DNA from: an uncultured Verrucomicrobiota bacterium
GTDB lineage: Bacteria > Verrucomicrobiota > Verrucomicrobiia > Limisphaerales > UBA1100
Direction of reading: 5' to 3'
Assembly: GCA_902551155.1 (NCBI GenBank)
Contig: CACDBG010000013.1
Location: 1-41,068, forward strand
Length of the DNA stretch: 41,068 bases
Shown: one piece after another, positions 1-41,068 of the stretch
Layout of the letters: every line of letters starts with the position of its first letter
How positions within the stretch are numbered: the stretch's first letter is position 1
Made by a program: the position numbers and the translations under genes
The notes under the pieces: generated by a model
Seen by the model: only the letters and a program-made list of their open reading frames with translations
Databases searched by the model: none
What the model was told of the DNA's origin: nothing

Positions 1-489
1 CGCTACATCGGTTTTTCTGGTTATCCAATGAAGGTTTTTCCATTCATTATTGATCAGATTGATGTTGATGTTGTTCTTTCCTATAACAATTATCACTTGC
101 AGAACACGCGTTTTGCTGGGCTTTTCCCGTACCTTAAGGGAAAAGGTGTGGGGATCATGAATGCCGGCCCATTTTGTGCGCGTTTGCTGACCAATGCAGC
201 ATTACCTGAATGGCATAAGGAGCCACAGGAGGTGCGTGAGGCATGCAAAAAAGCGGCAGAGCTTTGTGAAAGTCGAGGCGTTGATATTGCACAATTAGCT
301 GTTCAGTACTGCGTGGCACATGAGGATATTACGACTACGGTCGCTGGCAGCGCTAACCCTCAGAACGTACGTAATTGGGCTAAGTGGGCTGAAACACCCA
401 TGGATGAGGAACTGCTAGGTGAAGTGCTTACCATTATTGAACCCATCAAGGATATTGGGCATATCGAGGGCTTACCTGAAAATAATTAA
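1..489 (+). CDS. Aldo/keto reductase, 5'-truncated (L-galactose/L-fucose dehydrogenase-like)
   Basis: This is the C-terminal part of an NAD(P)-dependent aldo/keto reductase. The ORF track starts at the ATG at 28, but the frame is open to base 1 (RYIGFSGYP precedes that Met), so the true start lies outside the window. About 162 residues are visible. IGFSGYP, the SYNNYH strand, LLPYLK-like FPYLKGKGVG, and the late AGSANPQNV nucleotide-binding loop fit the last half of the AKR barrel. The overall pattern is closest to bacterial and plant L-galactose or D-threo-aldose dehydrogenases, which oxidise sugars to lactones in the cytoplasm. The neighbouring alcohol dehydrogenase starts 6 bases downstream, so the two are probably co-transcribed in a sugar-oxidation pathway. 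The family is confident; the substrate is inferred. Confidence 0.88.
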   Translation, partial: RYIGFSGYPMKVFPFIIDQIDVDVVLSYNNYHLQNTRFAGLFPYLKGKGVGIMNAGPFCARLLTNAALPEWHKEPQEVREACKKAAELCESRGVDIAQLAVQYCVAHEDITTTVAGSANPQNVRNWAKWAETPMDEELLGEVLTIIEPIKDIGHIEGLPENN

Positions 490-495
490 CTTATA

Positions 496-1521
496 ATGAG
501 AGCAATCAGACTTGAGAAACCGGAACATTTTGCTGCTGTTGAGGTGGATGAACCCGGCTTGCCCGGCGCGGGTGAGGCTCTGGTGGAAGTTCACCGTGTA
601 GGTATATGTGGCACTGATGTGTCTGGTTATTTAGGTAAAATGCCTTTCTTTACCTACCCGGTTATCCCGGGCCATGAACTGGGAGTGCAGGTATTGAAGG
701 TGGGTGAAGGGGTGGATAATGTGAGGGAAGGCGATCGCTGTTCCATCGAGCCTTATATGAATTGTGGCAATTGTTATGCCTGTAAAAAAGGGGCTACAAA
801 TTGCTGTGAATCTTTGGAGGTCATTGGGGTGCATAAGAATGGGGGAATGTGTGAGCGCTTTATCCTGCCGGCCCGAAAGCTGCACCCTTCAGCCAAGTTA
901 ACGATGGAGCAATTGGCTTTGGTGGAGACTCTAGCAATTGGATGTAATTGCATAAACCGATCTGGCACACGGCAAGGAGAAAAAGTTTTGGTCATTGGTG
1001 CTGGCCCAATCGGTATGGCGGCCGTTGAATTTTTGAAGGTTGCTAAAGCTGAAATAACAGTAATGGACATGAATGAAACGCGCCTACAGTTCTGCAAGGA
1101 AAAACTCGGCGTTGATCATACGGTGTTATTTAAGAATGATGGTGCGGAAGTTGATCGACTGCGTGAAGTAAATGGGGGTGATTTGCCTGTCACTGTAATT
1201 GATGCAACCGGAAGCCACATTTCGATGTCCAATGCTTTTCAGTATGCTTCCTTTACGGGGCAGGTTTTGTATGTGGGCATCACTACTCAGGAATTAAGCT
1301 TTAAACATGTGTCCATTCACCGGCCTGAGCTCACTATAAAGGCCAGTCGTAATGCGGTGCCGGCCGACTTTACACGGATTATTTCACTCATTGAAGATGG
1401 GGTGATCAATACAGATCCTTGGCTATCTCATCAGGCCAGTTATGATGATTTCATTGGTGAGTTCACTAATTGGCTCAAGCCTGAGACTGGTGTAATCAAG
1501 GCAGTTCTCCACATGAATTAG
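496..1521 (+). CDS. Zinc-dependent medium-chain alcohol/sugar dehydrogenase
   Basis: A cytoplasmic MDR-family dehydrogenase of 341 aa, the usual length. The N-terminal GroES-like domain carries catalytic zinc ligands Cys38 (GICGTD) and His60-Glu61 (GHE). A structural zinc site of four cysteines lies near residues 90, 93, 96 and 104 (CGNCYAC...CC). The Rossmann domain has VIGAGPIGMAA near residue 170, followed by an acidic strand end (MDMNE), which favours NAD. It belongs to the threonine/sorbitol/L-galactonate-type polyol dehydrogenase branch, and exact substrate cannot be read from sequence. It begins 6 bases after the aldo/keto reductase stop with no obvious ribosome binding site, suggesting translational coupling and a shared sugar-catabolic role. 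Confidence 0.9.
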   Translation: MRAIRLEKPEHFAAVEVDEPGLPGAGEALVEVHRVGICGTDVSGYLGKMPFFTYPVIPGHELGVQVLKVGEGVDNVREGDRCSIEPYMNCGNCYACKKGATNCCESLEVIGVHKNGGMCERFILPARKLHPSAKLTMEQLALVETLAIGCNCINRSGTRQGEKVLVIGAGPIGMAAVEFLKVAKAEITVMDMNETRLQFCKEKLGVDHTVLFKNDGAEVDRLREVNGGDLPVTVIDATGSHISMSNAFQYASFTGQVLYVGITTQELSFKHVSIHRPELTIKASRNAVPADFTRIISLIEDGVINTDPWLSHQASYDDFIGEFTNWLKPETGVIKAVLHMN

Positions 1522-1576
1522 TTACGGATTATTTGAAACTAAACGGACCAAAATAGCGTACCAAAGACCATACATT

Positions 1577-2419
1577 ATGATGAAGTCATCTCTTATTTTA
1601 ATCCTTCTTTTTAACTTCCTGTTTTCAGCTGTTGGTGCTGATGAAAAGGCTAAGTGGGAAAACCCACGGAACTACAAAATTCTTAAGCCCAAAAATTATG
1701 ATCCAAAGAAAAAATATCCCTTAATATTGTCGCTGCACGGGTTTACCTCGAATGGACGTGGGCAATCTGGGTTTTTTCCTCTGGCAGACTTGGCCGAAAA
1801 ATATGGTTTTCTCTATTGTTTTCCAAGTGGATTGGATCGGAGCTGGAATGCTACCAATGCCTGTTGTGATTGGACCAATAAGAATGATGATTCGGCTTAT
1901 CTTAGAAACCTGATTCTTTGGGCTCAAAAAGAATACAGCATCGACAAGAAAAGGGTTTACCTTACGGGCTTATCTAATGGTGGCTTCATGAGTTACCGAA
2001 TGGCGCAGGATCATGCCGATTTGGTTACTGCAATTGCTCCTTTCGCGGGGGTGGGTTATAAAAAATGGCCTAAACAACCCTCAGGGCCAGTCAGTGTTTT
2101 GCATATTCATGGAACCAAAGACAGCACGATAAAATGGAAAGGGGGATGGATTATTAATCGCTCTTATCCGTCTGCAGAGGAAAATTTTGAGAACTGGAGG
2201 AAGTTCAACAAATGCGAAAAAGAAATCGATGTGAGCAAGGAGAAAATAGATTTGGCAAGAAAAGTTTCGGGCAAAGAAACTTCGGTGAAGCGTTTTACCA
2301 ATAAGGATGGTAGTGTGGTTTCGGAGTTATGGCGCGTGGAAAATGGTGGTCACGTTACTCCACCATCTCCAGAAGCCAGAGAGCGTATTGTAAAATGGCT
2401 TCTTGCGCGGTCTAAATAA
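1577..2419 (+). CDS. Secreted PHB-depolymerase/feruloyl-esterase-like alpha/beta hydrolase
   Basis: An exported esterase of 280 aa. A signal peptide occupies about residues 1-20 (hydrophobic core LILILLFNFLF, cleavage after VGA). The alpha/beta-hydrolase fold shows the oxyanion strand LSLHGFTSNG, the nucleophile elbow GLSNGG with Ser133, an acid candidate in HGTKDSTIKW, and the terminal histidine in GGHVTPP. This pattern is that of the PHB depolymerase/LpqC family, which also includes carbohydrate esterases of the CE1 type. The start could be either of the two tandem Met codons. It converges with the downstream sulfatase, with 3 bases between the stop codons. The substrate is probably an ester-decorated extracellular polymer, but this is inferred. 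Confidence 0.88.
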   Translation: MMKSSLILILLFNFLFSAVGADEKAKWENPRNYKILKPKNYDPKKKYPLILSLHGFTSNGRGQSGFFPLADLAEKYGFLYCFPSGLDRSWNATNACCDWTNKNDDSAYLRNLILWAQKEYSIDKKRVYLTGLSNGGFMSYRMAQDHADLVTAIAPFAGVGYKKWPKQPSGPVSVLHIHGTKDSTIKWKGGWIINRSYPSAEENFENWRKFNKCEKEIDVSKEKIDLARKVSGKETSVKRFTNKDGSVVSELWRVENGGHVTPPSPEARERIVKWLLARSK

Positions 2420-2422
2420 TAA

Positions 2423-3760
2423 TTAATTTTTTAGGTTTGCAGACCAATTGTCATATAACTTCTTTAGGCGTTGTGTGGTCTCGGGATGCTCTGAAGCTAA
2501 ATTTTTCATTTCGTTTATGTTCTCCTTTAAGTTGACCAGAAAAAGTTTATCTTTTGGGGTTATGGGAGCTTTCTTGCTGGTGTCTAGTGGGTTGCCGATT
2601 AGCTTCCAGTCACCTTGACGCACTGCCCAGCGCGGGTTGTTTCCCCGTCCAAGCTGCCAATGTAATACATCGTGTGGAGTCTTGGCTTTATCATTTTTGA
2701 TTATACTCACAATGCTTTTTCCATCGATATCTTTATGTAAAAGTTTAACTCCTGTAAGTTGGGCAAGGGTGGGAAGCCAGTCGCAACTGTGGGCTACCTG
2801 ATCTCTTACTGCTCCTTCTGGCAAATTATTGGGCCAACTGATAATTGCAGGGACACGTATCCCTCCTTCAAACATAGAGAATTTAGCTCCACGATAGGGG
2901 CCGGAACTGCCACCGCCAAAATGAGCGCGTTCCTCGTGGCTGTGACCGTGATCACTTTGAAAAACGATGATCGTATCTTCACGTAGTTTCAGGCGATCCA
3001 GTGTAGCGAGGAGGTTGCCGATGGTTTCATCCTGCGTGGAAAGAAACGCTGCGTATAGGTTGCGAGGGTAGGGTAGCTTTGCATAATGCTTCAGCCATTT
3101 GGCGTATCCCTGATATGGATAATGGGGAGTGTTTAGTGCGTAATACATGAAAAACGGCTTGTCCCTGTTTTTCTCGATAAATTTACTGGCTTCATCGGCC
3201 ATCATTTGAGGGAAGTATTTACCGTCTTCAAAAATCTCTTTTCCATTGCGCCAAAGATCATGCCGGTTAGGTCCTTGCCAGTAGAAAAAGTGCGAGTAGT
3301 TATCTATACAGCCACCCATATGACCGAAGGAATGATCGAAACCCTGACCATTGGGCATTGTCTCAGGAGTATAGCCCAAGTGCCATTTGCCAATGTGGGC
3401 AGTGACATATCCGTCAGCCTTGAAAGCTTCTGCAATGGTAACTTCTTCTGGTGCTAAACCTGCTCGTCCCTTGGTTGATCCTGCATTGCCGGGCATTCCT
3501 GCTCTAACAGGATAGCGGCCGGTAAGTAATCCGGCTCGAGATGGTGAGCAGACGGGCGCTGCGGCGTAAAACTGAGTAAAGCGTACACCTTTTTTAGCGA
3601 GTGAATCCATGTGTGGTGTGGTGAGGTCATTTGACCCATAACAATTCAAGTCTACCGATCCTTGGTCATCAGTAAATATGATGATGACATTAGGTCTTTT
3701 TTCAGTGCCAATGCAGGTCAGGATGCCGAGAAAAAAGACCGATAAAAAAGTGATTCGCAT
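2423..3760 (-). CDS. Secreted sulfatase (arylsulfatase A family)
   Basis: A 445-aa exported type I sulfatase. An N-terminal hydrophobic segment (residues 4-18) acts as signal peptide; a Cys at 16 could even make it a lipoprotein, but the lipobox is poor. The metal-binding start NVIIIFTDDQG is followed by the sulfatase signature CSPSRAGLLTGRYP, whose Cys71 would be converted to formylglycine by a maturase not seen in this window. Further conserved elements are GKWHLG and the late FQSDHG, which supply active-site lysine, histidine and metal ligands. The family hydrolyses sulfate esters of glycans or small aromatics outside the cytoplasm. It is transcribed alone, convergent with the esterase gene. 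Confidence 0.93.
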   Translation of the reverse strand: MRITFLSVFFLGILTCIGTEKRPNVIIIFTDDQGSVDLNCYGSNDLTTPHMDSLAKKGVRFTQFYAAAPVCSPSRAGLLTGRYPVRAGMPGNAGSTKGRAGLAPEEVTIAEAFKADGYVTAHIGKWHLGYTPETMPNGQGFDHSFGHMGGCIDNYSHFFYWQGPNRHDLWRNGKEIFEDGKYFPQMMADEASKFIEKNRDKPFFMYYALNTPHYPYQGYAKWLKHYAKLPYPRNLYAAFLSTQDETIGNLLATLDRLKLREDTIIVFQSDHGHSHEERAHFGGGSSGPYRGAKFSMFEGGIRVPAIISWPNNLPEGAVRDQVAHSCDWLPTLAQLTGVKLLHKDIDGKSIVSIIKNDKAKTPHDVLHWQLGRGNNPRWAVRQGDWKLIGNPLDTSKKAPITPKDKLFLVNLKENINEMKNLASEHPETTQRLKKLYDNWSANLKN

Positions 3761-3794
3761 GAGCGGGTTCTAAACTGCAGGGTCATATGAGCAA

Positions 3795-3826
3795 TAAAAA
3801 AAGCGCCCAACCTTTCGGTGGGCGCA
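3795..3826 (-). terminator. Rho-independent terminator of the cysS-tmk-rpsT unit
   Basis: Read on the minus strand, GCGCCCACC and GGTTGGGCGC form a GC-rich hairpin with a GAAA loop and one bulged base, followed by a run of seven T. It lies 17 bases beyond the rpsT stop codon and before the divergent sulfatase start. Stem at 3803-3825, T-tract at 3796-3802. Confidence 0.88.
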
Positions 3827-3841
3827 TAAATAAAATTACTT

Positions 3842-4162
3842 TTAAGCTGCGATTGCTTTTACTGATGCGGAGTAACGGCTTTTCCGGCGGGCCGCAGCGC
3901 GTTTGTGGATTATGCCTACCTTGGCGGCTTTATCCAATGCACTGTGAAGCTCCTTTAGAGTCTGTGTAGCCTTTGCGGTGTCCTTTGCTTCAGTTGCTTT
4001 CCGTAGGGTCCGCCGTAGATTGGTGATGCGATCGCGTGCACGATCATTGTGAGCAGTTTTGCGGGCGGTTTTACGGGTAAGATAGTTGCGTCGCCATTCG
4101 AGCTTTTCCTCTGGTTTGAACTCAGCGACTTTCTTGATGTTAATTTTTACCTTATTTGCCAT
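3842..4162 (-). CDS. rpsT: 30S ribosomal protein S20
   Basis: A small, strongly basic protein that binds 16S rRNA in the 30S body. The C-terminal half has the diagnostic S20 pattern: a helix with LHSALDKAAKVGIIHKRAAARRKSR, matching the family's 'D.aa.kGiihkn.aaR.ksr'. It is 106 aa against about 87 in E. coli; the extra length is an N-terminal stretch (KINIKKVAEFKPEEKLEWRRNY) before the usual basic helix. The ATG at 4162 is the only good start, and no Shine-Dalgarno is evident. It is the last gene of the minus-strand cysS-tmk-rpsT run and is followed by a strong terminator. Confidence 0.92.
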   Translation of the reverse strand: MANKVKINIKKVAEFKPEEKLEWRRNYLTRKTARKTAHNDRARDRITNLRRTLRKATEAKDTAKATQTLKELHSALDKAAKVGIIHKRAAARRKSRYSASVKAIAA

Positions 4163-4211
4163 TTGAAAAAGGGGAGCGGGAGACTACCCGACTGAGTGGA
4201 TGTGTCAACGG

Positions 4212-4838
4212 CTATTCTGACCTATTCAGAGCATTTGAGACAATTTCCCAAATTTTGGTCTCCACGGTATTCATGGAAAGATCAGCATTAATGCTGTGGA
4301 TTCGGTCAGGATACTTTTGGGCCAAGCTCCGGTAACCTCGTTCTACTCGTTCAAAAAATGTACGATCGGCTTGCTCAAAGCGGTCGGTACCCATTCGTCG
4401 GGCTAGGCGTTCTTCACTGGTTTCCAGCGGAATTTGCAGTAAAAGGGTTAAATGAGGGCGGGTATCTCCTACTGCAAAGTCAATGACCCGTTGAACGTCT
4501 TCGGCGGCAAGGCCGCGACCAATTCCTTGATAAACGGTGGTGGAATCGTAAAACCGATCACATAGGATGATTTCTCCGGACTTAAGAGCAGGGCGAATTA
4601 CCTCGCGTACGAGTTGGGCACGGCTTGCATTCATGAGGAGCAGCTCTGTTTCGGCAGTCACACTATCAGGTCCATGTTTGAGGAGTTTACGTATGGGTTC
4701 TCCGCAATCAGTACCCCCTGGTTCACGTAATGTGCGCACTGTATGGCCTTCGGTTTCCAAGCGGGCGGCCAGTTTTTTAATGTGCGTGGATTTGCCGCAG
4801 CCTTCGGTGCCTTCAAATGTGATGAAAAAACCACTCAT
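4212..4838 (-). CDS. tmk: Thymidylate kinase
   Basis: Converts dTMP to dTDP with ATP in the cytoplasm. The P-loop EGTEGCGKST opens the protein, followed by the dTMP-site LREPGGT, the DR-Y/F motif LCDRFYDST, and the LID segment RRMGTDRFE. I chose the ATG at 4838 (MSGFFITFEG, 208 aa), because the 15 extra residues of the track ORF overlap the end of cysS and do not look like Tmk. With this start the gene begins 4 bases after the cysS stop, so translation is probably coupled. No clear ribosome binding site is present. Confidence 0.94.
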   Translation of the reverse strand: MSGFFITFEGTEGCGKSTHIKKLAARLETEGHTVRTLREPGGTDCGEPIRKLLKHGPDSVTAETELLLMNASRAQLVREVIRPALKSGEIILCDRFYDSTTVYQGIGRGLAAEDVQRVIDFAVGDTRPHLTLLLQIPLETSEERLARRMGTDRFEQADRTFFERVERGYRSLAQKYPDRIHSINADLSMNTVETKIWEIVSNALNRSE

Positions 4839-4842
4839 TATT

Positions 4843-6255
4843 TTATAGGCGTTTAAGGCGTGGGCCTTCTGCGGTGTCCTCAATAGTCCAGCCTTTGGAC
4901 GTTAGCTCTTCGCGGATCGCGTCTGCTCGTGAGAAATCCTTGGCTTTTCTGGCTTTAGTGCGTTCTTCCATGAGTTCAATCAGTTCAGCTGGAGCTTCTT
5001 CCTGATCTACGCCTACGCCCAGCACCGTATCAATATGTTCCCAGGCGGCCAACTCGGATGCGGCGGTTTCTGGATCCATTGAATTATCAACAAGTTTTCG
5101 GTTGCAGTCACGCACCCAGTCAAAGACAGCGGCCCAGGCGCTGGAGACATTGAGGTTATCATCAAGTGCAGTAGTAAATTTTTCGACTACTTCAGTAGCT
5201 GGGTTTGCCTGAGTATTGCCGGCTGCTTCGCGTAGTTTGGTTGCACATTCATTAATTCGATTCAGGGCTGTGCGTGCGCCGGCTAGGCCGTCCAGTGTGA
5301 AGTTAAAGGTCTCGCGATAATGAGCACTGATCATGAGTTGTCTGATTTCGCGGCCATTGTAGTCCTGATCCGTGAGATCGCGCAGGGTAAAAAAGTTGCC
5401 TAGGCTTTTGCTCATCTTCTTTCCTTCTACCAAAAGGTGGGCACCGTGGAGCCAATACTTTACGAATGGCTTGCCCTCCTCTTGAAGGTTTGCTCCCTCG
5501 CTTTGGGCGATTTCGTCCTCGTGATGCGGGAAGGCCAGGTCTTCGCCGCCGAGGTGGAGGTCGAAGCTGGTGCCGAGTAGTTTCATGCTCATGGCGCTGC
5601 ACTCGATGTGCCAGCCGGGCCGGCCTTCACCCCACGGGCTGGGCCAGTACACCTCGCCGTCATCAGGCACTCGCGCCTTCCAGAGGGCGAAGTCGGCTAC
5701 GCACTCCTTTTCGTATTCGTCTTCACTCACGCGGTCGCCCTGGCGCATTTCCTCAAAATCAAGCTTCACAAGTTGACCGTATTGGCAGCCACAGCCTTGA
5801 TATTTTTCGATGGAAAAATAGATCGACTGATCCGGTGCTTGATAGGCAATGCCGCGTTCCATGAGACGGCTGATGAGGTCGATCATTTCGGGGATGTAAT
5901 CGGTGGCTTTGGGGATGTGGTGCGGGGCAACACAATTAAGTGTTTTAAGATCCTCAAAAAAGGCGTTCGAATATTTGGTGGTGTATTGCGCGAGGGTGGT
6001 GGATTGCTCACGTACGCGCCGGATAATTTTGTCCTCCACATCGGTGATATTCATCACGTGATTGACCTGATAGCCGCGAAACTCCAAATAACGCCGAACA
6101 AGATCGGCGAAGACAAAGGTGCGGAAATTACCGATGTGAGCAAAGTCATGTACTGTGGGGCCGCAACAATACATTCCCACCTTTTTTCCTGTTGGGTCGA
6201 ATGGGATAAAAGGTTCTACCTTTCGGCTAATTGTATTGTGCAAACTCAGTGCCAT
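4843..6255 (-). CDS. cysS: Cysteinyl-tRNA synthetase
   Basis: Charges tRNA-Cys with cysteine. The 470-aa length is typical. The class I HIGH signature appears as HDFAHIGN near residues 36-43, right after the zinc-site cysteine pair MYCCGPTV. Other zinc ligands are in WHIECSAM and the FPHHEDEIAQSE stretch. The KMSKS loop reads KKMSKSLGNFFTL. The C-terminal helical anticodon-binding part ends in a conserved R-DAIRE(E)L segment (RADAIREELTSKGW). It heads the operon with tmk and rpsT. There is no clear Shine-Dalgarno before the ATG. Confidence 0.96.
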   Translation of the reverse strand: MALSLHNTISRKVEPFIPFDPTGKKVGMYCCGPTVHDFAHIGNFRTFVFADLVRRYLEFRGYQVNHVMNITDVEDKIIRRVREQSTTLAQYTTKYSNAFFEDLKTLNCVAPHHIPKATDYIPEMIDLISRLMERGIAYQAPDQSIYFSIEKYQGCGCQYGQLVKLDFEEMRQGDRVSEDEYEKECVADFALWKARVPDDGEVYWPSPWGEGRPGWHIECSAMSMKLLGTSFDLHLGGEDLAFPHHEDEIAQSEGANLQEEGKPFVKYWLHGAHLLVEGKKMSKSLGNFFTLRDLTDQDYNGREIRQLMISAHYRETFNFTLDGLAGARTALNRINECATKLREAAGNTQANPATEVVEKFTTALDDNLNVSSAWAAVFDWVRDCNRKLVDNSMDPETAASELAAWEHIDTVLGVGVDQEEAPAELIELMEERTKARKAKDFSRADAIREELTSKGWTIEDTAEGPRLKRL

Positions 6256-6300
6256 GCGCAGCGCAACCTAGCGGTAGTGAGGCAAAAGCAAAAGCGAAAT

Positions 6301-6426
6301 TCAACTTGAGGCCGAATCGCTCTCTTTCCCGTCAACCGCGACCTTGATCAACTGATCTAAATCCAACGGCTGCGACCCAGTTTCTTTTTCGAGGGTTTCT
6401 GTTCCCTCTGTTTTTTCGTTATCCAT
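6301..6426 (-). CDS. Possible 41-aa acidic protein upstream of cysS
   Basis: An ORF too short for the supplied track. It starts MDNEKTEGTE and contains LDLDQLIKVAVDGK before a serine-rich end. An AGGG lies 8 bases before the ATG, a better ribosome binding site than cysS has. It ends 45 bases before the cysS start and could be a leader peptide or a small co-transcribed protein. No family is recognised and no membrane or export signal is seen. It may simply be an open frame in the leader. Confidence 0.3.
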   Translation of the reverse strand: MDNEKTEGTETLEKETGSQPLDLDQLIKVAVDGKESDSASS

Positions 6427-6441
6427 GCTTTACCCTAGCAA

Positions 6442-6472
6442 GTAGGTACCCGACACAATCTGATGTGCCTAC
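6442..6472. repeat. Imperfect inverted repeat between divergent genes
   Basis: GTAGGTAC and GTGCCTAC are complementary over 8 bases, allowing one G-T pair, and are separated by 15 bases. The repeat lies between the minus-strand cysS unit and the plus-strand LRR lipoprotein. It could be an operator or an RNA hairpin in the leader of the minus-strand ORF. The function is not known. Confidence 0.25.
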
Positions 6473-6572
6473 ATAAGTAGATGCGGAAACGAACCGTTTA
6501 GCTAGAAGATGTGTTCCAGATTGCCAGGATTGGCCGCATTGTAGCTAGTCAGGCCACTTTGGGAGGCGTAGG

Positions 6573-6962
6573 GTGGCGGGCATGAAGCAGATTCTCTTGA
6601 TGATTGCGGTGGTGGTGGTGGTGGCTGGATGCGGGAAGAAGGACGATGGCAATACAGGTGTGGTAAATCCTAAGAAGCCTTCGCCAGAGGCCGTTTCAGA
6701 GAAGCTCATTACCGACCCCATTGTTGAGAAAGCGATTCGTAGTGAGTTCAGCCTTAACAAACCCACAGGCGAACTCACCATGGCGGATTTGAACAAGGTG
6801 ACGAAGCTTGACTTTGAACGCACCAAAATCACCGACGCGGGTCTCAAGGAACTAGCTAAGATGCAGAAGCTCGCCCACCTTAGCTTGCACTACACCCAAA
6901 TCACCGACGCGGGCGTGCCTGAATTAAAGAAGGCGTTGCCCAAGTGTCAAATCGTCGACTAA
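6573..6962 (+). CDS. Small leucine-rich-repeat lipoprotein
   Basis: A 129-aa predicted lipoprotein. A hydrophobic leader (ILLMIAVVVVVAGC) ends in a good lipobox, VAGC, so the mature protein should be lipid-anchored at the cell envelope. The remainder has a charged linker and then two leucine-rich-repeat-like units, each with the motif ITDAGLKEL or ITDAGVPEL, ending with KCQIVD. This type of short LRR is common in PVC-group bacteria. The track start is a GTG at 6573, which sits 6 bases after a GGGAGG; an in-frame ATG at 6582 is an alternative. The function is unknown; LRRs generally mediate protein binding. Confidence 0.75.
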   Translation: MAGMKQILLMIAVVVVVAGCGKKDDGNTGVVNPKKPSPEAVSEKLITDPIVEKAIRSEFSLNKPTGELTMADLNKVTKLDFERTKITDAGLKELAKMQKLAHLSLHYTQITDAGVPELKKALPKCQIVD

Positions 6963-7134
6963 CTCCCCTTCCGTCTCTTATCGAGTGTGCGGTGAATGTC
7001 TCCAATGGCCTTTTCATTTGATTCTCATCCATAATTTTGTGGAACAGTGAAAAATAATTTAGATAGGACAGCGGATGTCTCACCATCATGAGATGATCGC
7101 TCCAGTGTTTGAGCACGAACCAAGGAGAATAAAA

Positions 7135-7359
7135 ATGTATAACGAACTAAATAAACAAATGGAGCTAAGTTTTAATTCACAGGGTATCATTGGCCGATCG
7201 CAACCACTTCGCCGTCGCCGCAGTCGTTTGCCGCAGGCCGACTGGTGGTTTGACCAGATCCGTAGCATGATTGGTGCTGATGAGGTTCATCCCGTTTCTC
7301 GACCCGTTCAAACCCGTTTCCAGTTTCCTCCTCGTCATAAAGTGTGTAATTCGGCCTGA
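7135..7359 (+). CDS. 74-aa basic 'WWF' protein, unknown function
   Basis: The track ORF begins at 7075, but the ATG at 7135 is preceded by AAGGAG with 7 bases spacing, the best ribosome binding site in the window, so I place the start there. The protein has a polar N-terminus, a very basic patch (RRRRSR) near residues 27-32, then the aromatic helix-like segment ADWWFDQIRSMI, then a proline- and arginine-containing tail. A terminator-like hairpin overlaps its stop codon. I believe similar short 'basic patch plus WWF-x-x-(I/M)R' proteins occur in other Verrucomicrobiota, but this is from memory. The charge suggests nucleic-acid or ribosome binding; this is inference. Confidence 0.6.
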   Translation: MYNELNKQMELSFNSQGIIGRSQPLRRRRSRLPQADWWFDQIRSMIGADEVHPVSRPVQTRFQFPPRHKVCNSA

Positions 7360-7382
7360 AATGGTCGGGTTACACTCTTTTT
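7339..7382 (+). terminator. Terminator-like hairpin overlapping the end of the 74-aa ORF
   Basis: AAAGTGTGTAA pairs with TTACACTCTTT over 10 of 11 positions, with a loop of about 20 bases and a following T-run (CTTTTTG). The left arm lies inside the last codons of the 74-aa gene. It would separate that gene from cimA. Confidence 0.5.
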
Positions 7383-7420
7383 GAGGTTTGCATGGAGAAT
7401 GGATTTCGCGGTAGAACTCG

Positions 7421-7439
7421 CATCCGCTTAGGCGGGATG
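7421..7439 (+). promoter_or_regulatory. Hairpin covering the cimA ribosome binding region
   Basis: CATCCGC can pair with GCGGGATG (one bulged G, TTAG loop). The right arm contains the only purine-rich stretch (GGCGGGATGG) before the cimA ATG at 7441. Such a structure could modulate initiation, but it may be chance. Confidence 0.25.
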
Positions 7440-7440
7440 G

Positions 7441-9009
7441 ATGAGTAAGGACTTGGTGGAAATCTATGACACCACTCTGCGTGATGGTACGCAGGGTGAA
7501 GGGGTGAGTTTTTCAGTCGCCGACAAACTGCGCGTAGCTGAAAAACTCGATGCCTTTGGTGTGCATTATGTGGAAGGTGGGTGGCCGGGCAGTAACCCCA
7601 AGGATATTGAATTTTTCAAGCAGGCTGCCAAGCGTAAGTGGAAGAATGTGCAGATTGCTGCCTTTGGTTCTACACGTCGCAAGAAGGTTGAGGCCAAGGA
7701 TGATCCTCAGGTAAAGCTTCTGATTGATGCCAAGACACCGGTGGTAACCATTTTTGGAAAGACCTGGCTCTTGCATGTAAAGGAAGTGCTGCGGACTACA
7801 CCCAAGGAAAATCTAGCTATGATTGGGGATACCATTGCGTTCCTAAAGAAAAAAGGGCGCAAGGTAATTTATGATGCAGAGCATGCTTTGGATGGTTTTA
7901 AGGATGATCCGGAATATGCAATGGCAACTTGGAAGGCGGCTGAGCAGGCCGGTGCGGACTTTGTTGTATTATGTGATACCAATGGAGGAGCGTTACCCAG
8001 TGAAGTAGCTGAAATTATGGCAACAGCTCGCAGGGAGCTTTCGTGTCCGATTGGCATCCACACCCATAACGATATTGGTTTGGCCGTTGCCAACTCAATA
8101 GCGGCAGTGGAACAAGGGGCAACCCAAGTGCAGGGAACGATAAATGGATATGGTGAACGAACCGGTAACTGTAATCTAACCAGTGCTATTCCAAATATAG
8201 CGCTGAAAATGAACAGGCGCTCCATTCCCAAAGCGCGCATCAAGAAGTTGGCGGATCTATCGCGTTTTGTTGATGAGGTTGCCAATTTGATTCCTGATCG
8301 ACGCCAGCCGTGGGTGGGCGGTACCGCTTTTGCCCACAAAGGGGGTATGCATGTGAATGCGGTGCAAAAGGTTGCCCACAGTTTTGAACATGCTAGTCCA
8401 GATTCGGTGGGTAATCAAAGGCGGATTTTGGTGAGTGACTTGGCGGGTCGCAGTAACATTGTGATGAAGGCTCAGGAGATGGGTATCCGTGTTGACAATG
8501 ACACTCCTGAGCTAAAGGCAATCCTTGCCAAAGTTAAGGAGCAGGAGCATTTGGGTTATGACTATGAAGGGGCAGAGGGATCTTTGGCGTTATTGATCCG
8601 AAAGGCCCTTGGTCGGGTGGAGCCGGCGTTCCACTTGGAGGCTTATCATGTTTCAGCTCGGGGTGACAGCACTGAACACGTCTGTGAGGCAACAGTAAAA
8701 GTATCAGTGGGAGGGAAATCTGCTCACACCGTGGCTGATGGCGATGGGCCGGTTAATGCACTGGATCAAGCTCTGCGTAATGCATTAAGAGGTTTTTACC
8801 CAGTGCTAAAGCAAGTAAAGTTAACTGACTACAAGGTTCGTATTTTGAATTCTTCTCGTGGGTTTGGGACTGCGGCCAAGACGCGTGTCTTGATCGAATC
8901 AACTGACGGGAAGGATCGTTGGTATACGGTGGGTGTGAATGAAAACATTATTGATGCTAGCCTGCAGGCTTTGCTCGATAGTATTGAATTTCGCCTGTTG
9001 AAGAAATAG
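7441..9009 (+). CDS. cimA: (R)-citramalate synthase
   Basis: Condenses pyruvate with acetyl-CoA to form (R)-citramalate, the entry to threonine-independent isoleucine synthesis. The 522-aa protein begins with the catalytic EIYDTTLRDGTQGEGVSFS strand, where the Arg and Asp bind metal and substrate. GIHTHNDIGLA supplies the metal-binding histidines, and GYGERTGNCNL is the conserved late barrel motif. A C-terminal LeuA-type allosteric domain (about residues 390-520, with FHLEAYHV and DALRGFYP-like ALRGFYPVLK) suggests end-product feedback. The N-terminal wording and length fit the CimA/TIGR00977 branch better than LeuA. valS, whose product charges another branched-chain amino acid, follows after 33 bases. 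Confidence 0.92.
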   Translation: MSKDLVEIYDTTLRDGTQGEGVSFSVADKLRVAEKLDAFGVHYVEGGWPGSNPKDIEFFKQAAKRKWKNVQIAAFGSTRRKKVEAKDDPQVKLLIDAKTPVVTIFGKTWLLHVKEVLRTTPKENLAMIGDTIAFLKKKGRKVIYDAEHALDGFKDDPEYAMATWKAAEQAGADFVVLCDTNGGALPSEVAEIMATARRELSCPIGIHTHNDIGLAVANSIAAVEQGATQVQGTINGYGERTGNCNLTSAIPNIALKMNRRSIPKARIKKLADLSRFVDEVANLIPDRRQPWVGGTAFAHKGGMHVNAVQKVAHSFEHASPDSVGNQRRILVSDLAGRSNIVMKAQEMGIRVDNDTPELKAILAKVKEQEHLGYDYEGAEGSLALLIRKALGRVEPAFHLEAYHVSARGDSTEHVCEATVKVSVGGKSAHTVADGDGPVNALDQALRNALRGFYPVLKQVKLTDYKVRILNSSRGFGTAAKTRVLIESTDGKDRWYTVGVNENIIDASLQALLDSIEFRLLKK

Positions 9010-9042
9010 TGCTCTTTAAAGGTATCTTTTATCTCAAGATCT

Positions 9043-11712
9043 ATGGCGGAAATTCCAAAGGCATATGAACCGAAGGCAGTCGAGGACAAGTGGTATGCTT
9101 TCTGGGAGCAGAACGCTTGTTTTTCGGCGGACCCAGAACGTGTTACCGATAAGCGTCCGGCTTATTCCATAGTCATCCCGCCTCCCAATGTAACCGGTGT
9201 TCTGCATATGGGGCATGTGCTAAATAACACCATTCAGGATATTCTTGCCCGAAAGGCGCGAATGGACGGTAAGGAGGTATTGTGGTTGCCGGGGACAGAT
9301 CACGCCGGTATCGCCACCCAAAGCGTCGTGGAGCGCAAATTACGAAGTGATGGAGTGATGAAGCATCGTGATGACCTTGGCCGGGAGAAGCTTCTAGAAC
9401 ACATTTGGGAATGGAAGGAGAAACACGGTGGAATAATCATTGAGCAACTTAAGAAACTTGGAGCTTCCTGTGATTGGTCGCTTCTGCGTTTTACCATGGA
9501 CGAGGAATACACAAAATGCGTTCAGCGTGTGTTTGTGGATCTTTTCAAGAAAGGTTTAATCTACCGTGGTAAGCGTATGGTGAACTGGTGCCCCAAGTCT
9601 TTGACTGCTCTTTCTGATGAGGAAGTCATCATGAAGGAGCAGAATAGCCAGCTATATTATTTCAAGGTGCAGGTTGTTGAGGAATCTGAAACCTGGCTTG
9701 AAATTGCGACTACCCGTCCGGAAACCATTCCCGGTGATACAGCCGTAGCTGTGAACCCCAACGATCCACGTTATGGTCACTTGGTGGGTAAACATGTCGT
9801 TCGTCCGTTGCCAGTTGAAAACCAGGTGCACCTTCCGATTGTTGCTGATGAACACATTGACATCGAATTTGGCACTGGTGTGCTGAAGGTGACGCCGGCG
9901 CACGATAAGGCGGACTTTGAGATCGGCCAGCGCGCTGGGGTAGAAGCCATTGAGGTGATTGCGGCAGATGGCAAAATGAACGACTTCGCCGGTGCAGATT
10001 TGGCAGGTTTGGATCGATTCGATGGTCGTAAAACCGCCGCCGCCAAACTTGAGGAAATGGGCGTGTTGCTCAAGACGGAGGATCATAAAAATAACGTTGG
10101 CTTTAGTGAACGGGCAGATGTGCCGATTGAGCCCCGCCTGTCGGAGCAGTGGTTCCTGAAATATCCCAGCCAGCAACAGTCCCGCGACTGCGTTGCCAAT
10201 GGGGACATGAAATTTTATCCCGAGCGTTGGTCTAAGACCTATGACTACTGGATGGGCGGTCTGCAGGATTGGTGTATCAGTCGCCAACTCTGGTGGGGGC
10301 ACCGGATTCCTGTTTGGTATCGTGGCGAGGAGATGCATTGTGGGTTAGATGCCCCTGAGGGCGATGGCTGGGAACAGGATCCTGACGTGCTCGATACTTG
10401 GTGCAGTTCCTGGTTGTGGCCTTTTGCTACCATGGGTTGGCCTGAAGAGACCAATACCCTCAAGAAGTTCTATCCAACCACTGATCTGGTGACCGGTCCT
10501 GACATCATTTTCTTCTGGGTTGCCCGCATGATTATGGCCGGCTACGAGTACCGTGGTGAGCTTCCGTTCAGAAATGTTTATTTTACGGGTATTATTCGCG
10601 ATAAAAGGGGCCGTAAAATGTCCAAGAGCTTGGGTAATTCGCCTGACCCCCTGGAGTTAATCGCTAAGTACGGGGCTGATGCCTTACGCTTTGGCACCAT
10701 GCGCAGTGCCCCGCAAGGCTTGGATGTGCTCTTTGATGAGAAAGATGTGGAGTTGGGGCGTAATTTTGCCAATAAGTTGTGGAATGCATGTCGTTTCCGT
10801 CAGATGCAAGGAGGGGAATCAGAAGGTGAAATAGATCCGGTGTTGTTAACGAGTGATGACAAATGGATTCTTTTAAGGCTCGATCAAGCAATCACCGAAG
10901 TTGCCGCCGCATTTGAATCATACCGATTTACAGATGCTACCGGAGCGTTATACAGATTTTTCTGGAGTGAGTTCTGCGATTGGTATGTGGAATCCTGTAA
11001 AGCTACTTTTTTTGGGGGCGATGCCGCACGTAAAGCGAATGTTTTAGCAGTGTTTGATTTTGTTATGGGGCATGCATTACGGTTATTTCACCCGTTCATG
11101 CCTTTTATTACCGAGGAGCTTTGGCATGGGTTAGGGTATTCCGAAGACATGCCTGAGGATCAAGGCGGTAAGACGATTATGTCTGCTCATTGGCCTAAAG
11201 AATTTGATGAGGATTTCAAGGCGCATTATGGATTGGAGGATACGGTAGATACATTGATTGCAGCTAAGCATGAGTTAGTGGTTGGAGGTCGTAATTTACG
11301 CGCTATTGGCAATATCCCTTTTGCTAAGAAAGTGGATTACATCATTAAGCCAGCTGCAAATCTAGATCCATATGAAATTGAAGTGATGCAAAGTTTACTT
11401 AATGCAGAAGCTCTTCGGGTTGACAAAGAATATTCTCCACGTAAAGGGACCCCGGCGGCTCGGTCAGCAATGGGCGAATTATATCTTCCGTTGGATGGCC
11501 TCATTGATGTTGAGGCGGAGAAAGTTCGAATGGAATCTCAATTGGAAAAAATTTCCAAGGAAATTGCAAAGATATCAGTAAAGCTTGGTAACCCGAACTT
11601 TACCGAGCGCGCCCCTGAGGATGTGTTACAGGAAGCTAAAGATCGATTGTCTGATTGGCGCGAAAAAGAAAAGCAAACGCGTGAATCTATCGAATATCTT
11701 TCGGAGGGCTGA
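9043..11712 (+). CDS. valS: Valyl-tRNA synthetase
   Basis: Charges tRNA-Val and edits mischarged threonine. The 889-aa length is normal. The HIGH motif reads VLHMGHVLNN near residues 50-59, the CP1 editing domain follows with TTRPETIPGDTAVAV, and the KMSKS loop is RKMSKSLGNSPDP near residue 525. DWCISRQLWWGHRIPVWY and the DVLDTWCSSWLWPF strand are ValS-typical. The C-terminal 65 residues form the usual tRNA-binding coiled coil (VRMESQLEKISKEIAKI). Its stop overlaps the ATG of the next gene, so the two are coupled. Confidence 0.97.
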   Translation: MAEIPKAYEPKAVEDKWYAFWEQNACFSADPERVTDKRPAYSIVIPPPNVTGVLHMGHVLNNTIQDILARKARMDGKEVLWLPGTDHAGIATQSVVERKLRSDGVMKHRDDLGREKLLEHIWEWKEKHGGIIIEQLKKLGASCDWSLLRFTMDEEYTKCVQRVFVDLFKKGLIYRGKRMVNWCPKSLTALSDEEVIMKEQNSQLYYFKVQVVEESETWLEIATTRPETIPGDTAVAVNPNDPRYGHLVGKHVVRPLPVENQVHLPIVADEHIDIEFGTGVLKVTPAHDKADFEIGQRAGVEAIEVIAADGKMNDFAGADLAGLDRFDGRKTAAAKLEEMGVLLKTEDHKNNVGFSERADVPIEPRLSEQWFLKYPSQQQSRDCVANGDMKFYPERWSKTYDYWMGGLQDWCISRQLWWGHRIPVWYRGEEMHCGLDAPEGDGWEQDPDVLDTWCSSWLWPFATMGWPEETNTLKKFYPTTDLVTGPDIIFFWVARMIMAGYEYRGELPFRNVYFTGIIRDKRGRKMSKSLGNSPDPLELIAKYGADALRFGTMRSAPQGLDVLFDEKDVELGRNFANKLWNACRFRQMQGGESEGEIDPVLLTSDDKWILLRLDQAITEVAAAFESYRFTDATGALYRFFWSEFCDWYVESCKATFFGGDAARKANVLAVFDFVMGHALRLFHPFMPFITEELWHGLGYSEDMPEDQGGKTIMSAHWPKEFDEDFKAHYGLEDTVDTLIAAKHELVVGGRNLRAIGNIPFAKKVDYIIKPAANLDPYEIEVMQSLLNAEALRVDKEYSPRKGTPAARSAMGELYLPLDGLIDVEAEKVRMESQLEKISKEIAKISVKLGNPNFTERAPEDVLQEAKDRLSDWREKEKQTRESIEYLSEG

Positions 11713-12512
11713 TGAAAAGACCTGATGTAAGTGCAGCATTAAAATGTGCTGAAACTATTTCACGGAAAGTTGGGGTATTCTTGAAAGGAAAACTTCGGTC
11801 TCACAAGCGAATCAATCAACAAACCGCGCACGATATCAAACTGGAGTTGGACGAACGCAGCCAACGGGTGATTGAAAAGGAATTGCGAAGAGTCTTTCCC
11901 GAGATCGCCATCCTTGGTGAAGAAGGGGTTGTCGGAGATCCTGAATCGGAGTGGCGGTGGGTGGTTGATCCAATTGATGGTACAGTCAATTTCAGCCGCG
12001 GTTTACCTCATGCTTGTGTATCAATCGCCTTACAGCAGCGGCTTCCTGAGTCCAATGGTCATTGGGATGATTATGTCACAGAAATAGGGGTTATTTATGA
12101 CCCTTTTTTGGATGAGATGTGGACAGCCAAAAGTGGAGGAAAAGCCAAATTGAATGGGCGTGTTATCAAGGTGAGTGAGACAGATAACCTAGAAAGCTCA
12201 GTGGTCTCAATTGGTTTTGCAAAGAGCAGGGCAACGATGAAGAGAAACATGCCGTTATTTACCCGTCTCTATCAACGTGTTTTAAAAGTCAGGTTATTGG
12301 GTAGCGCGGCTTTGGCAATGACCTGGACAGCGGCTGGTCGGCTTGATGCCTACAGAGAAAATGGTATTCACTTATGGGACATTGCTGCTGGTGGACTTAT
12401 CCTTGAATGTGCTGGTGGTGAATTCTGGAGGCGGCCTTTGAGGAAAAAATACACTTATGAATTAATCGCCACTAATGGGCGTTTGCGTAAGCGAATTGAA
12501 AAATTGATTTAG
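11712..12512 (+). CDS. Inositol-monophosphatase-family phosphatase
   Basis: A 266-aa Mg-dependent phosphatase of the IMPase/CysQ/FBPase superfamily. Metal ligands are seen in ILGEEG (Glu near residue 74), DPIDGTVNF (Asp-x-x-Asp near residues 91-94) and the late WDIAAGGLILECAGG. The substrate may be inositol phosphate, a sugar phosphate or 3'-phosphoadenosine 5'-phosphate. The start overlaps the valS stop in a TGATG arrangement, and GGAGGG in the last valS codons can serve as ribosome binding site. The last bases are shared with the opposing amidotransferase stop (TTAG). Confidence 0.88.
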   Translation: MKRPDVSAALKCAETISRKVGVFLKGKLRSHKRINQQTAHDIKLELDERSQRVIEKELRRVFPEIAILGEEGVVGDPESEWRWVVDPIDGTVNFSRGLPHACVSIALQQRLPESNGHWDDYVTEIGVIYDPFLDEMWTAKSGGKAKLNGRVIKVSETDNLESSVVSIGFAKSRATMKRNMPLFTRLYQRVLKVRLLGSAALAMTWTAAGRLDAYRENGIHLWDIAAGGLILECAGGEFWRRPLRKKYTYELIATNGRLRKRIEKLI

Positions 12513-13261
12513 GTGCAGCAGGTCTTTACCAAGGCCCGAAACGGTTTGAGAAATTCAGGGTGGCGCTCCCAGAGGCGTTCGGGGTGGAATTGCATGCCCA
12601 AGAGAAAAGGGCGGGTTTTTGCCTCTTCTTCAGTCAACTCAATGGCTTCTATAATGCCATCACTTGTAGTGGCAGTAGCACGAAGCATTGGGGCTAGTTT
12701 TCCAGTAGCTTGATGATGGGCGGTATTTACCTTCATTGATTTTTTCCTGAAAATGCGATGCATCAAGCTGCCGGGTTCTATGGTAATTTGATGGGTGAGC
12801 CGGTGGGATTGTGCTTTGCGTCTATGATTAAGTGAGCCCGGGGCTTCCAGATCAATATCAGTTATCAGGCCACCTCCGAGTGCGACATTCAATACCTGAG
12901 GCCCACGACAAATAGCCAATAGCGGTTTATTTTGTTTCAGAGCCTGTTCGATTAACAGGAATTCAGAGAGATCTCTTTCTAGGTCGATTCCGGCGGCGGT
13001 TGCTTTAATTTGCTTTGAAAGGCTTGGATTATACAGATCTGGCTGTAGGTCATCTCCCCCCGTGAGCATTACGCCATCACAGCGGGTGACCATAGCCGTA
13101 ATTAGTTTTTGGTCTGCCAGATTTGGCATGAGTACGGGGGCGCCGCCGGCTTTGGCAATTGTGCGGGTGTAGCAACGCGAGAGGCTGGTGGAATCGTCGC
13201 TGAACTCTGCCCCCTTGGGGGTGTTCATAGTTGAGGTCAATATGACTGGAGCACCACTCAC
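12509..13261 (-). CDS. Class I glutamine-amidotransferase-like hydrolase (PuuD/peptidase C26 family)
   Basis: A 250-aa cytoplasmic hydrolase of the gamma-glutamyl-GABA hydrolase family. The nucleophile elbow is LAICRGPQVLNVALGG, with Cys near residue 118, and the catalytic His-Glu pair appears late as GMQFHPER. GVMLTGGDDLQPDLY and the LIEQAL helix are also typical. In E. coli PuuD removes glutamate from gamma-glutamyl-GABA in putrescine degradation; here no other Puu genes are adjacent, so the substrate is uncertain. The start codon overlaps the stop of the 90-aa gene by 4 bases (ATGA), so it is the last gene of the tRNA-Pro/epimerase/ispF unit. Confidence 0.86.
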   Translation of the reverse strand: MSGAPVILTSTMNTPKGAEFSDDSTSLSRCYTRTIAKAGGAPVLMPNLADQKLITAMVTRCDGVMLTGGDDLQPDLYNPSLSKQIKATAAGIDLERDLSEFLLIEQALKQNKPLLAICRGPQVLNVALGGGLITDIDLEAPGSLNHRRKAQSHRLTHQITIEPGSLMHRIFRKKSMKVNTAHHQATGKLAPMLRATATTSDGIIEAIELTEEEAKTRPFLLGMQFHPERLWERHPEFLKPFRALVKTCCT

Positions 13262-13530
13262 GGTTTTGCTTCAGGGTAGTGCTCTTTAATTTTACTAATT
13301 AGCCTGTCTTCCTCAATTTCTGGAATCAGGTTTCTTTGTATCCGCCGTCTTAATGAATTAAGGAGTTCCAGCCAATCTTCCAATTCAGGGTTTTCATAGG
13401 GTCTCCAGGAGTCAAATTTGGCCAAGCGGATGCGGAAGTTCCACTGACTGCCCATTTTCCGCGCTGATACCTGGATTTTATCTCCCTGCTCATTGCGCCG
13501 TTTCCAGCCGATTTCACCTTTGTGGGCCAT
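13258..13530 (-). CDS. 90-aa conserved-looking protein of unknown function
   Basis: The protein starts MAHKGEIGWKRR, has a central beta-like region (IQVSARKMGSQWNFRIR), an acidic aromatic segment (NPELEDWLELLNSL) and a basic helix (RRRIQRNLI) before a short C-terminus. No signal peptide or membrane segment is seen. It begins 3 bases after the ispF stop and overlaps the amidotransferase start by 4 bases, so tight operon packing supports it being real. I have an impression of similar small proteins in other Verrucomicrobiota but cannot name a family. Confidence 0.75.
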   Translation of the reverse strand: MAHKGEIGWKRRNEQGDKIQVSARKMGSQWNFRIRLAKFDSWRPYENPELEDWLELLNSLRRRIQRNLIPEIEEDRLISKIKEHYPEAKP

Positions 13531-13533
13531 GGA

Positions 13534-14013
13534 TTATTCGGGGAGCTGGATACTGGCCACCGCGTGTGCCGCCATTCCTTCACCTCGTCCAACAAACCCC
13601 ATTGTTTCATTGGTGGTAGCTTTAATGCCAATATCCCCGGGCTTTACCCCAAGTGCTGCTGCAATATTATTTTTCATTGCTGGTATATGTGGCGCAATTT
13701 TTGGGGCTTCGGCAATTAGCATCGCATCAACATTAATGAGTTGCCCGTTTTGTTTTTTAATTTGGCTTGCAGCCTCCTGGAGAAAAATCTTACTTGGAGC
13801 GTCTTTCCATTGAGGATCACTGGGGGGGAAAAAAGATCCGATATCTCCCTGTCCCAAGGCGCCCAGTATTGCGTCGCATATGGCGTGCATCAATACGTCA
13901 GCATCGGAATGCCCATCAAGACCGGTCTTATGCGGAATCTCTACTCCTCCCAGAATTAATGGTCTGCCTTCTTTTAATTGGTGGACATCGTATCCCAATC
14001 CTACGCGATTCAT
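13534..14013 (-). CDS. ispF: 2-C-methyl-D-erythritol 2,4-cyclodiphosphate synthase
   Basis: Fifth enzyme of the non-mevalonate isoprenoid pathway; it cyclises CDP-ME 2-phosphate. The metal-site GYDVHQL (Asp9, His11) is at the N-terminus, followed by GLDGHSDADVLMHAICDAILGAL with the third ligand His, then DIGSFFPPSDP and the C-terminal ATTNETMGFVGRGEG. I take the ATG at 14013 as start, giving 159 aa, the family's usual size. The track's TTG at 14043 would add 10 residues and start 3 bases after the upstream gene. Neither start has a clear ribosome binding site. No ispD is fused or adjacent. Confidence 0.93.
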   Translation of the reverse strand: MNRVGLGYDVHQLKEGRPLILGGVEIPHKTGLDGHSDADVLMHAICDAILGALGQGDIGSFFPPSDPQWKDAPSKIFLQEAASQIKKQNGQLINVDAMLIAEAPKIAPHIPAMKNNIAAALGVKPGDIGIKATTNETMGFVGRGEGMAAHAVASIQLPE

Positions 14014-14046
14014 TGTATTCAGTGTATGTGATGAAAGGGGCAAGGC

Positions 14047-15085
14047 TCAATACTTACCGTCACGTACTTCAAAATGGGTTGGCTTGCCCAGGCTGCGGCC
14101 TTCGTTGGTGGTCCAATATGCGGTCCATCTCAGCATTGTTTCCAGTTTTAAGGTTAGTGGGCCGAAAGCGTCTATGGATTGGGCGGGATTGCTTAGCCAG
14201 GCAGTATCAGCTTCGTTTCCAGTGAATTGTGTTTCACGATTCATTAGTCCACCAAGTTGCTTGGCGACGGAGTGGACGGTAATCGTTTCTGGTGCGGTGA
14301 GATTGAGTGCGCGGGGCGGACTGGTGCAAAGATTTAGGCTACGAAGGATGCGTTCGTTGGCTTCGCCTTGCCAAATGCAGTTGAAATGGCCCATGCCGAG
14401 GTCGATCGGCTGACCTAGATAAATCTTTTGGGCAATGTCATGCAGCACGCCATAGCGGAGATCAATCGCGTAGTTAAGTCGCACGAAAGTGAGTGGTGTT
14501 TGGTGTTGGGTGGCATGGTATTCAAACAAGCGCTCGCGGGCGAGGCAGGCAGCGGCGTATTCGCCGGGGGGGGGCGAGCGGGCTGTCCTCGGTGGCGCCA
14601 CCGCTATCCACCGGAACCAGCGGATACACACAGCCGGTGGAGAGCGCCACAATGCGGGCGGAACGATAACGATTAGCGGCGAGCGAGGGCACGAGAGTGT
14701 TCATGGCCCAGGTAAGACCGGGGTTCGCCTCGGTGCCGAATTTTTGGCCGACGAGGTAGATGACGTTTTCACTATCGGGCAACTCCGTCCATTGATTGGG
14801 ATCAAGCAGATCCGCGGTTCGGGTTTGCACGCCGTTGTTTTCCAGCCAGTGCCGGGTAGCAGTGTTGGAGTACCTGCTAGCGGCAATGACTTCCAAGGGG
14901 TGGCCGGCTAAATCTGCTGCGTGTTTGGCGAGAACTGCAAGGGTGGGGCCCATCTTTCCGCCAGCTCCAAGAATGACAAGCGGGCTGCTAACTTGCGTGA
15001 TAAAGTCGCGTAAAGCCTCCGAGGGCTGTGTAAGAATTGAGTCGAGCTGTGCCTCATCTTTTATGATTTCGGGCAGCTCATTCAT
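14047..15085 (-). pseudogene. NAD-dependent epimerase/dehydratase family gene broken by a 1-base frameshift
   Basis: Two track ORFs (14522-15145 and 14047-14652) are pieces of one protein. The first gives the Rossmann start LVILGAGGKMGPTL, then VIYLVGQKFG and the LSTGCVYPL strand with EDSPLAPP; the second resumes with GEYAAACLARERLFEY, the family's tyrosine/lysine-region helix, and runs to the C-terminus. The frames change at a run of nine G (nine C on the coding strand) at 14566-14574; eight would restore an open frame reading LAPPGEYAAAC. The true start is the ATG at 15085, because the extra N-terminal residues of the track ORF come from the adjacent tRNA. It may be a sequencing error, a real mutation, or phase variation. 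The enzyme would act on a nucleotide sugar or similar substrate. Confidence 0.8.
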
Positions 15086-15090
15086 GAAAA

Positions 15091-15168
15091 TGGTCGGAGC
15101 GGAGTGATTCGAACACTCGACCTCCTGCTCCCAAAGCAGGCGCACTAACCAGGCTGTGCTACGCTCCG
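15091..15168 (-). tRNA. tRNA-Pro(UGG)
   Basis: On the minus strand: acceptor CGGAGCG paired with CGCTCCG, anticodon stem CCTGC/GCAGG around loop TTTGGGA (anticodon TGG), T arm GAGTG-TTCGAAT-CACTC, and an encoded CCA end. It lies 5 bases upstream of the epimerase start codon. Confidence 0.96.
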
Positions 15169-15177
15169 AACGCCCGC

Positions 15178-15206
15178 CTTATAAGACATGTTTGGCCGGG
15201 ACTCAA
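15178..15206 (-). promoter_or_regulatory. Sigma70-type promoter of tRNA-Pro
   Basis: On the minus strand, TTGAGT and TATAAG are separated by exactly 17 bases. The -10 box ends 9 bases before the mature tRNA-Pro 5' end. It may also drive the epimerase-ispF unit by read-through. Confidence 0.5.
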
Positions 15207-15257
15207 TGACGAATTGAATTGCGCCCAGCCACCTCCCCTGTTTTAGTCTGCTCTTTT

Positions 15258-16502
15258 ATGCCATTTAGCAAACTCGGACTCTCTAAAACAACGCTTCAAG
15301 GAGTGAAGGCCATGGGCTGGACGGATCCTTCGCCGATCCAGTTACGGGCAATTCCCCTGCTTCTGGAGGGTAGAGATGTGATTGGGAGTGCTCAAACGGG
15401 AACGGGAAAAACCGGGGCTTTTGCTCTTCCTATCCTTTCTCAGCTGCCTAAGCCAGATGGTAAGTCCCGGGTTCTGATTCTTGAGCCTACGCGTGAATTG
15501 GCTTCTCAGGTTGAAACCGCGATAAGGGATTACGCACGGTTTACAGATCATAAAGTGGCTGTGATCTATGGGGGTGTGGGCTACGCTAAGCAGGTGGATG
15601 CCTTGAAGAATGGAGTGGATATCATTGTGGCAACGCCGGGACGGCTTCTGGATCATATGCAACAGGGAGCTGCGAAGCTGGGTAATATTGATTTTGTGGT
15701 GCTAGATGAGGCTGACCGAATGCTCGATATGGGTTTTCTGCCTGATGTTAAACGTATTTTAGAGAAATGCCCCAAGAACAGGGTAACAGCGCTCTTCAGT
15801 GCAACGGTTCCTCCCGAAATTGAGACGTTGATTTCTTGGGCCATGAAAAACCCTGAGACCATTGAGATTGGCATGAGGCGTTCTCCAGCCGAGACAGTGA
15901 AGCATGTCATCTATCCGGTCGCCGAAAAACAAAAGACGGAGTTACTTTTCGCGGTGCTTAAGAGTGTGGACTTTGATTCAGCTATTATCTTTTGCCGCAC
16001 CAAACATGGGGCCGATCGTATTGGTAATCAATTGAAGCGTGAGAATCATGCTGTGGCCATATTACACAGTGATCGAACTCAAAGGGACCGGGAGAAATCA
16101 TTAAAAGGTTTCCGGGATGGTAAGTTTGAAGTTTTGGTGGCTACTGATATTGCCAGCCGGGGGTTGGATATTTCCGGGGTAAGTCATGTGGTTAATTATG
16201 ATGTGCCACAGCATCCGGAAGATTACGTTCACCGGATTGGGCGCACGGGCCGGGCGGAGTCTACCGGAGATGCCTTTACTTTAATGGTTGCTGAGGATGT
16301 TCAGCATGTGGATGCCATTGAGCGCTTTATTGGCACCAAGATCGAGCGAGCCAAGCTGGATGGATTTGATTACCGTTATACTACTATTTTGGACGAAAAA
16401 AGGTTTACAGGAGTCAGTGTAAGGGATCGAAAGATGAAGACAGCCCGCATTGGTAAGGGGCAACACTTTGGTTTTGGAAGTGGAAGACGCCGCCGCCGCT
16501 AG
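15258..16502 (+). CDS. DEAD-box RNA helicase (RhlE-like)
   Basis: An ATP-dependent RNA helicase of 414 aa from the ATG at 15258; the track's TTG start adds residues that do not match the family. Motifs in order are the Q-motif (GWTDPSPIQ), I AQTGTGKT, Ia PTRELA, Ib TPGR, II DEAD, III SAT, then the second RecA domain with ATDIASRGLDI (V) and HRIGRTGR (VI). A short basic tail ends GSGRRRRR. Such helicases act in ribosome assembly or mRNA turnover. Its stop interlocks with the stop of polX on the other strand (CTAG). Confidence 0.95.
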   Translation: MPFSKLGLSKTTLQGVKAMGWTDPSPIQLRAIPLLLEGRDVIGSAQTGTGKTGAFALPILSQLPKPDGKSRVLILEPTRELASQVETAIRDYARFTDHKVAVIYGGVGYAKQVDALKNGVDIIVATPGRLLDHMQQGAAKLGNIDFVVLDEADRMLDMGFLPDVKRILEKCPKNRVTALFSATVPPEIETLISWAMKNPETIEIGMRRSPAETVKHVIYPVAEKQKTELLFAVLKSVDFDSAIIFCRTKHGADRIGNQLKRENHAVAILHSDRTQRDREKSLKGFRDGKFEVLVATDIASRGLDISGVSHVVNYDVPQHPEDYVHRIGRTGRAESTGDAFTLMVAEDVQHVDAIERFIGTKIERAKLDGFDYRYTTILDEKRFTGVSVRDRKMKTARIGKGQHFGFGSGRRRRR

Positions 16503-18244
16503 CTACGTTTTCGCTTTAATTCATTGAGTAATTTGGGTAGCGGCAGGGTGTTGATGACGTCTGACTTGGTTAGCCAACCTTTGCGTGCAATATCAGTGCC
16601 GATCCGGAGAAAGCCTGCGTGTTCGATTCGGTGAGCATCGCAGTTAATAACACATTTTACGCCCTGAGTTTTGGCATATTGCCAATGGCGCCAGTCTAAA
16701 TCCAGACGGTAGGGGTTTGCGTTTAGCTCAATCCATGTTCCGGTTTCAGCGCATGCATCTATTACGGCCAATTGATTTAGTTTTTGAGGGCCCCGCTCAA
16801 GCAGGAGTCTGCCGGAGAGATGGCCAAGCATATGGACATTTGGGTTTTCGGCCGCCTTGATCAGTCGCTTGGTGTTGTCTTTCTCATCGCTTCCGGCTAA
16901 GTGCATGCTCGCAACGACCACTTCTAGCTTGTTTAAAAGCTCATCGTCAAAATCGAGTCCCTTTTTTAAAACATCCACTTCGATCCCAGAGAGTAGCCGA
17001 AAATCAGTCCCTTCATCTTCAAGTTTTTTGTTGAGGGTTGTAATTTCTTTGATTTGTTTTTTCACCCGATCGGAGTCCAAGCCGTTGGCTTGAAAAGAAG
17101 CTTTGGAGTGATCGGTAATTGCCCAATAAGCCAAGCCTAAACCACTCATATGCGTAGTAATTTCTTCCAGAGTTTCCTTTCCATCGCTCCAGTTACTGTG
17201 GTTGTGGAGTGACCCTTTGAGGTGGGTCCATTCAACGAGTTGAGGTATATTATTATTTTCGGCCGCTTCGAATTCTCCCCGATCTTCACGTAATTCAGGG
17301 GGGACGTAAGCGAGATCAAGGGCACTAAAAATATCCTCCTCCGTTTTGCATTTCAGGCGCAGTTTTGGGTCGCGGGTTTCTTCGTTTGACTTAAAGAGTC
17401 CGTATTCATTAAGGCGTAGTCCCCGGGAAATGGCACGACTGCGCATAACTATATTATGCTCCTTGCTGCCGGTGAAATAGGCAAGGGCACTGGCAAATTC
17501 AGAATCATCGACTACCCGTAAATCCGCCTGAATGCCTCCCTCCAGTAAAACACTTGCCTTGGTATTGCCCGATGCCAGTATGCTTAAAATACCTTCCTGA
17601 GTGGTAAAGGCCTCAATGATGTTTTCACTTTTTTTTGCTGACACCAGAAAATCGATATCTCCGCTAACTTCCTTACCGCGGCGTAGACTGCCGGCAATGT
17701 CGCAACGGATTACATCTGGGTGTGAACGTAAGTCGCCTAAAATAGGTTCTGCGACCAGTAACATCTTATGGCGGTGATGATGGCTGGCGTGTTGGCGCTT
17801 GAATTCGATGCCCTCTAGAATTTTCTCCTCACTTTTTTTGCCAAACCCGTCCAATTCAGCCACTTCGCCTTTTTTGCAGGCATTTTCAAGTTGCTTGATC
17901 GTTTTGATTTTTAATTTTTCATGAACGGCTTTTACCTTTTTGGGTCCCATGCCGTTTATATCCAGCATCTCGATTAAACCTGGAGGAATGGATCCCTTGA
18001 GTTCGTCATAGTATTCAAGCTTTCCGGTTTCCACTAGTTCAGTAATTTTTTCGACTAAGGCACCTCCTATCCCCTTAATTTCACCCAAGCGCTCTTCCTT
18101 AATAAGCGTTTCCAATGGCTCGGTAAGACCTTCTAAGATCCGTGCTCCATTTACGTAGGCGCGAGTTTTGAACGGGTTTTCTCCCTTGAGTTCTAGGAAA
18201 ACTCCGATCTCCTTTAAGATTGCAGCAACCGCGTCCTTGTCCAT
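16499..18244 (-). CDS. polX: Family X DNA polymerase with PHP exonuclease domain
   Basis: A 581-aa bacterial PolX. The N-terminal 8-kDa-like helical domain starts DAVAAILKEIGVFLELKG, and helix-hairpin-helix elements (GIGGALVEKI, INGMGPKKVK, LDGFGKKSEEKI) bind DNA. The nucleotidyltransferase core has GSLRRGKEVSGDIDFLVS with the catalytic Asp pair and a third acidic residue in ADLRVVDD. The C-terminal PHP domain shows its metal motifs: LHNHSNWSDG, ITDHSK, GIEVDVL, ASMH, LGHLSGR and NCDAHR. The PHP motifs look complete, so 3'-5' exonuclease or AP-endonuclease activity is likely. It functions in gap-filling base-excision repair. Only 4 bases overlap the DEAD-box gene. Confidence 0.94.
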   Translation of the reverse strand: MDKDAVAAILKEIGVFLELKGENPFKTRAYVNGARILEGLTEPLETLIKEERLGEIKGIGGALVEKITELVETGKLEYYDELKGSIPPGLIEMLDINGMGPKKVKAVHEKLKIKTIKQLENACKKGEVAELDGFGKKSEEKILEGIEFKRQHASHHHRHKMLLVAEPILGDLRSHPDVIRCDIAGSLRRGKEVSGDIDFLVSAKKSENIIEAFTTQEGILSILASGNTKASVLLEGGIQADLRVVDDSEFASALAYFTGSKEHNIVMRSRAISRGLRLNEYGLFKSNEETRDPKLRLKCKTEEDIFSALDLAYVPPELREDRGEFEAAENNNIPQLVEWTHLKGSLHNHSNWSDGKETLEEITTHMSGLGLAYWAITDHSKASFQANGLDSDRVKKQIKEITTLNKKLEDEGTDFRLLSGIEVDVLKKGLDFDDELLNKLEVVVASMHLAGSDEKDNTKRLIKAAENPNVHMLGHLSGRLLLERGPQKLNQLAVIDACAETGTWIELNANPYRLDLDWRHWQYAKTQGVKCVINCDAHRIEHAGFLRIGTDIARKGWLTKSDVINTLPLPKLLNELKRKRS

Positions 18245-18261
18245 GCGCCTTCTTAAATGGA

Positions 18262-19347
18262 TTACTTCTGCTTTTTTGGCAATGAGGCCTTATGCGCACC
18301 GTGTTTTTCAAGGAAGGCGATGATTAGGTTGGCCCCCGGGTCATTGTGGCTGGCAAGGTTAGGCCTGATGTTGTTGTGGGTCCGGTTTTTGAGTTCGTGG
18401 ATCTCTACTCTCTTATGCTTTGCCTTTATGAGAGACTCGTACATTTTTTGATTCTGGTTTTTTCGCTCAGACGTATCGTGCTCTGCATGCATCAATAATA
18501 GGGGTGGCGCAGACCTGCTTGCGTGATGCAAAGGAGAAGCCTTGCGGTATATTTTGGGATCTTCACCCCATATCCCTTTTCTGCGTTCTGCGCCAACTTG
18601 GCTAACGTCCATGAGCCCGCTTATGGCAATGGCGCCGCGTATGTCAGTGGGTTCAATGCCTTGTTCTCTCAGAAAGGAGTGGTTCGAGGCTAGTAAAGCG
18701 GTTAAATGGCCGCCAGCAGAACCACCGGCAACAAACAAGAGATTTGGGTCACCTCCTTTGCTGGCAATATTTTTGTGTACCCATGCAAATGCCCGCGCTA
18801 CATCCTGTATTTGGGTTGGATATTTTGCGTCCGGATAAAGTCGGTAATTAACTGAAGCTACTCCGTACCCCTCTGCGACAAATCGTTTGGCTACTTCAGT
18901 GATCTTGGATTTATCGCCGCTATGCAGCCCTCCGCCATGAATCCATAAGAGAGTGCTAAAACCCTTAATCTTGGGTAGGTAGAGATCGAGCTGGTTCCAG
19001 CCTTCGGTGTCTTTGGGATCCTTGCGATAGACGATGTCATTAAAGATGCGGATATTATTAGCCTTAGGGGCTATTGGATTGATGGGGTTAGAAGGGTTCG
19101 GATTCTCTTTGGCAGACAGCTTTTTGGCTACCCGTTCAATTTCACTCTGATCAAGAAAGCCATCCTTGTTGCGGTCGGCTTGGGCAAACTTGAACTTCGC
19201 AAAACTGGCTGGCACTTCCTCACGTGAGAGTTTGCCGTCTTTATTACGGTCACGCTTTGCAAATTTTGCCGGCAGAGAGTCTGCTGATAAGGCAGAGAGG
19301 GGTAGTGCCAGCAGAATTGTCCGGGCGATCCATTTCACTGCGCTCAT
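18262..19347 (-). CDS. Exported EF-hand/alpha-beta hydrolase fusion (BD-FAE/lipase-like esterase)
   Basis: I start at the ATG at 19347 (MSAVKWIARTILLALPL), giving a signal peptide cleaved after about residue 22, rather than at the track's 19413. The mature N-terminus has two EF-hand loops, DRNKDGKLSREE and DRNKDGFLDQSE, predicted to bind calcium. After a proline/asparagine linker the hydrolase domain has the oxyanion motif HGGGLHSGDK, the nucleophile elbow GGSAGGH, the acid in HAEHDTSE and a final His in RTHNNIR. The family includes exported carbohydrate esterases and hormone-sensitive-lipase-like enzymes. It lies 17 bases downstream of the polX start and diverges from a sulfatase, so it may act on the same extracellular polymers. 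Confidence 0.87.
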   Translation of the reverse strand: MSAVKWIARTILLALPLSALSADSLPAKFAKRDRNKDGKLSREEVPASFAKFKFAQADRNKDGFLDQSEIERVAKKLSAKENPNPSNPINPIAPKANNIRIFNDIVYRKDPKDTEGWNQLDLYLPKIKGFSTLLWIHGGGLHSGDKSKITEVAKRFVAEGYGVASVNYRLYPDAKYPTQIQDVARAFAWVHKNIASKGGDPNLLFVAGGSAGGHLTALLASNHSFLREQGIEPTDIRGAIAISGLMDVSQVGAERRKGIWGEDPKIYRKASPLHHASRSAPPLLLMHAEHDTSERKNQNQKMYESLIKAKHKRVEIHELKNRTHNNIRPNLASHNDPGANLIIAFLEKHGAHKASLPKKQK

Positions 19348-19397
19348 ACTAATATAAATTAATCCGCGGTCAATATAAGGGGCGGCAATACAAATAA

Positions 19398-19414
19398 ATT
19401 GGCCACAAGCCAAT
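19398..19414. repeat. Perfect inverted repeat upstream of sulfatase
   Basis: ATTGGC-CACAA-GCCAAT, a 6-base palindromic stem with 5-base loop, lies 21 bases before the sulfatase ATG, between two divergent exported-hydrolase genes. It could be an operator shared by both, or chance. Confidence 0.3.
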
Positions 19415-19435
19415 GCTTAGCTTAATTTCAGGCCT

Positions 19436-21049
19436 ATGAAAGCGACCTTGATTATTTTACTGGCTTTGGGTTTGTGTCTTCCGTTTGTGGGAGCGGAAGT
19501 AAAGCAGCCAAATATTATCGTGATCATGGCTGATGACGCGGGCTTTTCAGACTTTGGGTGTTACGGTGGGGAGATTGAGACGCCAGCACTGGATAAATTG
19601 GCTGCCAATGGGTTGCGCTTTTCCCAATTTTATAACACCGGGCGTTGTTGTCCTTCGCGTGCGGCACTTTTAACTGGGGTATACCAACACCAGGCTGGGA
19701 TGGGGCATATGGCCAGGGATCGGGGTATTCCCAGTTATAGCGGCACTATCCTGCCTCATGTGCCTACCTTGGCTGAACGCCTGAGGAAAGGTGGATACCG
19801 CACAATGATGACCGGTAAGTGGCATTTGGGCACCGAGCCGGCGCAATCACCTGTTGCCCGCGGGTTTGATCGCTTTTATGGCACGCGTAATTTTATCGAT
19901 TCCTATTTCACGGTGCTTAAGCACTGCCCGGTCTTTCTTGATGACAAGGAAGTGCTGCCGGGTACCGAGACACCCGTAAACCATCTCTACCCTGATCAGG
20001 AATGGTACACCACTGACGTCTTTACTGATTATGCGCTGCACTTCATTGATGAATCCTTTAAAAAGTATCCTGATAAGCCTTTCTTTTTGTACGTGGCTCA
20101 TAATGCACCTCATTTTCCATTGCATGCCCGGGAAGAGGACACAAAAAAATATCGCGGAAGATTCCGGGATGTGGGTTGGGATAAACTACGCCAGAAACGT
20201 TATGAGCGGATGGTAAAAATGGGGTTAATAAAAAAAGACTGGCCGCTTTCGCCTTTGGACGTACCCAAATGGGAAACCTATGATGCGAAACTGCGTGATG
20301 AGCTGGATTTTAAAATGTCCCTCTACTCAGCCATCATTGACCGGATGGACCAGAATATTGGCCGGATTGTAGAGCGGCTGAAATCTGCTGGTCAGCTCGA
20401 TAACACGCTCTTTATGTTTATGGTTGATAACGGAGTGCCCGGTACTGGCGTGCATGATTGGCGTGGGCTCTTTGCCAAGAGTGGTAAGCATCCTGAAACG
20501 CGAGTGGATAATTACGCAGAGTGGGGGAGGCGCGGCGGTTGGTCTTCCAGTTCTGGGCGTGGTTGGGCCAACCTGAGTAATGCACCTTTTAGGATGTATA
20601 AGCGCTATACCCACGAGGGAGGGGTGGCCACGCCGTTAATTGTGCACTGGCCGGCGGGAATGAAGGCCAAGGGAGCTTTGAGGCATGCTCCCAGTCACTT
20701 GATTGATATTGCGCCTACTTGCCTCGCTGCAGCGGGGTTGGAGGGTGGGGGAATGGAGGGTGAAAGTCTAATACCCGTATTTGCTCAAGATCAAAAAAGA
20801 GCGCGTACGCTTTTTTGGGAACATGAGGGCAACCGCGCTGTGCGCAGGGGGGATTACAAACTGGTGGCGATGTACAACACCCCGTGGGAATTGTATGACA
20901 TGAGTAAGGACCGAAGTGAACTTGAGGATTTATCAAGATCTATGCCCAAGAAGACTGCAGAACTTAGAGCCGCTTGGGAATCCTGGGCCAAGCGCGTAGG
21001 AGCACTGCCATGGGATGAAGTAAACGTTAAGAAGAAAAAAAAGAATTAA
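19436..21049 (+). CDS. Secreted arylsulfatase
   Basis: A 537-aa exported type I sulfatase. The signal peptide covers residues 1-20 (IILLALGLCLPFVGA). The metal-binding start is IIVIMADDAGFSDFG; the formylglycine site is CCPSRAALLTG with Cys71 as the modified residue. MTGKWHLGTEP provides the active-site Lys/His, and MVDNGVPGTGVHDW is the late metal-binding region. The protein is longer than the sulfatase at 2423-3760 and resembles the arylsulfatase A/atsA branch with an insertion of aromatic-rich sequence (GGWSSSSGRGWANLSN). Activation needs a formylglycine-generating enzyme not seen here. It is upstream of thiD, without functional link. Confidence 0.94.
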   Translation: MKATLIILLALGLCLPFVGAEVKQPNIIVIMADDAGFSDFGCYGGEIETPALDKLAANGLRFSQFYNTGRCCPSRAALLTGVYQHQAGMGHMARDRGIPSYSGTILPHVPTLAERLRKGGYRTMMTGKWHLGTEPAQSPVARGFDRFYGTRNFIDSYFTVLKHCPVFLDDKEVLPGTETPVNHLYPDQEWYTTDVFTDYALHFIDESFKKYPDKPFFLYVAHNAPHFPLHAREEDTKKYRGRFRDVGWDKLRQKRYERMVKMGLIKKDWPLSPLDVPKWETYDAKLRDELDFKMSLYSAIIDRMDQNIGRIVERLKSAGQLDNTLFMFMVDNGVPGTGVHDWRGLFAKSGKHPETRVDNYAEWGRRGGWSSSSGRGWANLSNAPFRMYKRYTHEGGVATPLIVHWPAGMKAKGALRHAPSHLIDIAPTCLAAAGLEGGGMEGESLIPVFAQDQKRARTLFWEHEGNRAVRRGDYKLVAMYNTPWELYDMSKDRSELEDLSRSMPKKTAELRAAWESWAKRVGALPWDEVNVKKKKKN

Positions 21050-21075
21050 ATCGGTTGTGCTCGTCGGGTGATGAA

Positions 21076-21834
21076 ATGAATGTGGCATTAAGCATTGCCG
21101 GAAGTGATTCTGGAGCGGGGGCTGGTTTGCAGGCTGACCTGCGCGTATTTCAAGCAGCCGGGGTACATGGAGCCTCCGTTGTGACTGCTATTACCGCTCA
21201 AAACCCAAATAATGTGCGGTCAATTGACCCCGTCAAAGCTAAGCTGGTGCAACAACAGTTGGAGTCGGTTTTTGAAGGGTTCAAGGTAAAGGCTGCCAAA
21301 ACTGGCATGTTACTTACTGCATCTAATGTGGGAATGGTTGCTGAATGGTTTGTTGGAAAAAAAATTCCGCTCATCGTCGATCCTGTGATGGTGTCTACTA
21401 GTGGCACGGTTCTTCTAAAAACAAATGCTATCAGGTCACTACAAAAAAGACTGCTGCCCCTAGCTTCTTTGGTGACTCCTAATATTTCTGAAGCTGAGCG
21501 CCTAACAGGGTTCAAAATTAGGGAAGAGTCCGATCAACAGGCCGCCGCTCGCGCAATATATGAGGTTTATGGTTGTGCGGTATTATTGAAGGGAGGTCAT
21601 TTAAAGGGAATGAGAGCCGCAGATACCTTTTTTGACGGGAAAGAGGTGACAGTTTTATCTGTTAAGAGGGTAAAAGCAAAGCAGTTGCCCGGAACCGGTT
21701 GTTATTATTCTGCTCGGATTACTGCTGAATTGGCAAAGGACAAAAATCTTTTAAGGGCCATTCGCGCAGCAAAAAAGTCCATAACTGCAGCGATTAATCG
21801 TCCGCGGAGCGTAGGGCGCCAATCTATTCTTTAA
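21076..21834 (+). CDS. thiD: Hydroxymethylpyrimidine (phosphate) kinase
   Basis: Phosphorylates HMP and HMP-P for thiamine diphosphate synthesis. I use the ATG at 21076 (MNVALSIAGSDSGAGAG), since the track's TTG start overlaps the sulfatase tail and adds no homologous residues; the result is 252 aa. Family motifs are IAGSDSGAGAGLQADL at the N-terminus, VTAITAQN, KTGML, DPVMVSTSG, TPNISEAERLTG, LLKGGH and the catalytic LPGTGC loop. After the catalytic Cys the usual small residues are replaced by YYSA, a mild oddity. No other thiamine genes are next to it. Confidence 0.92.
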   Translation: MNVALSIAGSDSGAGAGLQADLRVFQAAGVHGASVVTAITAQNPNNVRSIDPVKAKLVQQQLESVFEGFKVKAAKTGMLLTASNVGMVAEWFVGKKIPLIVDPVMVSTSGTVLLKTNAIRSLQKRLLPLASLVTPNISEAERLTGFKIREESDQQAAARAIYEVYGCAVLLKGGHLKGMRAADTFFDGKEVTVLSVKRVKAKQLPGTGCYYSARITAELAKDKNLLRAIRAAKKSITAAINRPRSVGRQSIL

Positions 21835-21858
21835 TCCGTCTCGACCTCGATAGGGTTT

Positions 21859-22785
21859 TTGCACAAAATCTTTGCCGTGCGAATTGGTCTAATCTTCAAT
21901 CCGAGTGCCAAAGGCGATAAGGCCCGGCATCTGCAAAAGCAGCTTGATGAGATTCAGAGCGAATGCACTTTGCTGCCCACAGAAGGGCCCGGTCATGCGG
22001 AGGATCTTGCCGAGCAGGCGGTTAAGGACGGAATTGATCTCATTGTGGCCGGTGGAGGCGACGGCACCGTTCAGGAAGTTTCCAACGGAATTGTTCGGCA
22101 TCCAGATGCGTTGAAACGAGTTAAGATGAGTGTGCTACCTTTGGGTACAGTAAATGTAATGGCCCGTGAGTTGAATATACCTCTGGATTTTGGATCAGCT
22201 TGGCGTGTTATCTGTAGGGGGTACTCTGAACATATCGATTTGCCCTGGATGGAATTTCAGGTAGAAGGGAAAACCACAAAGCGGTGTTTTCCCGCTCTGG
22301 CGGGAGCAGGTATGGATGCTCGGGCTTGTGAGCAAGTGGAGTGGGAAACAAAAAAACGTTCAGGGCAATTGGCTTATCTCCTGGCGGGGTTTCAAACATT
22401 AAGGGAAGAGCTGCCTGCCTTTTCAGTTAAGACGCCGGAGAAAACGATCGAGCGGGCCGATCTGGTGATGTTCGGTAATGGACATATGTATGGTGGTCCA
22501 TTTGATATTTTTCCTCATGCCGATCTTCAGGACGGAAAGGTGGATGCTATTGTGGCAGAAAGGGTGCAAGCCTGGCGTTTGGGTGAATATGCTCAGGCGG
22601 TGTTGACCGGGAACCTGCCGGCTCTTTCGGGAGTGCATTATTTGCAAAGTTCTAGCTACGAGCTAACCGTTTTGGATGATCAACGGGTGCCGGTGCAGCT
22701 AGATGGGGATACCATGGGGCAATTGCCCGGGAAAGTAACTGTGCAAAAGCAGGCCTTAGAAATGGTGATGGGAAAGCAGGAATAG
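21859..22785 (+). CDS. Diacylglycerol/lipid kinase (YegS/DgkB-like)
   Basis: A 300-aa cytoplasmic lipid kinase of the DAGK catalytic family. Motifs are IGLIFNPSAKG, the nucleotide-binding VAGGGDGTVQEVSNGI, PLGTVNVMAREL, AGAGMDARACEQVE and MFGNGHMYGG, then the C-terminal VDAIVAERV beta domain. It probably phosphorylates diacylglycerol, ceramide or another membrane lipid. The track starts at a TTG at 21859; a GTG at 21877 (MRIGLIFNP) is equally plausible and better matches the family's N-terminus. No ribosome binding site decides this. It lies 24 bases downstream of thiD. Confidence 0.87.
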   Translation: MHKIFAVRIGLIFNPSAKGDKARHLQKQLDEIQSECTLLPTEGPGHAEDLAEQAVKDGIDLIVAGGGDGTVQEVSNGIVRHPDALKRVKMSVLPLGTVNVMARELNIPLDFGSAWRVICRGYSEHIDLPWMEFQVEGKTTKRCFPALAGAGMDARACEQVEWETKKRSGQLAYLLAGFQTLREELPAFSVKTPEKTIERADLVMFGNGHMYGGPFDIFPHADLQDGKVDAIVAERVQAWRLGEYAQAVLTGNLPALSGVHYLQSSSYELTVLDDQRVPVQLDGDTMGQLPGKVTVQKQALEMVMGKQE

Positions 22786-22892
22786 CCGGCAAACCAACCA
22801 AAAACAGGTCTTGCATTATACTGCCATCTTGTTAAATTCCCGCCCCTTTTCACCGATTATGGCTGATAAAGGCTTGTTCGGTAATTTTTGTA

Positions 22893-23153
22893 ATGGCAGT
22901 AAAGTTGAGATTAAAACGAGTTGGAGCCCGAAACACACCGGTCTACCGTATTGTGGCCACTGATGGGCGAGCTAAGCGTGATGGCAGACCCAAAGAGGAA
23001 TTGGGAACCTATGAGCCCCTTGCCTCGGTTGAGCCAAATTTTTCGATCAACTTGGAACGTGCCGAATACTGGTTGAGCGTCGGTGCTCAGCCCAGCGATA
23101 CCGTTCGCAGCTTTATTCGCAAGGCGCGTCGCGCGGCTAAAGCTTCAGCTTAA
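22893..23153 (+). CDS. rpsP: 30S ribosomal protein S16
   Basis: The 86-aa S16 begins MAVKLRLKRVGARNTPVYRIV, with the family's basic N-terminal strand and TDGRAKRDGR, YEP and a C-terminal VGAQPSDTVRSF motif. It binds 16S rRNA and helps 30S assembly. It opens the conserved rpsP-khpA-trmD-rplS operon. No Shine-Dalgarno is visible before the ATG; upstream 22786-22892 holds TTGCAT with a TTAAAT 15 bases later, a weak promoter candidate. Confidence 0.96.
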   Translation: MAVKLRLKRVGARNTPVYRIVATDGRAKRDGRPKEELGTYEPLASVEPNFSINLERAEYWLSVGAQPSDTVRSFIRKARRAAKASA

Positions 23154-23174
23154 ACAAGTATACTTAAATTTGTT

Positions 23175-23414
23175 ATGCAGGAATTTGTCGAATATGTGGT
23201 CAAAGGGTTGGTCGATGAGCCTGACTCAGTAACTGTTACACCCGTCGAAAATGACGGAACCACAGTGTATGAGCTGCGGATGGATCCGGATGACGTGGCA
23301 AAAGTGATTGGCCGAAGAGGTGTGTGTATTAACGCTATTCGTTCTCTTTTACAGGCTGGTGCTGCTAAGAAGGGTATGCGCTGCGGTCTAGAGATCATAG
23401 AGGACGAGGACTAA
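23175..23414 (+). CDS. khpA: KH-domain RNA-binding protein KhpA
   Basis: A 79-aa single KH-domain protein. The GxxG loop reads VIGRRGVC near residues 45-52, followed by the [10 protein letters not shown] helix. It sits between rpsP and trmD, the classic location of KhpA (YlqC), which binds RNA with KhpB/EloR. It begins 21 bases after rpsP. Confidence 0.93.
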
Positions 23415-23421
23415 ATTTTTA

Positions 23422-23442
23422 TCACGCGCTAAAAACGCGTGA
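23422..23442 (+). promoter_or_regulatory. Perfect RNA hairpin just upstream of trmD
   Basis: TCACGCG-CTAAAAA-CGCGTGA is a perfect 7-bp stem with a 7-base A-rich loop. It ends 10 bases before the trmD ATG, where a ribosome binding site would be expected. There is no T-tract, so it is not an intrinsic terminator. It may control the lower expression of TrmD relative to the ribosomal proteins; this is inferred. Confidence 0.55.
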
Positions 23443-23452
23443 CCCGCCAGAG

Positions 23453-24148
23453 ATGAAGGTGGACGTGCTTACGCTGTTTCCCGGAATGTTCGCGGGAGCG
23501 ATGGATGAGAGTATTCTGCGACGCGCGCAGGAAAAACGACGGCTTGAGCTGACGATACGCAATTTACGGGATTGGACCCATGATCGGCACCGCACTGTGG
23601 ATGATGAGCCTTATGGTGGTGGGCCGGGTATGGTTCTCAAACCTGAACCGATCTTTGAAGCAATTGAGGAATTGGCTGGTGATACCACTCAGGTGGTTAT
23701 GCTTAGTCCGCAGGGACAGCCGTTCCGGCAATCGAAAGCCAGAGAGCTGGCCGGCCATGAGCATTTACTGATGCTTTGCGGGGCTTATGAGGGCTTTGAT
23801 GAGCGTGTGCGCTCTTTGGTGAATCATGAGTTGAGTATTGGTGATTACGTTCTGACCAACGGGGCGTTGCCTGCCATGGTTGTCATAGATGCGGTAACGA
23901 GACTTTTGCCGGGGGTTTTGGGTGATGATTCAAGTAGTGCTGAGGAAAGTTTCAGCGAAAATCTGCTGGAATATCCGCAGTACACACGGCCGGCGGACTT
24001 TCGGGGCATGAAAGTTCCTGAGGTTTTGTTAAGTGGTGATCACGGTGCAGTGGAAGAATGGCGGCAGGAACAAGCTGTTGAGCGAACTGCTCAACGCCGG
24101 CCGGATTTGTTGAAAGAAAGAAAAGAAAATTTAAAAGAAGGACAATAA
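23453..24148 (+). CDS. trmD: tRNA (guanine37-N1)-methyltransferase
   Basis: Methylates G37 of tRNAs with a G36-G37 pair, preventing +1 frameshifts. The 231-aa SPOUT enzyme shows [11 protein letters not shown], the conserved [27 protein letters not shown], the SAM-knot [21 protein letters not shown] and [24 protein letters not shown] basic C-terminal tail contacts tRNA. The ATG is preceded by a hairpin instead of a ribosome binding site. The stop is 1 base from the rplS ATG region. Confidence 0.97.
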
Positions 24149-24149
24149 A

Positions 24150-24533
24150 ATGAGTCAGGCATTGTTTGATAAAATTGAAGCAGAACAACTCCGTGCCGAG
24201 CCGCTAAGGTTCAAGGCAGGGGACCTTGTTAAGGTGCACACCGCAGTAAAGGAAGGTGGCAAGGAGCGCACTCAGGTGTTTCAAGGTATTGTATTGGGGA
24301 TTCGTGGGCGTGGTCTCAATGCAACCTTTACGGTGCGTCGCATCAGTTATGGAGAAGGTGTGGAGAAAGTTTTTCCTGTGAATAGCCCTAATGTACAGAA
24401 GGTTGAAGTGGAGCGGGCCGGCAAGGTGCGTCGCGCCAAATTAAACTATCTGCGCAAACGTATTGGTAAGCGAGCTACTCTGGTGCCTGAAGATAAGGGC
24501 CGGACTTCGGAGGACGTAGAGCCTATTCGCTAA
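24150..24533 (+). CDS. rplS: 50S ribosomal protein L19
   Basis: The 127-aa L19 lies at the 30S-50S interface. It shows FKAGDLVKVHTAVKEGGKERTQVFQGIV, FTVRRISYGEGVEKVFPVNSPNV and KLNYLRKRIGKRA, all family hallmarks. An AAGGA lies 9 bases before the ATG, one of the stronger ribosome binding sites of the window, in contrast to trmD. A strong terminator follows. Confidence 0.97.
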   Translation: MSQALFDKIEAEQLRAEPLRFKAGDLVKVHTAVKEGGKERTQVFQGIVLGIRGRGLNATFTVRRISYGEGVEKVFPVNSPNVQKVEVERAGKVRRAKLNYLRKRIGKRATLVPEDKGRTSEDVEPIR

Positions 24534-24556
24534 AAAGATAGAATATTTATTTAGCT

Positions 24557-24586
24557 CGCGAGGCCCTTAAGCCTCGCGTTTTTTTT
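24557..24586 (+). terminator. Strong rho-independent terminator after rplS
   Basis: CGCGAGGC and GCCTCGCG form a perfect 8-bp stem with a short CCTTAA loop and are followed by eight T. It lies 24 bases past the rplS stop, before rnhB on the same strand, so rnhB must depend on read-through or its own promoter. Confidence 0.92.
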
Positions 24587-24617
24587 GTACCACAGGCAGA
24601 ACAGGGTTGTGCCGACA

Positions 24618-25259
24618 ATGGATCGTTTCGAATTTGAGCGGGAGCATTACACCGGTGAATATAAGCGCTTGGCCGGTGTTGATGAAGCCGGGCGTGGGCC
24701 ATTGGCGGGGCCCGTTGTGGCTGCAGCGGTGGTTTTGCCATCTAATTGGTATACAAACGGGGTCCCTGAGAGTTTGGCTAAACTGGATGATTCCAAACGT
24801 CTTACCGAGAAAGTACGAGAGGAGCTTTACAAAATCATTCGCTCAAATGCCGACATTGATAAAGGCATTGCGGTAATTGATAATGAAGTAATCGATGAGG
24901 TGAACATTTTGCAGGCGACTTACCGCGCAATGAATGAGGCTTTGGGCGAATTATCTAAACCTGCAACCTACGCCTTGGTTGACGGCCGGCCGGTTCCCTC
25001 GTTAAGCCTGCCACACAGTGCCATTGTAAAAGGAGACAGTAAGAGTTATTCGATTGGTGCAGCCAGTATATTGGCCAAAGTGACCCGGGACAGGTTGATG
25101 GTTGAATATGATCAAAAATACCCGGAATACGGTTTTGCGGCCCATAAAGGATACGGAACTCAGGCGCACTTAGCGGCAATCAATAAGCAGGGGGCGTGTC
25201 CCATTCATCGAATGAGTTTTGCTCCATTGAGTAATATGCAGGGTGAATTATTCAGTTAA
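24618..25259 (+). CDS. rnhB: Ribonuclease HII
   Basis: Cleaves the RNA strand of RNA/DNA hybrids and single ribonucleotides in DNA. I use the ATG at 24618 (MDRFEFEREH), since the track's TTG at 24585 lies in the T-tract of the terminator. The protein is 213 aa. LAGVDEAGRGPLAGPVVAAAVVL holds the catalytic Asp-Glu, LDDSKRLTEKVRE follows, and KGDSKSYSIGAASILAKVTRDR is the late active-site helix. YPEYGFAAHKGYGT is also typical. It begins the rnhB-yraN-mutM group. Confidence 0.95.
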   Translation: MDRFEFEREHYTGEYKRLAGVDEAGRGPLAGPVVAAAVVLPSNWYTNGVPESLAKLDDSKRLTEKVREELYKIIRSNADIDKGIAVIDNEVIDEVNILQATYRAMNEALGELSKPATYALVDGRPVPSLSLPHSAIVKGDSKSYSIGAASILAKVTRDRLMVEYDQKYPEYGFAAHKGYGTQAHLAAINKQGACPIHRMSFAPLSNMQGELFS

Positions 25260-25282
25260 GGCAAATTGACTTACTCAATCGG

Positions 25283-25558
25283 GTGGGGGAGATAGATCTT
25301 ATTTTTAGAGAAGGCGATGTTCTAGTGTTTGTAGAGGTGAAAACCAGGTCTTCAGAGACTTGGGTACGGCCGGCTTCAGCGGTAAACCCGGAAAAAAAGC
25401 GGAAAATTTTTGCCACTGCTCGGGATTACCTCCGTCTACTGGATAACCGGCAAATCCCGATCCGATATGATATTGTAGAGGTATTGCTGGAGGATGGCCA
25501 GGTGAGTGAAATTCGCCACCAACCTAACGCATTTGCCCCTGCCCGTATTCGTCGTTAG
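25283..25558 (+). CDS. YraN/UPF0102 endonuclease-like protein, N-terminally short
   Basis: A 91-aa member of the YraN family of restriction-nuclease-fold proteins. The core motifs GEIDLIFREGD and VLVFVEVKTRSS, with Asp and Glu-x-Lys, are intact, followed by the EKKRKIFATARDYL helix and YDIVEVL. Relatives run about 115-130 aa; here the first roughly 30 residues (the helix with conserved Gly-Glu) are missing. The frame is closed by a TGA at 25244-25246, inside rnhB, so the missing part cannot be recovered by an earlier start. The GTG at 25283 is the track start; ATT codons at 25247-25252 are alternatives. It may still be functional or may be decaying. Confidence 0.8.
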   Translation: MGEIDLIFREGDVLVFVEVKTRSSETWVRPASAVNPEKKRKIFATARDYLRLLDNRQIPIRYDIVEVLLEDGQVSEIRHQPNAFAPARIRR

Positions 25559-25567
25559 AATCTCATT

Positions 25568-26416
25568 GTGCCTGAATTGCCAGAGGTTGAAGTTTTAGTC
25601 CGGTACCTTGATCCAATACTAACAGGAAAAGTGATTAGGGGCGTAAAAGTGCATCGCGCCAAAAGTATTCGCCCTACGGTGGTGGGAATCTTTTCAAAAC
25701 GTCTCATCGGTTCCAAAATTTTAGGAGTTAGGCGACGTGCAAAATATTTACTCTTTAATTTGAGAAAAGGTGATAGCAAGACATATACTCTTTTAGGCCA
25801 TTTGGGGATGACTGGGCGCATGTATGTGCAACGGGCTGGGCAGGGTTTGCCTAAACATGCAGCAGTTAGTTTTCGCCTTAATCAAGGGGAATTCGTTTTT
25901 GAAGACACCCGTTATTTTGGGCGGATGACTCTGGCAGCAGATGTGATAGACAAGCTGGGGCCTGAGCCCTTGAGCGAGGGTTTTAATGGGGAGGTTTTGT
26001 TTGAGGCTTTAAGCAATTGCAGGCAGGCCATTAAACCCAAGCTTTTGGATCAGACATTACTGGCGGGTGTAGGTAATATCTATGCCAGTGAGGCCCTTTG
26101 GCATGCACGGATTTCACCGCGTAAAATAGCTCGACGTTTAACTCGCGCCCATTGTGAGGCTTTGACCGTTTCAGTAGTCAAAGTATTAACTGAAGCCATT
26201 AATCAAGGGAGCACGATACCGCTTGATTTTCCCGGTGAGAAAGACGGCGATGGGCTTTTCTATTATGGGAGCAATGATGGGCAACAAGGATATGAGGAGC
26301 GATTAATGGTTTATGATCGGGAGGGTGAGCCCTGTGGGCGCTGTCGGGCATCAATTTGCAAAATTGTGCAGGCAGCGCGCAGCACCTATTTTTGCCCTAA
26401 ATGCCAGTGTGGTTAA
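25568..26416 (+). CDS. mutM: Formamidopyrimidine-DNA glycosylase
   Basis: Removes 8-oxoguanine and formamidopyrimidines and nicks the abasic site. Translation begins at a GTG, giving PELPEVEVLVRYL, whose Pro1 is the catalytic nucleophile and Glu2 the general acid after Met removal. Lys57-like residues lie in RRRAKYLLF, the HLGMTGRM strand and FEDTRYFGRM follow, then the H2TH helix region LLDQTLLAGVGNIYASEALW. The C-terminal zinc finger is CGRCRAS...FCPKCQCG. The 282-aa length is normal. It starts 9 bases after yraN. Confidence 0.95.
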   Translation: MPELPEVEVLVRYLDPILTGKVIRGVKVHRAKSIRPTVVGIFSKRLIGSKILGVRRRAKYLLFNLRKGDSKTYTLLGHLGMTGRMYVQRAGQGLPKHAAVSFRLNQGEFVFEDTRYFGRMTLAADVIDKLGPEPLSEGFNGEVLFEALSNCRQAIKPKLLDQTLLAGVGNIYASEALWHARISPRKIARRLTRAHCEALTVSVVKVLTEAINQGSTIPLDFPGEKDGDGLFYYGSNDGQQGYEERLMVYDREGEPCGRCRASICKIVQAARSTYFCPKCQCG

Positions 26417-26431
26417 GTGGGGTTAATCAAA

Positions 26432-26461
26432 TTGACGAATACCAGTATATTCAGTTACGTT
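26432..26461 (+). promoter_or_regulatory. Possible promoter of tRNA-Asn
   Basis: TTGACG matches the -35 consensus well, but the -10 at 17-18 bases spacing (TTACGT/TACGTT) is weak. It is 22 bases upstream of the mature tRNA-Asn start. Confidence 0.3.
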
Positions 26462-26482
26462 CACCGCCTATTTAGAGAGTGT

Positions 26483-26557
26483 TCCAGAGTAGCTCAATGG
26501 TAGAGCATGCGGCTGTTAACCGCAGGGTTGTAGGTTCGAGTCCTACCTCTGGAGCCA
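26483..26557 (+). tRNA. tRNA-Asn(GUU)
   Basis: Acceptor TCCAGAG/CTCTGGA, D arm GCTC-AATGGTA-GAGC, anticodon stem TGCGG/CCGCA with loop CTGTTAA (anticodon GTT), T arm GTAGG-TTCGAGT-CCTAC, discriminator G and encoded CCA. Confidence 0.96.
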
Positions 26558-26562
26558 TTTCT

Positions 26563-26588
26563 AACCCCACCATTGTTAAGGGGTTTTT
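26563..26588 (+). terminator. Terminator after tRNA-Asn
   Basis: AACCCC and GGGGTT form a 6-bp stem with an 11-base loop and run into TTTTT, 6 bases after the tRNA CCA end. Confidence 0.7.
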
Positions 26589-26655
26589 CCACGAAGCAGG
26601 ATTTCCACTCGATGAGTGCCAGCGCTTTTGCTAGCAAATAGGGTGCGGTAGTAAC

Positions 26656-26712
26656 GGGTAAATTAAAATCCCTTGGCTGTACAGCCGTGCGGGTTCGAGT
26701 CCCACCTTCCCA
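26656..26712 (+). pseudogene. 3'-half remnant of a tRNA-Leu(UAA)
   Basis: The stretch TTAAAATCCC (anticodon TAA and the 3' side of the anticodon stem) is followed by a long variable arm (GGC-TGTACA-GCC), the T arm (GCGGG-TTCGAGT-CCCAC, with one C-A mismatch) and a 3' acceptor strand CTTCCCA. This order is that of a type II tRNA-Leu. No matching 5' acceptor (GGGAAGG) or D arm lies upstream, and no CCA is encoded. It is therefore a fragment, such as is left when an element integrates into a tRNA gene, or a decayed duplicate. Confidence 0.65.
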
Positions 26713-26734
26713 AACTGCCATTAGAACCTGCACC

Positions 26735-28150
26735 TTAATCTTTACGCTCTTTCTTTTTAAGTGATGGGACTGGCTGAGCCTCCTTTTTGGGCAACCAATT
26801 TTTATGCGAATTAATGATGTCTTTATATTTTGGATCGGCGGCAATGTTCGTCCATTCGTGAGGGTCTTTCTGGTGGTCGTAGAGTTCTTCAGTCCCATCA
26901 GAGTAACGAATATAGCGCCACCGGTCACTGCGCACGGCGTGGTTTCCTCGGCCGTAAGTCATTAGGGCAGGCCGTTCCCATACTGTTTCGGGCTCCTTGA
27001 GAAGTTTCATGATGCTCACGCCATCACATTTTGAATCAGCAGGCAAACCACACAATTCGAGTAAGGTAGGGTAAAGCACTGAAAGATCAACCGGGGTATC
27101 GCAGCGGCTACCCGCAGCAGTAACTCTGGGTGCGACCACAATGAATGGAATGCGATTTGTTTTTTCCCAAAGGGCAAATTTTTCAATGTGATTCTTTTCG
27201 CCGAGATGAAAGCCGTGGTCTGACCATAGAACAACGATAGTGTTGTTGCGGCGCGGGCTCGAATCTAGTGCATCGAACACTTTGCCGATCTGGGCGTCAG
27301 CGAACCTGCAACAGGCCGCGTAGGCTCGGATGAAATCGTTATAGCTGCCCGGGATTTGAGTATTAAGTTTTTCCATTCCCATCCAAAACCACTTCTTTCC
27401 CCTCAGCAGTTTTCTGGCACCGTCAGGTAAGTCCGCCCAATCATCCTTCCGTAAAATGGGCATTGGCATTTTGGAGAGACCTTTGTGATAGGCCAAAGGG
27501 GCGAAAAAAGGTGAGTGTGGCTTGAAAATTCCGCAGGCAAGAAACAGGGGCTGATCCTGCGGCGGGTTCTTCAGAGCCTTTACACAGTAGTCTGCTGTTT
27601 TAAAGTCGATGGTGTCGCGCTCTTCAGCGGGCCATGCTCCCCAGTCAGTATTTCGCGAGCCATAAGATAATGCCCGGTTTAGCTTCCTCGGTGGCATGTT
27701 TTGCGCCGCCATCGCTAAAAAGTGGTCGAAGGAAGCGTCGTCATGAAATTCCCCATTAAGATGATGATGGAAAATCTTCCCAGCACCACGCACAGAGTAG
27801 CCGGCATCTTGAAAACGTTGCATGATCGTCTTCCGATTAGGTCTTGCGCCCCGCCAGTCGCTTGCATTGCCGTAGATGCCAGTGGTCGATGGGCGCAAAC
27901 CAGTCAACGTCGCCGCACGCGAAGGATTACATGCGGGCGAAATACAATACGCTCGGGTAAATAACATTCCTCGACTGGCAAGTCGTTCAAGATTTGGGGT
28001 CTTGATTGGTGACTTGGGGTCAAGCAGGGAGATCCAATCGTTCATGTCGTCAACGGCAATGAAGAGCACATCTGGTCGATTCTCAGCTAACGTAGTACGC
28101 AGCGGTAAGGTTGTGAGACCTATTAATAAGATTAGAAGTAATTGTTTCAT
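26735..28150 (-). CDS. Secreted sulfatase (iduronate-2-sulfatase-like)
   Basis: A 471-aa exported sulfatase. The signal peptide spans about residues 1-22 (LLLILLIGLTTLPL...LAEN). VLFIAVDDMNDW provides the metal Asp pair, the formylglycine site is CNPSRAATLTGLRP with Cys74, GAGKIFHH replaces the GKWHLG of the other two sulfatases, and WSDHGFHLGEKNHIEKFALWE is the late motif. The DDMNDW and GEKNHIEK wording points to the iduronate-2-sulfatase/choline-sulfatase-like branch. The C-terminus is lysine-rich. It lies beside the tRNA-Leu remnant in a region with accessory character. Confidence 0.93.
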   Translation of the reverse strand: MKQLLLILLIGLTTLPLRTTLAENRPDVLFIAVDDMNDWISLLDPKSPIKTPNLERLASRGMLFTRAYCISPACNPSRAATLTGLRPSTTGIYGNASDWRGARPNRKTIMQRFQDAGYSVRGAGKIFHHHLNGEFHDDASFDHFLAMAAQNMPPRKLNRALSYGSRNTDWGAWPAEERDTIDFKTADYCVKALKNPPQDQPLFLACGIFKPHSPFFAPLAYHKGLSKMPMPILRKDDWADLPDGARKLLRGKKWFWMGMEKLNTQIPGSYNDFIRAYAACCRFADAQIGKVFDALDSSPRRNNTIVVLWSDHGFHLGEKNHIEKFALWEKTNRIPFIVVAPRVTAAGSRCDTPVDLSVLYPTLLELCGLPADSKCDGVSIMKLLKEPETVWERPALMTYGRGNHAVRSDRWRYIRYSDGTEELYDHQKDPHEWTNIAADPKYKDIINSHKNWLPKKEAQPVPSLKKKERKD

Positions 28151-28327
28151 GGTTAGCTTGATGCTAGAGAGGATTAATTAACACTCTCAATCAGCCTGAC
28201 AATTAGAAGAATTCTATGTGTGTTAGTGATGCGCAAACTTAAAAAGCCATTGATTAACGTAAACCTGCGAAATTTTAGAATCCGCCGGCAACCTTAAATA
28301 ACTACAACCGCCCTCAACCAAACTGCA

Positions 28328-28672
28328 TTAAATCATTATCAAAATAATGCCACCAAGAACCGTGAGTGCATTCAAAGCCAATCCGATGATTCCCAAGATT
28401 TTCTTTTTGTCTTTTTGGAAGCAGGTGATAACACCTAGCACGCTGCCAATCACCGCCAAAAGTATCGACCCCAAAATTAAGATTCCAACCACCTGCATTT
28501 CCGTATCATCTTCCGTGACACCGTTTTCATCCATGACGCCTGCTGTAACGGTTAAAATTAACAACAAGGCACCGTTCAGCATTGAAATTACAAATGATCC
28601 AACCCCAAACCCGGCGTGTTTTGGTTGGGTAATCTCAGGTGTAATTTGATCATGTGGATCAGGTGTATTCAA
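28328..28672 (-). CDS. Small integral membrane protein, unknown function
   Basis: A 114-aa protein with a short polar N-terminus (TPDPHDQITPEITQPKHAG) and three hydrophobic segments, at about residues 23-45, 60-82 and 90-113, separated by an acidic loop (MDENGVTEDDTEM) and a basic one (QKDKKK). The pattern resembles DUF4190-type small membrane proteins. The start is a TTG at 28672, because no ATG lies in the open frame, so it is uncertain. Its coding start overlaps the end of a 27-codon ORF. Confidence 0.6.
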   Translation of the reverse strand: MNTPDPHDQITPEITQPKHAGFGVGSFVISMLNGALLLILTVTAGVMDENGVTEDDTEMQVVGILILGSILLAVIGSVLGVITCFQKDKKKILGIIGLALNALTVLGGIILIMI

Positions 28673-29057
28673 TTGCTGACTTTATTAAATTCTCAGTTCG
28701 TGCCTCTTCTTTGTTATCGCGGGCACCAGCCTTATAGCCCATGCTTACGCCACCGTCAGTTAGACGTCCAGTTCTTTTGAGGGCTCGTCAGTCCGATTGA
28801 GAAGTTTTGTGGAGGAGATTAGGGGGGGGGCTTCGATTTCGTAATTCGACAACTCCTTGTTTAAGTATGTTGCCGTATATCAACTTAGGTTTTGATTAAG
28901 TTCGATAGTTTATATTAGCTATGAAATTATTATGAAGGGTTTTTGCCGATCATTTCGAAACCAAATTTTTCAGCAAGTTTGTTATCTAATTCGTCAGCAA
29001 TAAGTTTTTGACTCTCAGCACATTGAATGAATTATTAAGTTTGTTGTAAGTCCCTAG
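28673..29057. other. 385-bp stretch without a confident gene
   Basis: No tRNA or clear RNA gene is seen. On the minus strand, two open stretches look protein-like: 28930-29031 (ends GFEMIGKNPS) and about 28659-28784, containing ATG at 28742 (MGYKAGARDN...). Neither is a full gene. A nine-G tract lies at 28822-28830. The promoter for the plus-strand oxidase gene probably lies in the AT-rich last 150 bases. Confidence 0.5.
28930..29031 (-). pseudogene. Possible 3' remnant of a gene
   Basis: A 33-codon open frame with no suitable start near its beginning, reading AESQKLIADELDNKLAEKFGF before GFEMIGKNPS and a stop. The amphipathic helix-like wording looks like the end of a real protein. The upstream frame is closed by a TAA, so it would be a decayed gene end. 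The family is not recognised. Confidence 0.2.
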
Positions 29058-29660
29058 ATGATTGAAAAAATTTCAAAACCGGATGATCTGTTTACTATAG
29101 CGCTTGAGGAAATAACTAAGGCTACGGGTCCTGCTAAACATGAATTTCATACTTTTACTCTCGGTACAGTTAATCGGGGGTTTCCTCAGCTAAGAACTGT
29201 TGTTTTGCGTAAGTTTGAACCTGAATGCGTGAATGTTCTGTTCCATACCGATATGCGTTCAGAAAAAATTAATCATTTGCAAGAATGCTCCCAGGTATCT
29301 TTGTTATTTTATGGCTGCACATTACGGTTACAGGTTTCTTTCAATGGAATTGCATGTATTGAGAAAGACCCTGAACTAACTCAGTATCAATTCGAGAACT
29401 CTAGTGCTGATGCCCAAAAATGTTACGCTTATGGAGCCCAGCCCAGTTCGATAATTCATAGTAAGACAAAAGAGGAGCTCGAGCCGGATATCCAATTGCC
29501 ACTTACTGCCAATCAGCTTTCAACGGCTAAAGAAAACTTTGTGGTAGTCCGGATTGTACCTGATAAATGCGATATACTTTGCCTTCATTATAGTGGGCAC
29601 ATACGTGTTCGTGCAAATAGGGCTCCTGAAGGCTGGGTGTCGGAGTTTGTTACTGCCTGA
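29058..29660 (+). CDS. Pyridoxamine 5'-phosphate oxidase-like FMN-binding protein
   Basis: A 200-aa split-barrel flavoprotein candidate. It shows the FMN-site pattern PQLRTVVLRKF, HTDMRSEKINHLQ (cf. PNPOx 'T..rS.K...l') and VSLLFYG, then QYQFENSS and the C-terminal strand IRVRAN. It resembles the Alr4036-type pyridoxamine oxidase-like family rather than true PdxH, whose C-terminal substrate motif (R..RL.P) is not present. The probable role is redox or FMN binding with unknown substrate. It is transcribed alone, converging with the methyltransferase gene. Confidence 0.82.
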   Translation: MIEKISKPDDLFTIALEEITKATGPAKHEFHTFTLGTVNRGFPQLRTVVLRKFEPECVNVLFHTDMRSEKINHLQECSQVSLLFYGCTLRLQVSFNGIACIEKDPELTQYQFENSSADAQKCYAYGAQPSSIIHSKTKEELEPDIQLPLTANQLSTAKENFVVVRIVPDKCDILCLHYSGHIRVRANRAPEGWVSEFVTA

Positions 29661-29743
29661 TTAAAATTTTTATGAATGGGCGGTCTGTAATGGAAATTCT
29701 AATGCTCCATGATCGACTAGATGTTTTTCCCGCTGTTTTAGGT

Positions 29744-30394
29744 TTAGACCTTTTGGAGCAGCGCCACGTCAGTTTGAGGGAACTCCACCGATGTACGCCA
29801 TTTTTTGGCAACCCATTTAAAGGTAGTTTCACTCCAAAAACATACGTGTGTAGGGTCCTGGATATAATGCCATTTAGTAAACGCTTCCTTATTTAAGACG
29901 CGTTTAGTCATGATTCCAATCCATCCGCCGGCTTTGAGGTTGTTAAATAATATTTCAAGGTCCTTTGCCGGTTGGTGTAGATGTTCAAAAACTTCGGTGG
30001 CAGTAATGAAATCATAGCTTTTACTCAATGGGCTAACCTCCGGGTAATAAATAGGATCATAAAGGCTAACCTTATGGCCCGCTTCTTCCATCATAATAGA
30101 AAGTGTGGGGCCCGGTCCGCAGCCAAAATCCAACCCCGAACAATTAGGTTTTAACCTTTTAAGAAGGGGTTTAGTCAATCTAGCGAGAAAGTTTCGATAA
30201 TCACAGTCTTCAGGATTGTTTTCATGAAGGTCGTAATGTGATTTTTCCATTTTCAGGGAAGGCAGGGAATCTCGACCGATGAATACAAGTGAACACTTAC
30301 TGCACTTGAAATATTCGCGACGAATGTCCTTGTGAAAAAAAAGGCCGCTGCTTTGGCAAAGCGGGCAGGAGGAAATAGAGTTGTTTAAACCCAC
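29744..30394 (-). CDS. Class I SAM-dependent methyltransferase with N-terminal zinc ribbon
   Basis: A 216-aa protein. Two CxxC pairs (CPLCQ near residue 10 and CSKCS near residue 30) form a probable zinc ribbon, then a SAM-binding domain with GLDFGCGPGPTL (motif I), VSLYDPIYYP, and EVFEHLHQP, typical of Methyltransf_23 proteins. GGWIGIMTKRV and FWSETTF follow. Members act on quinones, sugars, lipids or unknown substrates. The start is a GTG (at 30394), and the first 10 bases overlap the SDR stop, so the two are probably coupled. Confidence 0.85.
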   Translation of the reverse strand: MGLNNSISSCPLCQSSGLFFHKDIRREYFKCSKCSLVFIGRDSLPSLKMEKSHYDLHENNPEDCDYRNFLARLTKPLLKRLKPNCSGLDFGCGPGPTLSIMMEEAGHKVSLYDPIYYPEVSPLSKSYDFITATEVFEHLHQPAKDLEILFNNLKAGGWIGIMTKRVLNKEAFTKWHYIQDPTHVCFWSETTFKWVAKKWRTSVEFPQTDVALLQKV

Positions 30395-31170
30395 TTGGTG
30401 TGGTTAGCGCTTGCTGCTCGGTCTAGGTGTGTATATCCGCCATCCACAAAAATAATTTGGCCTGTGGTATGGCTGCTTCGAGGCGAGGCGAGAAAGACGA
30501 TCATGTCGGCCAGTTCCTCAGGGGTGGTCATGCGCCTGCCTAAAGGGACTAGGCTTTCAACTGCCTTGCGGGTAGATTCAGGATTTTTTAGGGAATCAAA
30601 CCAATTTTGATACTGAGGGGTGATGCATTCAGCAGGCAGTACACAGTTGACTCGGATATTTTCCGGAGCCAGCGCAATGGCCCACTCCCGTGTTAGGGCA
30701 TTCATTGCGCCCTTGGCTGCAGCGTAGCCTGAGGTTCCGCCTTGGCCCGTAACCGCCACTTTGGAGCTGACATTGATGATCGCCCCTTGAGTTTTGGCCA
30801 GCTCTCCCCGGCATAGATGAACGAGGGTGTAAACGTGGGATAAATTCAGATGAACAGAATTCATAAAGTCCTCAGGAGAGGCGTTAAGATCTTTACCATC
30901 GTTGTAACCAGCATTGTTAACCAGAATGTCGATCCGGCCAAATTCCCCGAGGGTTTGTTCATATACTTTGTGGCAAGCTGATGCTTCTCCCAATTCTGCT
31001 TCAATGAAGATTCCTTTCACTTCTTTTGCCAGAGATTCGCCTTCAAGAGGGCTCCGGCCCGCGATGGCTACTTTAGCCCCCTCGGCTGCAAAAGAACGTA
31101 CAGTGGAAGCTCCGATTCCCTTGGAGCCGCCTGTGACGATTACTGTTTTACCGGCAAGTTGAAGATCCAT
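30385..31170 (-). CDS. Short-chain dehydrogenase/reductase
   Basis: A 261-aa classical SDR. The NAD(P) motif is VTGGSKGIGAS at the N-terminus, NNAGYN follows, the catalytic Ser is in INVSSKVAVTG and the YxxxK motif is YAAAKGAMN. The C-terminal FVDGGYTHLD is the usual SDR end. The enzyme oxidises or reduces an unspecified alcohol or ketone. It is upstream of the methyltransferase and downstream of tRNA-Leu(GAG), which may share its promoter. Confidence 0.92.
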   Translation of the reverse strand: MDLQLAGKTVIVTGGSKGIGASTVRSFAAEGAKVAIAGRSPLEGESLAKEVKGIFIEAELGEASACHKVYEQTLGEFGRIDILVNNAGYNDGKDLNASPEDFMNSVHLNLSHVYTLVHLCRGELAKTQGAIINVSSKVAVTGQGGTSGYAAAKGAMNALTREWAIALAPENIRVNCVLPAECITPQYQNWFDSLKNPESTRKAVESLVPLGRRMTTPEELADMIVFLASPRSSHTTGQIIFVDGGYTHLDRAASANHTKWV

Positions 31171-31198
31171 GATTGGGTTGATTCGGATTATATGAAAA

Positions 31199-31283
31199 TG
31201 GTGCGCGAGAGAGGACTCGAACCTCCACCCCCGAAAGGACTACCACCTCAAGGTAGCGCGTCTACCAATTCCGCCACTCACGC
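31199..31283 (-). tRNA. tRNA-Leu(GAG)
   Basis: On the minus strand: acceptor GCGTGAG/CTCGCGC, D arm GGCGGAATTGGTAGACGC, anticodon stem CTACC/GGTAG with loop TTGAGGT (anticodon GAG), a long variable arm (TCCTTTCGGGGGT), T arm GGAGG-TTCGAGT-CCTCT, and an encoded CCA. Confidence 0.95.
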
Positions 31284-31296
31284 AAAGGGGGCGGCC

Positions 31297-31324
31297 ATAA
31301 TGCCCGTGAAAATCATCATGGCAA
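31297..31324 (-). promoter_or_regulatory. Sigma70-type promoter of tRNA-Leu(GAG)
   Basis: On the minus strand, TTGCCA and CATTAT are separated by 16 bases. The -10 box ends 13 bases before the mature tRNA 5' end. Confidence 0.4.
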
Positions 31325-31397
31325 GTCTGTTTTGTGGATTGCATTTGGGTTAAGTTATTCGATACATATACCGAAGTGATATTTAGTTAATTGCCCC

Positions 31398-32822
31398 ATG
31401 GCTGATCAGAATTCAGGAATAGTTAGAAAGCAGGTTGGAGCGGAGCCTCTCCAGAATTCTGCCGAAAAAACCATGGATGAAGTGGGGATGGAGGTGCGTC
31501 AGTTATTCGAGAAGGGCTACGGTTTACTAGAGAAGAAGCAATTTGACTATGCAATAGAGATATTCAGTGCCGCCCTCGATAAGGAAGCGTCTTTTTTTGA
31601 ATGTCGAATGTCTTTGCGGGCCGCACAGATCAGAAAAAACGAAAAATTGGGGAGTATTGCCAAAATGGCTGGTGCAGCAGCAAATGCGCACAACATGGCA
31701 CAGGCAAAGGTAGCCATAGCCCGGAAAAATTATTTGGGGGCGATGTCGCATGCGGAAAAAATACTATCTGCTGATCCGGAGAATTCTGTTGGGCACCGCG
31801 TGATCGTGAATGCTTCACAAGCACTTAACTACCCTCAAACGATGATTTCTTCATTGCAAATCCTCAAGAAGGCAAACCCAGGAGATAAGGACTTAACCAA
31901 GGAGCTAGCTGCAGCTTTGGAGATGTTGGGGGATTGGGATCAGGCTGAGGAAATCATGGCTAAGCTCGCCAAAGTTAATCCTGATGATCCTGTTTTGCAG
32001 CAGGCTTATAAGGATACGGCAGCCAAGGCTACAATCTACCGCGGCCGTTACGAGGCTACCTTTAAGAAAGATGAGGAGAAGTCAAAAGGTGATGGTGGTG
32101 CCTCTTTAAGCAAGATTCGCACCGCAGAGGAAGCATTAAATGATAGAATTAATGCAATGGAAGAGCGCCTTCAAAATGAACAGGAAAATTATAAACTAGG
32201 AGTCGATATCGCAAAAGTATATGTAGAATTAAAGGATTTTGATCGTGCCTTTGAATACTACGATTGGGTGCAAAGAGAAAATCAAGTAAGCGACTCGACA
32301 ATTGATAAAGCAATTGCAGACGCACACGAAGCGAAATTCAACCATGATATTGGTCAGTTTCCGGAAGGTTCCCCGGAAAGGGAAGGGCTTGAAGCAGAAA
32401 GAGATGAATTTCTTCTTCGAGACTGTCGAGAACGGGCTGATCGTTATCCGACTATGCCGGAAATCCGTTTTGAATTGGGTGAGCGTTTATTTCGGGTCGG
32501 TGAAGCAAATGAAGCGATTCAGGCTTTTCAGCGCGCTCAAAATAGCCCTAAACATAGGCTAGAATCGCTAAACTACCTAGGTCAGTGCTTTATGCAGCGA
32601 GGCTTGTATGACATGGCTTTGAGTCAATTTGAAAAGGCACTTGAAGAAAAGGGTGTTTTTGATGAACAAAAGAAGGAGCTTGTTTATAACTTAGCTTGTG
32701 TTTACGAGCATCAAGGTCGAACGCAAGAGGCTTTGCATCACTTTAAAAGCATATACGAGGTAGATATTCAGTTCAGGGATGTTGTGCAAAAAGTGGAGGC
32801 TGGATATTCGGATGGAACCTAA
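31398..32822 (+). CDS. Tetratricopeptide-repeat protein
   Basis: A 474-aa, largely helical protein without a signal peptide. TPR-like units are seen at about residues 35-70 (GYGLLEKKQFDYAIEIFSAALDK), 105-140 (ARKNYLGAMSHAEKILSADPEN), 165-205 (LGDWDQAEEIMAKLAKVNPDD), 265-300 (YVELKDFDRAFEYYDWV), 350-385 (GERLFRVGEANEAIQAFQRA) and 390-455 (QCFMQRGLYDMALSQFEKALEEK and LACVYEHQGRTQEALHHF). A charged central stretch (FKKDEEKSKGDGG) links the halves. TPRs scaffold protein complexes; no partner can be named. It precedes the exported proteins on the same strand. Confidence 0.88.
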   Translation: MADQNSGIVRKQVGAEPLQNSAEKTMDEVGMEVRQLFEKGYGLLEKKQFDYAIEIFSAALDKEASFFECRMSLRAAQIRKNEKLGSIAKMAGAAANAHNMAQAKVAIARKNYLGAMSHAEKILSADPENSVGHRVIVNASQALNYPQTMISSLQILKKANPGDKDLTKELAAALEMLGDWDQAEEIMAKLAKVNPDDPVLQQAYKDTAAKATIYRGRYEATFKKDEEKSKGDGGASLSKIRTAEEALNDRINAMEERLQNEQENYKLGVDIAKVYVELKDFDRAFEYYDWVQRENQVSDSTIDKAIADAHEAKFNHDIGQFPEGSPEREGLEAERDEFLLRDCRERADRYPTMPEIRFELGERLFRVGEANEAIQAFQRAQNSPKHRLESLNYLGQCFMQRGLYDMALSQFEKALEEKGVFDEQKKELVYNLACVYEHQGRTQEALHHFKSIYEVDIQFRDVVQKVEAGYSDGT

Positions 32823-32861
32823 GTTTGACCTTGTGAGGTAAATGGGTTACTGGATTTAGGC

Positions 32862-33392
32862 ATGAGATTTGTGCTCCGTATTATTTTTGTCTTTTTTGTG
32901 GGCTTGATGGCTTCGGTTTCAGCAGAAGATGTCAAGGTGAAGGTCAGTGCTCAGACTTTTGTAATGCCAAATAATTGGAAGGCAGAGAAGACTGAGAGTA
33001 GCATGCGGGCAGCACAGTTTCTGGTGCCGGGGGCTAATGGCAAGGAATCTGCCAGTTGCGTGTTCTTCTACTTTGGGCCGGGAAATGGGGGTGGGGCGAA
33101 GGCCAATCTTGAACGTTGGGCAGGTCAATTCTCCAATGAGCCAAAACCTGAATTAAAAACAGAAGAAAATAAGGTTAACGGGATTCCTGTGGTTTATTTG
33201 TTTGGGACGGGTACATTCATGAGTGGGCCTCCTTTTGGCGGAAAGAAAGTGCCTAAAAAAGATTATGGTATGGCTGCGGCAGTGCTGGGTACAAAGCCCG
33301 GATATATCTTCGTTAAGATGACCGGGCCAAAGGCAGTTGTTGATAATGCGAAGAATGATTTCAAGAAAATGATTGAGAGCGGTTTGAAGTAG
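32862..33392 (+). CDS. Exported protein of unknown function, 176 aa
   Basis: The signal peptide covers about residues 1-21 (LRIIFVFFVGLMASVSA). The mature part has a beta-rich pattern, FVMPNNWKAEK, VFFYFGPGNGGGAKANLERWAGQF, NGIPVVYLFGTGTF and PGYIFVKMTGPKAVVDNAKNDF. The phrase with the glycine run and ERWAGQF looks like a conserved secreted domain of PVC bacteria, but I cannot name it. It has no catalytic motif I can recognise. It is 40 bases downstream of the TPR gene and 20 bases before the PA14 gene, so it may be part of a cell-envelope operon. Confidence 0.7.
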   Translation: MRFVLRIIFVFFVGLMASVSAEDVKVKVSAQTFVMPNNWKAEKTESSMRAAQFLVPGANGKESASCVFFYFGPGNGGGAKANLERWAGQFSNEPKPELKTEENKVNGIPVVYLFGTGTFMSGPPFGGKKVPKKDYGMAAAVLGTKPGYIFVKMTGPKAVVDNAKNDFKKMIESGLK

Positions 33393-33411
33393 TTTGCTTT
33401 CTCATAGCCAT

Positions 33412-35076
33412 ATGAATTTCTATCTAAGGTGGGCTTGCTTGGCCTTGTTTGCCTGTTGTTCCATTTGGTTGCGCTCAGGGACGGTGACGACCAAGGATGG
33501 GCAAGGTTACTCAGGATTGGTGAAGTTTGAGGACTCTGATCATCTAACGGTTGGTCCACCTAAAGGTCCGAGAAAAAAAATTCCGCTTAAAAACGTGGTG
33601 GCCGCCACCTTCGATATTCCTGCTGACCCTGAGATGTTTGAAAGCGGGGCTCCTTCTGCAGGTAAAGGATATGGAATTTTAGCCGCTTATTATGATCGGC
33701 CAAATTTTAAAGGGCGTGTGATATACCGGATTGATCGGACAATAAATCATCAATGGCGATCACGTCAGCCCGTATTTGATTTACCAAGGGATTATTTTTC
33801 AGTTCGTTGGGCTGGTGAACTAGAGCCGCCAGTTACCGGAGAATATACTTTTACCTTGAATGCTAATGATGGAGGGAAGCTCATGGTGGGGGACTTGACC
33901 TTGGGTAAATGGGAGGCACTTTCAGGTTTTCGTGAAGTTGGGAAATTGGCGTTAGAGGCCGGAAAGCGCGTTCGTTTTGAGTTTGATTTTTTCGATAATT
34001 ATGGTGAAGCCAGCGCTAGAGTTTTATGGAAGGGGCCGGGTTTTCAGGAATCACCTATTTCTCCCACACAATTATATCCGGACACGAATAAGGCGCCAAA
34101 AGGGTTCAAATCCCAATCTGGGTTATTGGGCTGTTATTATCAAAACCGGTTTTTTTATGGAGATGGGATATTGTCCATTGACCCTAAGATGGATTTTTCA
34201 CCTGTCACCCCCCCGGAAGAATTCCCGGATAAGAACTACAGCGTCCGGTGGACCGGACAACTGGAAGCGCCATATACCGAGGAATATTCCTTTAAGATTT
34301 CTACGGACGAGGGGGTTCGTTTATGGGTTAATCAGCTCCTCGTTATTAATGAGCTATCTAACCGTGCGCCAAGAGTTTTCACCGGAAAAGTTCCTTTGCA
34401 CCGCGGTGAGCGTATCGGGGTTCGACTTGAATCAGTTCATCGCGCTGGACAAGGTAATCTGAAGGTGGTTTGGTCCAGTAAAAGTAAATCTGAGTCAATC
34501 CTCGGCGGCGAGGGAGTTTATCCATCTTATGAGCCTGCAGAGGTTAAGGATGAGGGTGGAGGTGAGGGCGATGAATCTCAAACTTTGGGCGTTTTTTCAT
34601 GGGCTGGATCCCGTATAGCCTCCAGTCCTGTTTCTGTTGATGATTCATCAGTTAAATTTTCAAAAGGTACTTACCCAGAACGTATTTCGACAATTAATGT
34701 TTCTCGTATGGTTATGCGCCCCGTGCCAGTGAAGTATCGTAATCGGATCACGGATAACCGGACGGGTGTTTTGCTGGCTAACGGAGATTTTGTTGAAGGA
34801 CAAATGCAAAGCCTCGATAATAATACGCTGGTCTTAAACTCAGTGCTTTTTGGGGTGAAGGTTTACGGAATTGATCAGGTAATGGCGATTGTGTTGGCTG
34901 GTATTAAAGCTCCCACGAAGACATCCAAATTTAATTTGCGGCTAGAAAATGGATCACAATTTTACGTTCGAGGATTTAGGGTTGATAAAAAAGATATTAT
35001 TGTGGATGACCCATCGGTGGGGAAAATAAGAATCCCTCTGACCGAATTCAATGAGTTACGGGCTATCGACCGTTAG
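33412..35076 (+). CDS. Exported protein with tandem PA14 domains flanked by SH3-like modules
   Basis: Starting at the ATG at 33412 (the track's TTG adds six residues), the protein is 554 aa with an N-terminal hydrophobic leader (MNFYLRWACLALFACCS). A small SH3-like strand set (GTVTTKDGQGYSGLVKFEDS) precedes PA14 domain 1 (about residues 80-230: LAAYYDRPNFKG, YFSVRWAGEL, VTGEYTFTLNANDGGKL) and PA14 domain 2 (about 235-380: LLGCYYQNRFF, YSVRWTGQL, YSFKISTDEGVRLWVNQ). The C-terminal third has two more SH3-like units (LLANGDFVEGQMQSL and LRLENGSQFYVRGF). PA14 domains bind carbohydrate. It may mediate adhesion or glycan binding. Confidence 0.82.
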   Translation: MNFYLRWACLALFACCSIWLRSGTVTTKDGQGYSGLVKFEDSDHLTVGPPKGPRKKIPLKNVVAATFDIPADPEMFESGAPSAGKGYGILAAYYDRPNFKGRVIYRIDRTINHQWRSRQPVFDLPRDYFSVRWAGELEPPVTGEYTFTLNANDGGKLMVGDLTLGKWEALSGFREVGKLALEAGKRVRFEFDFFDNYGEASARVLWKGPGFQESPISPTQLYPDTNKAPKGFKSQSGLLGCYYQNRFFYGDGILSIDPKMDFSPVTPPEEFPDKNYSVRWTGQLEAPYTEEYSFKISTDEGVRLWVNQLLVINELSNRAPRVFTGKVPLHRGERIGVRLESVHRAGQGNLKVVWSSKSKSESILGGEGVYPSYEPAEVKDEGGGEGDESQTLGVFSWAGSRIASSPVSVDDSSVKFSKGTYPERISTINVSRMVMRPVPVKYRNRITDNRTGVLLANGDFVEGQMQSLDNNTLVLNSVLFGVKVYGIDQVMAIVLAGIKAPTKTSKFNLRLENGSQFYVRGFRVDKKDIIVDDPSVGKIRIPLTEFNELRAIDR

Positions 35077-35097
35077 AGTTGATTTTGCTGTATAAAA

Positions 35098-35130
35098 GAA
35101 AAGGACGGGATTTCTCCTGGCCTTTTTTGT
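35098..35130. terminator. Bidirectional terminator between PA14 and macroglobulin genes
   Basis: AAAGGACGGGA pairs with TCCTGGCCTTT over 9 of 11 positions with a TTTC loop. A T-run follows on the plus strand (CCTTTTTTG) and a T-rich stretch on the minus strand (CCTTTTCTTTTA). It serves the two convergent genes. Confidence 0.6.
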
Positions 35131-35150
35131 TTGTTAAAAAACTCTGGTTC

Positions 35151-38100
35151 TTAGTTTGCTGATAACTTGTGGCTTTCGGAATGACTGTTGAACTCGGGTG
35201 CGTACATGCACTGAATGTTGGCCATACCGGTTTGGTATTCGCCCTTGTGCTGGACTCTAACATTGTATTCGAACACGTAAACACCTTTGGGCAGGTAGTC
35301 GATATAGAAGTGTGAGGCAGTATCACGGGTCATTTCATAGTATCCGAGGCCATCTTGATATTTGTAACGGCTTAACACGTTAGTTGGCTCGGTTCCGCTA
35401 CCGCGCTGGTCCTTCATGTGTACGTATTCCATGTCGCGATCGGTCTTCAGTACTAGCCGTACCACTAATTCATCACCTGTCTTTACGCCTCCTTGCACCG
35501 GCTTAAGTTGTGGGCCTTGGGCGGTATTTACCTTTGTGTAGAGTTGTTTGGTAAGTTTTAGTGGTGTGTCTTCATGTGGTGTAATCTTGGAAATATCCTC
35601 TAAGTACTGCCAGTGCACACTTCCCCAAGCAACCCCTTCATCATGTTTGGTGACTTTGATGTTGCCGTAGCTTGGTTTTACATCACTACCCAGAAAGCGG
35701 TGCTGGTAGAACCCAGTGCCAGCCTCAATATTCTTAGGCTCGATCTTAGTGTTGCCCACGGTTACCTCCACTAGGGCTTCGCTGGAGAGGGGGTTGGCAC
35801 CTTGAAGGAGCAATGCATAGCATGCATCAGCTGTTGCCTTGGTGGTTTTCCAGTCCTGAGTTTGTTTTTGTTTAATGAGCCAGACTTTGGCATCTTCTAA
35901 TGCGTCGAAGTCTTGGGTAACTTCATGGAAGGCTTCGATCATCATTGCCTGAGTTTCAATTGGGGCCCGGTACCACCAATGGCTTAGTTCCTGATCACGC
36001 CAGAAGAGGCCCATTTCCTCGTTGCTAACGGATCGTTCCTTAACGGACTTAATGATCAACTTGGCCAAGTCATTGTACTGGGCTTTACGTTCAGATCGGC
36101 CGAAACGATTCATGGCAATGGCTACTTGAGCCTGGTTCATTCTTGAGAGGCTCAGGAAGTACTTAGTGCCATCTTTCTCCTCTTTAATTGCTTGCCCGAG
36201 GAAGTAGTTTATTGCTTCCTGATTTTGTTTGGCGATCGGGCGATCTTTCAGGAAGAAAGAGCGACAGTAGAGGTACTGTGCAATTAGCGAGGTAAGGTTA
36301 TTGTTGTCCAGGTTTCCGTGTTGTTGGATAAGGCGATATTTTTTATCAATCCAGCCGTCCAGTCTGTTAACAGCCTTTATTGCCATGGTCTGATCGATCT
36401 CCACATTCATTGCGCGCATGCGGCCGAAACCTGTGGTGATATATAGGGTGATATAATCACTGGCACGCCCCCCCGGCATCCAAGGCCAAGCTCCGTCGGC
36501 AAATTGAGTTTCGCGTAGGCGACGCATGGCGGCTAGGGTTTCATTGGCTAAGCGTTGATCTTCAAAAAGGATACCCACATTACGGCGGGCCTTACTTTCG
36601 CTCTTGGCCTGACGGAGCCAAGGGGTTTCCTCCAGCATCACCCCTTTTAAGTCCTGATTCTTCTCCAGTGGGCTATCAAGGGCAGGAGTGTTGCGCCATT
36701 TTTCAAACACCTGCTCGATCCGGGGGTCGCTCTTGGCTATGTGGTGAGCGAGTCCATTTGCATACAAGCGGGTAAAGGTGCTCATTGTGCTTGGGTGTGG
36801 GCTTTCCATTAGGTAAGGAAGGGCCATTACCGCGTACCAATTCGGATTGGATACCATTTGCACAGTGAAACGCTCATGTTTGAGGGTGTCGCTCTGGTCA
36901 GATGCGACGAGTTTATCAAACTTAAAGTTTTTACTCTTTGCCCCACGGATTGGTAGGGGGAGGCTTTCAGTGACAAAGATATGGCGACTCAAAACAGGCA
37001 ACATAGCTTGTTCGCCATCAGTCACCTTATCGGTGCCGCCTACAGCTTTGTAGGTGAGGAATCCAAGGTTATCGGGTACGGTCAAACGCCATGAGTAGGT
37101 CTTACTCTGGTTGGCTGGAACGACGAATCCTTTATCCAGTTGAGTATTACCTAGCAGATCATCCACATTATCTTCTGTGAGGGCGTCAGAGAATGTAAGG
37201 CGAACCTTTCCGGTTTGCTCCTTTTCGGTGCGGTTGGTGACCTTTACGGTGAATTCCAATTGATCGCCTTCACGCAGGAAGCGTGGTGGATTAGGTTGCA
37301 CCATGATATCTTTTGAGGTGACAGTGCTGCCAGAAAGGAATCCGCTTCGTAGCTCGTTGTCATGGGTGAAGCCCATGAATTTCCACTTAGTGAGGGCCTC
37401 TGGTATATTGAATTCCAATCGAACTTTACCGTCTTCATTGGAAACCAGATGCGGCATGAAGAAGGCTGTCTCCTGAAGATTCTTGCGGGCGGCAACTTGT
37501 GAAAGGTCAGGCCCAGTCTGAGTGCCTCCACCTTGTCCGGATCCCTCACGTTTGAGTGCACTGTTCAGCTGTTCTTCAGGAGCACTTGCAGCATCATCCA
37601 TGGCCATGGCTGCTCCACCCATTGTAGCGGCAGGGGCACCTTTTCTCATGGCCATCATAGGTGCGGGTGCGCCTTCTTTTTCAGCCATTTCCATTCTGGG
37701 GCCTCCCCGGCTCGAGAAGGCCATAGTACGTTGTTTTCGGGCGCCGTAGTAACTGTAACCTGAAAGGTTGGCAGCGATTTCACGCGGGAAGGAGCGGTAG
37801 CTCATGGAAGTGTTTTGATAATCCTGACGCATCCATGAACCCTGCAGGTGTTGCATACCTTTATTGAGGTTTACAAACTGTTGGTTTAGGCGTGCGTAAT
37901 CCTGACGGAAGACGTTCATCGCTGTCTGCCACTCATGTGGTTTGTACTGGTCAAGGCTCTCGTCATAGAGAACGGCAGCCATTTCGGCTACGGCCTTATC
38001 GGCATCTTTGCCGCTAATAACTGCAGTCCATTTTTCTTTTTGTCCGGGCTGCAGTTTGTCCGTGAAGTGCTCCCACTTGACGGTGAGGTTTTTATTGTTC

Positions 38101-41068
38101 CAGGGAACGCTCACCTTATGGCTTGAAAGGTATGCGCGGTTTTCTCTAACCATGGTGACATGCAGGGTGAATCCGCCACGCATAGCTTCATCAACGGCTT
38201 GATGAATAGCCAACTGAGTCAGGCCGCGTTTGGTCCAGAAGCTTTGGAGGACTTTGCGGCGATGCTCGATTTCTATGAAGGCACGAGCTTCATCGTAGCC
38301 GCTTCCCCAGAGCGCCATAAATTCTTCGCCCGGCTCGACGGTCCAAGTTTTTGATTTGATCATATGAGGTATGCGGATACCCAGCTTGGCTGCTCTTGGG
38401 TTCAATACCTGGATTGGCGCTTCGGCAGTAACTTTTTTGCCAAAACGATCCTCTGTCTCGAGGACTGCCCGGTAGGCACCTTCCTTTAGCTTAAAATTGA
38501 AATTTGCTTGTCCACTGTTGTCAGTGGTGAATCCTTTTTGTTCGACAACTTTGCCCAATTCCCAGGAATTGATATTTGAGGCGTCTGGCATAGGTATGAA
38601 TTCTGGGGCGAAACGTCCGTTACGCATGGGCATCACATTAAACCGGTTGTTATTGAGTTTTGCTCGTTCCACACTCTTTGGTTGGTTCAATGCGTAAACC
38701 TTTAGTGTGCCTTCAACTTGCTGGCCGATGCCATCGAGCGATGTAGTGATGAGGTTAATGGCAACCGCTTCATTTTGGGTTTGCCAATCAGCAGCAGAAA
38801 CACTGGCTTTGAGGGCTGTGTATCCAAGATTGATGGAATGACTGTCACTGCGGGTTTCGCCGGTTGTGTCAGTCACATCAGCGTGGATGGTATAGCGGAA
38901 GGTAGGTTCGTCCTTCGGAGACACGCTGTTGTCGGGCTTCGCATTGAACTTCACATCAAAGGAGCCATCGGCTTTGGTAGATGTGGTGCCGTGGGCGATT
39001 TCCTGGTTTTGGCCGCGAGGCATAGGGCGCCACCAATAACGATAACCATACCAGTCGGGGTAGCGAACTTCTCGAACTACACGCCATTTAACCTTGGCTT
39101 CATTAATGGCTGCACCAGTATAAGCAGTGGCTTTACCTGTGAGGTTAATTTCAGCATTGAGTTTCCCAGCTGTTTCCGGGGCTTTTACATCCACTTCAAA
39201 CTTCGGGCGCTTGTATTCCTCGACGTTAATACTCGCGGAGCCGCGAGGTCCGGTGGTGACCTGTAGGGTCATGCGGCCTAAAACTCGGTCTCGTGGAGCG
39301 GTAAATTTTCCGCTAAAGGAGCCGTAATCATTGGCACGATGTTGTTGCCGTGTGATTTCTTTGCCATTGCGATCTCGAAAAGCAACTGTAACCACCGAAT
39401 TGGGGATGGTGCGGTAGTTGTCATTGTGTTGGTCCACGTGAATAGCAAGACCCTTGTATTCTATTGTTTGACCCGGCCGGTAGAGCGAGCGGTCGGTGAA
39501 GAAGATTGTGCGGTCGTAGGGACGTGGATTGTTGATGCGGCCGTGGTTGTAGGCATCATTATAGGTGCTAAGTTGCTGATTGCCTTTACTAGCGAGAATT
39601 AAATAGCCACGGTTGTTTACTGGGAATATGAACTGTCCGTTTTCATTAGATGTCGTGGGGGCAACCTCCTGGCGCGTGTTGCCGTTACGAGTCCAGGCGC
39701 GAACTTTGGCGTTGGCGACTGGCTCGCCACTTTGTGCATCAAGAACAAATCCTTCGATTTTTCCATTGCCACTACGTTGGCGCATCACGATGGCTAAATC
39801 GCTGGCCCAGAAGCTGGTGTAATAGCAAACGTTGTTGGCTTCATTGAAATTTTTGTTATGACTGCTAATGAGGTAATAGAATCCTGACGGCAAGTCTTTG
39901 GGTGCCTTAAAGGTCTTCATTGCCTCATGATAATCGGTTGTGGGAGCAAGTTTAATGCTCCATTCCTTGATGACTTCAGCGCGTAGAAGGGCGCGACGTT
40001 CGTTGTTGTCCAACCATTGAGGGTTACCACGTTTACGCTTCATGGCCGCTTCCCAGTTTTCGCCGACCACACGGAAGTGAATTTGATCTACGTTGCGGTA
40101 TTTGATTGTGATATCAGGTTGTGGATCATTCCAGACGCGCTCAATTGTGACATTTGAGGTTTTGGCTTCGATTTGGTTGATGAGGTTGTTGCACATTGCT
40201 CCACCAGGCGTTTTCGGGAACGCATTCTGGCCTTGAGTGGCAATTTTATGGGCGGCGACTTTATCTCCATCCTGGTCCAATGACTGAGCCATATGATAGC
40301 GAGCTCGGGCGCTTATGCGGTGGTCGGCCCAATTGTTTATAAATCTTTTTAAAGCGGCACGGTAGCGGTCATTTTTGTTTTCTCCAAAAGCCTTGTTCTT
40401 GCCAAAGTTAATCCGGCCAAGGTCGGCGTCGATGTAGGCACTTTTATCCGTATCATTTTTATGAAAGCGGAGTAGGTCCTGATAAAGCTCTAAGGCTTTA
40501 ACCATGCGTGAATCCTTATCAGTGGTTTTTATGTCCCACGCCATAAATTTCTCGGCGCTGTCAAATATTGGATCATTGCTGTTGAGTTCAAATGCATCTT
40601 GAGCTTTTGCTCCGGCTTGTTCGCCGCTACTGTAAAATTGCAGGGCATTGAAGACTAAAAAGTCATACATTGTTGGGCGGAAGGAATCTGGTTGGCTGCC
40701 TTTTTGAAGAAGGTCGTCATAGTCAGCCACCCGCGTTTTCTTTAGGATTGCTTGATGTGATAGGGCGGCATTGAATTGTTTATCGATTTCAGTGTAGATG
40801 CGCGGCAGGTCCCAGGTTTCAAAATCTTCATTGGGGGCAGCGGCGGTGCGGCTTCTTTGAATGAAACGCCAGCGGTTTTGTTGGAAGTAATGCCAATACC
40901 AGTTGGCAAGAACTGCGGTCATCATTGGCTTCATTTGAGCGGGAGCTTTTTCGATCTCCTCCTCCATACGCCTAATTTTTTCCTGTGCTTTGTTGCCTCG
41001 AATGTTCCCTTCCAGAGAAATTTTCCTGCCGACGGCTTTGATGGCTTCAGCATAGTCCTTCTTAGAGA
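35151..41068 (-). CDS. Alpha-2-macroglobulin-like protein, thioester site lost, 5'-truncated
   Basis: The frame is open beyond the track's ATG at 40967 to the window edge (KKDYAEAIKAVGRKIS precedes it), so the N-terminus is missing. At least 1971 residues are visible. Numbering from the Met at 40967, the N-terminal part is helical (TPR-like, to about 260), then beta-rich with a carboxypeptidase-regulatory-like unit (about 400-450, GFVLDAQSGEPVANAKV), an MG2 domain (about 485-590, TDRSLYRPGQTIEYKG), further MG domains, a Met/Ala/Gly-rich linker at about 1085-1135 and the A2M domain (about 1165-1260, ETAFFMPHL and EALTKWKFMG). The expected thioester Cys-x-x-Gln reads STMS (Ser1393-Ser1396), so it should not form a covalent bond. 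The C-terminal half is helical then beta. It is probably periplasmic or surface protein. Confidence 0.88.
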   Translation of the reverse strand, partial: SKKDYAEAIKAVGRKISLEGNIRGNKAQEKIRRMEEEIEKAPAQMKPMMTAVLANWYWHYFQQNRWRFIQRSRTAAAPNEDFETWDLPRIYTEIDKQFNAALSHQAILKKTRVADYDDLLQKGSQPDSFRPTMYDFLVFNALQFYSSGEQAGAKAQDAFELNSNDPIFDSAEKFMAWDIKTTDKDSRMVKALELYQDLLRFHKNDTDKSAYIDADLGRINFGKNKAFGENKNDRYRAALKRFINNWADHRISARARYHMAQSLDQDGDKVAAHKIATQGQNAFPKTPGGAMCNNLINQIEAKTSNVTIERVWNDPQPDITIKYRNVDQIHFRVVGENWEAAMKRKRGNPQWLDNNERRALLRAEVIKEWSIKLAPTTDYHEAMKTFKAPKDLPSGFYYLISSHNKNFNEANNVCYYTSFWASDLAIVMRQRSGNGKIEGFVLDAQSGEPVANAKVRAWTRNGNTRQEVAPTTSNENGQFIFPVNNRGYLILASKGNQQLSTYNDAYNHGRINNPRPYDRTIFFTDRSLYRPGQTIEYKGLAIHVDQHNDNYRTIPNSVVTVAFRDRNGKEITRQQHRANDYGSFSGKFTAPRDRVLGRMTLQVTTGPRGSASINVEEYKRPKFEVDVKAPETAGKLNAEINLTGKATAYTGAAINEAKVKWRVVREVRYPDWYGYRYWWRPMPRGQNQEIAHGTTSTKADGSFDVKFNAKPDNSVSPKDEPTFRYTIHADVTDTTGETRSDSHSINLGYTALKASVSAADWQTQNEAVAINLITTSLDGIGQQVEGTLKVYALNQPKSVERAKLNNNRFNVMPMRNGRFAPEFIPMPDASNINSWELGKVVEQKGFTTDNSGQANFNFKLKEGAYRAVLETEDRFGKKVTAEAPIQVLNPRAAKLGIRIPHMIKSKTWTVEPGEEFMALWGSGYDEARAFIEIEHRRKVLQSFWTKRGLTQLAIHQAVDEAMRGGFTLHVTMVRENRAYLSSHKVSVPWNNKNLTVKWEHFTDKLQPGQKEKWTAVISGKDADKAVAEMAAVLYDESLDQYKPHEWQTAMNVFRQDYARLNQQFVNLNKGMQHLQGSWMRQDYQNTSMSYRSFPREIAANLSGYSYYGARKQRTMAFSSRGGPRMEMAEKEGAPAPMMAMRKGAPAATMGGAAMAMDDAASAPEEQLNSALKREGSGQGGGTQTGPDLSQVAARKNLQETAFFMPHLVSNEDGKVRLEFNIPEALTKWKFMGFTHDNELRSGFLSGSTVTSKDIMVQPNPPRFLREGDQLEFTVKVTNRTEKEQTGKVRLTFSDALTEDNVDDLLGNTQLDKGFVVPANQSKTYSWRLTVPDNLGFLTYKAVGGTDKVTDGEQAMLPVLSRHIFVTESLPLPIRGAKSKNFKFDKLVASDQSDTLKHERFTVQMVSNPNWYAVMALPYLMESPHPSTMSTFTRLYANGLAHHIAKSDPRIEQVFEKWRNTPALDSPLEKNQDLKGVMLEETPWLRQAKSESKARRNVGILFEDQRLANETLAAMRRLRETQFADGAWPWMPGGRASDYITLYITTGFGRMRAMNVEIDQTMAIKAVNRLDGWIDKKYRLIQQHGNLDNNNLTSLIAQYLYCRSFFLKDRPIAKQNQEAINYFLGQAIKEEKDGTKYFLSLSRMNQAQVAIAMNRFGRSERKAQYNDLAKLIIKSVKERSVSNEEMGLFWRDQELSHWWYRAPIETQAMMIEAFHEVTQDFDALEDAKVWLIKQKQTQDWKTTKATADACYALLLQGANPLSSEALVEVTVGNTKIEPKNIEAGTGFYQHRFLGSDVKPSYGNIKVTKHDEGVAWGSVHWQYLEDISKITPHEDTPLKLTKQLYTKVNTAQGPQLKPVQGGVKTGDELVVRLVLKTDRDMEYVHMKDQRGSGTEPTNVLSRYKYQDGLGYYEMTRDTASHFYIDYLPKGVYVFEYNVRVQHKGEYQTGMANIQCMYAPEFNSHSESHKLSAN

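Follow-up and report, generated by a model that had tools for sequence, protein, structure and literature searches.

Alpha-2-macroglobulins (A2Ms) normally bind attacking proteases covalently. How bacterial A2Ms work without a thioester is a question sharpened by the 2025 finding that MagD of Pseudomonas aeruginosa protects against peptidoglycan-targeting T6SS effectors (PMC12663445). Such thioester-less proteins are already known as type II A2Ms (PMC5764988). The window analyzed here, 41,068 nucleotides from an uncultured marine Verrucomicrobiota bacterium, ends inside an A2M gene for which the original prediction, made from the sequence alone, was that the thioester Cys and Gln are gone. The locus raises the question of whether this A2M has decayed or is kept for something other than covalent trapping. 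The new finding is that a separate, thioester-bearing branch lost the motif independently and by degrees, that strong selection followed, and that the gene is linked to a MoxR operon; no prior report of the graded loss or of this link was found in the open-access literature.

Gene and Former Thioester Motif

The features of the A2M gene were as follows:

35151..41066, minus strand: alpha-2-macroglobulin (A2M) gene, recognized by its ORF and Pfam matches, with the 5' end beyond the contig end
37473..37850, minus strand: presumed bait region, approximately residues 1040-1165, G/A/M-rich and hypervariable, with its length kept
35628..36947, minus strand: thioester (TED) domain region, approximately residues 1341-1780, predicted to be mostly helical
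36801..36803, minus strand: residue 1389, Ser, where 63 of 65 intact rows have Y or F as the shielding aromatic
36780..36791, minus strand: residues 1393-1396, S-T-M-S in place of the thioester motif CxEQ, codons AGC ACA ATG AGC
35154..35627, minus strand: C-terminal macroglobulin region, residues 1781-1938, with a bMG10 match at 1803-1925

The ORF comprised 1971 open codons in the window and was truncated by the contig end, with about 2034 aa expected at full length. Pfam matches to bMG10 (2.7e-31, 108.9 bits), A2M (1.8e-21, 76.2 bits) and MG2 (1.5e-17, 64.2 bits) all scored above the curated cut-offs, placing the protein in the bacterial alpha-2-macroglobulin family; a search of NCBIfam assigned no family. 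In the nearest relative, a full-length orthologue 96% identical to the window protein, 96 residues and a signal peptide precede the position of the Met at 40967. Because the ORF leaves the contig and this orthologue is longer N-terminally, that Met is evidently not the true start, and residues are counted from it here. The N-termini of relatives, read by eye, were signal peptides of the MKKL type with no evident lipobox, so the A2M should be periplasmic or secreted.

When 60 homologues of at least 1300 aa, all carrying C and Q at the motif, were aligned with the protein, residues 1393-1396 fell on the thioester motif without gaps, giving the substitutions C1393S, E1395M and Q1396S. Cys and Gln were invariant among the 60 and Ser stood at both columns in the window protein, confirming the predicted loss of these two residues as well as the predicted change of Glu to Met. 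The minus-strand DNA around 36820-36740 reads MALPYLMESPHPSTMSTFTRLYANGLA, with S-T-M-S inside it at window positions 36791-36780. A CxEQ at another position would have undone the prediction, and none was present throughout the rest of the protein.

Further changes beside the motif had been missed by the first reading: Ser at Cys-4, E1392 to Pro, and N1399 to Thr. The Cys-4 residue, Tyr or Phe in nearly all intact sequences, was Ser or Asn across the clade that lost the motif. H1519 was considered as a catalytic His and dropped, its position not matching that of the catalytic His of complement C3. In E. coli ECAM, Tyr1183 is among the residues that shield the thioester (Cys1187), and the pocket has been described (PMC4498604); the Cys-4 spacing is the same as that from Tyr1183 to Cys1187. 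Met/Leu1921-Tyr1922 of MG10 was conserved in the C-terminal macroglobulin region. Of the aromatic shield known from type I A2Ms, the protein has kept the MG10 Tyr and lost the Cys-4 aromatic.

The original prediction also held that the fold is retained. An AlphaFold model of 782 residues (pLDDT 84.9, pTM 0.77) showed a helical TED between beta domains, flanked by the A2M and MG10 domains. A Foldseek search of the PDB gave Salmonella A2M (4u48, E 4.5e-29) as the best match and complement C5 as the next, with a whole-chain TM of about 0.3 (0.30 for 4u48), long multidomain chains being compared. A profile search of the PDB with the A2M alignment A1 returned no match at 0.001. The TED fold is thus predicted to be retained, in agreement with the original prediction. 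The protein shares with type I A2Ms (E. coli YfhM/ECAM, Salmonella Sa-A2M) the MG2, A2M, bMG10 and TED domains, the MG10 Met/Leu-Tyr and the fold match to 4u48, and differs from them in having STMS instead of CxEQ, in lacking the thioester Cys/Gln, the TED aromatic shield and an evident lipobox, and in its long N-terminal stretch without a Pfam match.

Distribution and Order of the Loss

Close relatives were found to share the loss. STMS occurred in 12 species and TSMS in one, all in two genera (g1 and g5) of a single family (f1). Sister lineages within this family carried STEA (two species of genus g2) and GAEQ (one species of g4), and one genome of g3, G010, had an intact CSEQ. Across the order, CxEQ was kept in 75 of the 92 orthologues sampled, and the 17 without it all belonged to f1 except for a single GSEQ in genome G026. 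A tree of 86 homologues united all 15 of its f1 sequences that had lost the motif in one clade (SH-aLRT 100). The label "lost" required nine changes on this tree, which implies scattered independent losses in other lineages and phyla too. Seven single orthologues elsewhere had GSEQ, CSEV, SSDQ, SAEH or SADD, mostly lacking the further TED changes of the STMS clade, which suggests separate, perhaps recent, losses. One STMS orthologue (L077:9692-15828, genome G017) was divided between two overlapping ORFs (1130 + 965 aa), reflecting either an assembly error or a frameshift that lies upstream of the A2M domain.

Replacements in the TED were graded among the f1 lineages. The GAEQ and STEA lineages had lost the Cys and the aromatic and retained E1395, F1497, L1520, W1604 and V1690 (the last unreadable in the GAEQ fragment); these positions were altered only in the STMS clade. 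Conservation among intact homologues reached 90% or more at 547 columns. The STMS clade as a whole had replacements at 18 of these, and the TED accounted for 13 of the 18 (odds ratio 6, Fisher p 0.0004); conserved columns of the domains outside the TED were almost untouched in the loss clade. These states, read from living lineages and not from reconstructed ancestors, fit a sequence in which the Cys and the shielding aromatic would have gone first, then the Gln, then the Glu, with conserved TED positions following. Our guess is that the positions changed later lined the former thioester pocket.

On its sequence, the protein is a descendant of CxEQ-bearing ancestors in which the thioester has been lost for good. 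With CxEQ lost, the protein cannot trap covalently by an internal thioester, and the claim that such trapping should be impossible stands; the thioester Cys, Glu and Gln and the aromatic shield are gone from a whole clade. Close orthologues here span CxEQ, GAEQ, STEA and STMS as a natural series and, together with CxEQ paralogues in the same genomes, make the effect of losing the covalent step testable in matched proteins.

Selection after the Loss

Between close STMS species, dN/dS was 0.04-0.15 for the whole gene and 0.02-0.06 for the TED (Nei-Gojobori counts, dS being saturated in the pair with L040); the TED value for the STEA pair was 0.10. Across the clade, invariant positions made up 80% of residues 1381-1420, 64% of the whole protein and 26% of the presumed bait region. 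Motif codons differed synonymously among species of the loss clade. Together, these comparisons of coding sequences show strong purifying selection on the TED since the thioester was lost, at the site where the original prediction had proposed to look for it.

Sequencing error, a chimera or a pseudogene might be suspected in a fragmented assembly that is 50% complete. Such an origin is hardly credible, since 13 species whose genomes were assembled separately have STMS or TSMS and differ synonymously at the motif codons, all 1971 codons are open, and dN/dS was 0.05-0.09 for the window gene against its nearest two species; the relatives and the dN/dS values led us to reject error and pseudogene. 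The outcome that would have spoken against the original prediction, close homologues with CxEQ and degeneration elsewhere in this copy, was the reverse of what was found: close homologues lack CxEQ and the remaining protein is not degenerate.

The genome of the window encodes a second A2M with an intact CFEQ (FQMPYGCFEQTSS, contig C63), and relatives have one or more CxEQ A2M paralogues each, G010 included. Under relaxed selection, such a paralogue would have made the thioester dispensable and drift would have done the rest, leaving an ancestral structural role and nothing new. The presence of these paralogues and the scattered independent losses elsewhere (SAEH, SSDQ, SADD, CSEV, GSEQ) favor this account, but we regard it as quite unlikely: few parts of the protein are as constrained as the TED and the new motif, where dN/dS is well below 1, conserved positions were replaced in a fixed, clade-wide fashion, and G010 has a CxEQ paralogue and yet an intact orthologue, so that a paralogue alone is insufficient to explain the loss. 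Genomes of the family also encode four A2M-like proteins of about 2200-2800 aa with no CxEQ, which may be a further thioester-less type.

Bait Region and Comparison with Known Thioester-Less Proteins

In the loss clade the presumed bait region was about 136-149 residues long, a length similar to that in intact relatives, and strongly variable in sequence. Its probable identity follows from this variability and from the position of the G/A/M-rich stretch, after the bait-region domain and before the A2M domain.

MagD of P. aeruginosa has no thioester and traps TEV protease non-covalently, and a thioester mutant of Sa-A2M was unable to trap (PMC5764988). Inhibition by monomeric A2Ms (A2ML1, rat A1I3) depends on the thioester (PMC9156758), and chicken ovostatin and C5, which are without a thiol ester, still change shape when cut (PMC8267569). 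The window protein resembles type II A2Ms (MagD; YfaS-like) in that CxEQ is absent, a bait region, as placed by position and variability, and the TED are kept, and the protein appears to be exported. It differs in that the nearest homologues found all fall in a CxEQ-bearing branch, within which the loss is derived. With ovostatin and C5 it has in common membership of the superfamily without a thiol ester, although these are animal proteins, ovostatin is a tetramer, and the losses are independent.

We see about an even chance that this is a derived thioester-less A2M, convergent with type II, whose action is non-covalent and set off by bait cleavage, perhaps in concert with the MoxR/Bat complex described below. 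Beyond the loss and the selection shown above, the mechanism and the partnership that we infer would run as follows. The A2M would lie in the periplasm, where its exposed, hypervariable bait region would be cut by a protease, and cleavage would bring about the usual conformational change of A2Ms. The protein would then hold the protease non-covalently or signal damage, as reported for MagD. More tentatively, it might act with the membrane system encoded head-to-head (MoxR-DUF58-BatA-VWA), and the thioester-bearing paralogue of the same genome might handle covalent trapping. A role as a non-covalent trap, one of those originally proposed, is suggested by analogy with MagD; since monomeric A2Ms need the thioester and the Sa-A2M mutant could not trap, such a trap would need oligomers or partners. 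Adhesion, also proposed, found no support.

Linkage to a MoxR Operon

The genes on the far side of the A2M gene in the window were the following:

33394..35076, plus strand: convergent neighbor, 560 aa, with a PA14 domain, conserved beside A2M in the same family
32862..33392, plus strand: neighbor of 176 aa, no Pfam match, conserved
31398..32822, plus strand: neighbor, TPR protein of 474 aa, conserved

The same convergent PA14, 176-aa and TPR genes lie on the far side of A2M in relatives. The PA14 protein had a weak GLEYA match and, in most of the family, was conserved and convergent with A2M. Where the upstream sequence of a relative was long enough, A2M was divergent from an operon of MoxR, DUF58, BatA, VWA and a gene of 1017 aa, and this head-to-head linkage was seen at every f1 locus that had lost the motif and had enough upstream sequence. 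As in known MoxR/Bat (aerotolerance) operons, the MoxR AAA+ ATPase, DUF58, BatA and VWA are in one operon, which here is divergent from the A2M gene; a point of difference is the 1017-aa fifth gene without a Pfam match. Among the Pfam-typed neighbors there was no sign of the six-gene mag operon, with MoxR, DUF58, BatA, VWA, PA14 and TPR instead, and no pbpC. No report on MoxR together with alpha-2-macroglobulin was found in the open-access literature.

Upstream sequence of 2.5 kb or more was available at 64 loci. Among these, MoxR/DUF58 lay within 3 kb upstream at 14 lost loci (G011 entering twice, as L047 and L144) and one intact locus (G083) and was absent at at least 42 intact loci; these counts share ancestry and are not independent. 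It was also absent at a few lost loci of other lineages, and three of the seven rows so classed (L051, L141, L143) were misread or motif-less. The operon was widespread in the order, and outside the linked lineages it was on other contigs or far away; in G010 it was on a different contig from A2M.

A second linked lineage comprised G026 and G083 (genus g12, family f8) and was not sister to the loss clade. In G026 the Cys was changed to Gly, and in G083 it was kept (CSEQ), the preceding Tyr-Pro being Ser-Thr. Placing the two linked lineages in one clade was rejected (AU test p 0.0004), so the linkage either has two origins or is old and has disappeared from other lineages. A strict tie between MoxR adjacency and motif loss was likewise rejected, G083 being adjacent yet CSEQ. 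The link rests on one main lineage and g12, where one of two species keeps CSEQ.

In the assembly of the window itself the link is invisible because the contig ends inside the A2M gene. A VWA gene begins at base 2 of contig C33 of the same genome, and a search of this genome for the DUF58 of the operon gave only distant copies (36%), as expected if the operon lies between contigs. This is consistent with the operon being in the assembly gap upstream of the window gene, where it would be linked to A2M as in relatives.

The linkage points to an envelope partnership, unforeseen by the original prediction, and is the basis of the main rival to the non-covalent, bait-triggered model. The A2M scaffold could have been co-opted into the MoxR-DUF58-BatA-VWA complex as a periplasmic subunit with a structural or sensory role, with proteases no longer handled and the bait region only a disordered linker. 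The contrast between lost f1 loci and intact loci agrees with this, as do G010, of the same family, with CSEQ kept and its operon on another contig, the independent change of Cys to Gly in G026, and the view that MoxR proteins act as chaperones with VWA proteins (PMC11834572). Nevertheless, the length and variability of the bait region are kept as in intact relatives, G083, from the f8 genus of G026, keeps CSEQ despite its MoxR linkage, and adjacency, in counts that are not independent, does not equal interaction. We therefore consider recruitment possible but doubtful. A further, unlikely reading is that a thioester-bearing A2M, passing through states that living relatives still show (GAEQ-like, STEA-like, then STMS), became a periplasmic component dedicated to a MoxR-BatA-VWA envelope complex, as its sensor or as a subunit; were this reading true, the MoxR system would read protease damage to the bait region. 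The MoxR/Bat linkage offers a specific, testable partner for a thioester-less A2M. The fifth gene of the operon (L043:96-3146 in the nearest relative) gave no match in Pfam or NCBIfam, and its product has a hydrophobic N-terminal segment and is conserved with the operon.
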